Source of the DNA: Curtobacterium pusillum
Lineage (GTDB): Bacteria; Actinomycetota; Actinomycetes; Actinomycetales; Microbacteriaceae
Assembly: GCA_002025645.1 (NCBI GenBank)
Contig: CP018783.1
Span: 1,364,001 to 1,428,000 of the forward strand
Length of the DNA stretch: 64,000 nucleotides
Direction: 5' to 3'
The position numbers and the translations under genes were made by a program. Of this stretch, positions 1-64,000 are shown one piece after another (position 1 is the stretch's first letter; every line of letters starts with the position of its first letter). The notes below the pieces were generated by a model. That model had not been told where the DNA came from. It saw only the letters and a list, made by a program, of their open reading frames with translations, and did not search any database.

Positions 1-1
1 G

Positions 2-496
2 CTCGCCGCGATGTTCCTGCCGTTCCCGGTGCTCGCGCTCTCGCAGGTGAAGCTGACCGGCCTCGCGCACCTGGACAACCCGTTCGGCGTCGCGATCCTG
101 CACGTCATGTTCCAGCTGTCCTTCAGCGTGCTGCTGTTCACCGCGTTCCTGCGGTCGATCCCGGCCGAGCTCGAGGAGAGCGCCCGCATCGACGGCGCGA
201 GCACGGGGCAGGTGTTCTGGCGGCTGGTGTTCCCGCTCCTCGCACCGATGAGCGCCACCGTCGGGATCTTCGCGTTCCTGGCCTCGTGGAACGACTTCGT
301 GATGCCGTCGCTCATCACCTCGGACCCGGCGCTGCAGACGCTGCCGGTGCTGCAGCAGATGTTCCAGACGCAGTTCAGCAACAACTACAACGTGTCGTTC
401 GCCTCGTACCTGATGGCGATGGCACCGGCGATCATCGTCTACCTCATCACCCAGCGCTGGGTGATGGCGGGTGTGACGCAGGGCGCGATCAAGTGA
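2..496 (+). CDS. Carbohydrate ABC transporter permease, MalG type (5' end missing)
   Basis: Inner-membrane subunit of a CUT1-type sugar importer. The frame is open from the window edge, so only the C-terminal roughly 165 residues are present. The EAA loop that contacts the ATPase is visible (EESARIDGAS near residues 58-67 of the fragment), followed by hydrophobic segments with the usual WND turn and the late IVYLITQRW helix. The upstream permease and binding protein should lie left of the window. The next gene, a GH13 alpha-glucosidase, begins 26 bp downstream, so import of an alpha-glucoside and its hydrolysis are probably coupled; the sugar itself is inferred from that neighbour. Confidence 0.93.
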   Translation, partial: LAAMFLPFPVLALSQVKLTGLAHLDNPFGVAILHVMFQLSFSVLLFTAFLRSIPAELEESARIDGASTGQVFWRLVFPLLAPMSATVGIFAFLASWNDFVMPSLITSDPALQTLPVLQQMFQTQFSNNYNVSFASYLMAMAPAIIVYLITQRWVMAGVTQGAIK

Positions 497-522
497 CGAC
501 AGCAACCGAAAGAAGGAACCCC

Positions 523-2184
523 GTGACCGACACCCTGGTCCAGACCACCCCGACCGCGACCGACGAGACCTGGTGGCGCCAGGCCAGCGTCTACCAGATC
601 TACCCGCGGTCCTTCGCGGACGCGAACGGCGACGGCATCGGCGACCTGCCCGGCGTGACCGCCCGCGTGCCGTACCTGGCGTCGCTCGGCATCGAGGCCG
701 TCTGGCTCAGCCCGTTCTACCCGTCCGCTCTCGCGGACGGCGGCTACGACGTCGACGACTACCGCGACATCGACCCGCGCCTCGGCACGCTCGAGGACTT
801 CGACGAGATGGTCGCCGCGCTGCACGGTGCGGGCATCCGCGTGATCGTCGACGTGGTGCCGAACCACACGAGCGACCGCCACGCCTGGTTCCGCGAGGCG
901 CTCGCCTCGCCGAAGGGCTCCCCCGCCCGCGACCGGTACGTGTTCCGCGACGGCACCGGGCCTTCCGGCGAACACGCCCCGGCCGACTGGATCTCGATCT
1001 TCGGCGGCCCGGCCTGGACCGCGGTCGGCGACGGCCAGTGGTACCTGCACAACTTCGCCAAGGAGCAGCCCGACCTGAACTGGGCGAACCGCGAGGTCCG
1101 CGACGACTTCCTGCACACCCTCCGCTTCTGGTCCGACCGGGGCGTGGACGGCTTCCGCATCGACGTCGCGCACGGCCTGGCGAAGGACCTGCCGGAGGGC
1201 GAGCTGCCGACCTGGGCCGAGGTGCTCGCGTCCCCGAAGGACGGCTCGCACATCCTCTGGGACCGCGACGACGTGCACGAGATCTACGCCGAGTGGCGGA
1301 AGGTCTTCGACGAGTACACCCCGGCACGCACCGCCGTCGCCGAGGCGTGGGTCGCCGCCGACCGCCGCGCCCGGTACGCCAGCGCCGACGGGCTCGGGCA
1401 GGCGTTCAACTTCGACCTGCTCGAGGCCGACTTCGACGCCGCGTCGTTCCGGACGATCATCGAGTTCAACCTCGGACTCGCCGAGCAGTCCGGTTCGTCG
1501 ACCACGTGGGTGTTCTCGAACCACGACGTCGTCCGGCACGCCACCCGCTACGCCCTGCCCGCCCGCAACGGCGCCGAGGAGAAGCAGGGCAGTGCCTGGC
1601 TGCTCGCCGGTGGTTCGCAGGACGCGCTCGACCGGTCACTCGGCCTCCGGCGGGCGACGGCGGCGACGCTCCTCGAGCTCGCCCTGCCCGGCTCCGCGTA
1701 CCTGTACCAGGGCGAGGAGCTCGGCCTGCACGAGGTCGGCGACATCCCCGACGCGGACCGCCAGGACCCGGCGTTCTTCCGGAACCCGGGCATCGACGTC
1801 GGCCGTGACGGGTGCCGCGTGCCGCTCCCCTGGACGACGTCCGGTTCGTCGTTCGGCTTCGGTTCCGGGACGGCACACCTGCCGCAGCCCTCGTGGTTCG
1901 GCGCCGTGAGCGTCGAGGCCGAGGACGCGGACCCCGACTCGACCCTGAACCTGTACCGGAAGGCCCTCGGTCTGCGCGGGCAGCTGCAGTCCGAGGAGCA
2001 CCTCGAGTGGCTCGAGACCGGGCGCGAGGACGTGCTCGCGTTCCGCCGCCCGAACGGCTGGACGAGCGTCACGGTGTTCGGCGACGAGCCGTACGAACTC
2101 CCCTCCGGCGAGCTGCTGCTCGCCTCCGCGCCGGTGGCAGACGGCGCACTGTCGGGTGTGGGGACCGCCTGGTTGCGTTCCTGA
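523..2184 (+). CDS. GH13 alpha-glucosidase / oligo-1,6-glucosidase
   Basis: Cytoplasmic hydrolase releasing glucose from alpha-glucosides such as maltose, isomaltose or trehalulose-type sugars (family knowledge; exact linkage not predictable). 553 residues, normal for the family. The four conserved GH13 regions are present: DVVPNHTS (110-117), GFRIDVAH with nucleophile Asp214, AEAW with acid/base Glu274, and FSNHD ending at Asp335. No signal peptide. The GTG at 523 is chosen because it follows a GAAAGAAGG ribosome-binding site and precedes the first conserved residues (WWRQASVYQIYPRSF); a longer open frame upstream overlaps the permease. Likely cotranscribed with the permease and followed by a strong hairpin. 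Confidence 0.93.
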   Translation: MTDTLVQTTPTATDETWWRQASVYQIYPRSFADANGDGIGDLPGVTARVPYLASLGIEAVWLSPFYPSALADGGYDVDDYRDIDPRLGTLEDFDEMVAALHGAGIRVIVDVVPNHTSDRHAWFREALASPKGSPARDRYVFRDGTGPSGEHAPADWISIFGGPAWTAVGDGQWYLHNFAKEQPDLNWANREVRDDFLHTLRFWSDRGVDGFRIDVAHGLAKDLPEGELPTWAEVLASPKDGSHILWDRDDVHEIYAEWRKVFDEYTPARTAVAEAWVAADRRARYASADGLGQAFNFDLLEADFDAASFRTIIEFNLGLAEQSGSSTTWVFSNHDVVRHATRYALPARNGAEEKQGSAWLLAGGSQDALDRSLGLRRATAATLLELALPGSAYLYQGEELGLHEVGDIPDADRQDPAFFRNPGIDVGRDGCRVPLPWTTSGSSFGFGSGTAHLPQPSWFGAVSVEAEDADPDSTLNLYRKALGLRGQLQSEEHLEWLETGREDVLAFRRPNGWTSVTVFGDEPYELPSGELLLASAPVADGALSGVGTAWLRS

Positions 2185-2203
2185 CGGAACCAGGAGGCGG
2201 AGT

Positions 2204-2250
2204 GGCGCGCCCGGCTCAGGGGCAACGCGAAGCGTTGCGCCGGGCGCGCC
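2204..2250 (+). terminator. Two-part hairpin downstream of the GH13 gene
   Basis: Outer arms 2204-2215 and 2239-2250 pair perfectly over 12 bp; inner arms 2222-2228 (GCAACGC) and 2232-2238 (GCGTTGC) pair perfectly with a GAA loop; six unpaired bases (2216-2221) lie on the left only. It starts 20 bp after the stop codon and has no T-run, as is common in high-GC actinobacteria. Flanking sequence 2284-2305 contains a CTGGAGGCGCGG-type repeat arm in reverse orientation. Confidence 0.7.
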
Positions 2251-2380
2251 GACCGAGCCTGCGAGGGAGGACGGTGCGGGCAGGCACCGCGCCTCCAGTC
2301 CGTCAGGCGGTCGCCATCTCGGGCCGTGGGCCGGTCCGTCAGGTGCGGCCGGTATGGTCGGTCCGTCGAGAGGGGCGAGG

Positions 2381-3310
2381 ATGGCCGGGGCGAGCATCAG
2401 CGTGCAGGACTTCGTCATGCGCTTCGGGGACCGCAACGTCGTCGACGGTCTGTCGTTCGACATCGCCCCCGGCGAGACCTTCGGCCTGCTCGGCAGCAAC
2501 GGCTCCGGCAAGACCACGACGATCCGCGCCCTGCTCGGCATCACGACCCCGACGTCGGGCACCCTGACGATCGACGGGCACCCGTACAAGCCGGCGACCG
2601 GCGGCATCGGTTACCTGCCCGAGGAGCGCGGCCTGTACCGCAAGGAGTCCGTCATCGACGTGATGACCTACTTCGGGCGACTGCGCGGCCTGCGAGGACC
2701 CGAGGCGACGGCCTGGAGCATGGACTACCTCGCCCGGGTCGGCCTGGCGGACCGCGCGAAGCTCCGCGTCGACAAGCTCTCCGGTGGCCAGCAGCAGAAG
2801 GTGCAGCTCGGGATCACGATCATGGACCGGCCACGGCTGCTCATCCTCGACGAGCCGACGAAGGGCCTCGACCCGGTGAACCGCCGGCTGCTGCTCGACC
2901 TCGTCGACGAACGGAAGGCCGACGGCGCCACCGTGATCCTCGTCACCCACCACATGGACGAGGTCGAACGGCTCTGCGACCGCATCCTGCTCCTGAAGGA
3001 CGGCACGGCGGCCGCGTACGGCACCATCCCCGACGTGCAGGACGCCTTCGGCGGCGCGGTCGCCCGGGTCGGCCTCGACGGACCCGTGCCGCAGTCACCG
3101 CTGTACCGGATGGCCCGGCACGAGGGCCACGTCGCGTACCTCGTCCCGACGCCCGAGGCGACCGCCGACGGCTCGGACATCCTCGCCTCCCTCGTGTCGG
3201 CGGGTGTGCACGTCACCGCGTTCGAGATGCGACGGATCCCGCTCGACGAGATCTTCGTCCAGGTCTACGGGCACGACGCGCTCGCTGCCGAGTCGGGGGT
3301 CGCCGCGTGA
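2381..3310 (+). CDS. ABC transporter ATP-binding protein, NatA-like
   Basis: Nucleotide-binding subunit of an ABC-2 type exporter. 309 residues with Walker A GSNGSGKT (38-45), signature LSGGQQQK (133-140), Walker [13 protein letters not shown] (153-164) and a C-terminal extension of about 90 residues as in NatA/DUF4162-type ATPases. ATG at 2381 follows a purine-rich GAGAGGGGCGAGG and starts right at the conserved N-terminal strand; a longer upstream reading is intergenic. Overlaps the permease gene by 4 bp (GTGA), so translation is coupled. The exported substrate (sodium, drug or peptide) cannot be told from sequence. Confidence 0.93.
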   Translation: MAGASISVQDFVMRFGDRNVVDGLSFDIAPGETFGLLGSNGSGKTTTIRALLGITTPTSGTLTIDGHPYKPATGGIGYLPEERGLYRKESVIDVMTYFGRLRGLRGPEATAWSMDYLARVGLADRAKLRVDKLSGGQQQKVQLGITIMDRPRLLILDEPTKGLDPVNRRLLLDLVDERKADGATVILVTHHMDEVERLCDRILLLKDGTAAAYGTIPDVQDAFGGAVARVGLDGPVPQSPLYRMARHEGHVAYLVPTPEATADGSDILASLVSAGVHVTAFEMRRIPLDEIFVQVYGHDALAAESGVAA

Positions 3311-4524
3311 GCCGCCTCGGGACCGTCGTCCGGTTCGAGTTCGTCCGCGCGGTGAAGAAGCCAGCGTTCTGGATCGGCACACTCGCCCTGCCGGTCGTCA
3401 TCGTCGTGGTGTCGCTGCTCGTCGGGGTGGGCCAGGCGGCCGGTACCGACTCGGTCATGACGAGCTCCTCGGCGTCGAAGACCCCGTTCCGGTACGTCGA
3501 CCACTCCGGGCTCGTGTCCCAGACCGTCGCGGCGAAGTGGGGTGGGTCGCCCTCCACCGACGCGGCGGCAGACCGGGCCGCGGTCCGCGACGGCACGCTC
3601 GACGCGTTCATCGAGTTCCCGGCGTCACCGTCGACCAAGCCGATCCGCGTCGACGCCGCCGACCGCGGGTTGTTCGGCAACGGCGGCTACTCGTCGCTGG
3701 CCGAACGCGTGCTCGAGCAGAGCGTCGCCGCGACCGTCGACGACCCCGAGACCATCCAGCTGCTGCGGACGCCTCCGGACACCGACCTCACGACGTACGC
3801 GGACGGCCAGGTCGCCCCAGGATGGCTGTCGATCGTGCCGCCGTTCCTCTACGTCGCGGCGTTCTTCGGGCTCGTGATCCTGCTGGCGACCCGCATGGTG
3901 ACGGTCGTGGTCGAGGAGAAGGAGAACCGCATCTCCGAGATGATCCTCACCACCGTGACCGCCGGTGACCTCATCCGCGGCAAGGTCATCGCGATGCTGC
4001 TCGTCGGGTTCGTGCAGATCGGGGTGTTCCTGGTGCCCGGACTGATCGGGCTGCTGGTGGCACTCCCCCTGATTGCCTCGCGCCTCGGCGGGCTGGTCGT
4101 CGACCCGTGGCGGATGCTCGTCGGTGCGCTGCTGCTCGTCGGCGGCGTGCTGCTCGCCTCGGCGCTGTTCGTGGCCGTCGGTGCCGCGGTGCCCTCGATC
4201 AAGGACGCCTCGGCGCTGCAGTCCGTCGCGATCTTCTCGCTGATCATCCCGCTCTACGCGGCGTTCTTCGTGATGACCACCCCGACGTCGCCGATCGCGT
4301 CGTTCTTCACGTACTTCCCGACGTTCACACCGATCACCGCGATGGTGCGGAACGCGGTCGGGTCGCTCACGGTCGTCGAGTCGGTGGTCTGCATCGTCGA
4401 GGTGTTCGTCGTCGCCGCGCTGCTGCTCTGGTTCGCCCAGTACCTGTTCCGGCACTCGGTCGCCCAGTACGGGTCGAAGGTCACGCTCCGCCAGATCGCG
4501 TCGTGGCGGCGCTCGCGTCCGTAG
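3307..4524 (+). CDS. ABC-2 type permease, NatB-like
   Basis: Membrane partner of the preceding ATPase. 405 residues: one N-terminal transmembrane helix (about 22-43), an extracytoplasmic domain of roughly 125 residues, then about five helices from residue 175 on, the classic NatB/ABC2_membrane_3 layout. The cytoplasmic segment EEKENRISEMILTTV is the conserved motif of this family. GTG at 3307 overlaps the stop of the ATPase gene. Ends 6 bp before the convergent TetR gene, which could regulate it, though no operator was identified. Confidence 0.92.
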   Translation: MSRLGTVVRFEFVRAVKKPAFWIGTLALPVVIVVVSLLVGVGQAAGTDSVMTSSSASKTPFRYVDHSGLVSQTVAAKWGGSPSTDAAADRAAVRDGTLDAFIEFPASPSTKPIRVDAADRGLFGNGGYSSLAERVLEQSVAATVDDPETIQLLRTPPDTDLTTYADGQVAPGWLSIVPPFLYVAAFFGLVILLATRMVTVVVEEKENRISEMILTTVTAGDLIRGKVIAMLLVGFVQIGVFLVPGLIGLLVALPLIASRLGGLVVDPWRMLVGALLLVGGVLLASALFVAVGAAVPSIKDASALQSVAIFSLIIPLYAAFFVMTTPTSPIASFFTYFPTFTPITAMVRNAVGSLTVVESVVCIVEVFVVAALLLWFAQYLFRHSVAQYGSKVTLRQIASWRRSRP

Positions 4525-4530
4525 CCGCGG

Positions 4531-5163
4531 TCAGCTCGTGAGGACGACCTCGTCGAGGTCCCACGCGGGGACCTCGTGCTCGCGCCACCCCTGACGGAGC
4601 GTGCGGACGGAGCGGTCGAACTCCACCAGGACGTCGATGTGCGGCCGGACGAGCATCTGGATCTGCAGCCCCTCGTACACGGCCAGCAGCTGTGTCGCCG
4701 CCTGGTACGCGGGGATCGCCAACCGCTCGCTGCCGGCGTCGACGTCGCGCTGGAGCCCGGCCGAGAGCTGTTCGACGTACTCCTCGAAGCGCTTCCGGAA
4801 CAGCTCGGCGAACCCGGTGTCGGCCGCCGCGATCGTGATCACACCGGCGAGCACCCGGACGAGCCCCGGATCGGCGACGTCCTCGGCGAGGGTCATCCGG
4901 ACGTGGTCGATCGTGCACTTCGGCGGGTTCGTCCGACGCGTCCCACGCAGCTGCGTCCAGCGGTCGTACGTCACGAGCAGCAGGGCGTCCCACGTCGGGA
5001 ACAGCCGCTCGACGACGTCGACCCCGATCCCGGCCACCTCGGCGACGACAGTCGCATCGACACTGTCGAACGGGTGGAGCCGGTAGGCGCGGATGGCTCC
5101 GCGGACGATCCGCTCGGCGAGGGACTGCTCGTCCCCGAGCGAGGCGTCGTGGTCGTGTTCCAT
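4531..5163 (-). CDS. TetR-family transcriptional regulator
   Basis: 210 residues. The N-terminal 60 residues form a TetR-like helix-turn-helix (VDATVVAEVAGIGVDVVERLFPTWDALLL); the C-terminal part is an all-helical ligand domain that I cannot assign. ATG at 5163 is the only start upstream of the DNA-binding helices. Convergent with the NatAB-like exporter and only 6 bp from it; regulation of that exporter is plausible but unproven. No clear ribosome-binding site is visible. Confidence 0.85.
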   Translation of the reverse strand: MEHDHDASLGDEQSLAERIVRGAIRAYRLHPFDSVDATVVAEVAGIGVDVVERLFPTWDALLLVTYDRWTQLRGTRRTNPPKCTIDHVRMTLAEDVADPGLVRVLAGVITIAAADTGFAELFRKRFEEYVEQLSAGLQRDVDAGSERLAIPAYQAATQLLAVYEGLQIQMLVRPHIDVLVEFDRSVRTLRQGWREHEVPAWDLDEVVLTS

Positions 5164-5230
5164 CCGTCCATCTCACCCCGTCGACGGCCCCGTGTCTCGT
5201 CCCAGACCGGGGGCCGCGCACTCCGGACGG

Positions 5231-5896
5231 TCAGCCGACCGTGACCGGCGCCGCCGACGGCTTCGTCCGCTGGTTCATCCAGACGAAGAACCCGGTGAGG
5301 GTGAACACCCCGTAGAAGACGTACATGAGTCCGGACGCGTAGTAGCCGGCCGAGAACAGCAGCGGAACGCCCACGAGGTCCACCGCGACCCAGACGAGCC
5401 AGAACTCGACCCACCCCTTCGCCATGCCGTACGTGGCGAGCAGCGACCCGACGAAGATCCACGCGTCGCTCCACACGGGTTCGTAGGAACCGAGGGCGCG
5501 GAAGATCGGGGTCAGGACCGCAGTGCCGCCCACCATGACGAGGACCATCAGTCCACGAGCCCGCCAGGAGGCCCAGCGCGGGTCGATCACGGTCGTCGCG
5601 TCGTCGGGACGGTGCGTCCAGCGGTACCAGCCGTAGATGCTCACGATGATGAACATGACCTGTCGGCCGGCCTGGCCGAGCAGGTTCACCGGGTTCGGGG
5701 TGTCGAAGAGCGCCCCCATGAAGACCGTGAAGAGCAGGGCGTTGCCGACGATGCCGACCGGCCAGGCCCAGACCTTGCGGCGCATCCCACCGAGGGCGCT
5801 GAGCAGGCCGAACACGTTGCCGATCACCTCGCGCCAGAGCACGGTCTGGTCGCCGATGACGAGCTGCGCGTCGAACAACCACCGCACGATGCCCAT
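5231..5896 (-). CDS. pnuC: PnuC-like nicotinamide riboside transporter
   Basis: Membrane facilitator of the PnuC family, which takes up nicotinamide riboside or related vitamins for NAD synthesis. 221 residues, about seven hydrophobic segments. The family pattern is visible in NVFGLLSALGGMRRKVWAWP, in IYGWYRW (second half of the transporter) and in the C-terminal GYYASGLMYVFYG segment. ATG at 5896 is chosen because GAGGAGG lies immediately upstream. The true cargo could be another vitamin, since PnuC homologues also carry thiamine or riboflavin; no NAD or TPP riboswitch was recognised upstream. Confidence 0.85.
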   Translation of the reverse strand: MGIVRWLFDAQLVIGDQTVLWREVIGNVFGLLSALGGMRRKVWAWPVGIVGNALLFTVFMGALFDTPNPVNLLGQAGRQVMFIIVSIYGWYRWTHRPDDATTVIDPRWASWRARGLMVLVMVGGTAVLTPIFRALGSYEPVWSDAWIFVGSLLATYGMAKGWVEFWLVWVAVDLVGVPLLFSAGYYASGLMYVFYGVFTLTGFFVWMNQRTKPSAAPVTVG

Positions 5897-5982
5897 GGGC
5901 CCTCCTCGTTTCCGGACGGTGCAACGGTACGGGGGTGCTCGGCATTCCGAACTCCGGGGCCGTCGCATCGGGGTACAAAACG

Positions 5983-6065
5983 TGTCGGCACTCTCGGGGA
6001 CGAAAATGCCCCCTGTACTGGGTCCATTCAGACGCATGTTTCCTCTTGTCGGCACTTTGGGGGAC
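5983..6065. repeat. Pair of 19-bp direct repeats before the SipW-type cassette
   Basis: TGTCGGCACTCTCGGGGAC at 5983-6001 and TGTCGGCACTTTGGGGGAC at 6047-6065 differ at two bases and are 64 bp apart start to start, about six helical turns. The 346-bp gap 5897-6243 is locally AT-richer than its surroundings and holds these repeats plus the promoter below; no gene was seen in it. They may be regulator sites or duplicated promoter modules. Confidence 0.55.
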
Positions 6066-6074
6066 CGGTAGCGT
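6046..6074 (+). promoter_or_regulatory. Putative sigma-A-like promoter of the SipW-type cassette
   Basis: TTGTCG (6046-6051), a 17-nt spacer and TAGCGT (6069-6074). The -10 form TAnnnT is usual for actinobacterial housekeeping promoters. It lies 170 bp before the first gene and overlaps the second copy of the direct repeat, leaving a long 5' leader. Confidence 0.45.
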
Positions 6075-6243
6075 CGTCACCAGAGCGAGTCCAGCCCGCC
6101 CGAGACGTGTCACGTCGCGGAGCCCGGCGACCACTCTCCGGCACAGGTCAGCCGCGACCCCGCGAACCAGGGGCCGATGACATCGTTCCATCGGCACCGC
6201 CGATGGCCTCAGCGCGCCCGAACGCGCAGGAACGGACTCCTCC

Positions 6244-6798
6244 ATGCACAAGATCGTGACCGGTGCCATCGCCGGCGCCGCCGGTGTCGCCCTCCTCCTG
6301 GGCGGTGCGGGCACCTTCGCCCTCTGGAACGCCAGCGCCAGCACGGCGGCATCGTCGGTGAGCTCCGGCTCGCTGACCCTCAGCGCCAACAACGACGGCG
6401 TCTGGACCGACGTCACGAACGGCCGCTCGGCGACGATCAACCCGGCGAGCGCCCTCATGGTGCCGGGCAACACGTACCAGTTCACCCAGACGCTGACGAT
6501 CGGTGCGACCGGCCAGGACCTCAAGGCCAACCTCACGTACGCCAACCAGAGCATCACGGGTGACGCCGCGCTCCTCGCCGCGACGACGAAGACCCTCGCA
6601 GTGACGTCGTCGAGCGCCTCGGTCGTGCAGTCAACGTCGAACGCGAACACCTTCGTCGTCTCGCCCTCGTCGGCGACCTCGACGGTGAAGGTCGTCTTCA
6701 CCATCGCGCTCCCCTCGTCGGCGACCACCGGGCAGGGCGGCACCCTCAACGTCGGCGCGCTCGCCTTCACGCTGACGCAGACCGCGATCGGTTCCTGA
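6244..6798 (+). CDS. Secreted protein with SipW-type (alternate) signal peptide, TasA/camelysin-like
   Basis: 184 residues. The N-terminus has the hydrophobic run and GGAGTFALWNAS motif (about 20-31) that characterise signal peptides cut by SipW-type peptidases. The mature part is Ser/Thr/Ala-rich, predicted beta-rich and lacks cysteines, resembling fibre or surface proteins of the TasA/CalY group; that similarity is by pattern, not alignment. First gene of a four-gene cluster ending in the matching peptidase. ATG 6244 is the only start before the signal. Confidence 0.85.
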   Translation: MHKIVTGAIAGAAGVALLLGGAGTFALWNASASTAASSVSSGSLTLSANNDGVWTDVTNGRSATINPASALMVPGNTYQFTQTLTIGATGQDLKANLTYANQSITGDAALLAATTKTLAVTSSSASVVQSTSNANTFVVSPSSATSTVKVVFTIALPSSATTGQGGTLNVGALAFTLTQTAIGS

Positions 6799-6815
6799 CC
6801 CGCGGGTGCCGACCC

Positions 6816-6882
6816 GGGCCTGGAAGGCCGTGGTCCCGATGGGTCCCTGATCCGCCGATCGCGACCACGTGCCTCCAGGCCG
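6816..6882 (+). terminator. Imperfect hairpin between first and second SipW-type substrates
   Basis: Arms 6816-6835 and 6863-6882 are imperfect inverted repeats of the GCCTGGAGGC-type family seen elsewhere in the window. Position after the first gene suggests partial termination or mRNA end protection that would make the first protein more abundant than the rest. Confidence 0.45.
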
Positions 6883-6955
6883 TGTCAGCACCACCTGCAC
6901 CACCGCACCGCCCCATCGGCGGTGACCGCACGCCCACGACGACCAGGGGACGGAC

Positions 6956-7552
6956 ATGACCAGCACACCGAGGACGACCGGGCGCCACCGCGCACCGCGT
7001 CGTCACCGGTGGATCTGGCCGACCGTCATCGCCCTGGTCGTCGCGGTCGTGACCGCGATGCTCGGCACCGGCGGCACCTACGCCCTGTGGAACGGCACGG
7101 CGAGCACCTCGGGGTCGACCGTCCGCTCCGCCACCGCGACCATCACCACCGGGCCGCTCTCGGCGATGAACACCGCCGTGCTCGGGCCGGGCACCGGCGT
7201 GACCGGCACCTTCACCGTGCAGAACACGGGCTCGATCCCGCTCAGCATGCGCGTCGCGACCACCTCGACCAAGGTGTCGTACGCCACGAACTCCACGACC
7301 ACGGCCGTGCTCGGTGAGCTGACCCTTCGCCTGTCCGTCGTCGGCTCGACCGCCGACTGCCGCACGGGGCTGTCCGGCGCGAGTGGCCGGCTCGCCGCCT
7401 TCGACACCGGGAGCGGGTCCTTCACCCTCGCCGCCGGGGCCAGCGCCGTCGGCTGCGTCGAGATGGACCTCGACGCCGATGCGCCGCAGAGCGTGGCGGG
7501 CGCCGTGGCCGACTTCTCCCTCACCGTCACCGGGACGCAGGTGAGCGCATGA
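6956..7552 (+). CDS. Second secreted protein with SipW-type signal peptide
   Basis: 198 residues. A basic N-terminus with several arginines precedes a transmembrane-like segment and the motif GTGGTYALWNGTAS (about 42-55). The rest is Thr/Ser-rich with two cysteines (near 139 and 162), unlike the first protein. Conserved phrases such as FTVQNTGSIPLSMRV resemble the immunoglobulin-like folds of TasA-family proteins. ATG 6956 follows AGGGGACGG. Its stop overlaps the next start by 4 bp (ATGA). Confidence 0.85.
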   Translation: MTSTPRTTGRHRAPRRHRWIWPTVIALVVAVVTAMLGTGGTYALWNGTASTSGSTVRSATATITTGPLSAMNTAVLGPGTGVTGTFTVQNTGSIPLSMRVATTSTKVSYATNSTTTAVLGELTLRLSVVGSTADCRTGLSGASGRLAAFDTGSGSFTLAAGASAVGCVEMDLDADAPQSVAGAVADFSLTVTGTQVSA

Positions 7553-8442
7553 GCCGCCGGCTCCGCGCCCTGCTCGCGGTCCTGCTCACCGTCGCGTTCG
7601 TCGCCGGTGGGTCCTCGGCCGCGTTGGCGCTCTGGAGCGCCACCGGGACCACCGCGTCGAGCGTGACGATCGGCAAGACCGGGGCGTCCCTCAGCGGCCC
7701 GAGCGACATGACGACCACGTTCTCGTCCAGCGTGACGTCGATGACGAAGCCGATCACGCTGACGAACACCGGCTCCCTCGCCGGCACCGCGACGACCACC
7801 GTGTCGGTCGTCTCCGGCAGTTCGACCGCCCTCGCCCAAGCGGTGAGCGTCGTCGCGTGGCCCGTCACCGCGACGTCGGCCTGCACGGCGTCCACCGCGG
7901 TCGGCACCGGCTCCGTGTCCGGCACCTGGGCGTCGCTGCCGAGCATGACGTCGAAGCTCGCCGCCGGCGCCAGTGCCGTGTGGTGCACGCGGAGCACGCC
8001 GACCTCGTCCGCCCCGGCGTCCACCACCACGAACGTGAACGTCAACCTCACGGTCACGGCGGGCACGTGGACGTCCGGCGTCGTGCAGGGCGGCTTCTAC
8101 CTGAACACCTCGGCCGCCACCCCGGCGTTCACCTGCACGGACCACAGCGGCACGTACGTCGAGGTCGCCTGGCCGACGTCGTCCCGTCCGAAGGACACCT
8201 GGTACGGCGCGTTCGTCGGTCCCGGTGCCTCGACCATGGTCGGGCAGAAGGAGCAGGACTACTACGGACGCTTCACCCTGGCGCCCGACCAGATCCCGGC
8301 GAGCGTCGCGACCAGCGGTCCGGTGACCGTCACGGTCAAGATCCTCGACAGCGCGGGCAACCCGACGAGCACCGTCGTCGCCAGCGGCACGATCACCCTC
8401 TTCACGCAGAACAACGGGAAGGCAGTCCGATGCGGCGCATGA
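7549..8442 (+). CDS. Third secreted protein with SipW-type signal peptide
   Basis: 297 residues. N-terminal signal with the motif ALALWSATGTTASS (about 25-38), then one or two beta-rich domains (LTNTGSLAGTATTTV repeats the pattern of the second protein) and a C-terminal domain with a cysteine pair. Overlaps the upstream gene by 4 bp and the peptidase gene by 13 bp, so the three are translationally coupled. Function unknown; fibre minor component or anchoring subunit is inference. Confidence 0.85.
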   Translation: MSRRLRALLAVLLTVAFVAGGSSAALALWSATGTTASSVTIGKTGASLSGPSDMTTTFSSSVTSMTKPITLTNTGSLAGTATTTVSVVSGSSTALAQAVSVVAWPVTATSACTASTAVGTGSVSGTWASLPSMTSKLAAGASAVWCTRSTPTSSAPASTTTNVNVNLTVTAGTWTSGVVQGGFYLNTSAATPAFTCTDHSGTYVEVAWPTSSRPKDTWYGAFVGPGASTMVGQKEQDYYGRFTLAPDQIPASVATSGPVTVTVKILDSAGNPTSTVVASGTITLFTQNNGKAVRCGA

Positions 8443-9074
8443 TCCCTGCCGGTCCGTCGGTCGCGGGCTCTTCGGTCGCCGGTTGGAAGGCCGTCGTCCG
8501 AGCCGTCATGCTCGGGCTGAGCACCGGCCTGCTCCTGCTCGTGGCGGGGCTGGCCGTCGTGCTGATCGTCGTACCGAAGGCCACCGGATCGACCCCGCTC
8601 ACCGTGCTGACCCAGTCGATGGACCCGACGCTCCCCCCGGGCACCCTGCTCGTCGTCCGACCGACACCGGTGGAGGACATCCGCATCGGCGACGTCGTGA
8701 CGTACCAGATCTCCTCCGGGCAGCCCGCGGTCATCAGCCACCGCGTGGTCTCCGTGGCGTCGTCGTCCGACGGGTCCCGGACCTTCACGCTCAAGGGCGA
8801 CAACAACGCGCTCGCCGACCCGGCACCGGTCACCGCCGCACAGGTCCGTGGTGTGGTCTGGTACAGCCTGCCCGACATCGGGCTGGTCAACCAGCTCGTC
8901 AACGGGTCGCGCTCGTGGCTCATCCCGGCGATCGCGGGGGTGCTGCTCGCCTACGGGGCCGTCATGGTGACGATCGGGATCGTGTCGGCGGCCCGGCGTC
9001 GGCGACGTGTCGCCGTTGCCGGTCGTTCCCACGGTCGGCGGTCGGCGGGCGCGCACCGGGCTACGCTCGGGTGA
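8430..9074 (+). CDS. SipW-type signal peptidase I
   Basis: Membrane-bound serine peptidase that would cleave the three preceding proteins. 214 residues: N-terminal transmembrane helix (about 26-48), catalytic Ser63 in TQSMDPTLPPG, and His104 in VISHRVV in place of the lysine of classical bacterial signal peptidases, the hallmark of the SipW/archaeal ER-type subfamily; LKGDNN (about 124-129) is a further family box. A second C-terminal helix near residues 170-190 ends in an Arg-rich tail. ATG 8430 is taken because it is the first start before the helix; it overlaps the previous gene. Confidence 0.9.
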   Translation: MRRMIPAGPSVAGSSVAGWKAVVRAVMLGLSTGLLLLVAGLAVVLIVVPKATGSTPLTVLTQSMDPTLPPGTLLVVRPTPVEDIRIGDVVTYQISSGQPAVISHRVVSVASSSDGSRTFTLKGDNNALADPAPVTAAQVRGVVWYSLPDIGLVNQLVNGSRSWLIPAIAGVLLAYGAVMVTIGIVSAARRRRRVAVAGRSHGRRSAGAHRATLG

Positions 9075-9075
9075 C

Positions 9076-9603
9076 GTGACGGACGGCGTGGAACGAGCGA
9101 GGGCGCTGCTCGACGACGCTGCTCGGACGCTCCGGGACGCTGCGGTCCCGGACGAGGCACTCGGGGAGTACGTCGAGCCGAAGGCCGTGCTCGGCATCCG
9201 CCGCGAACCCACCATGCGGTCGCTCGGCCGCGTCTGGCGGGTCGGCACACTGCTCGTGGGTTCCTCGCTCGAGACCGGTGGGCGGGTCTGGTCGACCGGC
9301 CTGATCACACGGGTCACCGACCCCGGTCGTTCCCAGTTCGTCTCGGTGTCCGCCGAGGTGCGGCGGGCGTACCGGGCTGCGGCACAGAAGGGGCACTTCG
9401 CGCCGGGCGACACCGTGAACCACGGGGCGACGCCGATCCCGCTCGACGAGTCGCTCGTCGGTTCGTCGGCGGTGCTCTTCGTCGAGGACGGGATCCCGCT
9501 CGTGCGCTGGTCCCCCGCTGCCGGTGCCGCCGTGCCGCTCGAGGGGTACCTCGCCGACCGGGTGGGGCTGCTGGTGGATCCGCCACGGGGTGCGACGGAC
9601 TGA
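9076..9603 (+). CDS. Hypothetical protein
   Basis: 175 residues, no recognised domain, no signal peptide or membrane helix. Starts GTG at 9076 one base after the peptidase stop, so it may be the last gene of the cluster. Noticeable segments are VGIRRE-like VLGIRREP, RVWRVGTLLV and HFAPGDTVNHGATPIPLD. Codon use is typical of neighbours. A longer reading from 9007 would overlap the peptidase and is less likely. I cannot assign a function. Confidence 0.7.
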   Translation: MTDGVERARALLDDAARTLRDAAVPDEALGEYVEPKAVLGIRREPTMRSLGRVWRVGTLLVGSSLETGGRVWSTGLITRVTDPGRSQFVSVSAEVRRAYRAAAQKGHFAPGDTVNHGATPIPLDESLVGSSAVLFVEDGIPLVRWSPAAGAAVPLEGYLADRVGLLVDPPRGATD

Positions 9604-9669
9604 GTCGGCGCCCGTGCGTGGCGGTACTGCGCCGGTGCCATCGCGTGGCGATGGTGACAAGATGTCACC

Positions 9670-10575
9670 ATGCATGCGGTCGTCGTCACCGAGTACGGGT
9701 CCCCGGACGTCCTGTCCTGGCAGGAGGTCCCCGACCCCGAACCCGGACCCGGTCAGATCCGGGTCGCGGTCCGCGCAGCAGGAGTCGGCCCGACCGACCT
9801 GCACATCCGCGCAGGACACCTGCAGGGTCCGTTCCCGCTGCCGACGCCCGGGATCCTCGGGTTCGAGGCGGCCGGGACCGTCGACGCCGTCGGTGCAGAA
9901 GTCGACGGCGTCTCGATCGGAGACGACGTCGCCGTCCTCCTTCCAGGGCTCGGCGGGTACGCCGAACGGGTGCTCGCAGACACCTGGGTGGCCAAGCCCC
10001 CGAACGTGACGTGGGAGGCGGCCGCGGCGTTCCCCGCCTCCGCCGAGGCGGCCGTCGCCGGACTCGTGCAGCTCGACGTCCGCGCCGGCGACCGCCTGCT
10101 CCTCTTCGGCGGTGGCGGATCCGTCGGGTCGATCGTCCTCCAGCTCGCCGTCGCCCGCGGGGCCACGGTCCTCGCCGTGGGTCGCGAGCACTCTCGGGCC
10201 ACGATCGAGGAACTCGGCGCGACGTTCGTCCCGTCCGACGAACCGCTCCTCGACGCCGTGCGGGCGCGGACCGACCGGGTCGACGCCGTCCTGGACGCCG
10301 TCGGGCTGGGCGACCTCGGACCGGCCGTCGAGCTCGCCGGAGGCACCGACCGGGTGGTGACCCTCACCGGAGCCGCTGCCAAGGACGGCGTGCACCTGCT
10401 CGCGTCGGGGCCGCACCGCGCGCCCGGTGCGCTCGACGAGACGATGCCGTTGCTCGCCGCCGGGGAGCTGCGACTCCGGTCACGGACGACGTTCCCGATG
10501 CATGAGGCGGCGGCGGCACACGCGGCACTCGAAGCAGCGGGTCCGCACGACAAGGTCGTCCTCGTCGCGGACTGA
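9670..10575 (+). CDS. Zinc-independent quinone oxidoreductase-like MDR protein
   Basis: 301-residue member of the medium-chain dehydrogenase/reductase family, NADPH-dependent quinone or enone reduction being the usual activity. N-terminal GroES-like domain (LSWQEVPDPEPGPGQIRVAVRAAGV), then a Rossmann domain with the glycine-rich LFGGGGSVGS (about 146-155). The catalytic zinc cysteines of alcohol dehydrogenases are absent. Single gene; ATG 9670. Substrate unknown. Confidence 0.88.
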   Translation: MHAVVVTEYGSPDVLSWQEVPDPEPGPGQIRVAVRAAGVGPTDLHIRAGHLQGPFPLPTPGILGFEAAGTVDAVGAEVDGVSIGDDVAVLLPGLGGYAERVLADTWVAKPPNVTWEAAAAFPASAEAAVAGLVQLDVRAGDRLLLFGGGGSVGSIVLQLAVARGATVLAVGREHSRATIEELGATFVPSDEPLLDAVRARTDRVDAVLDAVGLGDLGPAVELAGGTDRVVTLTGAAAKDGVHLLASGPHRAPGALDETMPLLAAGELRLRSRTTFPMHEAAAAHAALEAAGPHDKVVLVAD

Positions 10576-10686
10576 TCGCCGGAGTGCCGGGCACCTGCGG
10601 ATCGCCCGCCCGAGGGTCGTGACAGCGATCGACCGCGGTGGCATGATGACCGCACTGCACCGAACGACGGGGACGGCGGACCGCTG

Positions 10687-11274
10687 ATGACGACCGTGCA
10701 TGAGATCAAGCCGCTGACGGCGGAGACCTTCCCCGCCTGGCGGGCCCTCGCCGAGAAGCACAACGGCGTCTGGGGCGGGTGCTACTGCTCGTACTTCCAC
10801 GGCGACACCGACCAGACCGTCAAGAACGAGTACGACCGGCCGACGTTCAAGCAGCGGCTCGTGCAGGAGGGCGTGGCCCACGCGGCACTGGTGTTCGACG
10901 GCGACGACGCGATCGCTTGGTGCGAGTACGGCAGTCCAGCGGAACTGCCGAACATCTACCACCGCAAGCAGTACGACGCGGGCGAGACCCGACCGGCTCC
11001 GTGGCGGATCACCTGCTTCTTCGTGGATCGAGACCACCGCCGCTCGGGCGTCGCACGAGAGGCCCTCGACGGCGCGCTCGGCCTCATCGCTGCTGCCGGT
11101 GGCGGCGAGGTGGTGTCCTTCCCCAACGAGCTCACACCGGGGAAGCGGACCTCGTCCTCGTTCCTCCACAACGGCACCCGCGCGATGTTCGAGCAGGCCG
11201 GATTCGAGTTCGAACGGCACATCGGGAAGAGCAAGACCGTGATGCGCAGGACGGTCACGCCCGTTCAGGCCTGA
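10687..11274 (+). CDS. GNAT-family N-acetyltransferase
   Basis: 195 residues. The acetyl-CoA-binding signature is seen around WRITCFFVDRDHRRSGVAREAL (about 98-119) with C-terminal LHNGTRAMFEQAGFE, typical of GNAT folds. An early Cys-rich WGGCYCSYFH (about 30-39) is characteristic of a subgroup of uncharacterised actinobacterial acetyltransferases. ATG 10687. The last 10 bp overlap the convergent regulator gene. Substrate unknown. Confidence 0.85.
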   Translation: MTTVHEIKPLTAETFPAWRALAEKHNGVWGGCYCSYFHGDTDQTVKNEYDRPTFKQRLVQEGVAHAALVFDGDDAIAWCEYGSPAELPNIYHRKQYDAGETRPAPWRITCFFVDRDHRRSGVAREALDGALGLIAAAGGGEVVSFPNELTPGKRTSSSFLHNGTRAMFEQAGFEFERHIGKSKTVMRRTVTPVQA

Positions 11275-12274
11275 CGGGGCGGTTCGTCGTCCTGGTCGTC
11301 GTCCCGCTCCCGGAACGCGGCCCGGTAGGCGCTCGGCGACGTGCCGACGATCGCGCCGAAGTGCCGGCGCAGGTTGGTGTCGGACCGGAGCCCCGTGGCC
11401 TCGGCCACCTGGGTCACGGTGAGGTCGGTCCGCTCGAGGAGTTCGCGTGCGTGGTCGATGCGTGCGCGGAGCACCCACTGCATCGGTGTGATGCCGGTGT
11501 CCGCGGTGAACCGCCGCGAGAACGTCCGGGGCGAGACGGTGGCCTGCCGCGCGAGCGTGGCGAGCGACAGGTCGTCTCGGAGGTGGTCGAGGGCCCAGGC
11601 CCTGGTGGCGGCGAACACGTCACCGAGCGGCGCGGGGATGCTGCGCGGCACGTACTGGGCCTGACCGCCACTGCGGTACGGAGCACTCACCAGCCGCCGG
11701 GCGACGTGGTTCGCGAGCCCGACGCCGTGGTCGCGCCGGATGAGGTGCAGGCAGAGGTCGATGCACTGGCCGCTCCGGCGCTGGTGAGGACCGCCCCGGC
11801 GTCGACGAAGAGCACGTTCGCGTCGACCTCCACCTCCGGGTACCGCTCGTGGAGCACGTGCGTGTAGTGCCAGTGCGTGGTCGCGCGACGGCCGTCGAGC
11901 AGCCCGGCGGCGGCGAGCGTGAAGGCCCCGGTGGAGATGGCGGCGATGCGGGTGCCACGTGCGTACGCCGCCCGGAGCGCGGTCACCACCGCGGGCGGGG
12001 TCGTCGCCTCCGCCGGGTTCCGGTACCCGGGGACGAGGATCGTGTCCGCCCACTCGAGGGTCTCGAGGTCGTGCCCCACGGCGTACGCGAGCCCGTTCCA
12101 CCCGTCGACCGTCGCGGCCCGTTCGCCGCAGACCCGCACGTCGTACGGCATGCTCGGCCGCTTCGCGAAGACGTGCGCTGCGATCCCGACGTCGAGCGCC
12201 TTCGCTCCGTCGAGGACGAGCACGGCGACGCGATGGTCGCGGACGGTGTTCACAGGGGCGAACCTAGCGCGCAT
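11265..12274 (-). pseudogene. GlxA-family (DJ-1/PfpI plus AraC HTH) regulator, frameshifted
   Basis: Two overlapping frames together encode one regulator. The upstream frame from ATG 12274 gives a DJ-1/PfpI-like amidase domain (VAVLVLDGAKALDVGIAAHVF to AVLTSAGAAS). The downstream frame resumes with IDLCLHLIRRDHG and continues through the AraC-type helix-turn-helix pair (LSLATLARQATVSPRTFSRRF and TVTQVAEATGLRSDTNLRRHF) to 11265. Family proteins normally read SAG-x-A-x-GIDLCLHL without a break, so one base is missing near 11763-11766 (a GCC expected where GC is read). Either a true inactivating frameshift or a sequencing/assembly error. Next to an MFS pump on the same strand. Confidence 0.8.
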
Positions 12275-13463
12275 CGACCGTGGCTCGGGACCGTCGCTCG
12301 GCAGCCATGACCACGAGGACGACCGCGACGACCACGGCGGACGCGACGTACACCGCGCGGTACGGCGCGGGGAGGACCCCGAGGACTGCGATCAGGAGCC
12401 CCGCCAGCACCGCGCCGATCCGACGCGTGTTCGTGAAGAGCCCCGACGCGAGCCCCGGACTCGGGAAGACGTCGTGGAACACCGTCAGCCCGACACCGGC
12501 GACCGTCGCGAAGAACCATGCGTTCAGCGGCTGCAACGCCAGCAGTTGCCAGGGTCCGTGGACGAACGCCGCGACGCCGAAGTACACGAGCCCGGCGCCA
12601 CCGCCGAGCGCGAAGAGCAGGCGTACCGGCATCCGGCCGTGCAGTCGGCCGATGGCCAGCAGCGCCGGGATCTCGAGCAGAGCAGCGGCCCCGAGCACGA
12701 CACCCGCCCAGACGATCGGGGCGTGCAGGGCGCGGGTGACGAACAGCGTCGCGATCGTCACGGTCGCGATGTTCGACGCCTGCAGCAGGGTGAAGGCCGA
12801 GATGACACCCCAGCGCGACCACCCACGGAGTTGGGAGAGCAGGCTCGGCCGAGCCGCTCCCCCGGTCTCGCGGACGGGGGTGCGTCGGCGGAGCAGGAGC
12901 AGTGCCGTGCCGACGTTGACCAGGCCGATCCCGCCGAGCAGCAACAGCGCGGCCGGCGTCCCGAACGTCCCGGTGCTCAGCGTCGCGAGCGGCGGACCGA
13001 CCACCCAGGCGAACGACACGATCGCGCGCGTGCGGATGACCTGCGCCGGCGGGGCGCCCTGGTGTCGGAGCTGCGCGAACAACAGGGTCGACCCCACGCC
13101 GGGCGGACCGCCGAGCACCACCAGCGCGATCACCACGACGGGCAGCGAGGTGGTGAGCGCCAGCGTCAGGACCAGTCCGATCCCGCCGAGCGCACAGAAC
13201 AGCAGCGGGCGGAGGTAGTCGCCGGTCCGGTCCGCCATCGCCGGGATCACGAGTGACGCGACGAACCCACCGACGTTGTACGCGCCGAGCACCCACCCGA
13301 CCTCGGACGGGGTTGCACCGGCGAGCGTGACGAGGAGGACGGCGAGGAGCGGGTTGAGGACGGCGAACTGGAGCGCCCAGAACCACGCGGCAGCCGGCCA
13401 GAGCAGCCGTCCGGCGAATCCGTCGTCGGTTCGCTGTGCGCGGCTCGTGCGTTCTGCATCCAT
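12264..13463 (-). CDS. MFS transporter, sugar-efflux (SET)-like
   Basis: 399 residues with twelve predicted transmembrane helices. The early segment NPLLAVLLVTLAGATPSEVGWVLGAYNVGGF and RTRAIVSFAWVVGPPLA are typical of the SetA/SetB-type sugar or drug efflux group. ATG 13463 is preferred as the first start before helix one; a GTG four codons earlier is possible. Its 3' end overlaps the GlxA-like gene start by 11 bp, suggesting cotranscription with it. Cargo unknown. Confidence 0.85.
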   Translation of the reverse strand: MDAERTSRAQRTDDGFAGRLLWPAAAWFWALQFAVLNPLLAVLLVTLAGATPSEVGWVLGAYNVGGFVASLVIPAMADRTGDYLRPLLFCALGGIGLVLTLALTTSLPVVVIALVVLGGPPGVGSTLLFAQLRHQGAPPAQVIRTRAIVSFAWVVGPPLATLSTGTFGTPAALLLLGGIGLVNVGTALLLLRRRTPVRETGGAARPSLLSQLRGWSRWGVISAFTLLQASNIATVTIATLFVTRALHAPIVWAGVVLGAAALLEIPALLAIGRLHGRMPVRLLFALGGGAGLVYFGVAAFVHGPWQLLALQPLNAWFFATVAGVGLTVFHDVFPSPGLASGLFTNTRRIGAVLAGLLIAVLGVLPAPYRAVYVASAVVVAVVLVVMAAERRSRATVDAR

Positions 13464-13545
13464 GCGGTCCACCCAACTGGGCCGCCGCGGACGCCACCAG
13501 CAGCAGCGAGGACTCCGGCCGTACAGATCGCGCCAACGAAGCGCG

Positions 13546-14070
13546 CTACTTGTCCCAGGCTCGGATGGACGGCAGCCCACGAGCCGCTCGCTCCTGGTCC
13601 AGGAGTTCCTGCACGATCGCGCTCTTGGCCTCGGTGTAGCGCGCACCATCGGCTTCGGCCGCGAGCCGGACCTTCGCGGCGCCGTACCGCTCGCGGGCAT
13701 CGCGGTCGTGCAGCAGCTTGTCGCGGAACAGCCGCTGGTTGCACGCGTCCCACGACTCGTGCGCGAAGACGTGCAGGATGTGCGTCCGCGTCCCCCGGTC
13801 GGCACGGACGTACACGCCGTGGTTCTTCGGGCCCGACCGGTGCAGCTCGTACCCGAGCGGGGCGATCAGTTCCGTCAGTCCGAACACGTCGACGTGCTCC
13901 GCGGCTCGGGCGGCGAGGTCGACGACCGGCTTCGCGACGAGGCCGGGGACTGCCGTACTGCCGATGTGCTCGAAGGCGGTGACCCGGGTGTCGAGCCCCT
14001 CGATCAGACGCCCGGCCTCGCGCTCGTACTCCCGCGCCCAGTCAGCGTGCCGGTTCTCCAAGGACACCAT
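13546..14070 (-). CDS. GrpB-family protein (UPF0157), nucleotidyltransferase fold
   Basis: 174 residues, the usual GrpB length. Signature HIGSTAVPGLVAKPVVDLAA (about 38-57) is the GS-x10-D motif of nucleotidyltransferase folds, followed by LHVF and the helical C-terminus. Molecular function of GrpB proteins is not settled; some relate to CoaE fusion proteins. ATG 14070 precedes the conserved start; it lies 10 bp after the upstream phosphotransferase gene, so the two are likely cotranscribed. Confidence 0.87.
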   Translation of the reverse strand: MVSLENRHADWAREYEREAGRLIEGLDTRVTAFEHIGSTAVPGLVAKPVVDLAARAAEHVDVFGLTELIAPLGYELHRSGPKNHGVYVRADRGTRTHILHVFAHESWDACNQRLFRDKLLHDRDARERYGAAKVRLAAEADGARYTEAKSAIVQELLDQERAARGLPSIRAWDK

Positions 14071-14080
14071 CGGGAGCACC

Positions 14081-15502
14081 CTAGCCGCGGTGCGGGAGCC
14101 CCGCTCCCTCCGCCCGCGCGATCGTCGCCATGACAACTGCCGCGCGATCGGAGAGCAGGGCGACGGTGCGGTCGACGTCGTCTCGCCGATCGGGTGCGCG
14201 ACCCACGGAGAACCGGACGAGGTCGAGGAACGCGAACGCGACGCAGGCCCCGAAGACCGCGGAACCAGCTGCCCGGACGCCGGCACCGACGAGCATCGTG
14301 ACCGCGTCGGGTGCGACCGACTCGTGGCTGAGGAGGGTCGCGTAGTCGACGGCGCGCGTCCCGCTGCCGATCGCCTCGATGTCCACGACGGCCTGCACAC
14401 CACCGTCGCGGAACAGCACGTTCGCCGGCCGGAAGTCACCGTGCACCATGTCGTCGCGCGGCCACGGGACCGTCTCGCACTCCGCAGCGAGCAGTCGGCA
14501 ACGTCTGACGAGGTCGTTCCCGGCCGGCCCGATCCACTCAGCAGCGGCGGTCAGATCCCCGGCCCGGTCGGTCAGTTGGTCGACGACGAAGTCGGACCAG
14601 CAACGGTCTGGGTCTGGGTCGAGTCCCCGCTGTGACTCGATGACGCGGATCAGTTCGGTCGCCTCGGACGCCGTGACGTCGGACACCGGCCGACCGTCGA
14701 CGCGTTCCTGCACCTGGTAGCCGAGCCCCGCCGACGTCGAACCCACGTGCACCCAGGACGGCGTCGGGTACCCGGCCCGCAGGACAGTACGGACAGCAGC
14801 AGCCGCGCGGACGACCTGCGAGGACCACGCGGGATCCGAGGCCACTTTGAGCACGACGGGCGCCGCAGGAACGGCCGACTCCTGGGACCCAGGCGTGAGT
14901 TCCCACACTCCACCCTGCCGTCCGCCCGTCACCTGGCCGCCCAGGCGCCACGGTCGGCCCGTACGCTCTTCCAGGTCCGCGGTGGCCTCGACGGCGATTG
15001 CGGTCAGCCGTCCGTACTCGTCGCCGAGGGGACGCGACCACGCGACCTCGTGCTCGAGCTGCCCGGTCTCCGAGAACCGCTGGACCTGCTGCGCGTTCGG
15101 GAGCGCCGCGGCGAGCTCGTCCCGGTCAGCAGCGACGAAGCCGAGGCGTTGCCAGAACGGGCCGGGCCGGCGCGAGAACAACCAGGCTCGCGCGGCACCC
15201 GACCGGGCTGCTTCGTCGAGCGCGAACCGGGCGAGACGGGTGCCGACGCCCCGAGTACGTCGGCCGTCGGCGACCTCGACGCTCCGGATCAGCGCGTGGG
15301 CCCCGTCGCTGCTCAACTCGAACCCGGCGCTGCCGACGATGCGGCCGTCGGCAGCGCGCTCGATCCACAGCCGGACCGTCTCCGAGTCGATGCCGTGCAC
15401 GGTGAGGTCGGCCTCGCCCAGGAACACCCTGAGGTCGTCGAGGTCGTCGATCCCGACGGCCCGGAGGTCCCCGGGTTCCTCGGTGCGCAGCGCTGCAGCC
15501 AT
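14081..15502 (-). CDS. Fusion of GNAT acetyltransferase and aminoglycoside phosphotransferase-like kinase
   Basis: 473 residues in one frame. Residues about 10-155 form a GNAT domain (IRSVEVADGRRTRGVGTRLARFAL; PFWQRLGF). Residues about 165-460 form an APH/choline-kinase-like fold with HGDFRPANV (His354-Gly-Asp356) and the metal-binding DIEAIG. The lysine and P-loop equivalents appear as APVVLKVA. Separately each domain modifies small molecules (acetyl transfer, phosphoryl transfer); fusions such as AAC(6')-APH(2'') show this combination can give drug resistance, but the substrate here is unknown. ATG 15502. Confidence 0.85.
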   Translation of the reverse strand: MAAALRTEEPGDLRAVGIDDLDDLRVFLGEADLTVHGIDSETVRLWIERAADGRIVGSAGFELSSDGAHALIRSVEVADGRRTRGVGTRLARFALDEAARSGAARAWLFSRRPGPFWQRLGFVAADRDELAAALPNAQQVQRFSETGQLEHEVAWSRPLGDEYGRLTAIAVEATADLEERTGRPWRLGGQVTGGRQGGVWELTPGSQESAVPAAPVVLKVASDPAWSSQVVRAAAAVRTVLRAGYPTPSWVHVGSTSAGLGYQVQERVDGRPVSDVTASEATELIRVIESQRGLDPDPDRCWSDFVVDQLTDRAGDLTAAAEWIGPAGNDLVRRCRLLAAECETVPWPRDDMVHGDFRPANVLFRDGGVQAVVDIEAIGSGTRAVDYATLLSHESVAPDAVTMLVGAGVRAAGSAVFGACVAFAFLDLVRFSVGRAPDRRDDVDRTVALLSDRAAVVMATIARAEGAGLPHRG

Positions 15503-15513
15503 GTTCGATCCTC

Positions 15514-16443
15514 TCAGACGAGGACGATGACCTTGCCCGCGATCCGCCCCGCAGCGCCCTCGGCGTGCACGGCCCGGAGTTCCGTCAGCAGCACCCGTCG
15601 CGTCACCTCGACCGTGAGCTCCCCGGCGTCGACGAGCGACACGAGCTCGGCCAGGCGCTCCCGGTTCCGCAGGACGAACACCGTCTCGGCACGGACACCC
15701 CGGGACTCGTCGCCCGGCGTCGCGATGAACGCCGTGGTGCTCACCACCGCTCCCCCGTCACGAACCGCGGCCACGAACGCCTCGAACCGCTCGGGCTCGA
15801 GTGGCGCGAGGTTGAGCAGCACGTCGACCTGCCCCTCGACCGCCTGCAGGACGTCCGTCTCGGTGTGGTCGATGACCTGATCGGCACCAGCAGCCCGGAC
15901 CGCGTCGGCGCTGCGCGGGCTGGCGGTCGCGATGACGTGCACGCCGAGGCGCTTCGCGAGCTGGATCGCGTACTTGCCGACGACACCGCCCGCACCGACG
16001 ATGAGCAGTCGCTGCCCGGCTTCGAGCCGACCGGAGTCGACGAGCGCCTGCCACGCGGTCAACGCCACGGACGGCAGGGCGGCGGCGTCGGCCAGCGGGA
16101 TGCTCGTCGGTGCCGGGACGAGGGCGTCAGCCGGGGCGACGACGTACTCGGCCGCTCCCCCGTCGCGCTCCATGGGCAGGAACCCGATCACGGCATCGCC
16201 CACCGCGAGGTCGGTGACGCCGTCGCCGAGGGTGTCGACCACGCCGGAGACGTCGTAGCCGGGGATGTGCGGGAGTTCGATCGGGATCGGGAGGAACCCG
16301 GCGCGCATGCCGTTGTCGGCCGCGCTGTAGGCGGACGCGGTGACCCGGACGAGCACCTCGCCGATGCCGGGCGTGGGCTGCTCGACCTCGCCGTACTGGA
16401 GGACCTCGGGTCCGCCGACCTCGTGGAACTGCACTGCCTTCAT
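15514..16443 (-). CDS. NADPH:quinone oxidoreductase-like MDR protein
   Basis: 309 residues. GroES-like domain (MKAVQFHEVGGPEVLQYGEVEQP) and Rossmann motif IVGAGGVVGKYAIQLAK (about 146-162). No zinc ligands. Enzymes of this type reduce quinones or reactive carbonyls. ATG 16443 has AAGGAG ideally spaced upstream. It is transcribed divergently from a MarR regulator, and the 91-bp gap holds two palindromic sites, so induction by a small toxic molecule sensed by the regulator is likely. Confidence 0.92.
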   Translation of the reverse strand: MKAVQFHEVGGPEVLQYGEVEQPTPGIGEVLVRVTASAYSAADNGMRAGFLPIPIELPHIPGYDVSGVVDTLGDGVTDLAVGDAVIGFLPMERDGGAAEYVVAPADALVPAPTSIPLADAAALPSVALTAWQALVDSGRLEAGQRLLIVGAGGVVGKYAIQLAKRLGVHVIATASPRSADAVRAAGADQVIDHTETDVLQAVEGQVDVLLNLAPLEPERFEAFVAAVRDGGAVVSTTAFIATPGDESRGVRAETVFVLRNRERLAELVSLVDAGELTVEVTRRVLLTELRAVHAEGAAGRIAGKVIVLV

Positions 16444-16463
16444 GATGATCTCCTTCGTGGTTT

Positions 16464-16479
16464 GCTTCGAATTCGAAGC
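16464..16479. promoter_or_regulatory. MarR operator 1
   Basis: Perfect 16-bp palindrome GCTTCGAATTCGAAGC located 21 bp upstream of the oxidoreductase start. Together with site 2 it forms a pair 37 bp apart start to start in the divergent intergenic region, the typical placement for an autoregulating MarR repressor. Confidence 0.75.
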
Positions 16480-16500
16480 GAATACCAGGAACGTACCACT

Positions 16501-16516
16501 GCTTCGAACTCGAAGC
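16501..16516. promoter_or_regulatory. MarR operator 2
   Basis: GCTTCGAACTCGAAGC, identical to site 1 except at one central base. It lies 19 bp before the MarR start codon and could block that promoter. Confidence 0.72.
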
Positions 16517-16534
16517 AACAGGTAGGATCGAGTC

Positions 16535-17029
16535 ATGTCCGAGACCCCGACCTCCCTGACCCCGACGCAGCTGAGCGCGTACTTTGCCTTCACCGAGGTC
16601 GGCGCGCTCCTCCGACCCGCCGTGGAGCAGCAGCTCAAGGACGTCGGTGGGCTCAGCTACGTGCAGTTCCAGCTCCTGGCCACGCTCGGGGACGCCCCCG
16701 ACGGACACCTGCGGATGACGGACCTCGCCGACGGGGTCGTGTACAGCCGCAGCGGGTTGACCTACCAGGCACAGCTGCTCGAGCAGCGCGGACTCGTCAC
16801 CCGGTCGCCGTCGCCGGACGACGAACGCAGCACAATGGTCTCGATCACCGACGCCGGACGGGACGTCCTCGCCGCGGTGTTCCCCGGGCACATCAGCACG
16901 GTGCACGGGCTCCTGTTCGCGTCGATCACCGACGACGACGCCGCCGACCTCGCCCGCATCCTCGGCACGATCAGCGGGCACCTGCGCGCGAACCCGCCGC
17001 GATCAGCGGCCCGACGCCGCGCGAAGTGA
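16535..17029 (+). CDS. MarR-family transcriptional regulator
   Basis: 164 residues. Winged helix-turn-helix domain at about 45-110 (YVQFQLLATLGDAPDGHLRMTDLADGVVYSRSGLTYQ, wing SPDDERSTMVSITDAGRDVL). Likely represses itself and the divergent oxidoreductase through the two GCTTCGAA-type palindromes in between. ATG 16535 follows AGGTAGGA. C-terminus is basic. The following 128 bp to 17157 hold a single CTCCAGGC-type repeat arm near 17107 and no gene. Confidence 0.92.
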   Translation: MSETPTSLTPTQLSAYFAFTEVGALLRPAVEQQLKDVGGLSYVQFQLLATLGDAPDGHLRMTDLADGVVYSRSGLTYQAQLLEQRGLVTRSPSPDDERSTMVSITDAGRDVLAAVFPGHISTVHGLLFASITDDDAADLARILGTISGHLRANPPRSAARRRAK

Positions 17030-17157
17030 CGGAACCGACCGAACCGACCACGGACCGAGATGCTGCGGACCGCGCGACGCGACCGACGAGGCGGAGCCGA
17101 CCCGTGCCTCCAGGCCGGCCCTTCTCGTTCGTCACCGGCCACCGATAGTGTCGAGGC

Positions 17158-18477
17158 GTGAGCAACGAGGCATTCGACGACCGTTACGAACTGCGCGAGT
17201 TCGCGCCCGGCGCGGGCGACCAGGGCGCACCCGACGCCGAGACCGAGGCCTGGATGCAGGCCGTCGGACTCGGGTTCCACGAGACGCACCCCGGTGACGA
17301 GCACGCCGCGCGCATGGTCGAGCACTTCGTCGAGGACGGCAACACGTGGCTCGGCGCCTACGTGCGTCGCCCCGCGACCGGCTCCGTCGACGAGACCTGG
17401 CCGGCCGGCACGTTCGCGTGGTTCCGGAAGTCGCTCAGCTGGGGCGACGGATCGTCCATCGACACGCAGGCGATCTCCGCGGTCACGGTCCGACCGACCG
17501 AACGACGCCGAGGGATCCTCCGCAGCATGATGACGCACGCGCTCCAGCGCGGTGCCGCCGACGGCTACGCCATCGCGTCCCTCACCGCGTCGGAGGGCAC
17601 CATCTACCGCCGCTTCGGCTTCGGCAGCGCCATCCGCGAGCGCGCGGTCAGCGTCCGCCGCAACCGCGCGCTGCCGTTCCTCACGCCGACGACCGGCGTC
17701 GTCAGCGTCGTCACGCCCCAGTGGCTCGCGGGCGGGCCCGGCCGGGCCGTGTTCGACCGCTTCAACGCGCGCACCCCGGGTTCGATGGTCCGGAACGCCG
17801 GCACGTGGCCGGTCGTGTTCGGGCTCCTCGACCAGGAGGGCCAGAAGGCCAAGGACGTCCGGGCCGCCGTGCACCGCCCCGACGACTCCGACGAGGTCGA
17901 CGGCTACGTCACCTGGCGCGTCAAGGAGAGCCGCGACGGCGACACCGTGCTCGAGGTCGTCGACCTGGTCTACGCGACCGACGCCGCGTACCTGTCGCTG
18001 TGGGAGTTCCTGCTCTCGATCGACCTGAACGACGTCGTCAAGTACAACCGCTCGCGGCTGGACGACCCGATCGTGGCCGCGCTCGGCGACAACCGCGCGT
18101 ACGACGTCGACCACGAGGAAGACCACGTCTGGCTGCGGATCCTCGACGTGCCGGCGGTGCTCGCCTCACGGCCGTACGCCGTCGACGGTTCGCTGACGCT
18201 CGCCGTCACGGACGCGCTCGGGTTCACCACCGGCACGTACCGACTGGACGTCCTGGAGGCACGGGGCACCGTCACGAAGACCGCCGACGTCGCCGACGTG
18301 GCCGGCTCTGACGTCCAGCTCGACGTCGCAGAACTCGGTGCGTTGCTCCTCGGCTCGGTGTCGCCGGTCACGCTGGCGGCCGCCGGCCTGCTGCGCGCCG
18401 CAGACCCGGCTGCGCCGGGTCTGCTCCGCGCGATGCTCACCCCGCCGCGGACGCCGCACGGGATCACGTACTTCTGA
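17158..18477 (+). CDS. Eis-family N-acetyltransferase
   Basis: 439 residues, the length of Eis/YvaA-type multi-acetylating GNAT enzymes. N-terminal GNAT domain with acetyl-CoA loop around VTVRPTERRRGILRSMMTHAL (about 108-128) and SEGTIYRRFGFG, a second degenerate GNAT domain, a sterol-carrier-like C-terminal domain, and the conserved terminal carboxylate GITYF used as general base in Eis. Eis proteins acetylate aminoglycosides or lysines; the physiological substrate here is unknown. GTG 17158. The stop codon shares one base with the next start. Confidence 0.9.
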   Translation: MSNEAFDDRYELREFAPGAGDQGAPDAETEAWMQAVGLGFHETHPGDEHAARMVEHFVEDGNTWLGAYVRRPATGSVDETWPAGTFAWFRKSLSWGDGSSIDTQAISAVTVRPTERRRGILRSMMTHALQRGAADGYAIASLTASEGTIYRRFGFGSAIRERAVSVRRNRALPFLTPTTGVVSVVTPQWLAGGPGRAVFDRFNARTPGSMVRNAGTWPVVFGLLDQEGQKAKDVRAAVHRPDDSDEVDGYVTWRVKESRDGDTVLEVVDLVYATDAAYLSLWEFLLSIDLNDVVKYNRSRLDDPIVAALGDNRAYDVDHEEDHVWLRILDVPAVLASRPYAVDGSLTLAVTDALGFTTGTYRLDVLEARGTVTKTADVADVAGSDVQLDVAELGALLLGSVSPVTLAAAGLLRAADPAAPGLLRAMLTPPRTPHGITYF

Positions 18478-18803
18478 TGGACGTACAGGAGCTCAGCGAC
18501 GAGGTCGAAGAGGTCTCCGCGTTCTACGCCGAGCGGCACGGCATCGACCGGACGCCCGAATGGTTCGTGCTGAAGCTCGGCGAGGAGGTCGGCGAACTCA
18601 CGCAGGCCTTCCTCGCCCGGTCGGGCCAGGCGCGGCGCAAGGGACGGACCGATGCCGAGCTCGAACAGGGCTTCCGTGACGAGATCGCGGACGTCCTCGC
18701 CCAGGTGCTCCTCGTGGCGCGGCACTTCGACGTCCCGATCGACGACGCGATCCGCGAGAAGTGGTCGAAGTGGCACCCGGACCGGATGAACGCCGGATCA
18801 TGA
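18477..18803 (+). CDS. MazG-like nucleotide pyrophosphohydrolase
   Basis: 108 residues. All-alpha NTP-pyrophosphatase fold with the metal-binding EEVGELTQAF (35-44) and DEIADVLAQ (68-76) pairs that define MazG/iMazG proteins. Such enzymes hydrolyse non-canonical or excess NTPs. ATG 18477 overlaps the preceding stop (TGATG); the stop overlaps the following ATG (ATGA), so three genes are translationally coupled. Confidence 0.88.
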   Translation: MDVQELSDEVEEVSAFYAERHGIDRTPEWFVLKLGEEVGELTQAFLARSGQARRKGRTDAELEQGFRDEIADVLAQVLLVARHFDVPIDDAIREKWSKWHPDRMNAGS

Positions 18804-19282
18804 CCGACCTGACCCGGTCGGTGGGGCGGGCGCGGCAGGCGGTCGCCGTGCTCGCCAGCCCGACGCTGCGTGCCGCCGTGGTCGGCGACGCCGAACTCGA
18901 CGACCGGACCCGGACGGCGATCGCGGCGTTCGACTGGCTCGGCGACGACGGCCCGGACACGCCACTGCTCGGGCGCACGGCCCAGGACCTGCAGCGCCTG
19001 CAGGCACCCGCCGCGTTGCTCGAGTTCGACCGGATCGCACGGATGCCCGCACCGGACGACCAACGGCACCCCTTGTCACTGCGCATCGTGGGGCTGGTGT
19101 TCGAACGGCTCGGGGCGACCCGTCCGGTCCCCGAGCCGGTGCTCAACGCGGCGATCGCGATGTTCGCCGAGGACGTCGCGGTCGTGCGACGGGACGCTGT
19201 GGACCTCGGCGTGCTCGAGCGGACGGACGACGGCGCCGCCTACCGCTACGTCGGCCAGGACGGGTCGGGTGGTTCGGCGTAG
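18800..19282 (+). CDS. Hypothetical protein with DUF2087-like C-terminus
   Basis: 160 residues, soluble. The C-terminal part (VLNAAIAMFAEDVAVVRRDAVDLGVLER) matches the helix-strand pattern of DUF2087 proteins, which often follow helix-turn-helix domains in small regulators. The N-terminal half is helical and not recognised. ATG 18800 overlaps the MazG-like stop by 4 bp. Role unknown; coupling to MazG suggests nucleotide stress, as inference only. Confidence 0.72.
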   Translation: MTDLTRSVGRARQAVAVLASPTLRAAVVGDAELDDRTRTAIAAFDWLGDDGPDTPLLGRTAQDLQRLQAPAALLEFDRIARMPAPDDQRHPLSLRIVGLVFERLGATRPVPEPVLNAAIAMFAEDVAVVRRDAVDLGVLERTDDGAAYRYVGQDGSGGSA

Positions 19283-19292
19283 TCTCCGCGCC

Positions 19293-20279
19293 ATGAGCGA
19301 GGACGACGTGGTCGACTGGCTGCTCGACTCCGACCCGGCGATCCGCTGGCAGGTGGAGCGGGACATCGTCGGCGTGCCCGCGTCCACGTGGGAAGCCACC
19401 CGTGCGCGTGTCGCCACCGAGGGACTCGGCGCAGCACTCCTCGCCCACCAGGACCCGGACGGGCAGTGGGCGGGCGGTGCGTACTTCCCCGCGGACTTCG
19501 ACTTCGACGGTCCCGAGGCGAAGCAGCCCGGGCAGCCGTACACGGCGACGACCTGGTCGCTCAACGCCCTGCGCGACTGGGGCCTCGACGCCGCCGTGCT
19601 CGGGGACACCGCAGCACGGCTCGACGCGAACAGCCGGTGGGAGTACGAGCAGCTGCCGTACTGGGGCGGCGAGGTCGACTGCTGCATCAACGCGTTCACG
19701 CTCGCGAACGGCACCTGGCTCGGTGCGGACGTCGACGGCATCGCGGACTGGCTGCTCGAGCACCAGCAGCCGGACGGCGGCTGGAACTGCGGTTGGGTCG
19801 AGGGCTCGACGGTGTCCTCGTTCCACTCGACCCTCAACGTGCTGGACGGGTTGCTGCAGCACGAGCAACTCACGGGCGGTCGGCACCCGCGTGCGGAGGA
19901 GCTCCGGGACGCCCGACACCGCGGCGCGGAGTACCTGCTCGAACGGCGGCTGCTGCACCGGAAGTCCGACGGCGAGGTCGTCGGCCCCTGGGTGCACCGC
20001 TTCGCGTACCCGTTCCGGTGGATCTACACCGCGCTCCGGGCAACGGACCACCTGCGCGCGGCATCCCTGCACGACGGGACCCCGCCCGACCCGCGTGCTG
20101 CCGAGGCCGTCGAGGTGGTCCGCGCCGCGCGGAACCCGGACGGCACCTGGACGCAGGGCGAGCGGCCGGCCGGGCGGCAGTGGTTCGAGGTGGACGTCCC
20201 CGCGGGTGCGCCGTCGCGGTGGCTCACCCTCTCGGGCACCCGGGTCCTGCGGTGGTGGGACGGCGCACGCCCCGCGTGA
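19293..20279 (+). CDS. Prenyltransferase/squalene-cyclase-like alpha-toroid protein
   Basis: 328 residues. Repeats of the terpenoid-cyclase/prenyltransferase fold are visible as LLAHQDPDGQWAGGAYF, WLLEHQQPDGGWNCGWVEG and RAARNPDGTWTQGERP, each with the QW-type Gly/Trp core. The catalytic DxDD of squalene-hopene cyclase is not present, so a binding or peptide-processing role is more likely than cyclisation. ATG 19293 begins 10 bp after the upstream stop. Conserved in actinobacteria as an uncharacterised protein (recollection). Confidence 0.8.
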   Translation: MSEDDVVDWLLDSDPAIRWQVERDIVGVPASTWEATRARVATEGLGAALLAHQDPDGQWAGGAYFPADFDFDGPEAKQPGQPYTATTWSLNALRDWGLDAAVLGDTAARLDANSRWEYEQLPYWGGEVDCCINAFTLANGTWLGADVDGIADWLLEHQQPDGGWNCGWVEGSTVSSFHSTLNVLDGLLQHEQLTGGRHPRAEELRDARHRGAEYLLERRLLHRKSDGEVVGPWVHRFAYPFRWIYTALRATDHLRAASLHDGTPPDPRAAEAVEVVRAARNPDGTWTQGERPAGRQWFEVDVPAGAPSRWLTLSGTRVLRWWDGARPA

Positions 20280-20281
20280 CC

Positions 20282-20422
20282 CTCGCACCGTGCGAGCCGC
20301 GCCGAGCGCACTCGCGCCGCGCTGCCGCAGTGTGCGAGGTTCCGCGCAGTGTGGGACTCCGGCGGCCTCGCACACTGCGCGGCACCTCGCACCGAACGAA
20401 CCTCGACCTCGCACCGTGCGAG
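20282..20422. repeat. Convergent-junction repeat region, TGCGAGGTTCCG family
   Basis: The 180-bp gap between convergent genes holds two copies of the palindrome CTCGCACCGTGCGAG (20282-20296 and 20408-20422), the 17-mer CAGTGTGCGAGGTTCCG at 20328-20344 and its partner CCTCGCACACTGCG at 20366-20379 in reverse. The same 17-mer recurs at 39023-39039 in another convergent junction. Probably a bidirectional terminator or REP-like element. Confidence 0.65.
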
Positions 20423-20459
20423 GGAGGGGGGACGCAGGGATGAAGCACCGCGCACGCGC

Positions 20460-21458
20460 CTACGCGCGCCGGCGCACCCGCGGGTCGACGAACGCGTACA
20501 CGACGTCGACGATCACGTTCGCCGTCACGATCAGCAGCGCCGAGAACAGCGTGAAGCCGACGACCACCTGCAGGTCGAGCGTGTGCACCGCGTCGATCAG
20601 CAGCGCACCGAGGCCCTGCATCGAGAACACCTTCTCGGTGATGACCGCACCGCCGAGCAGCGACCCGAGGTCGAGCCCGAACAGCGTCACCACCGGCAGG
20701 ATCGCCGTCCGGAGCCCGTGGCGCACGACGACCTGGCGTTCGCGCAGGCCCTTCGCACGGGCGGTCCGGACGAAGTCCTGCGACATCGACTCGAGCATCT
20801 CGCCGCGGGTGAGCCGGGCGTAGATCGCCGCACTGATGAACGCGAGCACGCACCACGGCAGGATCAGGTGCGTCAACCACCCGACGGGGTCGTCACCGAA
20901 CGCGACGTACCCGCTGGTGGGCAGGATGCCGAGCACGAACCCGAACAGCAGGATGCCGAGCAGCCCGACGAGGTACGAGGGGGCGGACACGCCGGCGACG
21001 GCGACGGTCATCACGGCACGGTCGACGAAGGTCCCCCGGCGCAGGGCCGAGAGCGCTCCGCCCGCGACGCCCGCGACGAGCCACAGCACGGCCGCGCCGA
21101 CCGCGATCGAGGCCGTGACGGGCAGGCGGGACAGGATCAGGTTCGTGACGCTGTCGTGCAGCTGGAACGAGTACCCGAAGCACGGTGCGGCGCAGTGGAT
21201 GACGGAGGCTCCGGAGCCGAACGTCCGGCCGGTGAAGATCCCGGCGAGGTACGCCCCGAACTGGGCGAGCCACGGCTTGTCGGTGCCGAGGAACGCCTGG
21301 ACCTCCCGCAGCCGGTCGGGCGTGCAGGGCTTGTCGCAGATCGCCCGGGCGGGGTTCGTCGGCAGCAGCATGAACAGCGCGTAGGTGATCGCGGCGACGA
21401 CGAGCAGGACGACCGCGGCACCGAGGACGCGGATGGCGATGAAGCGGAACGTGCTCAT
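20460..21458 (-). CDS. Peptide/nickel ABC transporter permease, DppB type
   Basis: 332 residues, six transmembrane helices. N-terminal FIAIRVLGAAVVLLVVAAITYALFMLLP matches DppB/OppB; the cytoplasmic EAA-like loop is ARAKGLRERQVVVRHGLRTAILPV (about 246-269). An insertion between helices 1 and 2 carries two cysteine pairs (ICDKPC and HCAAPC), typical of the actinobacterial subgroup. ATG 21458 overlaps the DppC-like stop by 4 bp. Last gene of the operon 25742-20460. Confidence 0.93.
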   Translation of the reverse strand: MSTFRFIAIRVLGAAVVLLVVAAITYALFMLLPTNPARAICDKPCTPDRLREVQAFLGTDKPWLAQFGAYLAGIFTGRTFGSGASVIHCAAPCFGYSFQLHDSVTNLILSRLPVTASIAVGAAVLWLVAGVAGGALSALRRGTFVDRAVMTVAVAGVSAPSYLVGLLGILLFGFVLGILPTSGYVAFGDDPVGWLTHLILPWCVLAFISAAIYARLTRGEMLESMSQDFVRTARAKGLRERQVVVRHGLRTAILPVVTLFGLDLGSLLGGAVITEKVFSMQGLGALLIDAVHTLDLQVVVGFTLFSALLIVTANVIVDVVYAFVDPRVRRRA

Positions 21459-22393
21459 CGTGCACCTCCACGGGGGTCGAGGGCATCGCGGAGCGCATCG
21501 CCGAGCACGTTGAAGGCCAGGGTGATCAGGAACAGCGCGAGACCGGGGAACACGAGGTACATCGGGTCGGTCTGCACCCACCCGATCGCGTCGCCGATGC
21601 TCCGACCCCAGGACGGTGTCGGCGGGGTCACGCCGACGGCGAGGAACGACAGGGCGGCCTCGGCACCGATCATCGAGGGGATGGAGATCGTCGCGTAGAC
21701 GGTGATCGTCGCCGCGAGGTTCGGCAGCAGCTGGGTCCGGATGACGTGCCAGCGGCCGGCGCCCATCGCGGTCGACGCGACGACGTAGTTCCGGCTCACG
21801 AGCGACAGGGTCTGACCGCGGACGACACGGGCGACGGACGGCCAGCCGAAGAAGCCGATGACGAGGACGACGAGCACGGGCTTCGGGAAGGACGTCGGCA
21901 CGATCGCGGTGAGCGCGATCATGAACACGAGCGACGGGAACCCGAAGATGACGTCGACGACGCGGGAGAGCACTCGGTCGTACCAGCCGCCGAAGAACCC
22001 GGTCGTGACGCCGACGAGCACGCCGATCACGATCGAGACGACGGTCGCGGCGAGGCCGATGCCGAGCGAGGTCCGCGCGCCGTACGTCACGATGGCGAAC
22101 AGGTCGCGCCCGGTGAGCGGCTCGACGCCGAACCAGTGCTCGCCGCTGATCCCACCGCCCACGCCCTTCGGCGCACCGAACGAGTTCAACGCGTCGATGT
22201 GGTAGCCGTACGGGTCCTGACCGGTGATCGCGGCGATGAGCGGCGCGGCGATCGCCACGACGACGAACACGACGATGACGACCGCGGACGCCACGGCCCA
22301 GCGGTCCTGCCGGACCCGGCGCACGACGGCGCGGAACCCGGTGCTGCGGTTCCCGGTGGCCGCGACCGGACGGTCGACGACGTTGGCGGTCAC
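21455..22393 (-). CDS. Peptide/nickel ABC transporter permease, DppC type
   Basis: 312 residues. N-terminal helix WAVASAVVIVVFVVVAIAAPLIAAI, periplasmic HWFGVEPLTGRDLFAIVTYGARTSL and EAA loop ASTAMGAGRWHVIRTQLLPN are all DppC/OppC hallmarks. GTG 22393 is selected because it gives the usual short cytoplasmic tail and overlaps the ATPase stop (GTGA). Pairs with the DppB-like subunit. Confidence 0.93.
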   Translation of the reverse strand: MTANVVDRPVAATGNRSTGFRAVVRRVRQDRWAVASAVVIVVFVVVAIAAPLIAAITGQDPYGYHIDALNSFGAPKGVGGGISGEHWFGVEPLTGRDLFAIVTYGARTSLGIGLAATVVSIVIGVLVGVTTGFFGGWYDRVLSRVVDVIFGFPSLVFMIALTAIVPTSFPKPVLVVLVIGFFGWPSVARVVRGQTLSLVSRNYVVASTAMGAGRWHVIRTQLLPNLAATITVYATISIPSMIGAEAALSFLAVGVTPPTPSWGRSIGDAIGWVQTDPMYLVFPGLALFLITLAFNVLGDALRDALDPRGGAR

Positions 22394-24078
22394 GAGGCCA
22401 CCCCTTCCCACGCACGCCAGGCCTCGCGGCGGGCGGCCTGTCGCACGGGGTCGGCGACGGGCGCTGCCGCGAGGAGCATGCGCGTGTAGTCCTGCTGCGG
22501 GTCGTCGAGCACCGCGTCGGTCGTGCCGCGTTCGACCACTCGGCCGTCGTGGAGCACGACGACCTCGTCGGCGAGCTGCCGGACGACGGCGAGGTCGTGG
22601 CTGATCAGCAGCATGCCGAACCCGAAGTCCTGCTGCAGGTCGGACAGCAGGTCGAGCACGGCCGCCTGCACGGTGACGTCGAGGGCCGAGGTCGGCTCGT
22701 CGGCGATCACGAGGGCGGGCCGGAGCGCGAGTGCCCGTGCGACCGCGACGCGCTGTCGCTGGCCACCGGAGAGCTGGTGCGGGAACCGCTCGGCCCACGA
22801 CGGGTCGAGCTGCACCGCGACGAGCAGTTCACGGACCCGTTCGGCACGGTCGGCCGCCGAGGCCGTGCCGTGCACGAGGAGCGGCTCGGCGATGCTCCAC
22901 CCGATCGTCTGGCGCGGGTTGAGCGAGGACGCCGGGTCCTGGAAGACGATGCCGACGCGGCTGCGGAGCTCCCGCAGCCGTCCGCCCCGAGCCGTGCGGA
23001 GGTCACTGCCGTCCACCTCGACCGAGCCGGCCACGACCGGTACCAGGCCGGCGAGCGCCCGCCCGATGGTCGACTTGCCGGAGCCGGACTCCCCCACGAG
23101 GCCGAGGGTCTCGCCGGCGCGGAGTTCGAGGTCGATGCCGGACACTACGGGCTCGCCACGGCGTGCGTAGCGCACGTCGACGTCGCGCAGCTGCGCGACG
23201 AGCGGCCTGGAGGGGCGACCCGCGTCGACGACGTCGGCCTGCGCCGTGGAGGTGCCAGCCTCGACGTCCGCGGCCGGTCCGCGCAGGCCGGCCCGCGCCT
23301 CCAGGCTGGGCACCGCGTCGAGGAGCGCACGGGTGTACTCGGCGGTCGGGTGCGCGAAGACCTCGGCGACCGTCCCCTGCTCGACCGGGTCGCCCCGGCG
23401 CATCACGAGGAGTTCGTCGGCGACGTCCGCCACCACGCCCATGTCGTGCGTGATGAGCAGCACCGCGAGGTCCCGTTCGCGCCCGAGCGTGCGGAGCAGG
23501 TCGAGGATCCCCGCCTGCACCGTGACGTCGAGTGCCGTCGTCGGTTCGTCCGCGATGAGCGCCACCGGGTCGCCCGCGAGCGCCATCGCGATCATCGCCC
23601 GCTGCAGCTGGCCGCCGGACAGTTCGTGCGGGTAGGCCTTCCGGATCCGCTGCGGGTCGGTCAGCCCGGCGGCACGCAGCAGCTCGTCGATGCGCGCGGA
23701 CACCCCGGCACGGTCGAGCTCTGTCGGGTGCCCCGTGACCGCCTCGGCGATCTGCGTCCCGATCGAGAGCACGGGCGTGAAGGAGTTCATCGGCTCCTGG
23801 AACACGACGCCGATGCCCGCGCCACGGACCGCGCGAAGCTGGTCGTCCGTCGCGCCGACCAGCTCGCTGCCGCGGAACCGGATGCTGCCGGTGACCCGGG
23901 CCTCCGGCGGGAGCAGGCCGAGCACGCTCATCGCGCTGACGGACTTGCCCGAGCCGGACTCGCCCACCAGGGCGAGCACCCGGCCGGGCGTCAGGGTGAA
24001 GGAGACGTCACGGACGACGGGCTCCGCGTCGCCGAACGCGACGCGGAGCCCCTCGACCTCGAGCAGCGGTGAACTCAC
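22390..24078 (-). CDS. Fused DppD-DppF peptide ABC transporter ATPase
   Basis: 562 residues with two complete nucleotide-binding domains. Domain 1: Walker A GESGSGKS (about 37-44), signature LSGGQLQR, Walker B ALIADEPTTALD. Domain 2: GESGSGKS (about 329-336), LSGGQRQR, LVIADEPTSALD. The joining linker (about 255-300, LEARAGLRGPAADVEAGTST) is low-complexity, and its coding DNA is flanked by inverted CCTGGAGG-type repeat arms near 23206 and 23300. Single fused ATPases of this kind are common in actinobacteria. ATG 24078 overlaps the binding-protein stop by 4 bp. Confidence 0.93.
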   Translation of the reverse strand: MSSPLLEVEGLRVAFGDAEPVVRDVSFTLTPGRVLALVGESGSGKSVSAMSVLGLLPPEARVTGSIRFRGSELVGATDDQLRAVRGAGIGVVFQEPMNSFTPVLSIGTQIAEAVTGHPTELDRAGVSARIDELLRAAGLTDPQRIRKAYPHELSGGQLQRAMIAMALAGDPVALIADEPTTALDVTVQAGILDLLRTLGRERDLAVLLITHDMGVVADVADELLVMRRGDPVEQGTVAEVFAHPTAEYTRALLDAVPSLEARAGLRGPAADVEAGTSTAQADVVDAGRPSRPLVAQLRDVDVRYARRGEPVVSGIDLELRAGETLGLVGESGSGKSTIGRALAGLVPVVAGSVEVDGSDLRTARGGRLRELRSRVGIVFQDPASSLNPRQTIGWSIAEPLLVHGTASAADRAERVRELLVAVQLDPSWAERFPHQLSGGQRQRVAVARALALRPALVIADEPTSALDVTVQAAVLDLLSDLQQDFGFGMLLISHDLAVVRQLADEVVVLHDGRVVERGTTDAVLDDPQQDYTRMLLAAAPVADPVRQAARREAWRAWEGVAS

Positions 24079-25742
24079 TTCGCGAGCGAGACCTTGAGGT
24101 AGTTCGGGTACGCCGGGAAGTCCGCGATCTGGAAGTTCTGCACGTTGGAGCCGGCGAGGAAGGACTGCTTCGCGTAGGTCAGCGGCACGATCGGGGCGTC
24201 GCCCATGATCTTCTTGTCGGCCTCGGCCCAGAGCTTCTGCGCGTCCTTCTGGTCGACGGTCGCGCTGGCCTCCTTGATGAGGGCGTCCACCTCGGGGTTG
24301 CTGTACTTCGAGACGTTGTAGCCACCACCACCGATCTGCGACGAGTCGTAGAGCGGCTGGATGTTGGCGTTCGCGCTCGGGAAGTCCGGCTGCCAGCTGA
24401 AGAGCGCCAGGTCGAAGTCCGTGCCGTCGGTCGTCGCGGTGTAGAACGAGTCCGAGTCGAGCGGCTTCAGCGTGACGGTGATGCCGGCGCGCTTCAGGCC
24501 GGCCTGCAGGGCCTGCGACTGAGCGAGGCTCGACGGGTCGTTCTGCGTGGCGAGGGTCAGCTTGAGGTCGGAGACGCCCGCCTCCTGCAGGAGCTTCTTC
24601 GCCTTCGCGACGTCGCCGGACGCACCCGGCTTGTACAGGTCGTAGTCCTGACGACCGGCGATGCCGGGCGTGATCAGCGTCGTGGCGTACGAGCCGGCGA
24701 GCGCACCACCGGCGGCGATCCGGTACGACTTCTTGTCGACGGCGTACTGCAGGGCCTGGCGGACCTTGAGCTCCTTGAGCGAGCCCTTCTGCGTGTTGAT
24801 CGCCATGTACGTGATGGGGCCGGCCTTCGACGTGGCGAGGCGATCCTGCGCGGACGGGTTCGAGCGGACCTGGTTCAGCTCGGCGGCACCGAGGTACGTG
24901 GCGCCGAAGGAGTCCTTCGCGTCACCGTTGTCGGCGATGAGCGTCTGGGTGACCGTCGACGGGTCCTGGCTCTCCTTGAACACGACCTTCGACGGACCGG
25001 CGGTGCGGACGTCGTCGGTCTTCGCGCTCCACTCCTTGTTCCGGACGAGCGTGATCTGCGAGCCCTGCGTGTTCGACTGCACTTCGTAGGGGCCGGAGGC
25101 GACGGGCTTGGCGTCGTAGGCGCCGGTGTCGGTGCCCTCGCCGTCGGGGACCGGGGCGAACGCCGGCATCGACACGAGCCACGGCCAGTCACCGTAGGCC
25201 GCGTTGAGCTTGAAGACGATGGTGGAGTCGTCCGGCGTCTCGATGCTGTCGAGCGTCTTGCCGTCGAACGGGCCCTTGTAGGTGTCACCGCCGACGAGGA
25301 GTGACTTGTGGTAGCTCAGGCCACCGGTGAGGGTCGGCGCGAACGAGCGCTCGATGCCCCACTTGATGTCCTTCGTGGTGATCGCCGTGCCGTCCTGGAA
25401 CTTCAGCCCCTTCTTGAGGTGGTAGGTCCAGGTCTTGCCGCCGTCGCTCGAGTCGCCGGTGTTCGTCGCGAGGTCCGGGACGACCTTGGCCGTCTTGCCG
25501 GGCTCGACGTCCCACGCGGTCAGGCGACGCAGCACCAGGCCGAGTGTCGTGATGTTGAGGTTCTGGCTGGTGGCCGGGTCCAGGTGGACCGCGGTCGCCG
25601 TCGTCAGGATGTTGAGCGTGCCGCCCTTGGACGTTCCGCCAGAGGCGTCGTCCGAGGCACCCCCGCCCGAGCAGCCGGTGAGGACTAGGGCTGCAGCTGC
25701 GGCGACCGCAGCGGTGATGGTCAGGCGGTTCGGGCGTCTCAT
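24075..25742 (-). CDS. Peptide-type ABC transporter substrate-binding lipoprotein
   Basis: 555 residues, SBP family 5. Signal peptide with lipobox LTGC, lipid-anchored Cys24. Family motifs: GGTLNILTTATAVHLDPATSQN near the N-terminus and WTYHLKKGLKFQDGTAITTKDIKWGIERSF (about 105-135). Family 5 proteins bind peptides, nickel, glutathione or oligosaccharides, so the ligand is open. ATG 25742 has GAGGAG upstream. First gene of a four-gene operon with DppDF-, DppC- and DppB-like subunits, all with 4-bp overlaps. Confidence 0.93.
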   Translation of the reverse strand: MRRPNRLTITAAVAAAAALVLTGCSGGGASDDASGGTSKGGTLNILTTATAVHLDPATSQNLNITTLGLVLRRLTAWDVEPGKTAKVVPDLATNTGDSSDGGKTWTYHLKKGLKFQDGTAITTKDIKWGIERSFAPTLTGGLSYHKSLLVGGDTYKGPFDGKTLDSIETPDDSTIVFKLNAAYGDWPWLVSMPAFAPVPDGEGTDTGAYDAKPVASGPYEVQSNTQGSQITLVRNKEWSAKTDDVRTAGPSKVVFKESQDPSTVTQTLIADNGDAKDSFGATYLGAAELNQVRSNPSAQDRLATSKAGPITYMAINTQKGSLKELKVRQALQYAVDKKSYRIAAGGALAGSYATTLITPGIAGRQDYDLYKPGASGDVAKAKKLLQEAGVSDLKLTLATQNDPSSLAQSQALQAGLKRAGITVTLKPLDSDSFYTATTDGTDFDLALFSWQPDFPSANANIQPLYDSSQIGGGGYNVSKYSNPEVDALIKEASATVDQKDAQKLWAEADKKIMGDAPIVPLTYAKQSFLAGSNVQNFQIADFPAYPNYLKVSLAK

Positions 25743-25914
25743 GACGGTGGTGCTCCTCGTGGGGAAGTGGTGGTGCGCAGCCGTGGGGTGGCCACGACGT
25801 GTCGCCGTGCTCCGGAGCCCGCGCGGGCTCCGGGTGTCGGGGCGTCGGGCTGTCGGGGCGTCGTCCATCCTGACACCGCGATCGGACGGTGTCCGAATCC
25901 CGGGCACGGCCGAC

Positions 25915-25948
25915 GTCGCACGGCGTAACGGTCCAATCGCCGTGCGAC
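25915..25948. promoter_or_regulatory. Inverted repeat upstream of the peptide importer
   Basis: Perfect 11-bp arms GTCGCACGGCG (25915-25925) and CGCCGTGCGAC (25938-25948) around a 12-nt centre, 173 bp before the binding-protein start. Could be a regulator site or a leader hairpin. The remaining 25743-26123 gap has no gene. Confidence 0.45.
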
Positions 25949-26060
25949 CACGGTCTATTCCCGATGCGTCGTCCTGCGTGCAGCCGACCGGGGAAGATCC
26001 GCCTCGGGCATCACCGATCGAACCACTGCGCAACCAGGGCCGCGCGGTCTTCTGAGCGAG

Positions 26061-26108
26061 TGACCGTCCTGGTTCGCGATCCCCGGGGACCGCGAGCCAG
26101 GACGGTCA
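26061..26108 (-). terminator. Hairpin downstream of the Gln-rich protein gene
   Basis: Arms 26061-26078 and 26091-26108 pair over 18 bp with one mismatch; the 12-nt loop contains TCCCCGGGGA. It begins 16 bp after the stop of the minus-strand gene, without a T-run. Confidence 0.65.
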
Positions 26109-26123
26109 CCACTCACCACCCGA

Positions 26124-26975
26124 TCAGCGGTCGAACAGCCCGCCGAGGAAGTCGTTGCCGAGGTTCGACGCCTGCTCACCGAGCCCACCGAGGAGCTGCT
26201 CGCCCTCGCCCGCGAGTCCCTCGACACCACCGCCGAGGTCCCCGAGTCCGAGGTCGCCGATCCCGGCGGCGATGCCCTCGAAGTCGACGCCGAGGTTCGC
26301 GGCCTCGGCCAGCACCGGCCCCGCGGCGGCGCTGAGCACCGCGCCACCGGCGACCGCTGCGCCCAGACCGCCGAACGCCATCGCACCGGCGCCGACCGCT
26401 GCCCCGCCGGCGAACGCTCCACCGCGGCCGCGCCCCGCCGATCCGCCGCCGCCCAGGACACGTCGGACGAGTCCGGGCCGAGCGACCTCGCCGCGGGTCA
26501 TCGCACGGGCCATCCCACCGGCGGAGTCGTCGCGGAGGTGCTCGTGCGGCGGCAGCTCGGAGTTCAGGCGGTTGCGGATCTGCTGGCGCTGCGCGGGGGT
26601 GAGCCGGGCGAAGGCGTCGTGGTGGACCTGCTCGAGCTGCTCCGGCGGGGCGGTCCGCAGCAGGTAGTCGTACTTGGCGATCGCGACCTGGTCGGAGTCG
26701 GCGGCCCCGTGCTGCTGCTGGCCGTGCTGCTGCTGGCCGGGCGCCTGGCCGTACGGCTGCTGCTGCTGCCCGTACGGCTGCTGGTGCCCATGCTGCGCCT
26801 GCTGGTTCCGGTCGTCCCCGGTCAGCTTGTCGGCCGCGCTCCGGACGATGCCGCGCCAGTCCGTCCCGCCCTGCTGCTGCCCGGCGCCGGCCGCGGGTCC
26901 CGCCTGCCCGCGCTTCTGGAGCTGCTTGTCGATGACCTTCCCGGCCATGCCGATGATGCGGTTGAGGTTCGCCAT
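26124..26975 (-). CDS. Low-complexity Gln/Gly-rich protein of unknown function
   Basis: 283 residues. N-terminal amphipathic segment LNRIIGMAGKVIDKQLQKRG, a Gln/His/Pro/Gly/Tyr-rich stretch (about 50-95), a conserved-looking helical block (VAIAKYDYLLRTAPPEQLEQVHHDAFARLTP, about 98-128), then Gly/Ala-rich segments with possible membrane-associating character (GAFAGGAAVGAGAMAFGGLGAAVAGGAVL). Similar actinobacterial proteins carry dubious names such as cation-transporting ATPase, but no ATPase motif is present. ATG 26975 follows AAGG. A GTGAGCGCTCA site lies 24 bp upstream. Confidence 0.75.
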   Translation of the reverse strand: MANLNRIIGMAGKVIDKQLQKRGQAGPAAGAGQQQGGTDWRGIVRSAADKLTGDDRNQQAQHGHQQPYGQQQQPYGQAPGQQQHGQQQHGAADSDQVAIAKYDYLLRTAPPEQLEQVHHDAFARLTPAQRQQIRNRLNSELPPHEHLRDDSAGGMARAMTRGEVARPGLVRRVLGGGGSAGRGRGGAFAGGAAVGAGAMAFGGLGAAVAGGAVLSAAAGPVLAEAANLGVDFEGIAAGIGDLGLGDLGGGVEGLAGEGEQLLGGLGEQASNLGNDFLGGLFDR

Positions 26976-26998
26976 GCCCCAACCTTTGTGATCGCACA

Positions 26999-27010
26999 TG
27001 TGAGCGCTCA
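26999..27010. promoter_or_regulatory. LacI-type operator-like palindrome
   Basis: TGTGAGCGCTCA, sharing the TGAGCGCTCA core with five sites in the arabinose region but lacking the last C. It lies 24 bp before the Gln-rich protein gene and 63 bp after the alditol-oxidase stop. Confidence 0.5.
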
Positions 27011-27072
27011 GGATCGCCCCGGTGGATCGGCCGGAGATGTCATCCGAAGGCCCTGGGAACGCCGACCCCCGG

Positions 27073-28338
27073 TCAGGTCAGGATGCGCGCGAGGAACGCG
27101 TTCCGGAACCGCCCGGTCGGGTCGAGGTCACGGGCGAGCGCGGCGAAGTCGGACAGCCGCGGGTACACCTCGTGCAGCCGCTCGGAGCTCGCCGCCGACA
27201 CCTTCCCCCAGTGCGGGCGGGCATCGAACGGCGCGAGGACCTCCTCGATCCGCTCCACCGCGGCTGCCACCGCGCTCACATCCCGCCGGAACGTGAAGTG
27301 GATGCCGACCGACTGCCGCTCGGAGGACGGTGCGAGCCACGCGGTGTCGGCGGCGATCGTCCGGACTTCGGCCGCGATGAGGATCGGCGCGAACAGCGAC
27401 CCCAGGGGTCGGATCGCCTGCAGAGCGTCGACCGCGGAACCGGCCGGCAGCAGGTACTCCGCCTGGATCTCCGCCCCGGTCGACGGCGTGAACGAGGACC
27501 GGAAGTGCGGGAGCCGCTCGGACCACGGCCCCGGTACGCCACCCTGCTCGGTGACCCCGGCGGGGTCGTTCTCCCCCGGGTGCACCGGACCGTCGGCGGG
27601 CCGGGCGCCGAGCGCGACGAGGTCGACGGCCGGTGCCGGTTCGCCCACGCGGTGCTTGACCCAGACCTGCCGGGCGCCGCGGTCGTCGAACGAGGTGAAC
27701 AGCGACACCGAGTACGCGTCCGACACGACCTCGTCGAAGTGCGCGGCGACGGCGTCCCACGGCAGGTCGAGGTGCACGGTCGTGGCGACCTGGAACGTGG
27801 GCTCGATGGCGAGCTCGACCGCGGTGACGACGCCGAGCGCGCCGAGTGCCACCCGGTGCGCGTCGAGGGAACCGTCCGGTGTCGACGCATCGACGAACGC
27901 CAGGTCTCCGGAAGCGCGGACGACCTCGAGGCCGACGACCGCCTGCGCGAGCGACGGGTTGCGGACGCCGGAGCCGTGCGTGCCGGTGGCGACCGCTCCG
28001 GCGGTGGAGATGTGCGGCAGGGAGGCGAGGTTCGCGAGTGCCCAGCCCCGCGCCTCCAGACCCGCGGCCACCTGGCTGTGGATCATGCCGGCGGCGACGC
28101 GCACGACCCGGCGGTCCTCGTCGATGTCGAGCACCGGCGGCAGGTCCGCCAGCGACACCTGGAGCGCGTCCGTGTCGGCGATCGTGTTGAACGAGTGCCG
28201 TGACCCGAGCGCCGTCAGGCGCGGCGTCGACGCGACGAGCTGCTGCAGCTCGTCGACCGACGTCGGGCGCGCCAGGCCGGACGCCCGGTAGGTGACGTTG
28301 CCCGCCCAGTTCGTCCGCGTCGTCGCGCTCACGGTCAC
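27073..28338 (-). CDS. FAD-dependent alditol/xylitol oxidase-like protein
   Basis: 421 residues, the length of Streptomyces alditol oxidase. N-terminal NWAGNVTYRA and GSRHSFN with His48, the position of covalent 8-alpha FAD attachment in that family, then the FAD/PCMH domain (VVRVAAGMIHSQVAAGLEARGW) and a C-terminal ALO domain ending RHPLD-like YPRLSDFAALARDLDPTGRFRNAFL. Such enzymes oxidise sugar alcohols or aldonolactones with oxygen, giving H2O2. Starts 4 bp after araA, so it is the fourth gene of the ara operon; an arabinitol- or arabinose-related substrate is inferred. GTG 28338, with a second GTG two codons in. Confidence 0.87.
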   Translation of the reverse strand: MTVSATTRTNWAGNVTYRASGLARPTSVDELQQLVASTPRLTALGSRHSFNTIADTDALQVSLADLPPVLDIDEDRRVVRVAAGMIHSQVAAGLEARGWALANLASLPHISTAGAVATGTHGSGVRNPSLAQAVVGLEVVRASGDLAFVDASTPDGSLDAHRVALGALGVVTAVELAIEPTFQVATTVHLDLPWDAVAAHFDEVVSDAYSVSLFTSFDDRGARQVWVKHRVGEPAPAVDLVALGARPADGPVHPGENDPAGVTEQGGVPGPWSERLPHFRSSFTPSTGAEIQAEYLLPAGSAVDALQAIRPLGSLFAPILIAAEVRTIAADTAWLAPSSERQSVGIHFTFRRDVSAVAAAVERIEEVLAPFDARPHWGKVSAASSERLHEVYPRLSDFAALARDLDPTGRFRNAFLARILT

Positions 28339-28342
28339 GAGC

Positions 28343-29869
28343 CTAGAACCCTCGGTCGAGACGGTGCCACGTCTGCTGGAGGCGCAGCTCGTCGCGGAAC
28401 CCGCGCTCGGAGGTGTGCTCGTCGATGACGAGGAACTCCGTGCCGACCATGGTCGCGAAGTCCTCGACCACCTGCAGGCCGACGGCCGTCGTCATGACGG
28501 TGTGGTGGGCGGCGCCGGCGGTGAGCCAGGCCTCGGCGGCGACGGGGAACGACGGGCGCGGCTCCCAGACGGCGCGTCCGACGGGCAGCTTCGGCAACGC
28601 GGCGGTCGGCGGGACGACGTCCACGACGTTCGCCGTGAGGCGGAAGCCGTCGCGGGTGTCGGAGAGGGCGACCACGACGGCCTCGCCGGCGTCGGCGGTG
28701 AAGACCAGGCGCACCGGGTCGTCCTTGCCGCCGATGCCGAGCGGGTGGATCTCGAGCGTCGGCTTCGTGGTGGTGAGCGTCGGCGAGACCTCGAGCATGT
28801 GCGCACCGAGGATCTTCTCGGCCCCCGGCGTGAGGTCGTACGTGTAGTCCTCCATCAGGGAGGCGCCGCCGGGGAGGCCGGCGCCGGCGACGTTCATCGC
28901 ACGGACGAGGACGGCCGTCTTCCAGTCGCCCTCGGCACCGAACCCGTACCCGTCGGCCATCAGGCGCTGCACGGCGAGGCCGGGCAGCTGCTTGAGCGTG
29001 CCGAGGTCTTCGAAGTTGGTGGTGAAGGCAGCGGACCCGTTCTGCGCGAGCAGGGTGCGGAGGCCGATCTCGATCGCGGCGCCGTCGCGGAGGGACTGGT
29101 GACGGTCACCGCCGTCACGGAGCGACGGGTCGACGTCGTAGTCCTGCTGGTAGGTCGCGACGAGCGCATCGACCGCTGCCGTGTCGGCTTCCGCCGCGGC
29201 GACCGCCTCGGCCAGCTCGTTGACGGCCCACGTGTTCACCTGCACGCCGAGCTCGATCTCCGCCTCGGTCTTGTCACCCTCGGTGACCGCGACGTACCGC
29301 ATGTTGTCGCCGAACCGGGTGAGCTTGAGCTCCCGCACGGCCGCGGCACCGGCGGCCGCGCGGGTCCAGTTCGCGACCCGCTGCTGGACGCGGGGGTCCG
29401 AGACGTGCCCGACGGCGGTGGCGTGCCGGACGCCGAGGCGCGCCAGGGCGTACCCGAACTCCCGGTCACCGTGCGCCGCCTGGTTGAGGTTCATGAAGTC
29501 GAAGTCGATGTCCGACCACGGCAGCGTGACGTTCGCCTGGGTGTGCAGGTGCAGCAGCGGCTTCGTGAGCGCCTGCAGGCCGCCGATCCACATCTTCGCG
29601 GGGCTGAACGTGTGCATCCACGTCGTCACACCGATGACCTTGTCGTCCGCGCTGGCCTCGATGAGGGCGCGCCGGATGCCGTCGGCGTCCTTCAGGACGG
29701 GCTTCCAGACGAGCTTCACCGGCAGCGCGCCCTCGAGCTGCGCGTGCACGGCACGTGACTGCTCCTCGACCTGGCGCAGGGTCTCCTCGCCGTACAGCCC
29801 CTGGCTGCCCGTCAGGAACCAGACCTCGTAGCCCGCCAGTGTCTCGGCGGGGTCGACGACGTGCGTCAT
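28343..29869 (-). CDS. araA: L-arabinose isomerase
   Basis: Converts L-arabinose to L-ribulose in the cytoplasm with Mn2+. 508 residues, normal length. Active-site residues by comparison with E. coli AraA: Glu313 in AEGDWK, Glu340 in MEDYTYD, His357 in GAHMLEV and His456 in AHHTV. ATG 29869 overlaps the araD stop (ATGA). Operon order araB-araD-araA, then an oxidase gene. Two GTGAGCGCTCAC operators precede the operon. Confidence 0.97.
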
Positions 29870-30564
29870 GAGAGTGCTCCTTCGGGGTTCTGTCCGTAGA
29901 CGTTCTGGTAGCGATCGAAGAGTCGATCGATGTCATCCGGTGCGATCGGCACGGTCTCGCCGCCCTGCCGTGCGATGTGCACGGTCCGGGCGACGTCCTC
30001 GCACATCACCGCCGCCTTGACCGCATCGCGGGCGTCGCGACCGATCGTGAAGACGCCGTGGTTCTGCATCAGGACCGCCCTGGACCGGTGGCCACTCAGG
30101 GTCTCGACGATGCCGTGGCCGATCGAGTCGTCGCCGATGATCGCGAACGGGCCGACCGGGATCGGGCCGCCGAACTCGTCCGCCATCGCCGTGATCACGC
30201 ACGGGATCTCCTCGGCACGGGCGGCCCACGCGGTCGCGTACGTCGAGTGGGTGTGCACGACACCGCCGACCTCGGGCATGTTCCGGTAGACGTACGCGTG
30301 GGCGGCGGTGTCCGAGGACGGGCCGTGCTCGTTGCCCCAGCCGTCGGCCGGCACACCGTCGAGGGTGCAGACCACCTGGTTCTCTGGCGTGAGGTCGTCG
30401 CTCGACACCCCGGACGGCTTGATGACGAACAGGTCGGTGCCGGGGACGCGTTCGGAGACGTTGCCGCCGGTCCAGATCACCAGTCCGTAGCGGACGAGTT
30501 CGCCGTGCAGCCTGGCGACACGTTCGCGGGTGGCGGCGACCGCCTGCTGGGTCTCGTCGTTCAT
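29866..30564 (-). CDS. araD: L-ribulose-5-phosphate 4-epimerase
   Basis: Converts L-ribulose 5-phosphate to D-xylulose 5-phosphate, the entry to the pentose phosphate pathway. 232 residues, class II aldolase/epimerase fold. Zn ligands His104 and His106 in VVHTHSTYA and His169 in MQNHGVF; phosphate-binding [10 protein letters not shown] (30-39). Overlaps araB and araA by 4 bp each. Confidence 0.96.
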
Positions 30565-32249
30565 CGGGTCACTTCCTCTTCCTGGAGGCGCGGCTCGGCT
30601 CCGGCCGTCGGTTCGCCGTGGTCGGTGGTGGCGGTGGGTCGGGTCGCGGCTGCCGCGGCGGCCTGGACGGGGAGCGCCGCGCGGTACCGGTCGAGGTAGG
30701 TCTGGAAGCCCGCGACGTCCCGCGGCTCGGGGTCAGCCACGTGCACCGCGTCGCCCCCGAACACCGTGTCGGCCAGGAAGTCCGCCAGGTGCTGGTCGGT
30801 GTGCTCGAGGTAGGCCGCGAGCACCGCGATGCCCCAGGCCCCGCCCTCGCCCGCGGTCTCCTCGAGGGCGACCGGCACCCGCAGGGCCGCGGCGAGCAGC
30901 TGCTGCGGCGCACCGGGCGTCCGGAAGAGTCCGCCGTGCGCCGTCATGCGGTCGACCTGGACGTGCTCGGCGTGCAGGACCTGCATGCCGATCGCGAGGG
31001 TGGCGAAGGCGCCGTGCACCTCGGAGCGCACGAGGTTGCCGAGCGTGAACCGCGCGTCCGGGGTCCGGAGCAGCAGGGGCCGGCCGTCCTCGACGTGCGT
31101 GACGGGCTCCCCGGCCAGGTAGTTGAAGGACAGCAGCCCGCCGGCGTCCGGGTCGGCGTGCGCCGTCTCGGCGAGGAGGGTCGCGTAGACGGTGTCCGTG
31201 TCGAGCGGCTGCCCGGCGGCGTCGGCGAACCGGCCGAAGACCTTCGCCCAGCTCGCGATCTCGCTCGCGCCGTTGTTGCAGTGCACCATCGCTACGGCGT
31301 CACCGGAGGGCGTCGTCACGACGTCGAGTTCCTCGTGTGGGGTGCGCAGCGCGTGCTCGAGGACGACCATCGCGAAGATGCTCGTGCCGACGCTGACGTT
31401 GCCGGTGCGGGGGGCGACGGCGTTCGTCGCGACCATGCCCGTGCCGGCGTCGCCCTCGGGCGGGCAGAGCGGGACGCCGGGCTGCAGGGTGCCGGTCGGG
31501 TCGAGCCACGCGGCACCCTCGGGGGTGAGGTCGCCGGCGTGCTCCCCGGCGACGAGCACCTCGGGCAGGAGCGCGCGGAGGTCCGGCACTGACCCGCCCA
31601 GCAGGTCCTGCGCCGTGGCGAGCTTGTCGTGGTCCCAGTCGCGGTGGCCGGGCTCGCCTGGTCCGCTGTCCACGGGGCCGCTGTCGATCGGGAACATCCC
31701 GGAGGCGTCACCGACCCCCAGGACGTCGCGGCCCGTGAGCCGGCGGTGTACGTACCCGGCGAGGGTCGTGATGCCGGCGAGCTCGGCGACGTGGGGCTCC
31801 TCGTCGAGCACCGCCTGGTACAGGTGCGCGACCGACCAGCGCAGCGGGACGTTGAAGTCGAGTGCCTCGCTGAGCCGTTCGGCGGCCGGACCGGTCGAGG
31901 TGTTGCGCCAGGTCCGGAAGGGCACGAGCAGCTCACCCGCGGCGTCGAACGCCAGGTAGCCGTGCATCATCGCGCTGACGCCGGCTGCGCGGAAGGTCGT
32001 CGGGGTGACGCCGTACTGCGCCTCGACGTCGGCCACGAGGGCGGCGTAGGCGGCGCGGAGTCCGGTCTCGACGGCCTCGAGGGAGTAGGTCCACCGGCCG
32101 TCGACGAACGCGTTCTCCCACTCGTGGGCGCCCGCGGCGATGGGCACGAGGTCCTCGTCCACCAGGCACGCCTTGATGCGCGTGGAGCCGAGCTCGATGC
32201 CGAGTGTCGTGCGGCCGTCCACGACCTGTTGCCGGCGATCGTCGCCCAT
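30561..32249 (-). CDS. araB: L-ribulokinase
   Basis: FGGY-family kinase phosphorylating L-ribulose. 562 residues. N-terminal nucleotide-binding LGIELGSTRIKACLVDE, central RTWRNTSTGPAAERLSEALDFNVPLRWSVAHLYQA, and C-terminal MTAHGGLFRTPGAPQQLLAAALRVPV. ATG 32249 has GGAGG at good spacing. The last residues ([11 protein letters not shown]) are encoded over a CCTGGAGGCGCGG repeat arm at 30581-30593. First gene of the ara operon, preceded by two LacI-type operators. Confidence 0.95.
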   Translation of the reverse strand: MGDDRRQQVVDGRTTLGIELGSTRIKACLVDEDLVPIAAGAHEWENAFVDGRWTYSLEAVETGLRAAYAALVADVEAQYGVTPTTFRAAGVSAMMHGYLAFDAAGELLVPFRTWRNTSTGPAAERLSEALDFNVPLRWSVAHLYQAVLDEEPHVAELAGITTLAGYVHRRLTGRDVLGVGDASGMFPIDSGPVDSGPGEPGHRDWDHDKLATAQDLLGGSVPDLRALLPEVLVAGEHAGDLTPEGAAWLDPTGTLQPGVPLCPPEGDAGTGMVATNAVAPRTGNVSVGTSIFAMVVLEHALRTPHEELDVVTTPSGDAVAMVHCNNGASEIASWAKVFGRFADAAGQPLDTDTVYATLLAETAHADPDAGGLLSFNYLAGEPVTHVEDGRPLLLRTPDARFTLGNLVRSEVHGAFATLAIGMQVLHAEHVQVDRMTAHGGLFRTPGAPQQLLAAALRVPVALEETAGEGGAWGIAVLAAYLEHTDQHLADFLADTVFGGDAVHVADPEPRDVAGFQTYLDRYRAALPVQAAAAAATRPTATTDHGEPTAGAEPRLQEEEVTR

Positions 32250-32277
32250 GCGTTCCTCCAGAACCTCGTCGTCCTCC

Positions 32278-32289
32278 GTGAGCGCTCAC
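32278..32289. promoter_or_regulatory. araB operator, proximal
   Basis: GTGAGCGCTCAC, 28 bp before araB. Same sequence as the distal site; centres are 22 bp apart, two helical turns, allowing cooperative LacI-family binding. Confidence 0.8.
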
Positions 32290-32299
32290 ATCCTGGCAC

Positions 32300-32311
32300 G
32301 TGAGCGCTCAC
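32300..32311. promoter_or_regulatory. araB operator, distal
   Basis: GTGAGCGCTCAC. On the minus strand a weak TTGCGT / CAGGAT promoter (18-nt spacing) would place this site between -35 and -10 and the proximal site downstream of the -10. Confidence 0.78.
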
Positions 32312-32368
32312 TCACGCAACGCTGCCGCGCGTCGCCGGCCCTCCGGTCGCACAACACGCCGCTCGCGT

Positions 32369-32435
32369 TGCGCCGAGGTCGCACGATCTGTCGCCCGCGG
32401 GCGCCACGAGCGACACTTCGTGCGACCTCGGCGCA
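32369..32435 (-). terminator. Long inverted repeat between LacI gene and araB
   Basis: Arms 32369-32394 and 32410-32435 pair over 26 bp with two adjacent mismatches; 15-nt loop. Lies 38 bp after the stop of the minus-strand LacI gene and before the araB control region, so it probably insulates the ara operon from read-through. No T-run. Confidence 0.65.
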
Positions 32436-32472
32436 CGTGCCCGGGGGCTACGCGACCGCACGCCCCCGCGGA

Positions 32473-33480
32473 CTACGCGCCGATCGTGCTCTCGCGGATG
32501 ACGAGCGTCGGGGTGACCGCGGAGGACGCCGCCGCCCCACCGTCGATCAGGTCGAGCAGCGCCCGCCCCGCCACCCGCCCGAGCTCCTCGAGCCGCAGGT
32601 CCACCGTGGTCAGCGGCGGCCGGCTCGCGAGCGCCATCACGTCCCAGTCGTCGAACCCCGTCACCACGACGTCGTCGGGCACCGACCGCCCGACCTCCCG
32701 CAGCCGATCGCACACGCCACGGGCGATCTGGTCGCTCCCGCAGACGATCGCGTCGACGTCCACCGATCCCCGCGCGAGCACGTCGACGGCCTGCCGCCCC
32801 CACCGCTCCGACCACTCGCCGTACAGCGGTTCGCCGACGAGCCGCGACCCGAGCACCGAGACCGCGCCGGCCACCCGTCGCTCGGCGGATCGGTGCCGCG
32901 CGGGACCGGTGACGATCGCGACCCTCTGCCGACCCAGCGACAGCACGTGCGATGCCACCTCGGCGCTGCCGGCGGAGTCGTCGAGGGTGATCGAGACGTC
33001 GGCGTCCGAGGTCGACGGCGTGAACGCGTAGACGACCGGCATGGGCACGTCGATCGGCGGGCGGGGGTCCGCGGAACGCCCGGTCACGATGATGCCGTCG
33101 ACCCCGCGGGCGGCGAGCGAGCGGAGGTAGTGGGCCTCACGCACGTGGTCGTCGCGGGTGTCGCACAGCAGCACGGCCATCTGCCCGGCGGACAGGGCGT
33201 CCTCGGCGCCGAGCAGCACGGGGATCGAGAACCGGCCGAACGAGTCCGTCGTGATCATGCCGACCGTGTAGGTCCGGCCGGAGGACAGCGCGCGAGCACG
33301 GGCGTCGCCGACGAACCCGAGCTTCTCGGCGGCGTCCTTCACCCGGGCGCGGGTGGCGTCCCGGAGCTGTCCGGTCCCGTTGAGGGCCTTCGACGCGGTG
33401 CCGATCGACACCCCGGCGAGCGCGGCGACGTCGGTGATCCGGACGGGCTGCGTCACACGATCGATCGTCACGGCAACCAC
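32473..33480 (-). CDS. LacI-family regulator, likely of the GH127 operon
   Basis: 335 residues. HTH VRITDVAALAGVSIGTASKALNG, hinge, and a periplasmic-binding-like effector domain ending VTGFDDWDVMALASRPPLTTV. The recognition helix (SIGTASKAL) belongs to the class that reads GGAAAACGGTTTCC-like sites, unlike the QTVSR class of the other two LacI proteins here. Divergent from the GH127 gene; an imperfect palindrome GAAACCGTTTTC sits at 33573-33584. GTG 33480, with other GTG codons just downstream. Confidence 0.9.
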   Translation of the reverse strand: MVAVTIDRVTQPVRITDVAALAGVSIGTASKALNGTGQLRDATRARVKDAAEKLGFVGDARARALSSGRTYTVGMITTDSFGRFSIPVLLGAEDALSAGQMAVLLCDTRDDHVREAHYLRSLAARGVDGIIVTGRSADPRPPIDVPMPVVYAFTPSTSDADVSITLDDSAGSAEVASHVLSLGRQRVAIVTGPARHRSAERRVAGAVSVLGSRLVGEPLYGEWSERWGRQAVDVLARGSVDVDAIVCGSDQIARGVCDRLREVGRSVPDDVVVTGFDDWDVMALASRPPLTTVDLRLEELGRVAGRALLDLIDGGAAASSAVTPTLVIRESTIGA

Positions 33481-33535
33481 CTTTCCGGATCACGAGACGT
33501 ACCCATGAGTCTATCCACCGATTGTGCCGGAGCCC

Positions 33536-33584
33536 TTGCGCCGGACCCGCACGTGTCGTAGCGTCCCCGCCAGAAACCGTTTTC
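33536..33584 (+). promoter_or_regulatory. Putative GH127-operon promoter and LacI operator
   Basis: TTGCGC (33536-33541), 17-nt spacer, TAGCGT (33559-33564), then the imperfect palindrome GAAACCGTTTTC (33573-33584) at the expected transcription start. The TAGCGT -10 matches the one proposed at 6069. Confidence 0.5.
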
Positions 33585-33637
33585 CGGCACCCGACGACGG
33601 GCCGTCCGACGGACCAGTCACATCGCAAGGAGGCGAC

Positions 33638-35614
33638 ATGACCACCACGCTCGCGACCGACAGCCGCGCGCACACCGCGACGCCGGTCCTCCCGACCGCC
33701 GACGCGCACCTCACGCTCCGGCCCCTGCCGACGGGCGACGCCCGCATCACCGGCGGGTTCTGGGCGCTCCGGCAGGAACGGAACGGCCGCGACGCGATCC
33801 GCGGCGGGTACGCCCTGCTCGAGGCCGCGGGGAACTTCCGGAACCTCCGGATCGCCGCCGGCCTCGAGGAGGGCGACGCGACCGGCCCGATCTTCATGGA
33901 CTCCGACGTGACGAAGTGGCTCGAGGCGGTGGCGTGGGAGTACGGCCGCGCCCCGTCCGAGGACCTGCTCGACCTGCAGCGCGAGGTCACCGCCCTGTAC
34001 GCCCAGGCGCAGGCCGACGACGGCTACCTCGACTCCGTGCAGCAGATCCGCGGGAAGGGCGAGCGGTACACGGACCTCAAGTGGAGCCACGAGATGTACT
34101 GCGCCGGGCACCTGTACCAGGCCGCCGTGGCGCAGCACCGGGCAACGGGCGACACCGGCCTGCTCGACATCGCGGTCAAGAACGCCGACCACCTCGTCCG
34201 CACGTTCGGTGACGGACCGGGCAAGAAGACCGACGTCGACGGCCACCCCGTCGTCGAGATGGGCCTCGTCGAGCTCTACCGCGAGACCGGCAACCGCGAC
34301 TACCTCGACCTCGCGCACTGGTTCGTGGACGCCCGCGGGCACGGCATCATCGAGCGGGCCGGCGGCGAACCGACGTACTTCTCCGACCGCGTGCCGAGCC
34401 GACAGGCCACGACCGTCGAGGGGCACGCCGTCCGCGCCGTGTACCTGGCCGCGGGAGCGGTCGACGTCGCGATCGAGACCGGTGACACCGAACTCCTGGC
34501 GGCGAGCGAGGGGCAGTTCGCGGACATGCTCGCGACGAAGGCGTTCATCACCGGCGGCCTCGGTGCCCGCTGGGACTGGGAGGCGTTCGGCGACCCGTAC
34601 GAGCTCCCGACCGACCGCGGCTACGCCGAGACCTGTGCGGCGATCGGCGGGATCCAGTGGGCCTGGCGCCTGCTCCTCGCGACCGGGAAGCCCGAGTACG
34701 CCGACGCGATCGAGCGGCTGCTGTACAACGCGTTCCTCGCCGGGGTGAGCCTGGCCGGCACCGAGTACTTCTACGTCAACCCGCTGCAGCAGCGCGACCA
34801 CGCCCACCAGGACGAGAACCGCTCCCCCGCGCACGGCCGACGCGGCTGGTTCGACTGCGCCTGCTGCCCGCCGAACATCATGCGGACGTTCGCGAGCCTC
34901 GACGGCTACCTCGCCACCGCCACCGACGGCGGCCTCCAGCTGCACCAGTACGCCACGGCTTCGCTCGGTCGGGTCGACGTCGAGACGGGCTACCCGCACG
35001 ACGGTCACGTGCGCGTCACGGTCACCGAGGACGGCCCGCTCGCCCTCGGTCTGCGGATCCCCGCGTGGTCGGACACCACGACGGTCACGGGTCCGGACGG
35101 CACGGACAGCCCCGCGCCGGGCACGCTGCACGTCATCGACCGCGAGTGGACCGCCGGCGAGACCGTCGAGCTCGTCTTCGACACGACGCCGCACCGGTAC
35201 GTCGCCGACACCCGGATCGACGCCGCCCGCGGGCAGGTCGCGATCGAGCGCGGCCCGCTCGTGTACGCGGTCGAGCAAGCCGACCAGCAGGGCTTCACGG
35301 TCGACGACCTGACGGTCGACGCGGACGCGACCATCACCGAGGACCGCCAGGACGGGTTGCTCGACGGCATCGTCACGCTGCGCGTCCCGGGTCGTGCGCC
35401 TGCCGAGCACGTGCAGGCAGCGTGGCCGTACCGCCGACTGGACGGGCCGGGAGGCGCGGATCACGCTCTGGACGCCACCAGCGTCGACGACGCGGCCGGC
35501 TCTGCGGGCCCCGCCACGGGCCTCCAGGCCGTCACCGCGACCGCGGTCCCCTACTACGCCTGGGCGAACCGCGGAGCCGCGCCGATGCGCGTCTGGCTCC
35601 CGCTGGCGCGGTGA
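33638..35614 (+). CDS. GH127 beta-L-arabinofuranosidase
   Basis: Hydrolase releasing L-arabinose from beta-L-arabinofuranosides. 658 residues. The metal-thiolate active site of the family (HypBA1) is conserved: Glu331 and Cys333 in AETCAAIGG, Cys409 and Cys410 in DCACCPPN, the first of the CC pair being the nucleophile equivalent. No signal peptide, so it acts on imported oligosaccharides. ATG 33638 has AAGGAGG. A Gly/Ala-rich insertion near the C-terminus is encoded between two CTGGAGGC-like repeat arms (35439-35540). Next gene starts 4 bp on. Confidence 0.94.
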   Translation: MTTTLATDSRAHTATPVLPTADAHLTLRPLPTGDARITGGFWALRQERNGRDAIRGGYALLEAAGNFRNLRIAAGLEEGDATGPIFMDSDVTKWLEAVAWEYGRAPSEDLLDLQREVTALYAQAQADDGYLDSVQQIRGKGERYTDLKWSHEMYCAGHLYQAAVAQHRATGDTGLLDIAVKNADHLVRTFGDGPGKKTDVDGHPVVEMGLVELYRETGNRDYLDLAHWFVDARGHGIIERAGGEPTYFSDRVPSRQATTVEGHAVRAVYLAAGAVDVAIETGDTELLAASEGQFADMLATKAFITGGLGARWDWEAFGDPYELPTDRGYAETCAAIGGIQWAWRLLLATGKPEYADAIERLLYNAFLAGVSLAGTEYFYVNPLQQRDHAHQDENRSPAHGRRGWFDCACCPPNIMRTFASLDGYLATATDGGLQLHQYATASLGRVDVETGYPHDGHVRVTVTEDGPLALGLRIPAWSDTTTVTGPDGTDSPAPGTLHVIDREWTAGETVELVFDTTPHRYVADTRIDAARGQVAIERGPLVYAVEQADQQGFTVDDLTVDADATITEDRQDGLLDGIVTLRVPGRAPAEHVQAAWPYRRLDGPGGADHALDATSVDDAAGSAGPATGLQAVTATAVPYYAWANRGAAPMRVWLPLAR

Positions 35615-35618
35615 CGTG

Positions 35619-36926
35619 ATGCTGCGCAGAGCGTTCCTCGCCGGCGGGCTCGCCGGCGGGGCGGCCCTCACCCTGGCGGCGTGCTCCGGCACCCTGCCGA
35701 AGGTCGACGCGAAGGCGGCGTCCTTCGGCCGGAACGCGACCGGCACCGTGCACGTCTGGTGCCGCGCCGCGACGCAGGCCGGGCTCACGGCGGCCGTGGC
35801 CGGGTTCAACAAGGCGAACCCGAAGCTGCAGGTCGAGCTCACGCCGGTGCCCGACGGGCAGTACGTGACGAAGCTCGCGACCGCGATCCGTGGCGGTGAG
35901 CCGCCGGACGTCGTGGACATCGACGACATCAACTCGCAGCTGTTCATCTTCCGCGAGGCGTTCGCCGACCTCACCGACGTCGTGAAGGGGCTCGACTACT
36001 TCGACGAGATCTCCCCAGGCCACCTCCGGCTGCTGGAGTACCGGGACCGGTACTACGGGCTGCCGTACCTGGCGGACAACTCGCAGCTCTTCGTCAACAC
36101 CGAGCTGTTCGAGAGGGCCGGGCTCGACGTCGACGACTCGACGAAGGACCTCGACTCGCTGCTCGCCGCGGCGAAGGCGATCCGGAAGACCGGCGACGAC
36201 GTCTACGGGTGGTCGATCTCCGGCAACGCCGCCGGGATCATCGGCTTCGTCACGCAGCCGCACGTCTGGGCCACCGGCGTCGACATGATGTCCGGCGAGG
36301 TCGGCTCCCAGAAGGCGAACATCACCGGCAACGAGGCCCTCGAACGCATGCTCGAGTTCTACCGGCAGCTGTGGAAGGACGGCGTGCTCTCGAAGGCGAC
36401 GTACTCCGACGCGGGCACCACGTGGGGCGCCGACTTCCGCGCCGGCAAGGTCGGCATCTTCCCGACCTCGTACGGCGCCACCGTCCCGGCCGCGACGAAG
36501 GCGATGCGGGCGAAGATGCAGACGGTGCTCATCCCGTCGTGGGACGGCAACCGGTCGTTCTTCGACGGCGGGGACAACATGTGCATCCCGAACGGGGCGG
36601 CGAACCCGTCCGGCGGCTGGGCGTTCATGCAGTACGCGAACGGGCTGCAGCAGCAGCAGGCGCTCCCGGACGGCGGGTACTTCCCGACCCGCTCGGACGC
36701 CGCGACGCCGGCGTACCGGAAGCAGTACCCGCTCGCGTTCGGCCCGCTCGACGCCATCGACAAGGGCTACGCGCCGCAGACGCTCGCGTACAACCTGCTC
36801 AACAACCAGCCGTCGTCGCCGTACTTCGCGATGTTCCGCGAAGCCGTGTTCGGCTCGGGAGCCGCCGCTGCCATGAAGACCGCGCAGTCCGAGTACCAGC
36901 GGATCCTCGACCAGGTCCAGGCCTGA
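35619..36926 (+). CDS. Sugar ABC transporter binding lipoprotein (CUT1) of the GH127 operon
   Basis: 435 residues. Signal MLRRAFLAGGLAGGAALTLAAC with lipobox AAC and an RR pair, so Tat export is possible. Mature protein has the extracellular solute-binding family 1 pattern (VHVWCRAATQ, PPDVVDIDD, LPYLADNSQLFVNTELF). Likely binds beta-arabino-oligosaccharides by context. ATG 35619 lies 4 bp after the GH127 stop; a GTG one codon earlier is also in frame. Followed by a tandem 19-bp repeat. Confidence 0.92.
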   Translation: MLRRAFLAGGLAGGAALTLAACSGTLPKVDAKAASFGRNATGTVHVWCRAATQAGLTAAVAGFNKANPKLQVELTPVPDGQYVTKLATAIRGGEPPDVVDIDDINSQLFIFREAFADLTDVVKGLDYFDEISPGHLRLLEYRDRYYGLPYLADNSQLFVNTELFERAGLDVDDSTKDLDSLLAAAKAIRKTGDDVYGWSISGNAAGIIGFVTQPHVWATGVDMMSGEVGSQKANITGNEALERMLEFYRQLWKDGVLSKATYSDAGTTWGADFRAGKVGIFPTSYGATVPAATKAMRAKMQTVLIPSWDGNRSFFDGGDNMCIPNGAANPSGGWAFMQYANGLQQQQALPDGGYFPTRSDAATPAYRKQYPLAFGPLDAIDKGYAPQTLAYNLLNNQPSSPYFAMFREAVFGSGAAAAMKTAQSEYQRILDQVQA

Positions 36927-36933
36927 CCCACCG

Positions 36934-36989
36934 TCGCACCACCGACAGCAGCTCGCACCACCGACAGCAGCTCGCACCACCGACAGCAC
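36934..36989 (+). repeat. Tandem 19-bp repeat, three units
   Basis: TCGCACCACCGACAGCAGC at 36934-36952 and 36953-36971 (identical), and 36972-36989 (last unit 18 nt, ends CAC). It fills almost the entire gap between the binding-protein stop and the permease ribosome-binding site. Possible role in mRNA stability or repeat-number-dependent spacing; not CRISPR, since there are no spacers. Confidence 0.85.
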
Positions 36990-37004
36990 AGAGAGGTGCA
37001 CGTC

Positions 37005-37970
37005 ATGTCGACCATCTCCACCCGGCGGTCCGGCGCCGGCCGGCCAACCGTCGGCCGGTCCAGCGTCGGCGGCCGTCCCGGCCGCTCGGCCCGGACCCGC
37101 AACTCGCTCACGCACCCGCCGCGCACCGGCGCCGTGCTCGTCGCCCCGGCGATCCTCTTCGTCGCGGTGTTCGTCCTCGCCCCGCTCGTGTTCGCGCTGT
37201 ACATCTCGTTCACGAACTGGCCCCTGATCGGCCCGTACCGGTTCATCGGCCTGCAGAACTACGCGACGCTGTTCCAGGACCCGACGTTCGTGCACGCCAT
37301 CGGGTACACGCTGCTGTACACGGCGATCGTCACGCTGCCGATCCTGGCGCTCGGGTACTTCCTGGCAGTGCTGGTCCGGGCCCGCCGTCGCGGGAGCACC
37401 CTGCTGCGGACGGTGTTCTTCCTGCCGTACGTCGTCGGGCTCACCACGCTGTCGTTCATGCTCGTGCTCGAGGCCCAGCCGAACTCCGGCGCCGTCAACA
37501 TGGTGCTCCGCTGGCTCCGCATCACCGACGGGAGCACCGCCTGGCTCGTGAACGCTCCGCTCGCGACGCTGCTCATCTGCGTGCTCGTGGTCTGGGCGGT
37601 GTCCGGGCTGACGATGGTGCTGCTCATGTCCGCGATGCAGGGCGTCCCGGACGAGGTGTACGAGTCCGCGCAGCTCGAGGGCGCGTCGTGGTGGCAGACC
37701 GAGCGGCTCATCACGTTCCCGATGATCCGGTCCACGGTCGCGCTCAGCGTGATCATCTCGGTCATCGGGTCGCTGCTGGCGTTCAACCAGTTCTACATCC
37801 TGACCCAGGGCGGGCCGGGGACCGAGACCACCACGATCGTCAACGCCATCTACAACCGCGGGTTCGTCAACCTGCAGCTCGGGGCCGCGACCGCCCAGTC
37901 GATCGCGCTCGTCATCGTCATCGCCGCCGTCACGGTGTTCCAGTTCTGGGCACTCCGAGAGAAGGACTGA
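37005..37970 (+). CDS. Sugar ABC transporter permease, MalF type
   Basis: 321 residues, basic 45-residue N-terminal tail then six helices. FTNWPLIGPYRFIGLQNY is the MalF-type periplasmic loop; EAA loop YESAQLEGASWWQTERLITFP. ATG 37005 with AGAGAGG upstream is chosen over a GTG nine bases earlier. Works with the following MalG-type gene (3-bp gap) and the preceding binding protein; the ATPase is not in the operon and is probably a shared MsiK-like protein elsewhere. Confidence 0.93.
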   Translation: MSTISTRRSGAGRPTVGRSSVGGRPGRSARTRNSLTHPPRTGAVLVAPAILFVAVFVLAPLVFALYISFTNWPLIGPYRFIGLQNYATLFQDPTFVHAIGYTLLYTAIVTLPILALGYFLAVLVRARRRGSTLLRTVFFLPYVVGLTTLSFMLVLEAQPNSGAVNMVLRWLRITDGSTAWLVNAPLATLLICVLVVWAVSGLTMVLLMSAMQGVPDEVYESAQLEGASWWQTERLITFPMIRSTVALSVIISVIGSLLAFNQFYILTQGGPGTETTTIVNAIYNRGFVNLQLGAATAQSIALVIVIAAVTVFQFWALREKD

Positions 37971-37973
37971 GCC

Positions 37974-38927
37974 ATGAGCACCACGACCCCGCGGGCATCG
38001 CTCGCCGCCCCGGACCTGTCCACGCGGACCCTCACGACCGAGGGTGGCGGGCGCAGGAGGCGCCACCACCAGGGCAGCGTCCAGCACCCGCGTGACACCG
38101 CCGTCAAGCGCACGCTCTACGCGATCGCGGGCATCGGCTCGGCGCTCGTCTTCGGCGTCCCGTTGATCTGGTCCATCCTGCGGGCGTTCCAACCGGAGGC
38201 CGTGATCACGCAGGCACCGGACCCGGCGACGTTCTTCCAGCTCGGCTGGCAGAACTTCAGCGCCGTGTTCAGCTCGTCGTCGCACCTGCTGACGGGGGTG
38301 TTCAACTCGGTGATCGTCTCGGTGTCGACGGCCGTGCTCACCGCGGTCATCGCGACGATGGCCGGGTACGGGTTCGCCCGGTTCCGCTTCGGCGGGTCGG
38401 GGCTGGTGTTCGGACTCGTCCTGTTGACGATGATGGTGCCGTTCCAGGCCATCCTCACGCCGCTGTACCTCGAGCTGAACGCGATGAAGCTCACGAACTC
38501 GCTGCTCGGGCTCGTGCTGTTCTACACGACCGTGAACCTGCCGTTCGGGGTGTTCGTGATGCGGAACGCGTTCGAGTCGATCCCGACCGAGCTCGAGGAC
38601 TCGGCGTTCGTGGACGGGGCGTCCCGCTTCCGGGTCGTCGTGTCCGTGCTCCGTCCGCTGCTCCTGCCCGGGGCCGCCACCGCCGCGCTCTACGCGTTCC
38701 TGGCGTCGTGGACGGAGTTCCTCGGAGCGCTGACCTTCCTGACGAAGGACTCGCTCTACACGCTGCCCGTCGCGCTGCTGAACCTGCAGACCGGCGCGTA
38801 CGGGCAGGTGTCGTACGGGAACCTCGTCGCCGGGTCGGTGGTGGCGATGATCCCGTGCATCGCGCTCTACGTCGGGTTGCAGCGGTTCTACGTCGCGGGC
38901 CTGTCGTCGGGCGCGTTGAAGGGCTGA
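37974..38927 (+). CDS. Sugar ABC transporter permease, MalG type
   Basis: 317 residues with a basic N-terminal tail of about 45 residues, six helices, EAA loop LEDSAFVDGASRFRVVVSVLRP and SWTEFLGALTFL. Last gene of the GH127 operon (33638-38927). ATG 37974. Followed by a repeat-rich convergent junction. Confidence 0.93.
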   Translation: MSTTTPRASLAAPDLSTRTLTTEGGGRRRRHHQGSVQHPRDTAVKRTLYAIAGIGSALVFGVPLIWSILRAFQPEAVITQAPDPATFFQLGWQNFSAVFSSSSHLLTGVFNSVIVSVSTAVLTAVIATMAGYGFARFRFGGSGLVFGLVLLTMMVPFQAILTPLYLELNAMKLTNSLLGLVLFYTTVNLPFGVFVMRNAFESIPTELEDSAFVDGASRFRVVVSVLRPLLLPGAATAALYAFLASWTEFLGALTFLTKDSLYTLPVALLNLQTGAYGQVSYGNLVAGSVVAMIPCIALYVGLQRFYVAGLSSGALKG

Positions 38928-38954
38928 CGGTCGGGTCGGCTCGGGTCGGCGCCC

Positions 38955-39091
38955 CCTCGCACGGTGCGAGGTGGCGCCGCCAGTGTGCGAGGGGGCGCCG
39001 CCAGTGTGCGAGGGGGCGCCGCCAGTGTGCGAGGTTCCGAGCACGGTGGGAGGGCGCAAGCCTCGCACCGAGCGCGGAACCTCGCACACTG
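38955..39091. repeat. Convergent-junction repeat region with three 21-bp tandem units
   Basis: Palindrome CCTCGCACGGTGCGAGG (38955-38971), three tandem 21-bp units at 38971-38991, 38992-39012, 39013-39033 (first base differs in unit 1), then CAGTGTGCGAGGTTCCG (39023-39039) and its exact reverse complement at 39075-39091. The 17-mer is shared with 20328-20344. The 199-bp gap 38928-39126 has no gene. Confidence 0.8.
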
Positions 39092-39126
39092 CGTCCGGGC
39101 GCACCCCGTCCGCGCGCACCCCGGCC

Positions 39127-40176
39127 CTACGCGCTCCGGCGCACCACCAGCTCCGGCAGGAGCAGGGTCTCGTCGCGGGGTTCGCCCTCGACGAGCGCCC
39201 GCACGGTGTCGAGCACGCGCTCGCCCATCGCCCGGAAGTCCTGGCGCACGGTGGTGAGCGGCGGCGTGAAGTGCGCGGCCTCGGGGACGTCGTCGAACCC
39301 GACGACCGCGATGTCGTCCGGCACCCGGAGCCCCTCGTCGGCGAAGGCGTGCAGCACCCCGAGCGCCATCTGGTCGTTCCCGGCGAAGACCGCGTCGACC
39401 GTGTGGACGTCGATGGTCCGGGCGGCCGCGAAGCCACTGGCCGGGGTCCAGTCGCCGTCGAGCACCACGGGTTCGAGCCCGGCGTCGCGCATGATCCGCT
39501 CGTAGGTCACCCGGCGCACCTCGGACTCCTGCGAGACCGCAGGGCCGGCGATGTGCACGATCCGGCGGTGCCCGTGGGCGAAGAGGTGCTCCATCACGAG
39601 CGAGGCACCTGCGGCCTGGTCGATCGCGACCGCGGCGACGCTGGGTGCCACCGGAGCGCGGGCGGCGTCCCGCTGCACGGCGTTCGCCACGACGACGGGC
39701 ACCGTGACCGGGACGGTCAGCGAGGCGAGGGCGTCGAGCACCCGGTTGTCGGCGGCGACGAGCACGATCGCGGCGACGTCCTGCGCGAGCAGCGTCGTCA
39801 GGGCGTTCGACAGGTCGACCGGACGAGGGTCGTCGGGCAGGGTCGAGAGCAGCACGTGGTACCCGGCGGACCGGGCGGCGCGCTCGAAGCCGATCGCGGT
39901 GCTCGACGGTCCGTACAGGGCGTCGCCCGCGGTGATGATGCCGAGCGCGCGGCTGCGCCCTCCGGCGAGCGCCCGGGCCGCGGCACGGGGGCGGTACCCC
40001 AGTGCGGCGACGGCGTCGGACACCTGAGCGCGGAACTGCTCGCGGACCGTCGGGTCGCCGTTGATCACCCGGGAGACCGTCTGGTGGGAGACGCCCGCGC
40101 GCTCGGCGACGTCGAAGATCGTGGGGGCCTTGCGACGTTTGCCGCCGGCGTCCCCGAGCGCGGTCGTGGTCGTCAC
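39127..40176 (-). CDS. LacI-family regulator, candidate arabinose-regulon repressor
   Basis: 349 residues. HTH TIFDVAERAGVSHQTVSRVING: Gln and Arg at the positions that read the GTGA half-site in E. coli LacI (Y17 Q18 R22) are kept here as H-Q-R. The neighbouring promoter carries TGTGAGCGCTCACA, the core of the symmetric lac operator, making this the best candidate reader of that motif in the window. Effector domain ends VVGFDDVPEAAHFTPPLTTV. GTG 40176; divergent from the ChvE-like gene. Confidence 0.9.
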   Translation of the reverse strand: MTTTTALGDAGGKRRKAPTIFDVAERAGVSHQTVSRVINGDPTVREQFRAQVSDAVAALGYRPRAAARALAGGRSRALGIITAGDALYGPSSTAIGFERAARSAGYHVLLSTLPDDPRPVDLSNALTTLLAQDVAAIVLVAADNRVLDALASLTVPVTVPVVVANAVQRDAARAPVAPSVAAVAIDQAAGASLVMEHLFAHGHRRIVHIAGPAVSQESEVRRVTYERIMRDAGLEPVVLDGDWTPASGFAAARTIDVHTVDAVFAGNDQMALGVLHAFADEGLRVPDDIAVVGFDDVPEAAHFTPPLTTVRQDFRAMGERVLDTVRALVEGEPRDETLLLPELVVRRSA

Positions 40177-40237
40177 GTGGCCAACCGTACCGCGCGGTCC
40201 GGCCGACGCGACAAGATCGCGAAACGGTCACGATGAG

Positions 40238-40266
40238 TTGACACCCCGTCACGGAACCCACAGTAT
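40238..40266 (+). promoter_or_regulatory. Putative promoter of the ChvE-like importer
   Basis: Consensus -35 TTGACA (40238-40243), 17-nt spacer and CAGTAT (40261-40266). The -10 is weak, but the operator immediately following supports the placement. Confidence 0.6.
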
Positions 40267-40279
40267 GTGAGCGCTCACA
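40266..40279. promoter_or_regulatory. LacI-type operator of the ChvE-like importer
   Basis: TGTGAGCGCTCACA, the longest copy of the motif here. It begins on the last base of the proposed -10 and covers the start of transcription, 78 bp before the gene. Confidence 0.82.
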
Positions 40280-40356
40280 CGAGCGAATCCCGCGGGGCAC
40301 AGCAGCCCCGGCACCCGAGTGCGTCGAGGACGACGCGCAGGAACTGAGGTACTTCG

Positions 40357-41484
40357 ATGATGAAGCGCAAGATCGTCGCGGGCGTCGCCGCCCTCGGCAT
40401 CGCCATCGCCCTGGCAGGTTGCTCGGCCGGCGGCCGTGCGTCCACCGACGGCGGCGGCAGCACCGACAACAAGGGCGCCCTCGTCGGCGTCGCGATGCCG
40501 ACCAAGGTCTCGGAACGCTGGATCAAGGACGGCAACGCGGTCAAGAGCGACCTCGAGAAGGCCGGCTACAAGGTCGACCTGGAGTACGGCGACAACAAGG
40601 TCCAGCAGCAGGCGCAGCAGGTCAGCAACATGATCACGAAGGGCGCGAAGGTCCTCATCATCGCGTCGATCGACGGCGGAGCCCTCTCCGACCAGCTCGA
40701 CGCCGCCGCCAAGGCCGGCATCAAGGTGATCTCGTACGACCGTCTGCTGACCGGCAACAAGAACGTCGACTACTACGTGTCGTTCGACAACGAGAAGGTC
40801 GGCGTCGACCAGGCGAACAGCCTGCTCACCGGACTCGGCGTCCTCGACGCCGACGGGAAGAAGACCGGCGAGAAGGGCCCCTTCAACATCGAGGTCTTCG
40901 CCGGATCGCTCGACGACAACAACGCTGGGTTCTTCTTCAACGGTGCGATGAAGACCCTCAAGCCGTACCTCGAGGACGGCACCCTGAAGATCCAGTCCGG
41001 CCAGGACCAGCTCTCGCAGGCCGCGACGCAGCAGTGGGACCCGGCCACCGCCAAGGCCCGCATGCAGAACCTCATCGCGAAGTCGTACTCCGGCGGCACG
41101 ACGCTGAACGGCGTGCTCTCCCCCTACGACGGCATGTCGATCGGCATCATCTCGGCGCTGCAGGGTGCCGGGTACGGATCGAGTGACCGCCCGCTCCCGA
41201 CCATCACCGGTCAGGACGCCGAGCAGGCGAGCGTGAAGTCGATCATCGCCGGCCAGCAGTACTCGACCATCTACAAGGACACGCGCAAGCTCGCGAAGCA
41301 GTCCGTGACGATGGCCGAGGACCTGCTCACCGGCAAGAAGCCCGAGGTCAACGACACGAAGAGCTACGACAACAAGGTCAAGGTCGTCCCGACCTTCCTG
41401 TTCCAGCCGACGGTCGTCACGAAGGACAACTACAAGGAAGTCCTCGTCGACTCCGGCTACTACACCGAAGCCGACCTGAAGTAG
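40357..41484 (+). CDS. Multiple-monosaccharide ABC binding protein, ChvE-like
   Basis: 375 residues, CUT2-type (ribose/xylose-like) periplasmic binding fold. Lipobox AGC near residues 20-22. Key segments [45 protein letters not shown] and [26 protein letters not shown] match ChvE/MmsE-type proteins for arabinose, galactose and glucose. ATG 40357, with a second ATG immediately after. First gene of a three-gene importer; a perfect hairpin separates it from the ATPase and would allow higher expression of the binding protein. Confidence 0.93.
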
Positions 41485-41500
41485 TCGCAACCCATCCGTC

Positions 41501-41542
41501 GGACTGGAGGCACGGGTCGACCCCGCCCCGTGCCTCCAGTCC
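41501..41542 (+). terminator. Intercistronic hairpin, CTGGAGGC family
   Basis: GGACTGGAGGCACGGG (41501-41516) pairs perfectly with 41527-41542 across a 10-nt loop. Between binding protein and ATPase: likely partial terminator or 3' stabiliser. Confidence 0.75.
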
Positions 41543-41587
41543 GTCTCCTCAGCGCGCACGCGCGCGCACGACGGAAAGGCGGTCCGC

Positions 41588-43141
41588 ATGGCGGACACCA
41601 TCCTCGAGATGCGGGACATCACCAAGACGTTCCCCGGCGTGAAGGCACTCCAAGGGGTCTCGATCGAGGTCGAGCGCGGGCAGGTCCACGCGATCTGCGG
41701 CGAGAACGGCGCCGGCAAGTCCACCCTGATGAAGGTGCTGTCCGGGGTCTACCCGCACGGCTCCTTCGACGGCGAGATCCGCATCGACGGCTCCCCCGTG
41801 GAGTTCGGCGACATCAACGGCTCGGAAGCCGCCGGTGTCGTGATCATCCACCAGGAACTCGCGCTCAGCCCGTTCCTGTCGATCGCCGAGAACATCTTCC
41901 TCGGCAACGAGCAGTCGCGGGCCGGGTTCATCGACTGGAACAAGACGAACCTCGCGGCCGCTGAGCTCCTGCAGCGCGTCGGCCTGAAGGACAACCCGGT
42001 CACGAAGATCGTCGACATCGGTGTCGGCAAGCAGCAGCTCGTCGAGATCGCGAAGGCCCTGTCGAAGCGGGTGAAGCTCCTCATCCTCGACGAGCCCACC
42101 GCTGCGCTGAACGACGACGACTCCGCGCACCTGCTCGACCTCATCCGGTCGCTGCAGGCCGAGGGGATGACGGCGATCATCATCAGCCACAAGCTCAACG
42201 AGATCAAGGCGATCGCGGACAAGGTCACGATCATCCGCGACGGCAAGACCATCGAGACGCTCGACATGCACGCGGACGACGTCTCCGAGGACCGGATCAT
42301 CCGCGGCATGGTCGGCCGCGACCTGTCGAACCGGTACCCCTCGCGCGACGACCCGCAGGTCGGCGAGGAGCTCCTGCGGATCGAGGACTGGACCGTCCAC
42401 CACCCGCTCGACGCCTCCCGCGAGATCATCCACCAGGCGAACCTCTCCGTCCGCGCGGGCGAGGTCGTCGGCATCGCCGGACTCATGGGCGCCGGACGGA
42501 CCGAGCTCGCGATGAGCGTGTTCGGGCAGTCCTACGGCACCGGCATCAGCGGCACCGTCTACAAGCGCGGCGAGCCGATCAAGACCCACACGGTCACGCA
42601 GGCGATCGACCACGGGATCGCCTACGTCACCGAGGACCGGAAGCGCTACGGGCTCAACCTCATCGACGACATCAAACGGAACATCTCCGGGTCGGCGCTC
42701 GGCAAGCTCGCCACCTGGGGCTTCGTCAACGCGTCCGAGGAGACCACGGTCGCCGGGCAGTTCCTCAAGAGCCTCAACATCAAGGCGCCGAACGTCGACG
42801 TCGTGACGGGGAAGCTCTCGGGCGGCAACCAGCAGAAGGTCGTCCTGTCGAAGTGGATGTACGCCGACCCCGACGTGCTCATCCTCGACGAACCGACGCG
42901 CGGCATCGACGTCGGCGCGAAGTACGAGATCTACACGATCATCAACCGGCTCGCCGACCAGGGGAAGGGGATCATCGTGATCTCCTCCGAACTCCCCGAA
43001 CTCCTCGGCATCTGCGACCGGATCTACACACTCTCCGAGGGCACGATCACCGCCGACGTGCCCCGCTCCGAGGCCACCCCAGAGGTCCTCATGCAGTACA
43101 TGACCCAGGAACGGGAGACCCCTGTCAATGAACGCGCTTAA
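41588..43141 (+). CDS. Sugar ABC transporter ATPase, GguA/MmsA type
   Basis: 517 residues, two tandem nucleotide-binding domains. Domain 1: Walker A GENGAGKS (38-45), [12 protein letters not shown]. Domain 2: degenerate Walker [11 protein letters not shown], intact signature LSGGNQQKV and [11 protein letters not shown], the asymmetry typical of CUT2 ATPases. ATG 41588 follows GAAAGGCGG. Overlaps the permease gene by 14 bp. Confidence 0.95.
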
Positions 43142-44309
43142 GTCCGCCGCCGGCTACCTCACCGGGCAGCTCCGACAGATCGGCCTGTTCATCGCGCTGA
43201 TCGTCATCGTCATCTTCTTCCAGGTGACGACGAACGGCATCACCCTCGCCCCGATCAACGTCTCGAACCTGATCGTCCAGAACAGCTACATCCTCATCCT
43301 CGCCATCGGCATGGTCATGGTGATCATCGCCGGGCACATCGACCTGTCCGTCGGGTCCGTGGTCGCCTTCACCGGCGCGATGGCCGGGGTCATGATCACG
43401 CAGTGGGGCCTGCCCTGGCCGGTCGCCGTCGTGCTCTGCCTGGTCGTCGGCGCCCTCGTCGGGGCCTGGCAGGGGTTCTGGATCGCCTACTTCGGCATCC
43501 CGGCGTTCATCGTCACGCTCGCGGGCATGCTCGCCTTCCGCGGTGCCGCCCAGATCGTCCTCCACAACCAGCAGATCTCGCCCTTCCCGGAGGGCTTCCG
43601 CTCCCTCGGCTCCGGCTTCCTGCCGTCCTTCGGCACCACCGGGTACGAGCCGCTCACGATGATCCTGGGCTTCGCGGCCGCGGTCGTCCTGGTGGTCACC
43701 TCGTTCCGTGGGCGGGCGACGCGTCGGAAGTACCAGCTCGAGAGCGAACCGTTCGCGTGGTTCATCGTGAAGCTGGCGTTCACCGTCGCCCTCGTCATCT
43801 ACGTGGCGCTCCTGCTCGCCAGCTACAACGGCACCCCGATCGTGCTCGTCGTGCTCGGCGCCCTCGTGGTGATCTACTCGGTCGTCATGCGCAGTGCGGT
43901 GTTCGGTCGGCACATCTACGCGATCGGTGGCAACGCCCTCGCCGCACAGCTGTCCGGCGTGAAGACGAAGCGGGTGACCTTCCTGCTCTTCGTCAACATG
44001 GGCGTCATCTCGGCGCTGGCCGGTGTGGTGTTCACCGGGCAGCTCAACCTGGCGGCACCGGGTGCGGGCAACGGGTTCGAGCTCGACGCCATCGCCGCCG
44101 TGTTCATCGGTGGCGCGGCGGTCACCGGCGGCATCGGCACCGTGCCCGGGGCGATCGTCGGTGGTCTCATCATCGGCATCCTGAACAACGGCATGTCGAT
44201 CCTCGGCATCGGTACCGAGTACCAGTCGCTGATCAAGGGTCTGGTGCTGCTCGCCGCGGTCGCGTTCGACGTGTTCAACAAGCGCCGGGCGGCGTCCGCG
44301 CGCAAGTAG
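43128..44309 (+). CDS. Sugar ABC transporter permease, GguB/MmsB type
   Basis: 393 residues with about ten to eleven hydrophobic helices. [22 protein letters not shown] (about 63-84) and the C-terminal [42 protein letters not shown] are the CUT2 permease signatures. It is longer than RbsC because of an extra central region, as in XylH and GguB. Last gene of the importer; ends before a perfect inverted repeat. Confidence 0.95.
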
Positions 44310-44346
44310 CGCGTTCGTCCGCGCGCTCGCGCGCTCGCGTTCGTTT

Positions 44347-44399
44347 CGTGAGCAGAAATGGTCGGGTCCTGTCCGGGGACCCGACCATTTCTGCTCACG
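44347..44399. terminator. Perfect 23-bp inverted repeat at a convergent junction
   Basis: Left arm 44347-44369, 7-nt loop 44370-44376, right arm 44377-44399, no mismatch. The arms contain GAGCAGAAATGGTCGGG and are unusually AT-rich for this genome. The right arm overlaps the stop codon of the minus-strand GH13 gene (44395-44397). Bidirectional terminator or mobile palindrome. Confidence 0.8.
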
Positions 44400-45741
44400 A
44401 TCCGGAGAGAACGGCCCAACCGCCGGCCTGGAGGCGCAGGGTCCGGTCCCGCACGTCGGCACCGCCCGCCTCCACGCGCGTCCCGTCGGCCGCGGGCACG
44501 GTGACGGGGTCGGCTGCCAGGTTCAGGGCGGTCACCACCGCGTTGTCCGCGGTCGCGGTCCGCAGCACGATCGCCGTGTTCGTCAGGTGGACGACGTCGG
44601 TGTGGGCACGGTGCAGCCAGGGGTTGCGCCGTCGGAGTGCGATGAGCGCCTCGTACGCGTGCGTGAGCTCGACCGGCGCGGGCGGAACGGCCGGGAACTC
44701 CGGTCGGACGGCATCGTCACCGCCGAGACGCTCCTCCTTCACGCCGGTCCAGCCGTACTCGTCCCCGGCCCACACGCTCGGGGTCCCTGCCACCGTGAAC
44801 AGGACGGCCACGGCGTGCACGGCGAACCGCTCCCCCACAGCGCTCGCGATGCGGGTCACGTCGTGGTTGCCGACGAACGTGCTCGGCGGCTGCGCGGCCA
44901 GCAGCTCGTCGTGCCGTTCGACGGCGTGCGCCAGTTCGAAGCAGTTCCCGTCGGCGATGCCGTGCCAGATGCCCTGCCACAGCTCGTACTGCGTGGTCGA
45001 GTCGATCGTCGAGTCACGGACGAACGCGGCCGTGTCGCCGTGGATGACCTCGCCCGTGAACCACGCGTCCGGGAAGCGCTCCCGCACGCGCGGCAGCACC
45101 CGCGCCCAGAACGCCGTCGGTACCGCGTAGGCCGCGTCGAGCCGCCAGCCGTCGACGCCGCGGGCGAGCCAGTGCGTCATGACCTCGACGACGAGGTCCT
45201 CGGTCGCGCGGCTCTCGTGGTCGAGCGCGACGAGGATGTCGTGCCCCTCGAACAGTCCGACCGGCACGTCGTCCCCGGGCGACCAGCCCGACCAGTCGAT
45301 CGCGAACAGATCGGCCGTCGGCGCGTCCGGGCCCTGCTGTTCGACGGCGCGGAAGGCCGGGTGCTCCCGTCCGACGTGGTTGAAGACGCCGTCGAGCAGG
45401 ACCCGGATCCCCCGGTCGTGCGCGGCGGTGACGAGCCGGTCGAAGTCGTCGTCGTCACCGAGCCGCGGATCGACCCGGAAGTGGTCGACCGTGTCGTACC
45501 CGTGCGTCGAGCTCGCGAAGACCGGCCCGAGCAGCAGCCCGTTCAGCCCGAGGTCCACGACGTGGTCGAGCCAGGGCTCGATGCGGCCGAGCCGGTGGTC
45601 GACGGGGCGTTCGTCCACGGGGGTGTCCGGCCGGACGTCGGCACCGACGAACCCGAGCGGGTAGACGTGCCACCACATGACGTGCTCCACCCAAGCGGGC
45701 TCGCGCGGGCGGTCGGGTGCGGTGTCGGTGCTCACCGCCAC
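44395..45741 (-). CDS. GH13 alpha-amylase-family protein
   Basis: 448 residues, cytoplasmic. Conserved regions: DGVFNHVG, GWRLDAAY (nucleophile Asp), GEVIHGD (acid/base Glu) and FVGNHDV. Early VMWWHVYPLGFVGA and the region around the active site suggest a cyclomaltodextrinase/neopullulanase-like activity, but specificity is uncertain. It lies outside the arabinose operons and ends in the 23-bp inverted repeat. GTG 45741; another GTG two codons later. Confidence 0.9.
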   Translation of the reverse strand: MAVSTDTAPDRPREPAWVEHVMWWHVYPLGFVGADVRPDTPVDERPVDHRLGRIEPWLDHVVDLGLNGLLLGPVFASSTHGYDTVDHFRVDPRLGDDDDFDRLVTAAHDRGIRVLLDGVFNHVGREHPAFRAVEQQGPDAPTADLFAIDWSGWSPGDDVPVGLFEGHDILVALDHESRATEDLVVEVMTHWLARGVDGWRLDAAYAVPTAFWARVLPRVRERFPDAWFTGEVIHGDTAAFVRDSTIDSTTQYELWQGIWHGIADGNCFELAHAVERHDELLAAQPPSTFVGNHDVTRIASAVGERFAVHAVAVLFTVAGTPSVWAGDEYGWTGVKEERLGGDDAVRPEFPAVPPAPVELTHAYEALIALRRRNPWLHRAHTDVVHLTNTAIVLRTATADNAVVTALNLAADPVTVPAADGTRVEAGGADVRDRTLRLQAGGWAVLSGS

Positions 45742-45794
45742 GATCGTGCCAGCCGCACCTGTGCTGTGCGCGCAACCGGACAGCGCGGACGATG

Positions 45795-46202
45795 ATGGGT
45801 CGCATGGGACGAGCGATCAGGACCGCAGCGGACGCCGACGCGTCGGACTCGGTGCACGCGGAGCGCACCTGCGCCTCGTGCGGACGCCGCATGCCCTCGT
45901 CCGCAGCCCCTGAGGCGAAGTGGTGTTCGGGCGCCTGCCGCAAGCACGGCGTCGACGCCACCGACCACGCGCTCGAGCAACGCATCGACGAACTGCTCGC
46001 CGCACGGGCGCGCACGTCGAGCATCTGCCCGTCCGAGGTCGCCCGCTCGATCGACCCCGATGACTGGCGCCCGCTCATGGAGCCCGCGCGACGAGCAGCC
46101 CGGCGGATGGTCGCCCGGGGCGAGGTCGAGATCACGCAGCACGGCAGCGTCGTCGACCCGTCGACCGCCAAGGGTCCGATCCGTATCCGCCGACCGCGCT
46201 GA
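45795..46202 (+). CDS. DUF2256 and DUF3253 domain protein
   Basis: 135 residues from the ATG at 45795 (ATGs at 45792 and 45804 are alternatives; no clear ribosome-binding site). N-terminal zinc-finger-like CASCGRRM and KWCSGACRK correspond to DUF2256; SICPSEVARSIDPDDWRPLMEPARRAARRMV is the DUF3253 core, a winged-helix-like domain. Function unknown. Confidence 0.82.
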   Translation: MGRMGRAIRTAADADASDSVHAERTCASCGRRMPSSAAPEAKWCSGACRKHGVDATDHALEQRIDELLAARARTSSICPSEVARSIDPDDWRPLMEPARRAARRMVARGEVEITQHGSVVDPSTAKGPIRIRRPR

Positions 46203-46239
46203 GGGAACACCTGTCGCCCAGCGACGTTGGACCCCGGTG

Positions 46240-47334
46240 ATGACCACAGCGATCGAACCGTCCACCGACCGTCCCCGAGCCCTCGTGGTGGGTGCCAGCG
46301 GCATCACCGGCTCGGCCCTCGTCGAGCACCTGCTCGACCTCGGGTGGGAGGTGTCCGCGCTCTCCCGACGTCCCCTCGCCCGGGACGGTGTCCGAACCGT
46401 CGCCGCGGACCTCCGCGACCCGGACTCGCTCGGCACGGCACTGGCCGACGAGCGTCCCACGCACGTCTTCTTCACCGCGTGGCAGCGGCAGGAGACCGAG
46501 GCCGAGAACATCCGGGTGAACGGCGGCATGGTCCGGGACCTCCTCGCCGCGCTCGCCCACGCGCCACTGGAGCACGTCGCCCTGGTCACCGGACTCAAGC
46601 ACTACCTCGGCCCGTTCGAGGCCTACGCCGCTGGTGAGATGCCGGACACCCCCTTCCACGAGGAAGAGCCGCGGCTCGACACCGCGAACTTCTACTACGC
46701 GCAGGAGGACGAGCTCTTCGCCGCGGCCGCGCGTCAGGGGTTCACCTGGTCGGTGCACCGCTCGCACACCGTGATCGGCCACGCGGTGGGCAACGCGATG
46801 AACATGGGGCTGACGATCGCGGTCCAGGCGACCCTGGCGAAGGAACTCGGCCTGGACTTCGTGTTCCCGGGCAGTGAGGCGCAGTGGAACGGTCTGACGG
46901 ACATGACCGATGCAGGCATCCTCGCCGAGCACATGGTCTGGGCCTCGAGCACGCCGGAGGGTGCCGACGAGGCGTTCAACATCGTGAACGGTGACGTCTT
47001 CCGGTGGCGGTGGATGTGGCCGCGGCTCGCTGATCACCTCGGGGTCGACCCCGCCCGCGTCGTCGGGTACGAGGGAACCGTCCGTCCGCTCGAGGAGCAG
47101 ATGGCGCCGTACGAGTCAGAGTGGGCGGGCATCGCCGACCGCCACGGGCTCGCCGAGCGGGACATCGCCCGGCTCGCCTCGTGGTGGCACACCGACGCCG
47201 ACCTCGGTCGCGCGATGGAGGTCGTCACGGACATGGGGAAGAGCCGCGACGCCGGGTTCACCGCCTTCCGACGGACGGAGCGCGCCTTCGCGGAGCTGTT
47301 CGACCGCTACCGCGCCGAGCGGCTCATCCCCTGA
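46240..47334 (+). CDS. PRISE-type short-chain reductase (progesterone 5-beta-reductase/iridoid synthase-like)
   Basis: 364 residues. Rossmann motif VVGASGITGSAL (about 16-27). The PRISE signature TGLKHYLGPFE (about 121-131) supplies the lysine and NFYYAQED (about 150-157) the catalytic Tyr. Enzymes of this family reduce activated C=C bonds using NADPH; bacterial roles are little known. ATG 46240, GTG one codon earlier possible. Ends 10 bp from the convergent DoxX gene. Confidence 0.87.
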   Translation: MTTAIEPSTDRPRALVVGASGITGSALVEHLLDLGWEVSALSRRPLARDGVRTVAADLRDPDSLGTALADERPTHVFFTAWQRQETEAENIRVNGGMVRDLLAALAHAPLEHVALVTGLKHYLGPFEAYAAGEMPDTPFHEEEPRLDTANFYYAQEDELFAAAARQGFTWSVHRSHTVIGHAVGNAMNMGLTIAVQATLAKELGLDFVFPGSEAQWNGLTDMTDAGILAEHMVWASSTPEGADEAFNIVNGDVFRWRWMWPRLADHLGVDPARVVGYEGTVRPLEEQMAPYESEWAGIADRHGLAERDIARLASWWHTDADLGRAMEVVTDMGKSRDAGFTAFRRTERAFAELFDRYRAERLIP

Positions 47335-47344
47335 CCCGGATCTG

Positions 47345-47692
47345 CTAGAGCGCGAGCAGCAGCACGACGAGCGTCGCGACCGAGAGCGCCAGGAGCACGA
47401 CAGCCGCCTGGACGTCGCGGTCGTGCGCGCGGAGGTGCGCGACGACGGCCCCGGCGAAGTAGACCACCGCACCGATGGCGGCCGCGATCGCGAGCGGGGT
47501 CCACCACAGCCCGACGACGAGCCCGACGGTGGCGGCCACCTCGAGCAGGCCGAGGACGGTCATCTGCGGGACGGTGACGTGCACGTTCTCCATCGAGGCG
47601 ACGATGCGCGGGTTCCGGATGAGCTTCATCACCCCGGAACCGAGCATGGCGAGAGCGAGGACGAGCGACAGGACGACGGCAGCGATGTGCAC
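47345..47692 (-). CDS. DoxX-family membrane protein
   Basis: 115 residues with four hydrophobic helices. MLGSGVMKLIRNPRI and VPQMTVLGLLEVAATVGLVVGLW fit DoxX/DoxX-like proteins, which join redox or thiol-stress membrane complexes. The start (ATG 47692) overlaps that of the divergent TetR gene, suggesting joint control. Confidence 0.82.
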   Translation of the reverse strand: MHIAAVVLSLVLALAMLGSGVMKLIRNPRIVASMENVHVTVPQMTVLGLLEVAATVGLVVGLWWTPLAIAAAIGAVVYFAGAVVAHLRAHDRDVQAAVVLLALSVATLVVLLLAL

Positions 47693-48355
47693 GGTGACTC
47701 ACCCCGCCGCGACGTCGCACGCAACCGTCAGGCGCTCGTCGACGCGGCCCGGACTGCGTTCGGCGACCACGGCCTCCAGGCCCCACTCGAGCCGATCGCG
47801 GTCGCGGCCGGACTCGGCAACGCGACCCTCTACCGGCACTTCCCCACGCGCGCAGCGCTGTGGGAGGCGGTCCTCACCGAGCCCCTGCAGGAGGTCCTCG
47901 ACCTCGTCGAGCGGTGCCGGGCGGTCTCCGCCGACGACCCGTGGACCGGATTCGCGACCTTCGTCCGGGAGACGGCCGAGATCGAGGCGCGCAACACCGG
48001 CTTCAGTGACCTGATGACGACCGACTACAAGGACGCCCCGACGCTGCTCGACCTCCGGATCCGTGTGCAGGACGGCGTCGACGCGCTCTTCCACGCCGCT
48101 CGGGACGCCGGCGCGATGCGCCCGGACGCGGAGCTCGCGGACGTCGCGATGGTGCAGCTGTCCATCGCCGGGACCATCAGCACGTTCGGCCGCGTGGCAC
48201 CCGAGTCGTTCCGCCGATGGGTCGACCTTGCCCTCGACGCGCTCCGTCTGCCCGGCACGCCGCGCGAGCCACTGCGCGCACGGCCGCTCCGTGGCGACCA
48301 GGTGCGGCGAGCCCTGGCCGAACGCCAGCAGCCGACGACGCGTCAGAAGGCGTAG
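47687..48355 (+). CDS. TetR-family transcriptional regulator
   Basis: 222 residues. HTH VARNRQALVDAARTAFGDHG... with PLEPIAVAAGLGNATLYRHFPTRAALWEAV; the C-terminal domain resembles the TetR_C group with SFRRWVDLALDALR. GTG 47687 is the first start that keeps the whole HTH; it overlaps the divergent DoxX start by 6 bp, leaving no intergenic promoter, so its promoter must lie within doxX. C-terminus overlaps the convergent radical-SAM gene by 13 bp. Confidence 0.82.
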   Translation: MHGDSPRRDVARNRQALVDAARTAFGDHGLQAPLEPIAVAAGLGNATLYRHFPTRAALWEAVLTEPLQEVLDLVERCRAVSADDPWTGFATFVRETAEIEARNTGFSDLMTTDYKDAPTLLDLRIRVQDGVDALFHAARDAGAMRPDAELADVAMVQLSIAGTISTFGRVAPESFRRWVDLALDALRLPGTPREPLRARPLRGDQVRRALAERQQPTTRQKA

Positions 48356-49416
48356 CGGATGCGGCAGCTCGGCAGGTGCTCCGCGACGAGCTCACGGAAG
48401 CGCTCGACGAGCTGCCCCTTCATCCCGGAGCGGTAGCGCACGTTCACGGCGCCGTTCTGCGACACCTTCTGCTCCTGCAGGTCCGGCCGCCACAGCAGGT
48501 CCTCGGCCTTCGGGTGCCAGCCGAGGTTCACCTCGTGCAGCGGCTGGTTGTGTGTGAGGAAGATCACCTCGGCCGCGAGCTGCGCCTTCGCCGCGGGCGA
48601 GAGGACGTCGTCGACCTGCCGGAGCAGCTCGGCCCAGTCGGACTCCCACGTGGGCGTCAGGATGACCGGCGAGAAGTTGAGGTGGACCTCGTACCCGGCG
48701 TCGACGAAGTCGTTCACCGCGGCGATCCGCTCGGCGATCGGGCTGGTGCGGATGTCGGTGACCTTCGCGGTCTCGTGCGGCATGAGCGAGAAACGGATGC
48801 GTGTCCGCCCCAGCGGGTCCCAGCCGAGCAGGTCCCGGTTCACGTACTTCGTCGCGAAGGACGCCTTGGCCGTCGGTGTCATCCGGAACAGGTCGCACAG
48901 GTCACGCACGTTGTCGCTGATCATCGCGTCGACGGAGCAGTCGCTGTTCTCGCCGATGTCGTACACCCACGCGTCCGCGTCGCACTGGTTCGGCTCGGTC
49001 TTCGGCCCCTGCTTCGCGATGTTGCGGGCGACGTGCTTGGTGATCTGGTCGATGTTGGCGAACACGGTGACCGGGTTGCTGTACCCCTTGCGCCGCGGCA
49101 CGTAGCAGTACGCGCACGCCATGGCGCAGCCGTTCGCAGTCGACGGCGCGATGAAGTCGGCGGAGCGTCCGTTCGGCCGGGTGACGAGGGACTTCTTCAC
49201 TCCGAGCACCAGCGCCTCGGTCTTGATGCGCACCCACCGCTGGACGTTCCGCTCGTCGCCGTGCACCTCGGGGATGTTCCAGTGCGAGTCGACGGGGACG
49301 ATCTCGGCGTCGGGCCAGCGCCCGACGACCTCCTGCCCGCGCGGGAGTTCGAGGGCGGCCGGTTCGGCGTAGATGCGGCGGACGTCGAGCATCGGTCGTA
49401 CGCGAGGGTGGGTCAT
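48343..49416 (-). CDS. SPL-like radical SAM protein
   Basis: 357 residues. CxxxCxxC cluster motif at Cys97, Cys101, Cys104 (CAMACAYC), followed by VPRRKGYSNP, and C-terminal GMKGQLVERFRELV. Resembles the spore-photoproduct-lyase-like family found in non-sporulating actinobacteria, where the role is unclear. ATG 49416 with AGGAGG upstream is preferred over starts farther out. Confidence 0.9.
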   Translation of the reverse strand: MTHPRVRPMLDVRRIYAEPAALELPRGQEVVGRWPDAEIVPVDSHWNIPEVHGDERNVQRWVRIKTEALVLGVKKSLVTRPNGRSADFIAPSTANGCAMACAYCYVPRRKGYSNPVTVFANIDQITKHVARNIAKQGPKTEPNQCDADAWVYDIGENSDCSVDAMISDNVRDLCDLFRMTPTAKASFATKYVNRDLLGWDPLGRTRIRFSLMPHETAKVTDIRTSPIAERIAAVNDFVDAGYEVHLNFSPVILTPTWESDWAELLRQVDDVLSPAAKAQLAAEVIFLTHNQPLHEVNLGWHPKAEDLLWRPDLQEQKVSQNGAVNVRYRSGMKGQLVERFRELVAEHLPSCRIRYAF

Positions 49417-49460
49417 CGCCTCCTGTCTACCCGGCACCACCGACGGTGCAGGCTGGGAGC

Positions 49461-49766
49461 ATGAGCGAACCCGACGAGCACTTCTTCGTCGTCGACGGTC
49501 GGCGGTGGCGCCGCACCGACCCGGCGCTCCCCGAGGACGTGGCGGCCGCACTCCGATCGCACCTCGGGCGTGGGCGGAACGCCGTCAAGCAGGCGAAGCG
49601 CACGGGCGACGACGACGCCCTCGCTGCTGCGCGGCACCGCAACGGGTTGGCGAAGCACGGCCTCGGCGAACGCGGACCCGAGTGGTGGACGCGCCCCGAG
49701 GCCCATCGGATCGCGGATGCGCGCACTGCCCTCGCCGAGCTCGACGCGGACGACGGCGACGCCTGA
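49461..49766 (+). CDS. Small conserved protein of unknown function
   Basis: 101 residues, soluble, charged. Conserved-looking FFVVDGRRWRRTDPALP near the N-terminus, helical KQAKRTGDDDALAAARHR, and GLGERGPEWW. I recall similar actinobacterial proteins listed as biopolymer transporter Tol, a name the sequence does not support. ATG 49461; its stop overlaps the next ATG (TGATG). Confidence 0.75.
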   Translation: MSEPDEHFFVVDGRRWRRTDPALPEDVAAALRSHLGRGRNAVKQAKRTGDDDALAAARHRNGLAKHGLGERGPEWWTRPEAHRIADARTALAELDADDGDA

Positions 49767-50218
49767 TGACGACGCTGCGCCCACCCCGCCTCGACCGGGT
49801 GCTCGCGTTCATCGTGTTCGGGCCGGTCTGGATCGGCACCGGCCTCGCGCTCGCAACCGTCGCGTTCGTCCCTGGAGCCTCGGCGAGGGTGTTCGTCCTC
49901 GTTGTGGCCGCTGCGTTCGTGGCCGGCGGGACCTGGACGACGATCCGTCTGAGCCGCGTCGCCGTGCACCTGTCGGACGACACGCTCCGGTACGACGGGT
50001 TCCTCGTGTCGTGGACCGCACCACGAGCTGGGATCTCCGCTGTGCTCGACGACGCGTTCGTGGAGTGGCGCGACGCATCCGGAGCCGAGCACCGCCGTCA
50101 GATCTGGATGCTGACCATGGCGTGGCGGGACGACGGGACGAAGTTCGCTCCGTTGTGGCGATGGCGACGCGATGCGCTGCTCGACGTGCGCCGGTGGGCG
50201 GGTGCACCAGCGGTCTGA
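49766..50218 (+). CDS. Small membrane protein with PH-like C-terminal domain
   Basis: 150 residues. Two transmembrane helices (about 15-32 and 37-58), then a beta-rich region (VAVHLSDDTLRYDGFLVSW...) that looks like bacterial PH domains. Coupled to the previous gene by a one-base overlap. Function unknown. Confidence 0.72.
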   Translation: MTTLRPPRLDRVLAFIVFGPVWIGTGLALATVAFVPGASARVFVLVVAAAFVAGGTWTTIRLSRVAVHLSDDTLRYDGFLVSWTAPRAGISAVLDDAFVEWRDASGAEHRRQIWMLTMAWRDDGTKFAPLWRWRRDALLDVRRWAGAPAV

Positions 50219-50248
50219 TCCTTCCCAGAACGCCCGCGATGGGAAGCG

Positions 50249-50304
50249 GAATCGGGCGTACCCGGTCGAAACTTCTGTCCAGGTACGCCCGATTCGACCA
50301 GGTA
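50249..50304. repeat. A-B-A'-B' structured repeat, copy 1
   Basis: A 50253-50262 (CGGGCGTACC) pairs with A' 50282-50291; the arms extend to 50249-50262 with 50282-50295. B 50259-50270 pairs with B' 50293-50304 over 12 bp with one mismatch. A and B overlap and A' precedes B', so the two pairings cross or compete. It lies in the convergent gap 50219-50321, shared with 62694-62960. Confidence 0.75.
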
Positions 50305-50321
50305 CGCCGGCCGGGGCGCCG

Positions 50322-52136
50322 CTACGCCTCGGTGTGACCGAGGTCCGGCTCCGCGAGCAGGTGCACGGTGCGAGCGGCCGCGGCGTGCAGTTCGAGCACG
50401 ACGACGTCGTTCCGCCCGGAACGGAGCACCGGGCCGGGGACGGCCAGGGTGCGCTGCGGCCCGCGGGACCAGTACCGGCCGAGGCAGAACCCGTTCACCC
50501 AGGCGACGCCCTTCCGGAAGCCGTCGAGACGCAAGTACCGGTCGTCGGCGGAGTCGAGGTCGAACGACCCCGCGGCGAACACCGGGCCGGCGAGCACGTC
50601 GCCGTCCGTCGGCTCGATCGCTGCCAGGACGTCGAGGGCGGCGGCGGGCACCGGGTCGAGGGCGATCGGGGACGCGCTCCACCGGGCGAGCGGGACACCG
50701 TCGACGGACACCCCGCCGATCAGGCCCTTCGGTTCGCCGATGCGTGGGCCGTAGTCGACGCGGCCCTGGTCCTCGACGAGGAGCTCCAGCGTGCCCGTCA
50801 CCGCCGGGAGCGCGATCGCGCGGTCGTGGTGTTCGCGTTCGAGGACCCCGACGACGGTGCCGTCGACCGAGACGATCGCGCGGTCGCGGACCTCGTCCCC
50901 GACGGTGAGCACGCCGCCGGACGGCAGGTCGACCTCGGTCCGGTAGAGCACGAAGCCGGAGGCGGCGCCGAGCGCGTCGAAGGTCGGCGGGGCGTCGTGC
51001 GTCGACCAGTCGGTGAGCGCGGGCAACAGGGACCGCAGCGACGCGACGCGGTCCAGACGGACGGCGACGTCCGTGGCGGGAACGAGCCGCGCCTCCAGGC
51101 CTGAGGAGGAGAGGTGACCCGACCCACCCGGCTGCATCGATGCCGGCAGTGCCGGGACGGGCGCGTAGCGCTCGATCACCGAACGGAAGGCGTGGAACTT
51201 CGCCGTGGGTCGACCAGCCTCGTCGAGCGGTGCGTCGTAGTCGTACGACGTCGCGATCGGCCGGTACACGCCCTTGTCGTTCGCACCGTTCGTGAAGCCG
51301 AAGTTCGTGCCGCCGTGGAACATGTAGATGTTGACCGAGCCACCCGCGGCCAGCAGGTCGTCCAGGTCCGACGCCGAGGCAGCGGCGGGCGTGGTGTGGT
51401 GGTGCTCACCCCAGCTGTCGAACCAGCCGTCCCAGAACTCCGAGCACATCAGCGGTCCGGTCGGCTGGGCCTGTCGGAGTCGTTCCAGGCGTGAGGTCGA
51501 ACGGGACCCGAACGACCCGGTCTTGTGCAACGACGGCAGCGAACCGTCCTCGAGCATCGTGCCCATCGGCTGGTCGACGCTCGTGAAGGGGACGGTGAGC
51601 CCGATCGCGCGGTGCATCGCCTCGAGCTTCCGCAGGTACACGGGGTCGGAGCCGTACGCGCCGTACTCGTTCTCCACCTGCACGAGCACGATCGGGCCGC
51701 CCTGGTCGATCTGCCGCGGGACCAGCACCGGCGCGAGGTGCTCCAGGTACCCCTGCACGGCGGCGAGGAACCCGGGCTCGTCACGCCGCACCCCGACCGT
51801 CCCGTCGGTGAAGAGCCAGTACGGCAGGCCGCCGTTGGTCCACTCGGCGCAGATGTAGGGGCCGGGGCGGACGATGGCGTGCATGCCCTCCTCGGCGACG
51901 AGGTCGAGGAAGCGGCCGAGGTCCAGACCGTCCTCGAAACTGAACGAAGCAGGCGACGGCGCGTGCGCGTTCCAGGCGACGTACGTCTCGATGGTGTTGA
52001 GCCCCATCAGCTTCGCCTTGCGGATCCGGTCGGCCCAGAGGTCGGGGTGCACGCGGAAGTAGTGGATCGCGCCGGACAGGATCCGGTGCGGCTCGCCGTC
52101 GAGCAGGAAGTCGGTGTCGCCGATGGCGAAGCGCAT
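50322..52136 (-). CDS. GH35 beta-galactosidase
   Basis: 604 residues, cytoplasmic (no signal). Acid/base Glu157 in VENEYGAYG and nucleophile Glu233 in CSEFWDGWFD; other GH35 marks are SGAIHYFRVHP, PGPYICAEW and YMFHGGTNFGF. C-terminal beta domains. It would release galactose, and probably acts on beta-1,3/1,6-galactan or related fragments given the surrounding arabinosidases. ATG 52136 follows GAAAGAG. Last gene of the operon 55563-50322. Confidence 0.95.
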   Translation of the reverse strand: MRFAIGDTDFLLDGEPHRILSGAIHYFRVHPDLWADRIRKAKLMGLNTIETYVAWNAHAPSPASFSFEDGLDLGRFLDLVAEEGMHAIVRPGPYICAEWTNGGLPYWLFTDGTVGVRRDEPGFLAAVQGYLEHLAPVLVPRQIDQGGPIVLVQVENEYGAYGSDPVYLRKLEAMHRAIGLTVPFTSVDQPMGTMLEDGSLPSLHKTGSFGSRSTSRLERLRQAQPTGPLMCSEFWDGWFDSWGEHHHTTPAAASASDLDDLLAAGGSVNIYMFHGGTNFGFTNGANDKGVYRPIATSYDYDAPLDEAGRPTAKFHAFRSVIERYAPVPALPASMQPGGSGHLSSSGLEARLVPATDVAVRLDRVASLRSLLPALTDWSTHDAPPTFDALGAASGFVLYRTEVDLPSGGVLTVGDEVRDRAIVSVDGTVVGVLEREHHDRAIALPAVTGTLELLVEDQGRVDYGPRIGEPKGLIGGVSVDGVPLARWSASPIALDPVPAAALDVLAAIEPTDGDVLAGPVFAAGSFDLDSADDRYLRLDGFRKGVAWVNGFCLGRYWSRGPQRTLAVPGPVLRSGRNDVVVLELHAAAARTVHLLAEPDLGHTEA

Positions 52137-52156
52137 GAGATGACTCTTTCAGGAGA

Positions 52157-52188
52157 CGGGGCCGTGCGGAAGGATCCGCACGGCCCCG
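52157..52188 (-). terminator. Intercistronic hairpin before the GH35 gene
   Basis: 13-bp perfect stem (52157-52169 with 52176-52188), loop AAGGAT. Between binding protein and beta-galactosidase; probably lowers or tunes GH35 expression relative to the binding protein. Confidence 0.75.
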
Positions 52189-52205
52189 GTCGAACGTGTG
52201 ACGGA

Positions 52206-53540
52206 CTACTTGGTCGAGACCGTGAAGCCCTGGTCCTTGCCGTACTTCGCGAGGGCCTTCTGCCAGGCGGCGAGACCGCTCTCGAGCGAGGTGCCGTTCT
52301 CGTACGACTGCCCGACGGTGTCCGCGTAGACGCTGTTCGCGTACACCTGGTACGGCAGGTAGGTGAAGTCGTTGTCGGACGACTTCGACGCGTCGACGAG
52401 CACCTTGTTGATCTGCTGCCCACCGAAGTAGGAAGGCTTCTCGTCCAGGAACGCCGACGACTCGAGGTCAGCGGTGGTCGACGGGAACCCGCCGGACTCC
52501 ATGAAGACCTTGGTGGAGGCCTTCGACGAGTTCAGCCACTTCAGGAAGCCCGCGGCGAGTGCCGGGTCCTTCGACTGCTTCATGACGACCTCGGCGCTGC
52601 CGCCGTTGTTCGCGGTCTGTGCGGTGCTGCCGTCGTAGGTCGGCATCGGGGCGACGCGCCAGTCACCGCTGGCGTCGGCGACGCTCGCCTCGAGGTTGCC
52701 GGGCATCCAGGCGCCCGTGATCAGCGTGGCGATCTGGCCGTTGCCGAGCTGCTTGTACCAGTCGTCGCTCCAGCCGACCGTCTTCGACAGCAGGCCCTGC
52801 TCGACGAGCTGGTTCCAGGTGCTCGTCCACTTCTTCGTGCCGGCGTCCTCGAGGTTGATCGTGACCTTGTCGCCCTTGGTGGTGAAGGGGGTGCCGCCGG
52901 CCTGGGCGATCATGCTCGTGGTGAAGCCGGCGTCGCCGGAGTCCGCCGCGATGTAGGCGTTCGGGTCGGCGTCGTGCAGCTTCTTGGCCGCGGCGACGTA
53001 CTCGTCCCAGGTCTTCGGGATCGCGATGCCGTACTTGTCGAAGACCTTCTTGTTGTAGAACAGCGCCATGGGGCCGGAGTCCTGGGGCAGGCCGTAGACC
53101 TTGCCGTCGATGTCCACCGAGCTCCACGTGCTCGACGCGAACTTGTCCTTCAGGTCGCCGAACCCGTACGAGGACAGGTCGAGCAGCGAGTCGGACAGGG
53201 CGAACTGCGGGAGGGCGTAGTACTCGACCTGGGCGACGTCGGGGGCACCCGAGCCGGCCTTCACGGTGTTCTGCAGCTTCGTGTACTGGTCGGCGCCGGT
53301 GCCGGCGTTGACGAGCTTGACCTTCACCTTGGGGTAGGCCTTCTCGAACGCGGCGACCTGGGCCTTCGCGGACGGGGTCCACGACCAGTAGGTGAGCGTG
53401 CCGCCCTTCTCGAGGGCCTTGTCGATGTCGTCGGACGATCCGCCGGACGACGAACCACCGGAGGCGCAGGCCGCCAGGGCGATGGCGGCGGTGACGCCGA
53501 TGGCGAGGGCGCTGAGCCCGCGCCGGATGCGCTTGTGCAT
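52206..53540 (-). CDS. Sugar ABC transporter binding lipoprotein of the GH35 operon
   Basis: 444 residues. Signal peptide with lipobox AAC (Cys near 25), Ser/Gly-rich linker, then CUT1 binding fold: TLTYWSWTPSAKAQVAAFEKAYP, LPQDSGPMALFYNKKVFDKYGI and ITGAWMPGNLEA. Likely ligand is a galactoside oligosaccharide. ATG 53540 follows GAAAGG. Hairpins flank the gene on both sides. Confidence 0.93.
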   Translation of the reverse strand: MHKRIRRGLSALAIGVTAAIALAACASGGSSSGGSSDDIDKALEKGGTLTYWSWTPSAKAQVAAFEKAYPKVKVKLVNAGTGADQYTKLQNTVKAGSGAPDVAQVEYYALPQFALSDSLLDLSSYGFGDLKDKFASSTWSSVDIDGKVYGLPQDSGPMALFYNKKVFDKYGIAIPKTWDEYVAAAKKLHDADPNAYIAADSGDAGFTTSMIAQAGGTPFTTKGDKVTINLEDAGTKKWTSTWNQLVEQGLLSKTVGWSDDWYKQLGNGQIATLITGAWMPGNLEASVADASGDWRVAPMPTYDGSTAQTANNGGSAEVVMKQSKDPALAAGFLKWLNSSKASTKVFMESGGFPSTTADLESSAFLDEKPSYFGGQQINKVLVDASKSSDNDFTYLPYQVYANSVYADTVGQSYENGTSLESGLAAWQKALAKYGKDQGFTVSTK

Positions 53541-53594
53541 TCGGGTGCCTTTCACTTCTTCGTGTTGGGGGTGGTGCATTGGTGCTGCTGTGTG

Positions 53595-53640
53595 CCGGAC
53601 GGGAGACGCGTGGCGGGGATGCCCCGCGCCTCCAGTCCGG
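53595..53640 (-). terminator. Intercistronic hairpin, CTGGAGGC family
   Basis: Arms 53595-53614 and 53621-53640 pair with four mismatches of 20; right arm contains CGCGCCTCCAGTCCGG. Located between MalG-type permease and binding protein. Confidence 0.6.
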
Positions 53641-53644
53641 TGGT

Positions 53645-54631
53645 TCAGGCCTTGACGGACCCGGCCGCGAGGCCGGACTGCCAGAAGCGCTGGAGGAAGA
53701 GGAACGCGACCACGATCGGGATGATCGTGAGGAGCGATCCGGTGACGACGAGGTTGTAGATCGGCTGCGCGCCGGACCCTGTGGCCTGCGCGTTCCACTG
53801 GTTCAGGCCGACCGTCAGCGGGTACCACTTCGGGTCGCTCAGCATGATGAGCGGCAGGAAGTAGTTGTTCCAGGTGGCGACGACCGCGAACAGCAGGACC
53901 GTGACGACACCGGGTGCGAGCAGGCGCAGCGCGATCGTGAAGAAGATCCGGAACTCGCCGGCGCCGTCCATGCGGGCGGCCTCGAGGAGCTCGGCCGGGA
54001 TCGCGTCGACCGCGTAGGTCCAGATCAGGTACATGCCGAACGGGCTGATGAGCGACGGCAGGATGATCGCCCACGGGGTGTTCGTCAGGCCGAACTGCGA
54101 GAACAGCAGGAACGTCGGGACGGCGAGGGCGGTGCCGGGGACGGCGATCGCGCCGAGGACGACTGCGAACACGGCGCGACGGCCGACGAACTGGAACTTC
54201 GCCATGCCGTAGCCGGCGACGGTGGCGAGCAGGGTCGCCCCGCCGGCACCGACGACGACGTAGAGCAGCGTGTTGCCGAGCCACTGGACGAAGATGCCGT
54301 CGTTGTAGGTCAGCGTGTCGACGATGTTCTGCCAGAGGTTGAACTTCCCGCCGAACCACAGGCCGAAGGTCGACAGCAGCGAGGTCTGCGTCTTCGTGCT
54401 GTTCACGAGCAGGTAGAACAGCGGCGCGAACGAGTAGACGACGAAGACGACCATCACCGCGGTGAGGAGACCGGAACGCTTCTGCTTGCGTCCGCCCTCC
54501 GCGTTCCGCAGGCGGCGGGTGCGGGTCGACCTGGAGGCGCGGCTCGCCTTCTCGCGCGGGTCGCGCTGCGTCGTGGTCGCCTCGGTGACCGTGGCCGGTC
54601 CGGTCGCGGCGGGTTGCTGCAGGGTGCTCAT
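53645..54631 (-). CDS. Sugar ABC transporter permease, MalG type (GH35 operon)
   Basis: 328 residues. A charged N-terminal tail of about 50 residues is partly encoded by a CTGGAGGCGCGG arm (54530-54542, read as SRASR). Then six helices with EAA loop LEAARMDGAGEFRIFFTIAL and ATWNNYFLPL. ATG 54631 overlaps the MalF-type stop by 4 bp. No ATPase in the operon. Confidence 0.93.
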   Translation of the reverse strand: MSTLQQPAATGPATVTEATTTQRDPREKASRASRSTRTRRLRNAEGGRKQKRSGLLTAVMVVFVVYSFAPLFYLLVNSTKTQTSLLSTFGLWFGGKFNLWQNIVDTLTYNDGIFVQWLGNTLLYVVVGAGGATLLATVAGYGMAKFQFVGRRAVFAVVLGAIAVPGTALAVPTFLLFSQFGLTNTPWAIILPSLISPFGMYLIWTYAVDAIPAELLEAARMDGAGEFRIFFTIALRLLAPGVVTVLLFAVVATWNNYFLPLIMLSDPKWYPLTVGLNQWNAQATGSGAQPIYNLVVTGSLLTIIPIVVAFLFLQRFWQSGLAAGSVKA

Positions 54632-55563
54632 CGGTTCTCCTGGCGGGTTCCGCGGACCTGGACGACGTAGGCGATCACGGCGGTGATGACGCCCATGACG
54701 ATCGCGACGGTGGCGGAGTAGTTGAACTGCTGGCCGCTGAACGACAGCGAGTAGGCGTACATGTTCGGGGTGAAGGCGCTGCCGATGACGTTCGGGGCGA
54801 GGGTCTTCAGCAGGTTCGGCTCGTTGAAGAGCTGGAAGCTGCCGATGATCGAGAAGATCGTGGCGATGACCATCGGGCCGCGCAGGGCGGGGAGCTTGAT
54901 GGAGAACACCGTGCGCAGGGGGCCGGCGCCGTCGAGCTCGGCCGCTTCGTACAGGTCTCCGGGGACGACGCGGAGGGCGGCGTAGAAGATCAGCATGTTG
55001 TAGCCGAGGAACTCCCACGTGACCACGTTGCCGATCGAGGTCAGGACCCAGTCGGGGCTGAACGGCTGCAGCAGGTCGATGCCGAGCGCGTGGTTCGCGG
55101 CGCCGGTCAGGCCGAACTGGTTGCCGTAGATGAAGCCCCAGATGAGCGCCGCGACGACGCCGGGGACCGCGTAGGGCAGGAACACGGCGATGCGGAAGAA
55201 CGACGTGCCCCAGAGCCGCGCGCTGTCGAGTGCCAGGGCGGCGACGAGCGCGAGGCCGAGCATGATCGGCACCTGCACGAGCAGGAACAGGGCGACCCGG
55301 CCGAGTCCGGACCAGAACTTGGCGTCCTGGAACAGCTGCACGTAGTTCGCGAACCAGACGAACTGGTTGCCGCCGATCAGCTGGTCGCGGAACAGGCTGA
55401 GCCAGAGCGCGTAGCCGATCGGGACGATGAGCATCGCGACGAGCACGACGACGAACGGGCCGACGAAGAGCCATCCCGTGTACCTGCCGCGCGGCTTGGC
55501 GCGGCGGCGCGGTGGCACGGTCGGAGCGGTGGCTCCGGCTGCGCGCGCTTCGAGCGTGCTCAT
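54628..55563 (-). CDS. Sugar ABC transporter permease, MalF type (GH35 operon)
   Basis: 311 residues, six helices; FRDQLIGGNQFVWFANYVQLF loop and EAA segment YEAAELDGAGPLRTVFSIKLP. N-terminus MSTLEARAAG includes an EAR codon set related to the repeat arm. First gene of the operon; promoter region holds a perfect LacI-type palindrome. ATG 55563. Confidence 0.93.
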   Translation of the reverse strand: MSTLEARAAGATAPTVPPRRRAKPRGRYTGWLFVGPFVVVLVAMLIVPIGYALWLSLFRDQLIGGNQFVWFANYVQLFQDAKFWSGLGRVALFLLVQVPIMLGLALVAALALDSARLWGTSFFRIAVFLPYAVPGVVAALIWGFIYGNQFGLTGAANHALGIDLLQPFSPDWVLTSIGNVVTWEFLGYNMLIFYAALRVVPGDLYEAAELDGAGPLRTVFSIKLPALRGPMVIATIFSIIGSFQLFNEPNLLKTLAPNVIGSAFTPNMYAYSLSFSGQQFNYSATVAIVMGVITAVIAYVVQVRGTRQENR

Positions 55564-55596
55564 GTGACTCCCTTGTCGTACTGCGTTCTCGGCCGT

Positions 55597-55616
55597 CGAT
55601 GTTGACGTCAACATCG
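55597..55616. promoter_or_regulatory. LacI operator of the GH35 operon
   Basis: Perfect 20-bp palindrome CGATGTTGACGTCAACATCG, 33 bp before the MalF-type gene and 91 bp before the divergent LacI gene. Confidence 0.82.
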
Positions 55617-55632
55617 AACGGCGCGACGATAG

Positions 55633-55650
55633 CATGGCAACGTCAACATG
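55633..55650. promoter_or_regulatory. Second, degenerate LacI operator and lacI promoter element
   Basis: CATGGCAACGTCAACATG keeps the right half CGTCAACAT of the perfect site, 36 bp away. A TAGCGT -10-like box follows at 55654-55659 in the direction of the LacI gene, so binding here would allow autoregulation. Confidence 0.55.
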
Positions 55651-55707
55651 CGCTAGCGTTCGGGGACGCCGGAGTTCTCCGTCCGGCTCTGGACAGAAGG
55701 GGCGCCC

Positions 55708-56748
55708 GTGACGACCGAGCTGTCCGCCGCCGCGCGCCGCTCCCCTTCGATGGCCGCCGTGGCCGAGGCCGCCGGGGTCTCGATGCAGACCGTGTCCCGC
55801 GTCGCCCGCGGCTTCGACAACGTCTCCCCGGACACCCGCGACCGCGTCCAGCGCGTGATGGACGACCTCGGGTACCGCCCGAACCGCGCCGCCCGGGCCT
55901 TGCGCTCCGGCCGGTTCCGCACCATCGGCGTGATCATGTTCACGCTCGCCTCGTACGGGAACATGCGCACGCTCGAGGCAATCGCCGACGCCGCGGGTGC
56001 CGCCGACTTCACGATCACCCTGTTGCCGATGGCCTCCCGGACCGAGGAAGGCGTCCGCTCGGCGTTCTCCCGCCTGCACGAACAGGCCGTCGACGGGGTC
56101 GTCATCATCATCGAGTCGCACATCATCGACACGGCCGAAGTGGCACTGCCCGACGGCGTCCCGATGGTCGTGATCGACTCGACCGGCACGACGCAGCACC
56201 CCGCGATCGACACCGACCAGGCCGACGGGGCACGCCAGGCCACGCAGCATCTGCTCGACCTCGGGCACGAGACCGTCTGGCACGTCGCCGGGCCGGAATC
56301 GTCCTACTCCGCCGCACGCCGCCTCGCCGCCTGGCAGGCCACGCTCGAAGCCGCCGGGCGACCGGTCCCCCCGGTGTTCCACGGCGGGTGGAGCGCCGAG
56401 TCCGGCTACCGCGCCGGGCTGGTGATCGCTGGTCGGCCGGACATCACCGCCGTCTTCGCCGCGAACGACCAGACCGCGCTCGGCGTGCTCCGCGCCGCCC
56501 ACGAGCTCGGTCGCGCCGTGCCGGAGACCCTGAGCGTGGTGGGCTTCGACGACTCCCCCGAGTCCGACTCGTTCTGGCCGCCGCTCACCACCGTGCACCA
56601 GTCCTTCGACGAGGTCGGCCGTCGAGCGGTCACGAACCTCCTCACCCAGATCGACGGGCAGCGGGTCCGGGCCGAGGCCGACCTGGTCCCCGTCCGGCTC
56701 GTCGAGCGGTCCAGCACGGCTGCCCCACCCACCCGCACGGTGCGCTGA
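55708..56748 (+). CDS. LacI-family regulator of the GH35 operon
   Basis: 346 residues. HTH SMAAVAEAAGVSMQTVSRVARG and a full effector domain (VVGFDDSPESDSFWPPLTTVHQ). Divergent from the operon with two TTGACGTCAA-type sites between, the usual local repressor arrangement. Inducer is probably a galactoside. GTG 55708 after GAAGGGG. Confidence 0.93.
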   Translation: MTTELSAAARRSPSMAAVAEAAGVSMQTVSRVARGFDNVSPDTRDRVQRVMDDLGYRPNRAARALRSGRFRTIGVIMFTLASYGNMRTLEAIADAAGAADFTITLLPMASRTEEGVRSAFSRLHEQAVDGVVIIIESHIIDTAEVALPDGVPMVVIDSTGTTQHPAIDTDQADGARQATQHLLDLGHETVWHVAGPESSYSAARRLAAWQATLEAAGRPVPPVFHGGWSAESGYRAGLVIAGRPDITAVFAANDQTALGVLRAAHELGRAVPETLSVVGFDDSPESDSFWPPLTTVHQSFDEVGRRAVTNLLTQIDGQRVRAEADLVPVRLVERSSTAAPPTRTVR

Positions 56749-56883
56749 CGCGATCAGCCTCCGGGGCGTACCGTGCACCCGGAGCCGGATTGCTGTCCCG
56801 GCCCCGGGTGTGCGCCACTTCCGTGTGTCCGGAGGACGAGCCGTCGGCTGCGGTCCTCATCTCCCCACCTCGGCGTTCGGATC

Positions 56884-57174
56884 ATGAAGAACATCGTCTA
56901 CGGACTGACCGCTGTCCTCACCTCGGACGAGGCAGCCGATGCCGTGCTGGACTACGCCGCGGCCCTGGCGCACGCGGGGCTCGCGGACACCGTCGCCGTC
57001 CCGACCGTCGACGCGTTCGGGAGCACGACGACCACTTCGTTCCTGCTCGCCCCCGCGCTCGGCCTGCTGATCGAGGACGCGGCGGACGACCCGCTCGGCC
57101 CCGACACCGCCGCGTTCGTCGAGGAGATCTCGTGGCGGGCGCGCGCCGTGCGCTGCACGCCGCCGCGCGTCTGA
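56884..57174 (+). CDS. Small hypothetical protein
   Basis: 96 residues from ATG 56884. No domain recognised; hydrophobic middle TTTTSFLLAPALGLLIEDAA is perhaps a helix. Codon use matches real genes (nearly all codons GC-ending). The 135-bp gap upstream shows nothing I can assign. Orphan between a LacI gene and repeat DNA. Confidence 0.55.
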   Translation: MKNIVYGLTAVLTSDEAADAVLDYAAALAHAGLADTVAVPTVDAFGSTTTTSFLLAPALGLLIEDAADDPLGPDTAAFVEEISWRARAVRCTPPRV

Positions 57175-57222
57175 GCGCGGCGCGCGGTCCGCGGCACGGA
57201 CAGGCCCGGAAGGCAGCAGGGA

Positions 57223-57360
57223 GTCGCTTTCGCGGCACTGACGGCGACCACCCACCGGACGGGAGGCACGGTGCCAGCCCGCACCGCGCCTCCCGTCCCC
57301 CGTCGCGAAAGCGACAGAGCCGCGCTGGATTCCCGCGGACTGGTGTCGCCTTCGCGACAC
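57223..57360. repeat. Nested palindromes at a convergent junction
   Basis: Outer arms GTCGCTTTCGCG (57223-57234) and its complement (57304-57315) enclose a CTCCCGTC/GACGGGAG-type hairpin (57258-57274 with 57281-57297, one mismatch). A separate hairpin GTGTCGC/GCGACAC lies at 57343-57360, and CGTCGCGTTCGCGG at 57385-57398 repeats the theme. The 319-bp gap 57175-57493 has no gene; a short AGAGGGCG inverted repeat at 57416-57453 may terminate the GH51 gene. Confidence 0.65.
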
Positions 57361-57493
57361 GGACGAGTGCAGACCCCGGAACACCGTCGCGTTCGCGGGA
57401 CACAGCCAGCACGGCAGAGGGCGCCGGCACCGCGAAGCGGCCCGACGCCCTCTGTGCTCACTCGACGCCCGCCGGAGCGCACGCCGAGGCGTC

Positions 57494-58999
57494 TCAGCCG
57501 ATCGACACGGCGGTCCAGGAGACCGGCGGGAGCTCGATCGTGATGGTGTCGCCCTCGCGGCGGACGGACTCGTTGGTGCGGAGCCCGACACGGGTGGTGT
57601 TCGCGAGGTCGTTCACGGCGTGCACGTCGTCGTCCCAGATGCCCTCGGCACGGACGTCGCCGTCGACCGTCAGGCCGGCGAGGTCGATCGTGACCGTCGT
57701 GGACTCGGACGGGTGACGGTTCACGAGGAAGACCGCGGCCGTGCCGTCGGCGTCGACGGTGGCCGCCGAGTCAACGACCGGGACCTCGCCGTGCTTGCCG
57801 CCGTCGACCGTGTCACCCGAGGCCTTGACCTGCAGCGACGTGCCGTTGGCGAGCTTCGACGTCAGCGAGAACGGGAAGAACGTCGTCTGGCGCCAGGCGG
57901 GTCCGCCGGGCTCGGTCATGATCGGGCCGATCACGTTGACGAGCTGGGCGAGCGACGCCGAGGCGACCCGGTCCGCGTGGCGGAGCAGCGAGATGAGCAG
58001 CCCACCGACGACCACGGCGTCGGCGACGGTGTAGACGTCCTCGAGGAGGCGCGGGGCGACCGGCCACTCCTCGAGCGTGAACTCCTTCGCCTGCTCGTGC
58101 CACTTCGTCAGCGACCAGACGTTCCACTCGTCGAACGAGATGTCGATCCGCTTGTCGGACTTCTTCTGCGCCTGCACGTGGTCGGCAGCCGTCGTGACCG
58201 TCTTGATGAAGTGGTCCATGTTGACGCCGGACGCGAGGAACGAGGCGAGGTCGCCGTCTTCCTCGTAGTAGGCGTGCGCGGAGATGTAGTCCACGTCGTC
58301 GTAGGTGTGCTCGAGGACGGTGCGCTCCCACTCGCCGAACGTCGGCATCGAGGCGCCGGACGAACCGCAGGCGACGAGTTCGAGGTCGGGCTGGATCTGC
58401 CGCATGGCCTTGGCGGTCATCGCCGCGAGCTTGCCGTAGTCCTCGGCGTTCTTGTGGCCGAGCTGCCACGGGCCGTCCATCTCGTTGCCGAGGCACCACA
58501 TCTTGATGCCGAACGGCTCGGTGCGGCCGTTCGAGCGGCGGTACTCGGACAGGGCGGTGCCGGCGTCGATGTTCGCGTACTCGAGGAGCTCGATGGCCTC
58601 GGCGGTGCCGCGGGTGCCGAGGTTCACCGCGAGCATGAGCTCGGAGCCGACCTGGTCGAGCCAGTGCTGGAACTCGTGCAGACCGACCTCGTTCGTCTCG
58701 GTCGAGTGCCAGGCGAGGTCGAGCCGGCGCGGGCGCTGCTCGACGGGTCCGACGCCGTCCTCCCACTTGTACCCGGAGACGAAGTTGCCGCCGGGGTAGC
58801 GGATCGCGGACACGTTGAGCTCCTTGACGAGGTCGACCACGTCACGACGGAAGCCGTGCTCGTCGGCGGTCTCGTGGGCGGGCTCGTGGATGCCGTCGTA
58901 GACGTGGCGTCCGAGGTGTTCGACGAACCCGCCGAACAGGCGACGTCGCACCGGCCCCACGGTGAACGCGGCGTCGAGGACGAGGTGTGTGCGGGGCAT
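57494..58999 (-). CDS. abfA: GH51 alpha-L-arabinofuranosidase
   Basis: Removes alpha-linked L-arabinofuranose from oligosaccharides, cytoplasmic (no signal). 501 residues, normal. Acid/base Glu173 in GNEMDGPW and nucleophile Glu291 in FDEWNVWS; other GH51 marks are GGFVEHLGRHVYDGI and RYPGGNF. ATG 58999 has AAGGAG. Promoter region holds GTGAGCGCTCAC 93 bp upstream, shared with the divergent importer, so it belongs to the arabinose regulon. Confidence 0.95.
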   Translation of the reverse strand: MPRTHLVLDAAFTVGPVRRRLFGGFVEHLGRHVYDGIHEPAHETADEHGFRRDVVDLVKELNVSAIRYPGGNFVSGYKWEDGVGPVEQRPRRLDLAWHSTETNEVGLHEFQHWLDQVGSELMLAVNLGTRGTAEAIELLEYANIDAGTALSEYRRSNGRTEPFGIKMWCLGNEMDGPWQLGHKNAEDYGKLAAMTAKAMRQIQPDLELVACGSSGASMPTFGEWERTVLEHTYDDVDYISAHAYYEEDGDLASFLASGVNMDHFIKTVTTAADHVQAQKKSDKRIDISFDEWNVWSLTKWHEQAKEFTLEEWPVAPRLLEDVYTVADAVVVGGLLISLLRHADRVASASLAQLVNVIGPIMTEPGGPAWRQTTFFPFSLTSKLANGTSLQVKASGDTVDGGKHGEVPVVDSAATVDADGTAAVFLVNRHPSESTTVTIDLAGLTVDGDVRAEGIWDDDVHAVNDLANTTRVGLRTNESVRREGDTITIELPPVSWTAVSIG

Positions 59000-59092
59000 G
59001 GATCTCCTTCGATCGTGCGTGAGCGGGTCGTGCGGGGAGTGGACCGGTCGTGCGGTGCGGGTCGGCGGGTACCGAGCCGGGCCGTCACGAAA

Positions 59093-59104
59093 GTGAGCGC
59101 TCAC
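59093..59104. promoter_or_regulatory. LacI-type operator of abfA
   Basis: GTGAGCGCTCAC, 94 bp before abfA. On the minus strand a TAGCGT -10-like box at 59115-59120 lies just upstream of it, so the operator would sit close to the transcription start. Confidence 0.78.
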
Positions 59105-59173
59105 CCGTCGGAAACGCTACCGGGTTCACCGCCGACGCGAAAGGGGTGGCGGATGATCGGAGCGAGCGCTAAT

Positions 59174-59185
59174 GTGAGCGCTCAC
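59174..59185. promoter_or_regulatory. LacI-type operator of the arabino-oligosaccharide importer
   Basis: GTGAGCGCTCAC, 96 bp before the binding-protein gene, 81 bp from the abfA site start to start, almost eight helical turns, which would suit looping. Confidence 0.78.
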
Positions 59186-59280
59186 GGAGCACCGACCCGC
59201 TGCCCCGTGCGGAGCAGCGATGCTCCGGCCCGGAGCACCGACCCTGTTCCGGTCTCGGCCCGTCCCGATGGAGTGATGCC

Positions 59281-60636
59281 ATGCCGATCCGACCCGCAAC
59301 ACCCGCGTCGCGCCTCTCGCGCCGCGGCTTCCTCGCCGCCGGCGCAGCAGCAGCGACGGTCCTGCCGCTCGCAGCGTGCTCGAGCCCGATCGCAGCCGGA
59401 CTCGCCGGGAGCGCGCTCAACCCCGAGACGCTCGTCTTCTGGAACCTCTTCGGCGGCGGTGACGGCGCTCGCATGCAGGCCATGGAGGCCGGCTACGCCA
59501 AGCAGCACGGCGGTTCGTCGTCACTGCAGGCCACCACGTTCGCGTGGGGCAACCCGTACTACTCGAAGCTGACACTGGCCACCGTCGGGAACAAGCCGCC
59601 GGACGTCGCGGTCGCCCACCTCACCCGTGCGAAGCCGCTCTGGGACGGTGACCTGCTCGACCCGATCACCTCCGACGACCTCGCGAGCGTCGGCCTCAGC
59701 GCCAGCGACTTCAACCAGAAGGCGTGGACGGCGCAGAAGACCGACGGCAAGAACATCGCGATCCCGCTCGACACCCACCCGTTCGTCCTCTTCTACAACG
59801 TTGACATCTGCCATAAGGCGGGCCTCCTCGACGCCGACGGCAAGCTCAAGGACCTGTCCGGCATGGACGCGTTCGAGAGCGCACTGGCGGCGGTGTCGAA
59901 GGTCACCGGCGGCAACGCCCTCAACGTCGCGAACGTCGTGCCCGAGACGGCCACCCCGTGGCGCTTCTTCTGGACGCTCTACAACCAGATCAACGGCGCG
60001 ACCCCGTTCATCAGCGACGGCGGCGGCAAGCTGACCGTCAACGAGGACGCCTACAACGAGGTCACCAGCCGCACCCAGAAGTGGGTGAAGCAGGGCTGGC
60101 TGAACAAGGCGCTCGACTACGCCACGGCCGAGTCGCTCATGTTCACCGGCAAGGTCGGCTTCTTCATGCAGGGCGAGTGGGAGATCAGCACCGCGCAGTC
60201 CGTCAAGGGCCTGAAGTTCGGCATGGCCCCGATCCCGCAGCTGTACGACAAGCCCGCCACGCAGGCCGACTCGCACACGTTCGTCCTGCCCCGCAAGGAC
60301 CGGACGCCCGAGCAGCGGAAGCAGGCGATGCTCTTCATCAAGCAGATGCTCGAGCAGAGCATGACGTGGGCGGAGGGCGGGCACGTCCCGGCCTACATGC
60401 CGACGTTCGACAGCACCGCGTACAAGAAGCTCACGCCGCAGTCGAACTACGCGGCTGCCGCCGAGACCGCCGTGTTCGACGACGCCGCCTGGTACGGCGG
60501 ATCCGGCTCGACCTTCGAGGGCATCGTCGGTGCCCAACTCGCCCTCGTCCAGCAGGGCAGCTCGTCCCCCGCGTCCGCGCTGAGCGCGATCAAGGGCCAG
60601 CTCGCCACCTACCTCCGCACCCCGAGCCCGCTGTGA
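59281..60636 (+). CDS. Sugar ABC transporter binding lipoprotein (GH51 locus)
   Basis: 451 residues. Signal with SRRGFLAAGAAA (Tat-like twin arginine) and lipobox AAC (near 33). CUT1 binding fold: LVFWNLFGGGDGARMQAMEAGY, DTHPFVLFYNVDICHKAGLL, GKVGFFMQGEWE. Probably binds alpha-arabino-oligosaccharides, judged by the divergent GH51 gene and shared operators. ATG 59281. Permease genes follow 70 bp on. Confidence 0.93.
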   Translation: MPIRPATPASRLSRRGFLAAGAAAATVLPLAACSSPIAAGLAGSALNPETLVFWNLFGGGDGARMQAMEAGYAKQHGGSSSLQATTFAWGNPYYSKLTLATVGNKPPDVAVAHLTRAKPLWDGDLLDPITSDDLASVGLSASDFNQKAWTAQKTDGKNIAIPLDTHPFVLFYNVDICHKAGLLDADGKLKDLSGMDAFESALAAVSKVTGGNALNVANVVPETATPWRFFWTLYNQINGATPFISDGGGKLTVNEDAYNEVTSRTQKWVKQGWLNKALDYATAESLMFTGKVGFFMQGEWEISTAQSVKGLKFGMAPIPQLYDKPATQADSHTFVLPRKDRTPEQRKQAMLFIKQMLEQSMTWAEGGHVPAYMPTFDSTAYKKLTPQSNYAAAAETAVFDDAAWYGGSGSTFEGIVGAQLALVQQGSSSPASALSAIKGQLATYLRTPSPL

Positions 60637-60705
60637 ACGGGCACACGCACGCCCGGTCGGCCGGGCACACGCACGCCGTGAACACCGCGCGAAAGGCACG
60701 ATGAC

Positions 60706-61671
60706 GTGACCACAGCACCTGTCCTCGACCGCCCGACGGACGCGGCCACCGCTCCGCGGCGGGTCCGCACCTACCGCACCAGCCTGACCCGCGGCCAGGG
60801 CCGCAGCGGCTGGCTGTTCCTCGCCCCCTTCGGCCTGTTCTACCTGGCCTTCCTGCTCGGCCCGACGGTCTGGATGATCGTCACGAGCTTCTTCAACACC
60901 TCGACCGTCCGCACCGGGCTCGGCAGCTTCGCCGGGTTCGCGAACTACGCGGAGATGCTCGGCCGCTCGGACTTCTGGTCCTCGCTCTGGCACACGCTGC
61001 AGTTCACGCTGTACACGACGCCGCCGCTCGTCATCCTGGCGTTCGTGTTCGCCGTGCTGACGAACCGGATGAACCGCGGCCAGTGGTTCTTCCGACTGGC
61101 GTTCTTCCTGCCGTTCATCCTGCCGTCGGCGACGATCTCCCTCATCTGGGTGTTCATCTTCACGCCGGCGACCGGTCTCTGGGCGAGCCTGCAGACGGCG
61201 CTCGGCATGACGCCGGGTTCCGGCATGCTGTCGAGCCCGAACACCGCGATGATCGGTGTCGCGATCGCCACGGTCTGGTGGACGCTCGGGTTCAACTTCG
61301 TGCTCTACCTCGCCGGCCTCCAGGAGATCCCGCGCGAACTGTACGAGGCCGCTGCCGTCGACGGCGCCTCGAACTGGCAGCAGATCAAGTCGATCACGCT
61401 GCCGCTCCTCGGCCGCACGACGACGCTCGTCATCCTGCTGCAGATCATCGCGAGCCTGAAGATCTTCGACCAGGTGTACCTGATGACGAACGGCGGGCCG
61501 GGCATCTCCACCCAGGTCTCCCTGCAGCTCATCACCGGTGTCGGCTTCACGGACAACCGGCTCGGTGCCGCGTCGGCCGCCTCGGTGCTCCTCTTCATCG
61601 TGATCGTCGTGATCGCGATCATCCGGCAGCTCGTCGAGCGCGCCGCCGCCAAGCGCGAGATCGGAGCCTGA
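60706..61671 (+). CDS. Sugar ABC transporter permease, MalF type (GH51 locus)
   Basis: 321 residues, six helices, EAA loop YEAAAVDGASNWQQIKSITLP. Early GWLFLAPFGLFYLAFLLGPTVWMIV is the first helix. GTG 60706 follows GAAAGG at a normal distance. One base separates its stop from the next ATG. Confidence 0.94.
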   Translation: MTTAPVLDRPTDAATAPRRVRTYRTSLTRGQGRSGWLFLAPFGLFYLAFLLGPTVWMIVTSFFNTSTVRTGLGSFAGFANYAEMLGRSDFWSSLWHTLQFTLYTTPPLVILAFVFAVLTNRMNRGQWFFRLAFFLPFILPSATISLIWVFIFTPATGLWASLQTALGMTPGSGMLSSPNTAMIGVAIATVWWTLGFNFVLYLAGLQEIPRELYEAAAVDGASNWQQIKSITLPLLGRTTTLVILLQIIASLKIFDQVYLMTNGGPGISTQVSLQLITGVGFTDNRLGAASAASVLLFIVIVVIAIIRQLVERAAAKREIGA

Positions 61672-61672
61672 C

Positions 61673-62587
61673 ATGACCGCCACCGAGAGCATCACCACCG
61701 GCCGCCGGAAGCTCCGCACCGGCGTCTCGGCCGCCGCACCCGCGAACGCCGCGAAGATCGGCGTCAGCGGCAAGGGCTTCACGATCGCGTCCGGCATCGT
61801 CCTGACGGTGTTCGCGATCATCTGGCTCATCCCCAGCCTGTTCGCCCTGAAGACGTCGCTGTCCGACAACGGCGTCGCCGCCCTCGGCGCGAACGCGATC
61901 CTGTCGAACTGGAACCCGACGCTGCACAGCTACGCGTCACTGTTCCAGTCCGGCGACATCTGGAACTGGTACCTCGCCAGCGGCATCACGAGTGTCGTGA
62001 CCGCGGTGCTGACCGTGTTCTTCGCGTCGATGGCGGCGTTCGCGCTGTCGCGGCTCGTGTTCCGCGGTCGGAACATCGCGTTCCTGCTCATCATCCTCGG
62101 GATCATGATCCCGACGCAGGTGCTGATCATCCCGATCTTCCAGGAACTCAACGCCGTCGGGCTGCTCAACACCTACTGGTCGGTGATCTTCCCGCAGGTG
62201 CCCGCCGTGATCGCGGTGTTCATCTTCAAGCAGTTCTTCGACGGGATCCCGAAGGAACTCGAGGAGGCCGCCCGCATCGACGGTGCCAGCATCTGGAAGG
62301 TCTACTGGTCGGTCATCCTGCCGCTGTCCCGTCCGGTCATCGCGGCCGTCACGATCCTGACGTTCGTCGGGGTGTGGAACAACCTGCTGCTGCCGCTGTT
62401 CGTGCTGTCCAACCCGGACCTCATGACGATCCCGGTGGGACTCGCCACGGTCCAGGGCAGCTTCGGTCAGCGCTACGCGGACATCCAGGCCGGGGCGATC
62501 CTGGCGGCGTTGCCGCTGATCATCCTCTACCTGATCTTCCAGCGGCAGATCGTGGAGGGTGTGACCGGGTCCGGCCTCAAGGGCTGA
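61673..62587 (+). CDS. Sugar ABC transporter permease, MalG type (GH51 locus)
   Basis: 304 residues, six helices, EAA loop LEEAARIDGASIWKVYWSVILP, GVWNNLLLPLFVLSNPDL. ATG 61673. Completes the importer; ATPase again missing locally, as for the two other CUT1 systems here. Followed by a 20-bp perfect hairpin. Confidence 0.94.
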   Translation: MTATESITTGRRKLRTGVSAAAPANAAKIGVSGKGFTIASGIVLTVFAIIWLIPSLFALKTSLSDNGVAALGANAILSNWNPTLHSYASLFQSGDIWNWYLASGITSVVTAVLTVFFASMAAFALSRLVFRGRNIAFLLIILGIMIPTQVLIIPIFQELNAVGLLNTYWSVIFPQVPAVIAVFIFKQFFDGIPKELEEAARIDGASIWKVYWSVILPLSRPVIAAVTILTFVGVWNNLLLPLFVLSNPDLMTIPVGLATVQGSFGQRYADIQAGAILAALPLIILYLIFQRQIVEGVTGSGLKG

Positions 62588-62600
62588 CGCGACCCCACAT

Positions 62601-62644
62601 CGGACTGGAGGCGCGGTGCCAGCTGGCACCGCGCCTCCAGTCCG
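62601..62644 (+). terminator. Perfect 20-bp hairpin, CTGGAGGCGCGG family
   Basis: Arms 62601-62620 and 62625-62644, loop AGCT (itself palindromic, so the whole 44-bp stretch is one palindrome). 13 bp after the MalG-type stop. Best example of this repeat family. Confidence 0.85.
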
Positions 62645-62693
62645 TCTGTGGTCTGGTCCGCCCCCGCCTGCCGGAAGTGCGCGCTCCTGGTGG

Positions 62694-62960
62694 AATCGGG
62701 CGTACCCGGTCGGAAGTTTCGTGGCGGTACGCCCGTTCCAACCGGGTATCGCACGCGCTATGGGAAAGAACGGGCATACCCGGCGGCGTCGGCGGTACCG
62801 GGCGGAACGGCGGTACCGGGCGGAACGGCGGTGCCCAGCGGAACCGGGCGTACCTGCCGGAATCGGGCATACCTGCCGGGATCGGGCGTACCTGGCGCGA
62901 AGTTTCGTGGCGGTACGCCCGGAAACGCCAGGTATCGCCCGCGCTTTGGGAAAGAACGGG
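62694..62960. repeat. Composite structured repeat, copies 2 and 3 with tandem units between
   Basis: Two 81-bp direct copies, 62694-62774 and 62880-62960. Copy 2: A 62697-62706 with A' 62726-62735, B 62703-62710 with B' 62741-62748. Copy 3: A 62883-62892 with A' 62912-62921, B 62889-62897 with B' 62926-62934. A arms are identical in both; B arms differ but stay complementary (TACCCGGT/ACCGGGTA versus TACCTGGCG/CGCCAGGTA). Between them lie three 18-bp units (62791-62844) and three 19-bp units (62840-62896). Occupies the convergent gap 62588-62970, no gene. Confidence 0.85.
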
Positions 62961-62970
62961 CTGCGAACGG

Positions 62971-63798
62971 TCAGGCGGAGACGGACTCGCGTGCCTCGTG
63001 CTTCCAGAACCCGGAGAACGTGATGCGGGACTTCGGCAGGCCGGCACGGTGCAGGTGCCGACGCCCCTCGGTCGCGAGCGTCGACTCCCCCACGACGAAC
63101 GCGTACCCGCGGTCGTCGGCCGGCACGTACCGCTGCAGTTCGGCGAGCGCCGCCCGACCGGGCACGGTGTGCTCGGTCTCGGCGCGGACGATCCACGTCA
63201 CGGTGACCCCGTCCGGGACGTCGAGGTCGCGGACGTCCCCGGCGGTGGGGACCTCCTGGATGATGCGGCCGACGGTGTCCCGCGGCAGTGCGGCCGCGAT
63301 GCCGACGACGCCGGGCAGGCCCGTCTCCTCGGCGGCGATGACGACCTCGCTCGTGCCCTCGGGGACGTCGAAGATGCAGCCCTGGTCGAGCATCGCCAGC
63401 TCGTCACCCGGGCGGGCGGCGCAGGCCCAGATCGCGGCGCGGCCCTCGGGTTCGCCGTCGGCTCCGGTGTGCACGACGAAGTCGATGTCCATCTCGCGCG
63501 ACTCGGCGCGGAACTCGGCGACGGTGTAGTTCGCGCAGTGCGGTCGGACGTCCTCGGGGATCGCGAGGAACGTCGGCCACCACTTCTTGCCGTCGAGGTC
63601 CGGCATCCGGAAGGCGTCCTGGTCGGGGCGCTGGACGAACAGCCGGAACCAGTGGTCGAAGCCGAGGTAGCCGAACTCGGCGAGGTCGTCCCCGGTCACC
63701 GTGACGCGCTGCATCGACGGCGTCGTGCGCTCGCTCCGGAGGACACGAGCACGGAAGAGCCGGGGGTTCTCGGGCAGGAGCCGCGGGGTCTTCGCCAT
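62971..63798 (-). CDS. Siderophore-interacting protein (FAD-dependent ferric-siderophore reductase)
   Basis: 275 residues, ViuB/SIP family. FAD domain with MQRVTVTGDDLAEF and the diagnostic NYTVAEFRAESREMDIDFVVH (about 90-110); C-terminal NAD(P)-binding-like part with VVIAAEETGLPGVVGIAAALP. Releases iron from imported siderophores by reduction in the cytoplasm. ATG 63798. A DtxR/IdeR-type box overlaps the start, fitting repression by iron. Confidence 0.93.
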   Translation of the reverse strand: MAKTPRLLPENPRLFRARVLRSERTTPSMQRVTVTGDDLAEFGYLGFDHWFRLFVQRPDQDAFRMPDLDGKKWWPTFLAIPEDVRPHCANYTVAEFRAESREMDIDFVVHTGADGEPEGRAAIWACAARPGDELAMLDQGCIFDVPEGTSEVVIAAEETGLPGVVGIAAALPRDTVGRIIQEVPTAGDVRDLDVPDGVTVTWIVRAETEHTVPGRAALAELQRYVPADDRGYAFVVGESTLATEGRRHLHRAGLPKSRITFSGFWKHEARESVSA

Positions 63799-63816
63799 GA
63801 GGCAAGGCTAACCTAA
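63798..63816. promoter_or_regulatory. DtxR/IdeR-type iron box
   Basis: Reads TTAGGTTAGCCTTGCCTCA on the minus strand, 17 of 19 positions agreeing with the family consensus TTAGGTTAGSCTAACCTAA. Shared by the divergent SIP and permease genes. Confidence 0.8.
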
Positions 63817-63817
63817 G

Positions 63818-64000
63818 ATGATCTCCGTGCCAGCCCCCACCCCTGCCCTGGCTTCCGCTCCGGATGCCCGCGCCGTCGACCTGACGGATGCCCTCGGCGT
63901 CCACCGAGCCGCCGTCCGTCGCCGTGTCCTCGTGATCGTCGGCCTCCTCGTGGTGCTCGTCGCGGTCGCGGTCGCGAGCATGCTCCTCGGCAGCAACCGG
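63818..64000 (+). CDS. Iron-siderophore ABC transporter permease, FecCD-like (3' end missing)
   Basis: Only 61 residues before the window ends. A hydrophilic N-terminus of about 36 residues is followed by RRRVLVIVGLLVVLVAVAVA and SMLLGSN, the pattern of the first helix of FecCD/BtuC-type permeases. Context supports it: divergent siderophore-interacting protein and a shared iron box. ATG 63818; GTG 63827 is an alternative. The assignment rests mostly on context. Confidence 0.6.
   Translation, partial: MISVPAPTPALASAPDARAVDLTDALGVHRAAVRRRVLVIVGLLVVLVAVAVASMLLGSNR

What the first reader, a model, noticed from the sequence alone, without database searches (positions are those of the whole stretch)
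62694..62960. Duplicated A-B-A'-B' element with compensatory changes: candidate new structured RNA or REP-like family
Two 81-bp direct copies (62694-62774, 62880-62960) each contain segments that can pair as A with A' (CGGGCGTACC/GGTACGCCCG, unchanged in both) and B with B'. B/B' is TACCCGGT/ACCGGGTA in one copy and TACCTGGCG/CGCCAGGTA in the other, so both sides changed together. The order A-B-A'-B', with A and B sharing TACC, means the two helices either form a pseudoknot or are mutually exclusive, as in a switch. A third copy at 50249-50304 keeps the layout. Pair-preserving change argues for selection on structure.
Basis: partly seen in the sequence, partly recalled or inferred. Interest (0 to 1): 0.75.

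Follow-up and report, generated by a model that had tools for sequence, protein, structure and literature searches.

The report
Two-type palindromic repeats ending Curtobacterium genes
The two repeats belong to a family of short palindromic DNA elements that sit at the ends of genes in many species of the plant-associated genus Curtobacterium, occur in two sequence types found at the same chromosomal sites in different species, and likely act as hairpins that mark gene ends; the RNA switch first proposed for them is not supported.

Summary
The repeat is real; the switch or pseudoknot reading is not supported. The two 81-bp copies (67/81 identical) are members of a Curtobacterium element: direct 19-bp units, one unit inverted to give a 37-bp palindromic core, then a conserved ~40-bp 'cap'. 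The host genome has 23 core hits of this type (unit CGGGCGTACCnGG) and 20 of a second type with the same anatomy (CGCGCGTAGGnGG); 38 of 66 genus genomes have at least 10 of one type. Within 158 copies none of the eight B/B' pairs exceeds chance. B' looks like a remnant of the outer inverted unit and can pair, nested, with the unit just upstream. The both-arm changes lie in the core helix and separate the two types. Elements avoid promoter regions (4 of 80 independent sites divergent, against 34% of control gaps). At 22 of 24 orthologous sites that carry both types the element keeps its orientation, so the unit probably changed in place. No RAYT/Y1 transposase was found in 66 genus genomes. Best reading: a REP/BIME-like 3'-end hairpin family without its usual transposase. 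Function, transcription and the trans-acting factor are untested.

The parts
62678..62697 (+). degenerate upstream 19-bp unit (U1) of copy 1; pairs with B' in the predicted fold
   Evidence: sequence; RNA fold
62698..62734 (+). copy 1, 37-bp palindromic core GGGCGTACC...GGTACGCCC
   Evidence: pattern hit G000:C1:1426698-1426734
62735..62775 (+). copy 1, cap: B' (62741-62748), read as a remnant of the outer inverted unit, then ATCGC...TGGGAAAGAACGGGC
   Evidence: register shared by 134 aligned copies
62776..62844 (+). stretch of degenerate units between the two copies
   Evidence: sequence
62845..62882 (+). two intact direct 19-bp units CGGGC(G/A)TACCTGCCGG(A/G)AT upstream of copy 2
   Evidence: sequence; the predicted fold pairs the nearer one with B'
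62884..62920 (+). copy 2, 37-bp palindromic core
   Evidence: pattern hit G000:C1:1426884-1426920
62921..62961 (+). copy 2, cap, with B' CGCCAGGTA at 62926-62934
50219..50309 (-). third family member, minus strand: cap 50219-50253, core 50254-50290, direct unit 50291-50309
62601..62644 (.). neighbouring terminator-like perfect hairpin CGGACTGGAGGCGCGGTGC..; its counterpart is seen in this intergenic region in relatives with and without the element
61673..62587 (+). ABC transporter permease gene whose 3' end faces the element
   Evidence: Pfam BPD_transp_1
62971..63798 (-). siderophore-interacting protein gene, convergent, 3' end faces the element
   Evidence: Pfam FAD_binding_9 and SIP

Best explanation
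The repeat is one member of a Curtobacterium family of REP/BIME-like palindromic elements, built from 19-bp units and located at gene 3' ends, that likely works by folding into one long nested hairpin which would shield or bound transcripts arriving from either side. Shown: anatomy, copy number, two unit types, 3'-end location, presence at orthologous sites in one orientation, no Y1/RAYT transposase found. Predicted: the hairpin fold. Inferred: that it is transcribed; that it acts on 3' ends; that its unit sequence is held by a trans-acting sequence-specific factor, because CGGGCGTACCnGG is also kept in the upstream unit that takes no part in the core helix. Also inferred: that type I and type II units replaced each other in place at fixed sites, by mutation plus template-switch or conversion copying between arms, rather than by fresh insertion.
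For: Multi-copy in the genus: type I core hits in 36 of 119 relatives, all 36 in the window's genus (66 genomes), reversed control 0; type II in 29 of 66, reversed control 0 to 2 per genome, so counts of 1 or 2 may be chance; at least 10 of one type in 38 of 66; 23 + 20 hits in the host. Fixed anatomy: 134 copies align without gaps, cap at a constant offset; type II has the same register. 3' ends: of 80 independent sites 38 convergent, 38 tandem (23:15 in orientation), 4 divergent; control gaps of 80-800 bp without element 175 divergent of 519. No clear RNA-strand signal: 23:15 at independent sites; G.T vs A.C mismatches 75:58 in 71 clusters (132:91 uncollapsed). Shared sites: 49 orthologous-site clusters hold 218 of 260 elements; orientation identical in 44 of 49. 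Both types at one site: 24 clusters, 22 same orientation, 19 with both flanks aligned; with hybrid cores left out 22 mixed clusters, 20 same; at convergent sites 10 of 11. Core helix in 48 representatives: 77.6% of cells paired vs 71.8% shuffled, covariation 0.226 vs 0.141 (both 0/500); pairs 22/56 GC 25/CG 21 and 28/50 CG 25/GC 18. In 149 orthologous pairs, 6 of 7 two-sided changes in the nine outer arm pairs go from pair to pair. Folds: z -3.5 to -8.1 for 5 copies. A second genus (G141) has 16 copies of a two-unit palindrome with a different unit; of 11 examined 6 are convergent, 3 tandem, 1 divergent, 1 at an edge.
Against: Within type I the inner stem does not covary: position 9/27 pairs in 0.507 vs 0.495 expected, and 10-14 are close to expectation (134 copies). 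In 149 orthologous pairs 9/27 shows 69 one-sided and 20 two-sided changes, 1 of them pair to pair; the outer arm pairs also show 44 one-sided changes. In type II only some arm pairs covary. In one search the two measures that count pairs or pair types do not exceed shuffles (16 vs 14.7, 128/500; 42 vs 40.7, 175/500), and the type difference may be few events seen many times. Cross-type orthologous pairs are barely more alike outside the arms than random cross-type pairs (cap 0.641 vs 0.614, about 10% of shuffles reach it), so in-place change rests on position and orientation, not on shared sequence. A separate terminator-like half-site lies near 96 of 158 type I and 78 of 102 type II copies, so the element is probably not the terminator itself. 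The SIP-permease site is empty in several species, so it is dispensable there. No transcript data were available.
Confidence: 0.55

Rival explanations
1. The 19-bp units are binding sites of a sequence-specific DNA-binding protein; arrays of inverted and direct sites at gene ends form a roadblock or insulator, and the palindrome is only the dyad of a dimer site. Type I and type II would be two specificities of that protein.
For: The motif is conserved in the upstream unit, which was not selected on (letters of CGGGCGTACC 80-100% each, n 60-69%, GG 80-100%). The arms keep GGGCGTACCnGG while n varies independently. Unit number varies: 0 in 10, 1 in 89, 2 in 28, 3 in 14, 4 to 10 in 17 of 158. No clear RNA-strand signal. 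Genomes mostly have many of one type: 23 with at least 10 type I, 18 with at least 10 type II, 3 with both, of 66.
Against: No protein identified. Some elements with symmetric core changes do not carry them in the upstream unit (L335, L339, L342), which fits hairpin-based copying better than a shared binding motif. Core helix covaries across types.
Confidence: 0.25
2. Decaying, selfish MITE-like repeats spread in the past by an unidentified transposase or recombinase; the 3' location is only where insertion was tolerated.
For: Patchy distribution (0 to 67 hits per genome), empty sites, tandem duplications (L109, L113, L203). Enrichment between convergent genes is read that way for pneumococcal repeats (PMC3049150, passages).
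Against: Most elements in the set lie at sites shared between species in one orientation (44 of 49 clusters). No Y1 transposase in 66 genomes; other transposases were not searched. No match for one type I element in 72,556 plasmid or 50,697 phage records. I noticed no target-site duplication but did not test for it systematically.
Confidence: 0.2
3. A structured RNA in which A/A' and B/B' form a pseudoknot or a two-state switch.
For: B/B' differ on both sides between the two window copies. Across both unit types the crossing register exceeds shuffles in cells paired and covariation score (0/500 each).
Against: No B/B' pair exceeds expectation in 158 type I copies, and 8 of 8 pairs are formed in 3 of 158, at least 7 in 15 of 158. 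The nested register does about as well and has more both-side changes. No Rfam family reaches its gathering score at 62500-63100. No clear strand bias.
Confidence: 0.04

Closest known systems
GTAG-tagged REPs / BIMEs with RAYT (PMC2817692; PMC3733652)
   Same: Short palindromes in many intergenic copies, mostly between convergent or unidirectional genes and close to 3' ends; several sequence classes; arranged in arrays.
   Different: No unpaired GTAG tag (type I has GTAC; the GTAG of type II is inside the stem), no RAYT found in 66 genomes, 19-bp unit architecture with a cap, copies at sites shared between species, and an actinobacterial genus; the word 'Actinobacteria' has 0 occurrences in the main text of either paper.
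CGTC-tagged REPs (PMC3733652)
   Same: REP-like palindromes without a dedicated transposase.
   Different: No CGTC tag in the consensus; longer composite architecture.
BOX elements of Streptococcus (PMC3049150)
   Same: Modular element with a variable number of a middle module, predicted hairpin, enriched between convergent genes, slow turnover.
   Different: The repeated module here is itself the palindrome arm and exists in two interchangeable types; sequences were not compared.
Two-unit palindrome of genome G141 (another genus, same family)
   Same: 19-bp units, two direct and two inverted, mostly at gene 3' ends; linker letters differ on both sides between copies.
   Different: Different unit (CGTGTGAGGACG...), no cap; exact core found in 1 of 299 family genomes. 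Homology to the Curtobacterium element is not shown.

Membership tests
RAYT-dependent GTAG REP/BIME | short palindrome repeated in intergenic DNA, rare between divergent genes | tested here: met
   4 of 80 independent sites divergent vs 175 of 519 control gaps
RAYT-dependent GTAG REP/BIME | RAYT/Y1 transposase in the genome | tested here: not met
   PF01797 in 0 of 66 genus genomes; control rings in 5 of 14 genomes, E. coli among them
RAYT-dependent GTAG REP/BIME | unpaired GTAG (or GTGG) tag at one end of the palindrome | tested here: not met
   type I core GGGCGTACC..GGTACGCCC has none; in type II GTAG pairs with CTAC inside the stem
RAYT-dependent GTAG REP/BIME | usually more than 100 copies per genome (start of abstract of PMC2817692) | tested here: not met
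   23 + 20 core hits in the host; at most 67 of one type in a genome
CGTC REP | unpaired CGTC tag at one end | tested here: not met
   the consensus next to the core has none; single copies not checked one by one
MITE | terminal inverted repeats matching a resident IS, target-site duplication | tested here: inconclusive
   empty sites seen at one locus, no clean duplication noticed; no IS search beyond PF01797
Intrinsic terminator | hairpin followed by a U-run | tested here: not met
   in the window and in the consensus the core is followed by the cap ...TGGGAAAGAACGGGC, no U-run; separate terminator-like half-site often nearby
Pseudoknot/switch RNA | covariation of the crossing helix B/B' | tested here: not met
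   no excess within 158 type I copies; across types above shuffles on two measures, but the nested register does about as well and has more both-side changes
Known Rfam family | match above gathering score | tested here: not met
   9 sub-threshold matches, all at 62585-62662, none on the palindromic cores
Functional 3'-end RNA element | transcribed and affects 3' ends | not testable with these tools
   no RNA data

The most novel reading that the evidence does not exclude
A dispersed set of 20-70 gene-end elements is rewritten in place, genome by genome, from one 19-bp recognition unit (CGGGCGTACCnGG) to another (CGCGCGTAGGnGG) with site and orientation kept. That implies an undiscovered, specificity-switching factor that reads these units at gene ends, and a gene-end marking system in Actinobacteria that needs no RAYT.
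Probability: 0.25. Interest if true: 0.75.

Novelty: new variant of a known kind. Interest (0 to 1): 0.5.

Why it matters
GTAG REPs are explained by their RAYT transposase. Here a genus keeps a REP-like family at gene ends without one, at sites shared across species, and in two unit types that swap at the same sites. That makes two open questions testable in one genus: what keeps such repeats once no such transposase is present, and whether apparent compensatory changes in palindromes come from selection or from template switching.

Tried and rejected

Led nowhere: the type II pattern had a spacing error (40 instead of 37 bases), so its counts are not used; searches for Curtobacterium or Microbacteriaceae palindromes or repeats and for REP plus Actinobacteria listed no paper whose title or abstract start describes this family (none of those papers was opened). 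The weak covariance-model hits in G212 and G249 look like chance or unrelated palindromes. In one search G030 (3 type I, 0 type II) was labelled 'both' by a threshold quirk of my script; the backbone of that SIP-gene tree is unresolved, and I use only the well-supported pair G000/G037.

Rows dropped before counts: one search kept 134 distinct of 135 copies after removing off-register hits and three chance or duplicate hits (L110, L178, L112). The 201 rows still hold some elements read from both strands and a few chance hits; the 158 with a clear cap are the cleaner set. One search used 115 of 140 symmetric copies, collapsed to 71 clusters; one search used 102 of 131 type II hits (unclear orientation dropped), collapsed to 87; searches used 158 type I + 102 type II, one element being in both sets; some 'type II' rows are hybrids (L222, L295, L324, L327). 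One search drew 24 + 24 of 33 + 48 representatives. Copies were found by patterns on the core arms, so conservation of those arms is partly by selection; the upstream unit was not selected on.

Full report
OBSERVATION. They lie in a 383-bp gap between the 3' ends of an ABC permease gene (61673-62587, +) and a siderophore-interacting protein gene (62971-63798, -). A search of the host genome with the region gave 23 matches, some of them one place read on both strands. A core pattern gave 17 forward and 13 reverse hits, about 15 distinct places, against 0 for the reversed-pattern control. The places listed for either unit type are all on contig C1, none on C2.

ANATOMY. Oriented by a conserved tail, copies line up without gaps (17 host copies; 134 distinct copies from this genome and relatives). 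From left to right: one or more direct 19-bp units CGGGCGTACCtGGtcGaat; a last unit followed by its inverse, giving the 37-bp core GGGCGTACCtGG(tcg..cga)CCaGGTACGCCC; a linker; and a cap with CCATCGCnnnCGTTCTGGGAAGGAACGGGC as its consensus, at a constant offset behind the core. The number of direct units in front of the core is 0 in 10, 1 in 89, 2 in 28, 3 in 14 and 4 to 10 in 17 of 158 copies. Whole elements are duplicated in tandem at several loci, as in the window. The end of the cap (GAACGGGC) repeats the start of a unit.

A SECOND UNIT TYPE. Cap hits occur in 45 of 66 genus genomes, control 0, some of them in genomes without a type I core; there the cap stands behind cores of another unit, CGCGCGTAGGnGG. 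Core hits: type I in 36 of 66 genus genomes and in none of the 53 other relatives (up to 2 mismatches, control 0); type II in 29 of 66 (up to 3 mismatches, control 0 to 2 per genome, so counts of 1 or 2 may be chance); one or the other in 52. 23 genomes have at least 10 type I, 18 at least 10 type II, 3 both, among them the host (23 and 20), so 38 have at least 10 of one type. A covariance model of both types scores strongly only in genomes of this genus among 150 family genomes; three genomes of other genera have weak hits (strict filters).

WHERE THEY SIT. Gene calls were my own codon-usage calls, not an annotation. Type I: 80 convergent, 52 and 18 tandem, 1 divergent, 7 at an edge of 158. 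Type II: 44 convergent, 20 and 22 tandem, 5 divergent, 11 at an edge of 102. Control gaps of 80-800 bp without element: 175 divergent, 224 tandem, 120 convergent of 519. Collapsed to independent sites: 38 convergent, 23 and 15 tandem, 4 divergent of 80. So elements sit at gene 3' ends and avoid promoter regions, without a clear strand preference. A terminator-like half-site lies within about 200 bp of 96 of 158 type I and 78 of 102 type II copies, against 634 of 4008 background windows of 380 bp.

STRUCTURE TEST. In 134 type I copies the variable base n of the two core arms pairs no more often than expected (9/27: 0.507 vs 0.495), nor do positions 10-14; linker pairs, pairs near the loop and weakly 6/30 exceed shuffles. 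In 158 copies none of the eight B/B' pairs exceeds expectation; all eight are formed in 3 copies and at least seven in 15. In 149 orthologous pairs the outer arm pairs show 44 one-sided and 7 two-sided changes, 6 of the 7 from pair to pair; at 9/27 it is 69, 20 and 1. In type II some arm pairs covary (1/35, 2/34, 4/32, 6/30, 11/25, 12/24). Across 24 + 24 representatives the core helix has 77.6% of cells paired against 71.8% in shuffles and a covariation score of 0.226 against 0.141 (0/500 each), while the number of pairs with a both-side change and of pair types does not exceed shuffles (128/500, 175/500); three pairs that separate the types change on both sides. Mixed states that are symmetric in themselves also exist (L335 GGGCGTAGG..CCTACGCCC; L235 GCGCATACC..GGTATGCGC), so more than one both-arm event is likely. 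On the same 48 copies the crossing B/B' has 67.7% of cells paired (62.4% shuffled, 0/500), score 0.253 (0.200, 0/500) and 29 both-side cells (44/500); the nested pairing of B' with the upstream unit has 64.3% (59.3%, 0/500), 0.274 (0.204, 0/500) and 44 (0/500). I read B' as a decayed outer inverted unit. Both window copies fold as one nested hairpin, in a program that does not allow pseudoknots. Mismatches show no clear RNA-strand asymmetry (75 G.T vs 58 A.C in clusters, 132 vs 91 uncollapsed). Template switching can make and mend hairpin arms (PMC8794818, abstract and opening paragraphs; PMC7202029, search listing only), so symmetric change alone does not prove selection.

HISTORY. Flank comparison puts 218 of 260 elements into 49 orthologous-site clusters; orientation is the same throughout in 44, mixed in 3, reversed in 2. 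24 clusters hold both types; 22 of these keep orientation and 19 have both flanks aligned. With hybrid cores left out it is 20 of 22. At convergent sites, where gene direction cannot dictate orientation, it is 10 of 11. This favours one old element per site whose unit changed, over repeated insertion. Against it, cap and centre of cross-type orthologous pairs are only slightly more alike than random. The window's own site is empty, single, double or multiple in relatives, and carries a type II element in G033 and a related CGCTCGTAGG palindrome in G037, although G037 matches the host at 96% in the SIP gene. In a tree of 30 SIP genes G000 (23/20) and G037 (6/42) are a well-supported pair, so type balance shifts fast.

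WHAT IT IS. It resembles REPs and BIMEs in location and form (PMC3733652: passages and the genome-distribution section; PMC2817692: passages), but it fails two defining tests of GTAG REPs: the tag and the RAYT (0 of 66 genomes; control rings in E. coli). It has features in common with pneumococcal BOX elements (PMC3049150, passages). I therefore describe it as REP-like, not as a REP. My mechanism is a hairpin at the 3' boundary of transcripts from both sides, with the unit sequence read by an unknown factor. The fold is predicted; transcription, the factor and the effect are inferred. My searches listed no report of this family (open-licence papers only, listings and abstract starts seen).

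A PARALLEL. Genome G141, another genus of the family, has 16 copies of a palindrome with two 19-bp units on each side and a different unit. Linkers such as TTCT/AGAA, TTTT/AAAA and ATCT/AGAT differ between copies on both sides. Of 11 copies examined, 6 are convergent, 3 tandem, 1 divergent, 1 at an edge. Whether this is common descent or convergence is open.

Noticed in passing
G141 loci L360, L365, L370, L374, L386-L392: A genus outside Curtobacterium has 16 copies of a two-unit-per-side palindrome (unit CGTGTGAGGACG...), mostly at gene ends, with linker letters that differ on both sides between copies.
   Followed up: partly
window 62601-62644 and many loci: A perfect terminator-like hairpin GGAC(T/G)GGAGGC(G/C)CGGTGC.. 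recurs near gene ends in the genus; its stem differs on both sides between species (e.g. GGCGCGG vs GGCCCGG) in the permease-SIP gap.
   Followed up: partly
G038 contigs C13, C29, C31, C104, C120: Several contigs of this draft genome start or end at or within about 120 bases of a type II core, suggesting that the palindromes break assemblies.
   Followed up: no
L197 (G006), permease-SIP gap: A shortened element CGGGCGTACC|AGGCATCGC that looks like a deletion between the ACC of a direct unit and that of B', i.e. loss of the whole core.
   Followed up: no
L072: A type I element on a 3171-bp scaffold labelled Cellulosimicrobium MAG; probably a mis-binned Curtobacterium contig.
   Followed up: no
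type II cores, e.g. L259, L282, L283: Type II arms often contain AGGAGG or CCTCCT, the Shine-Dalgarno sequence and its complement (names recalled); the type I consensus lacks them.
   Followed up: no
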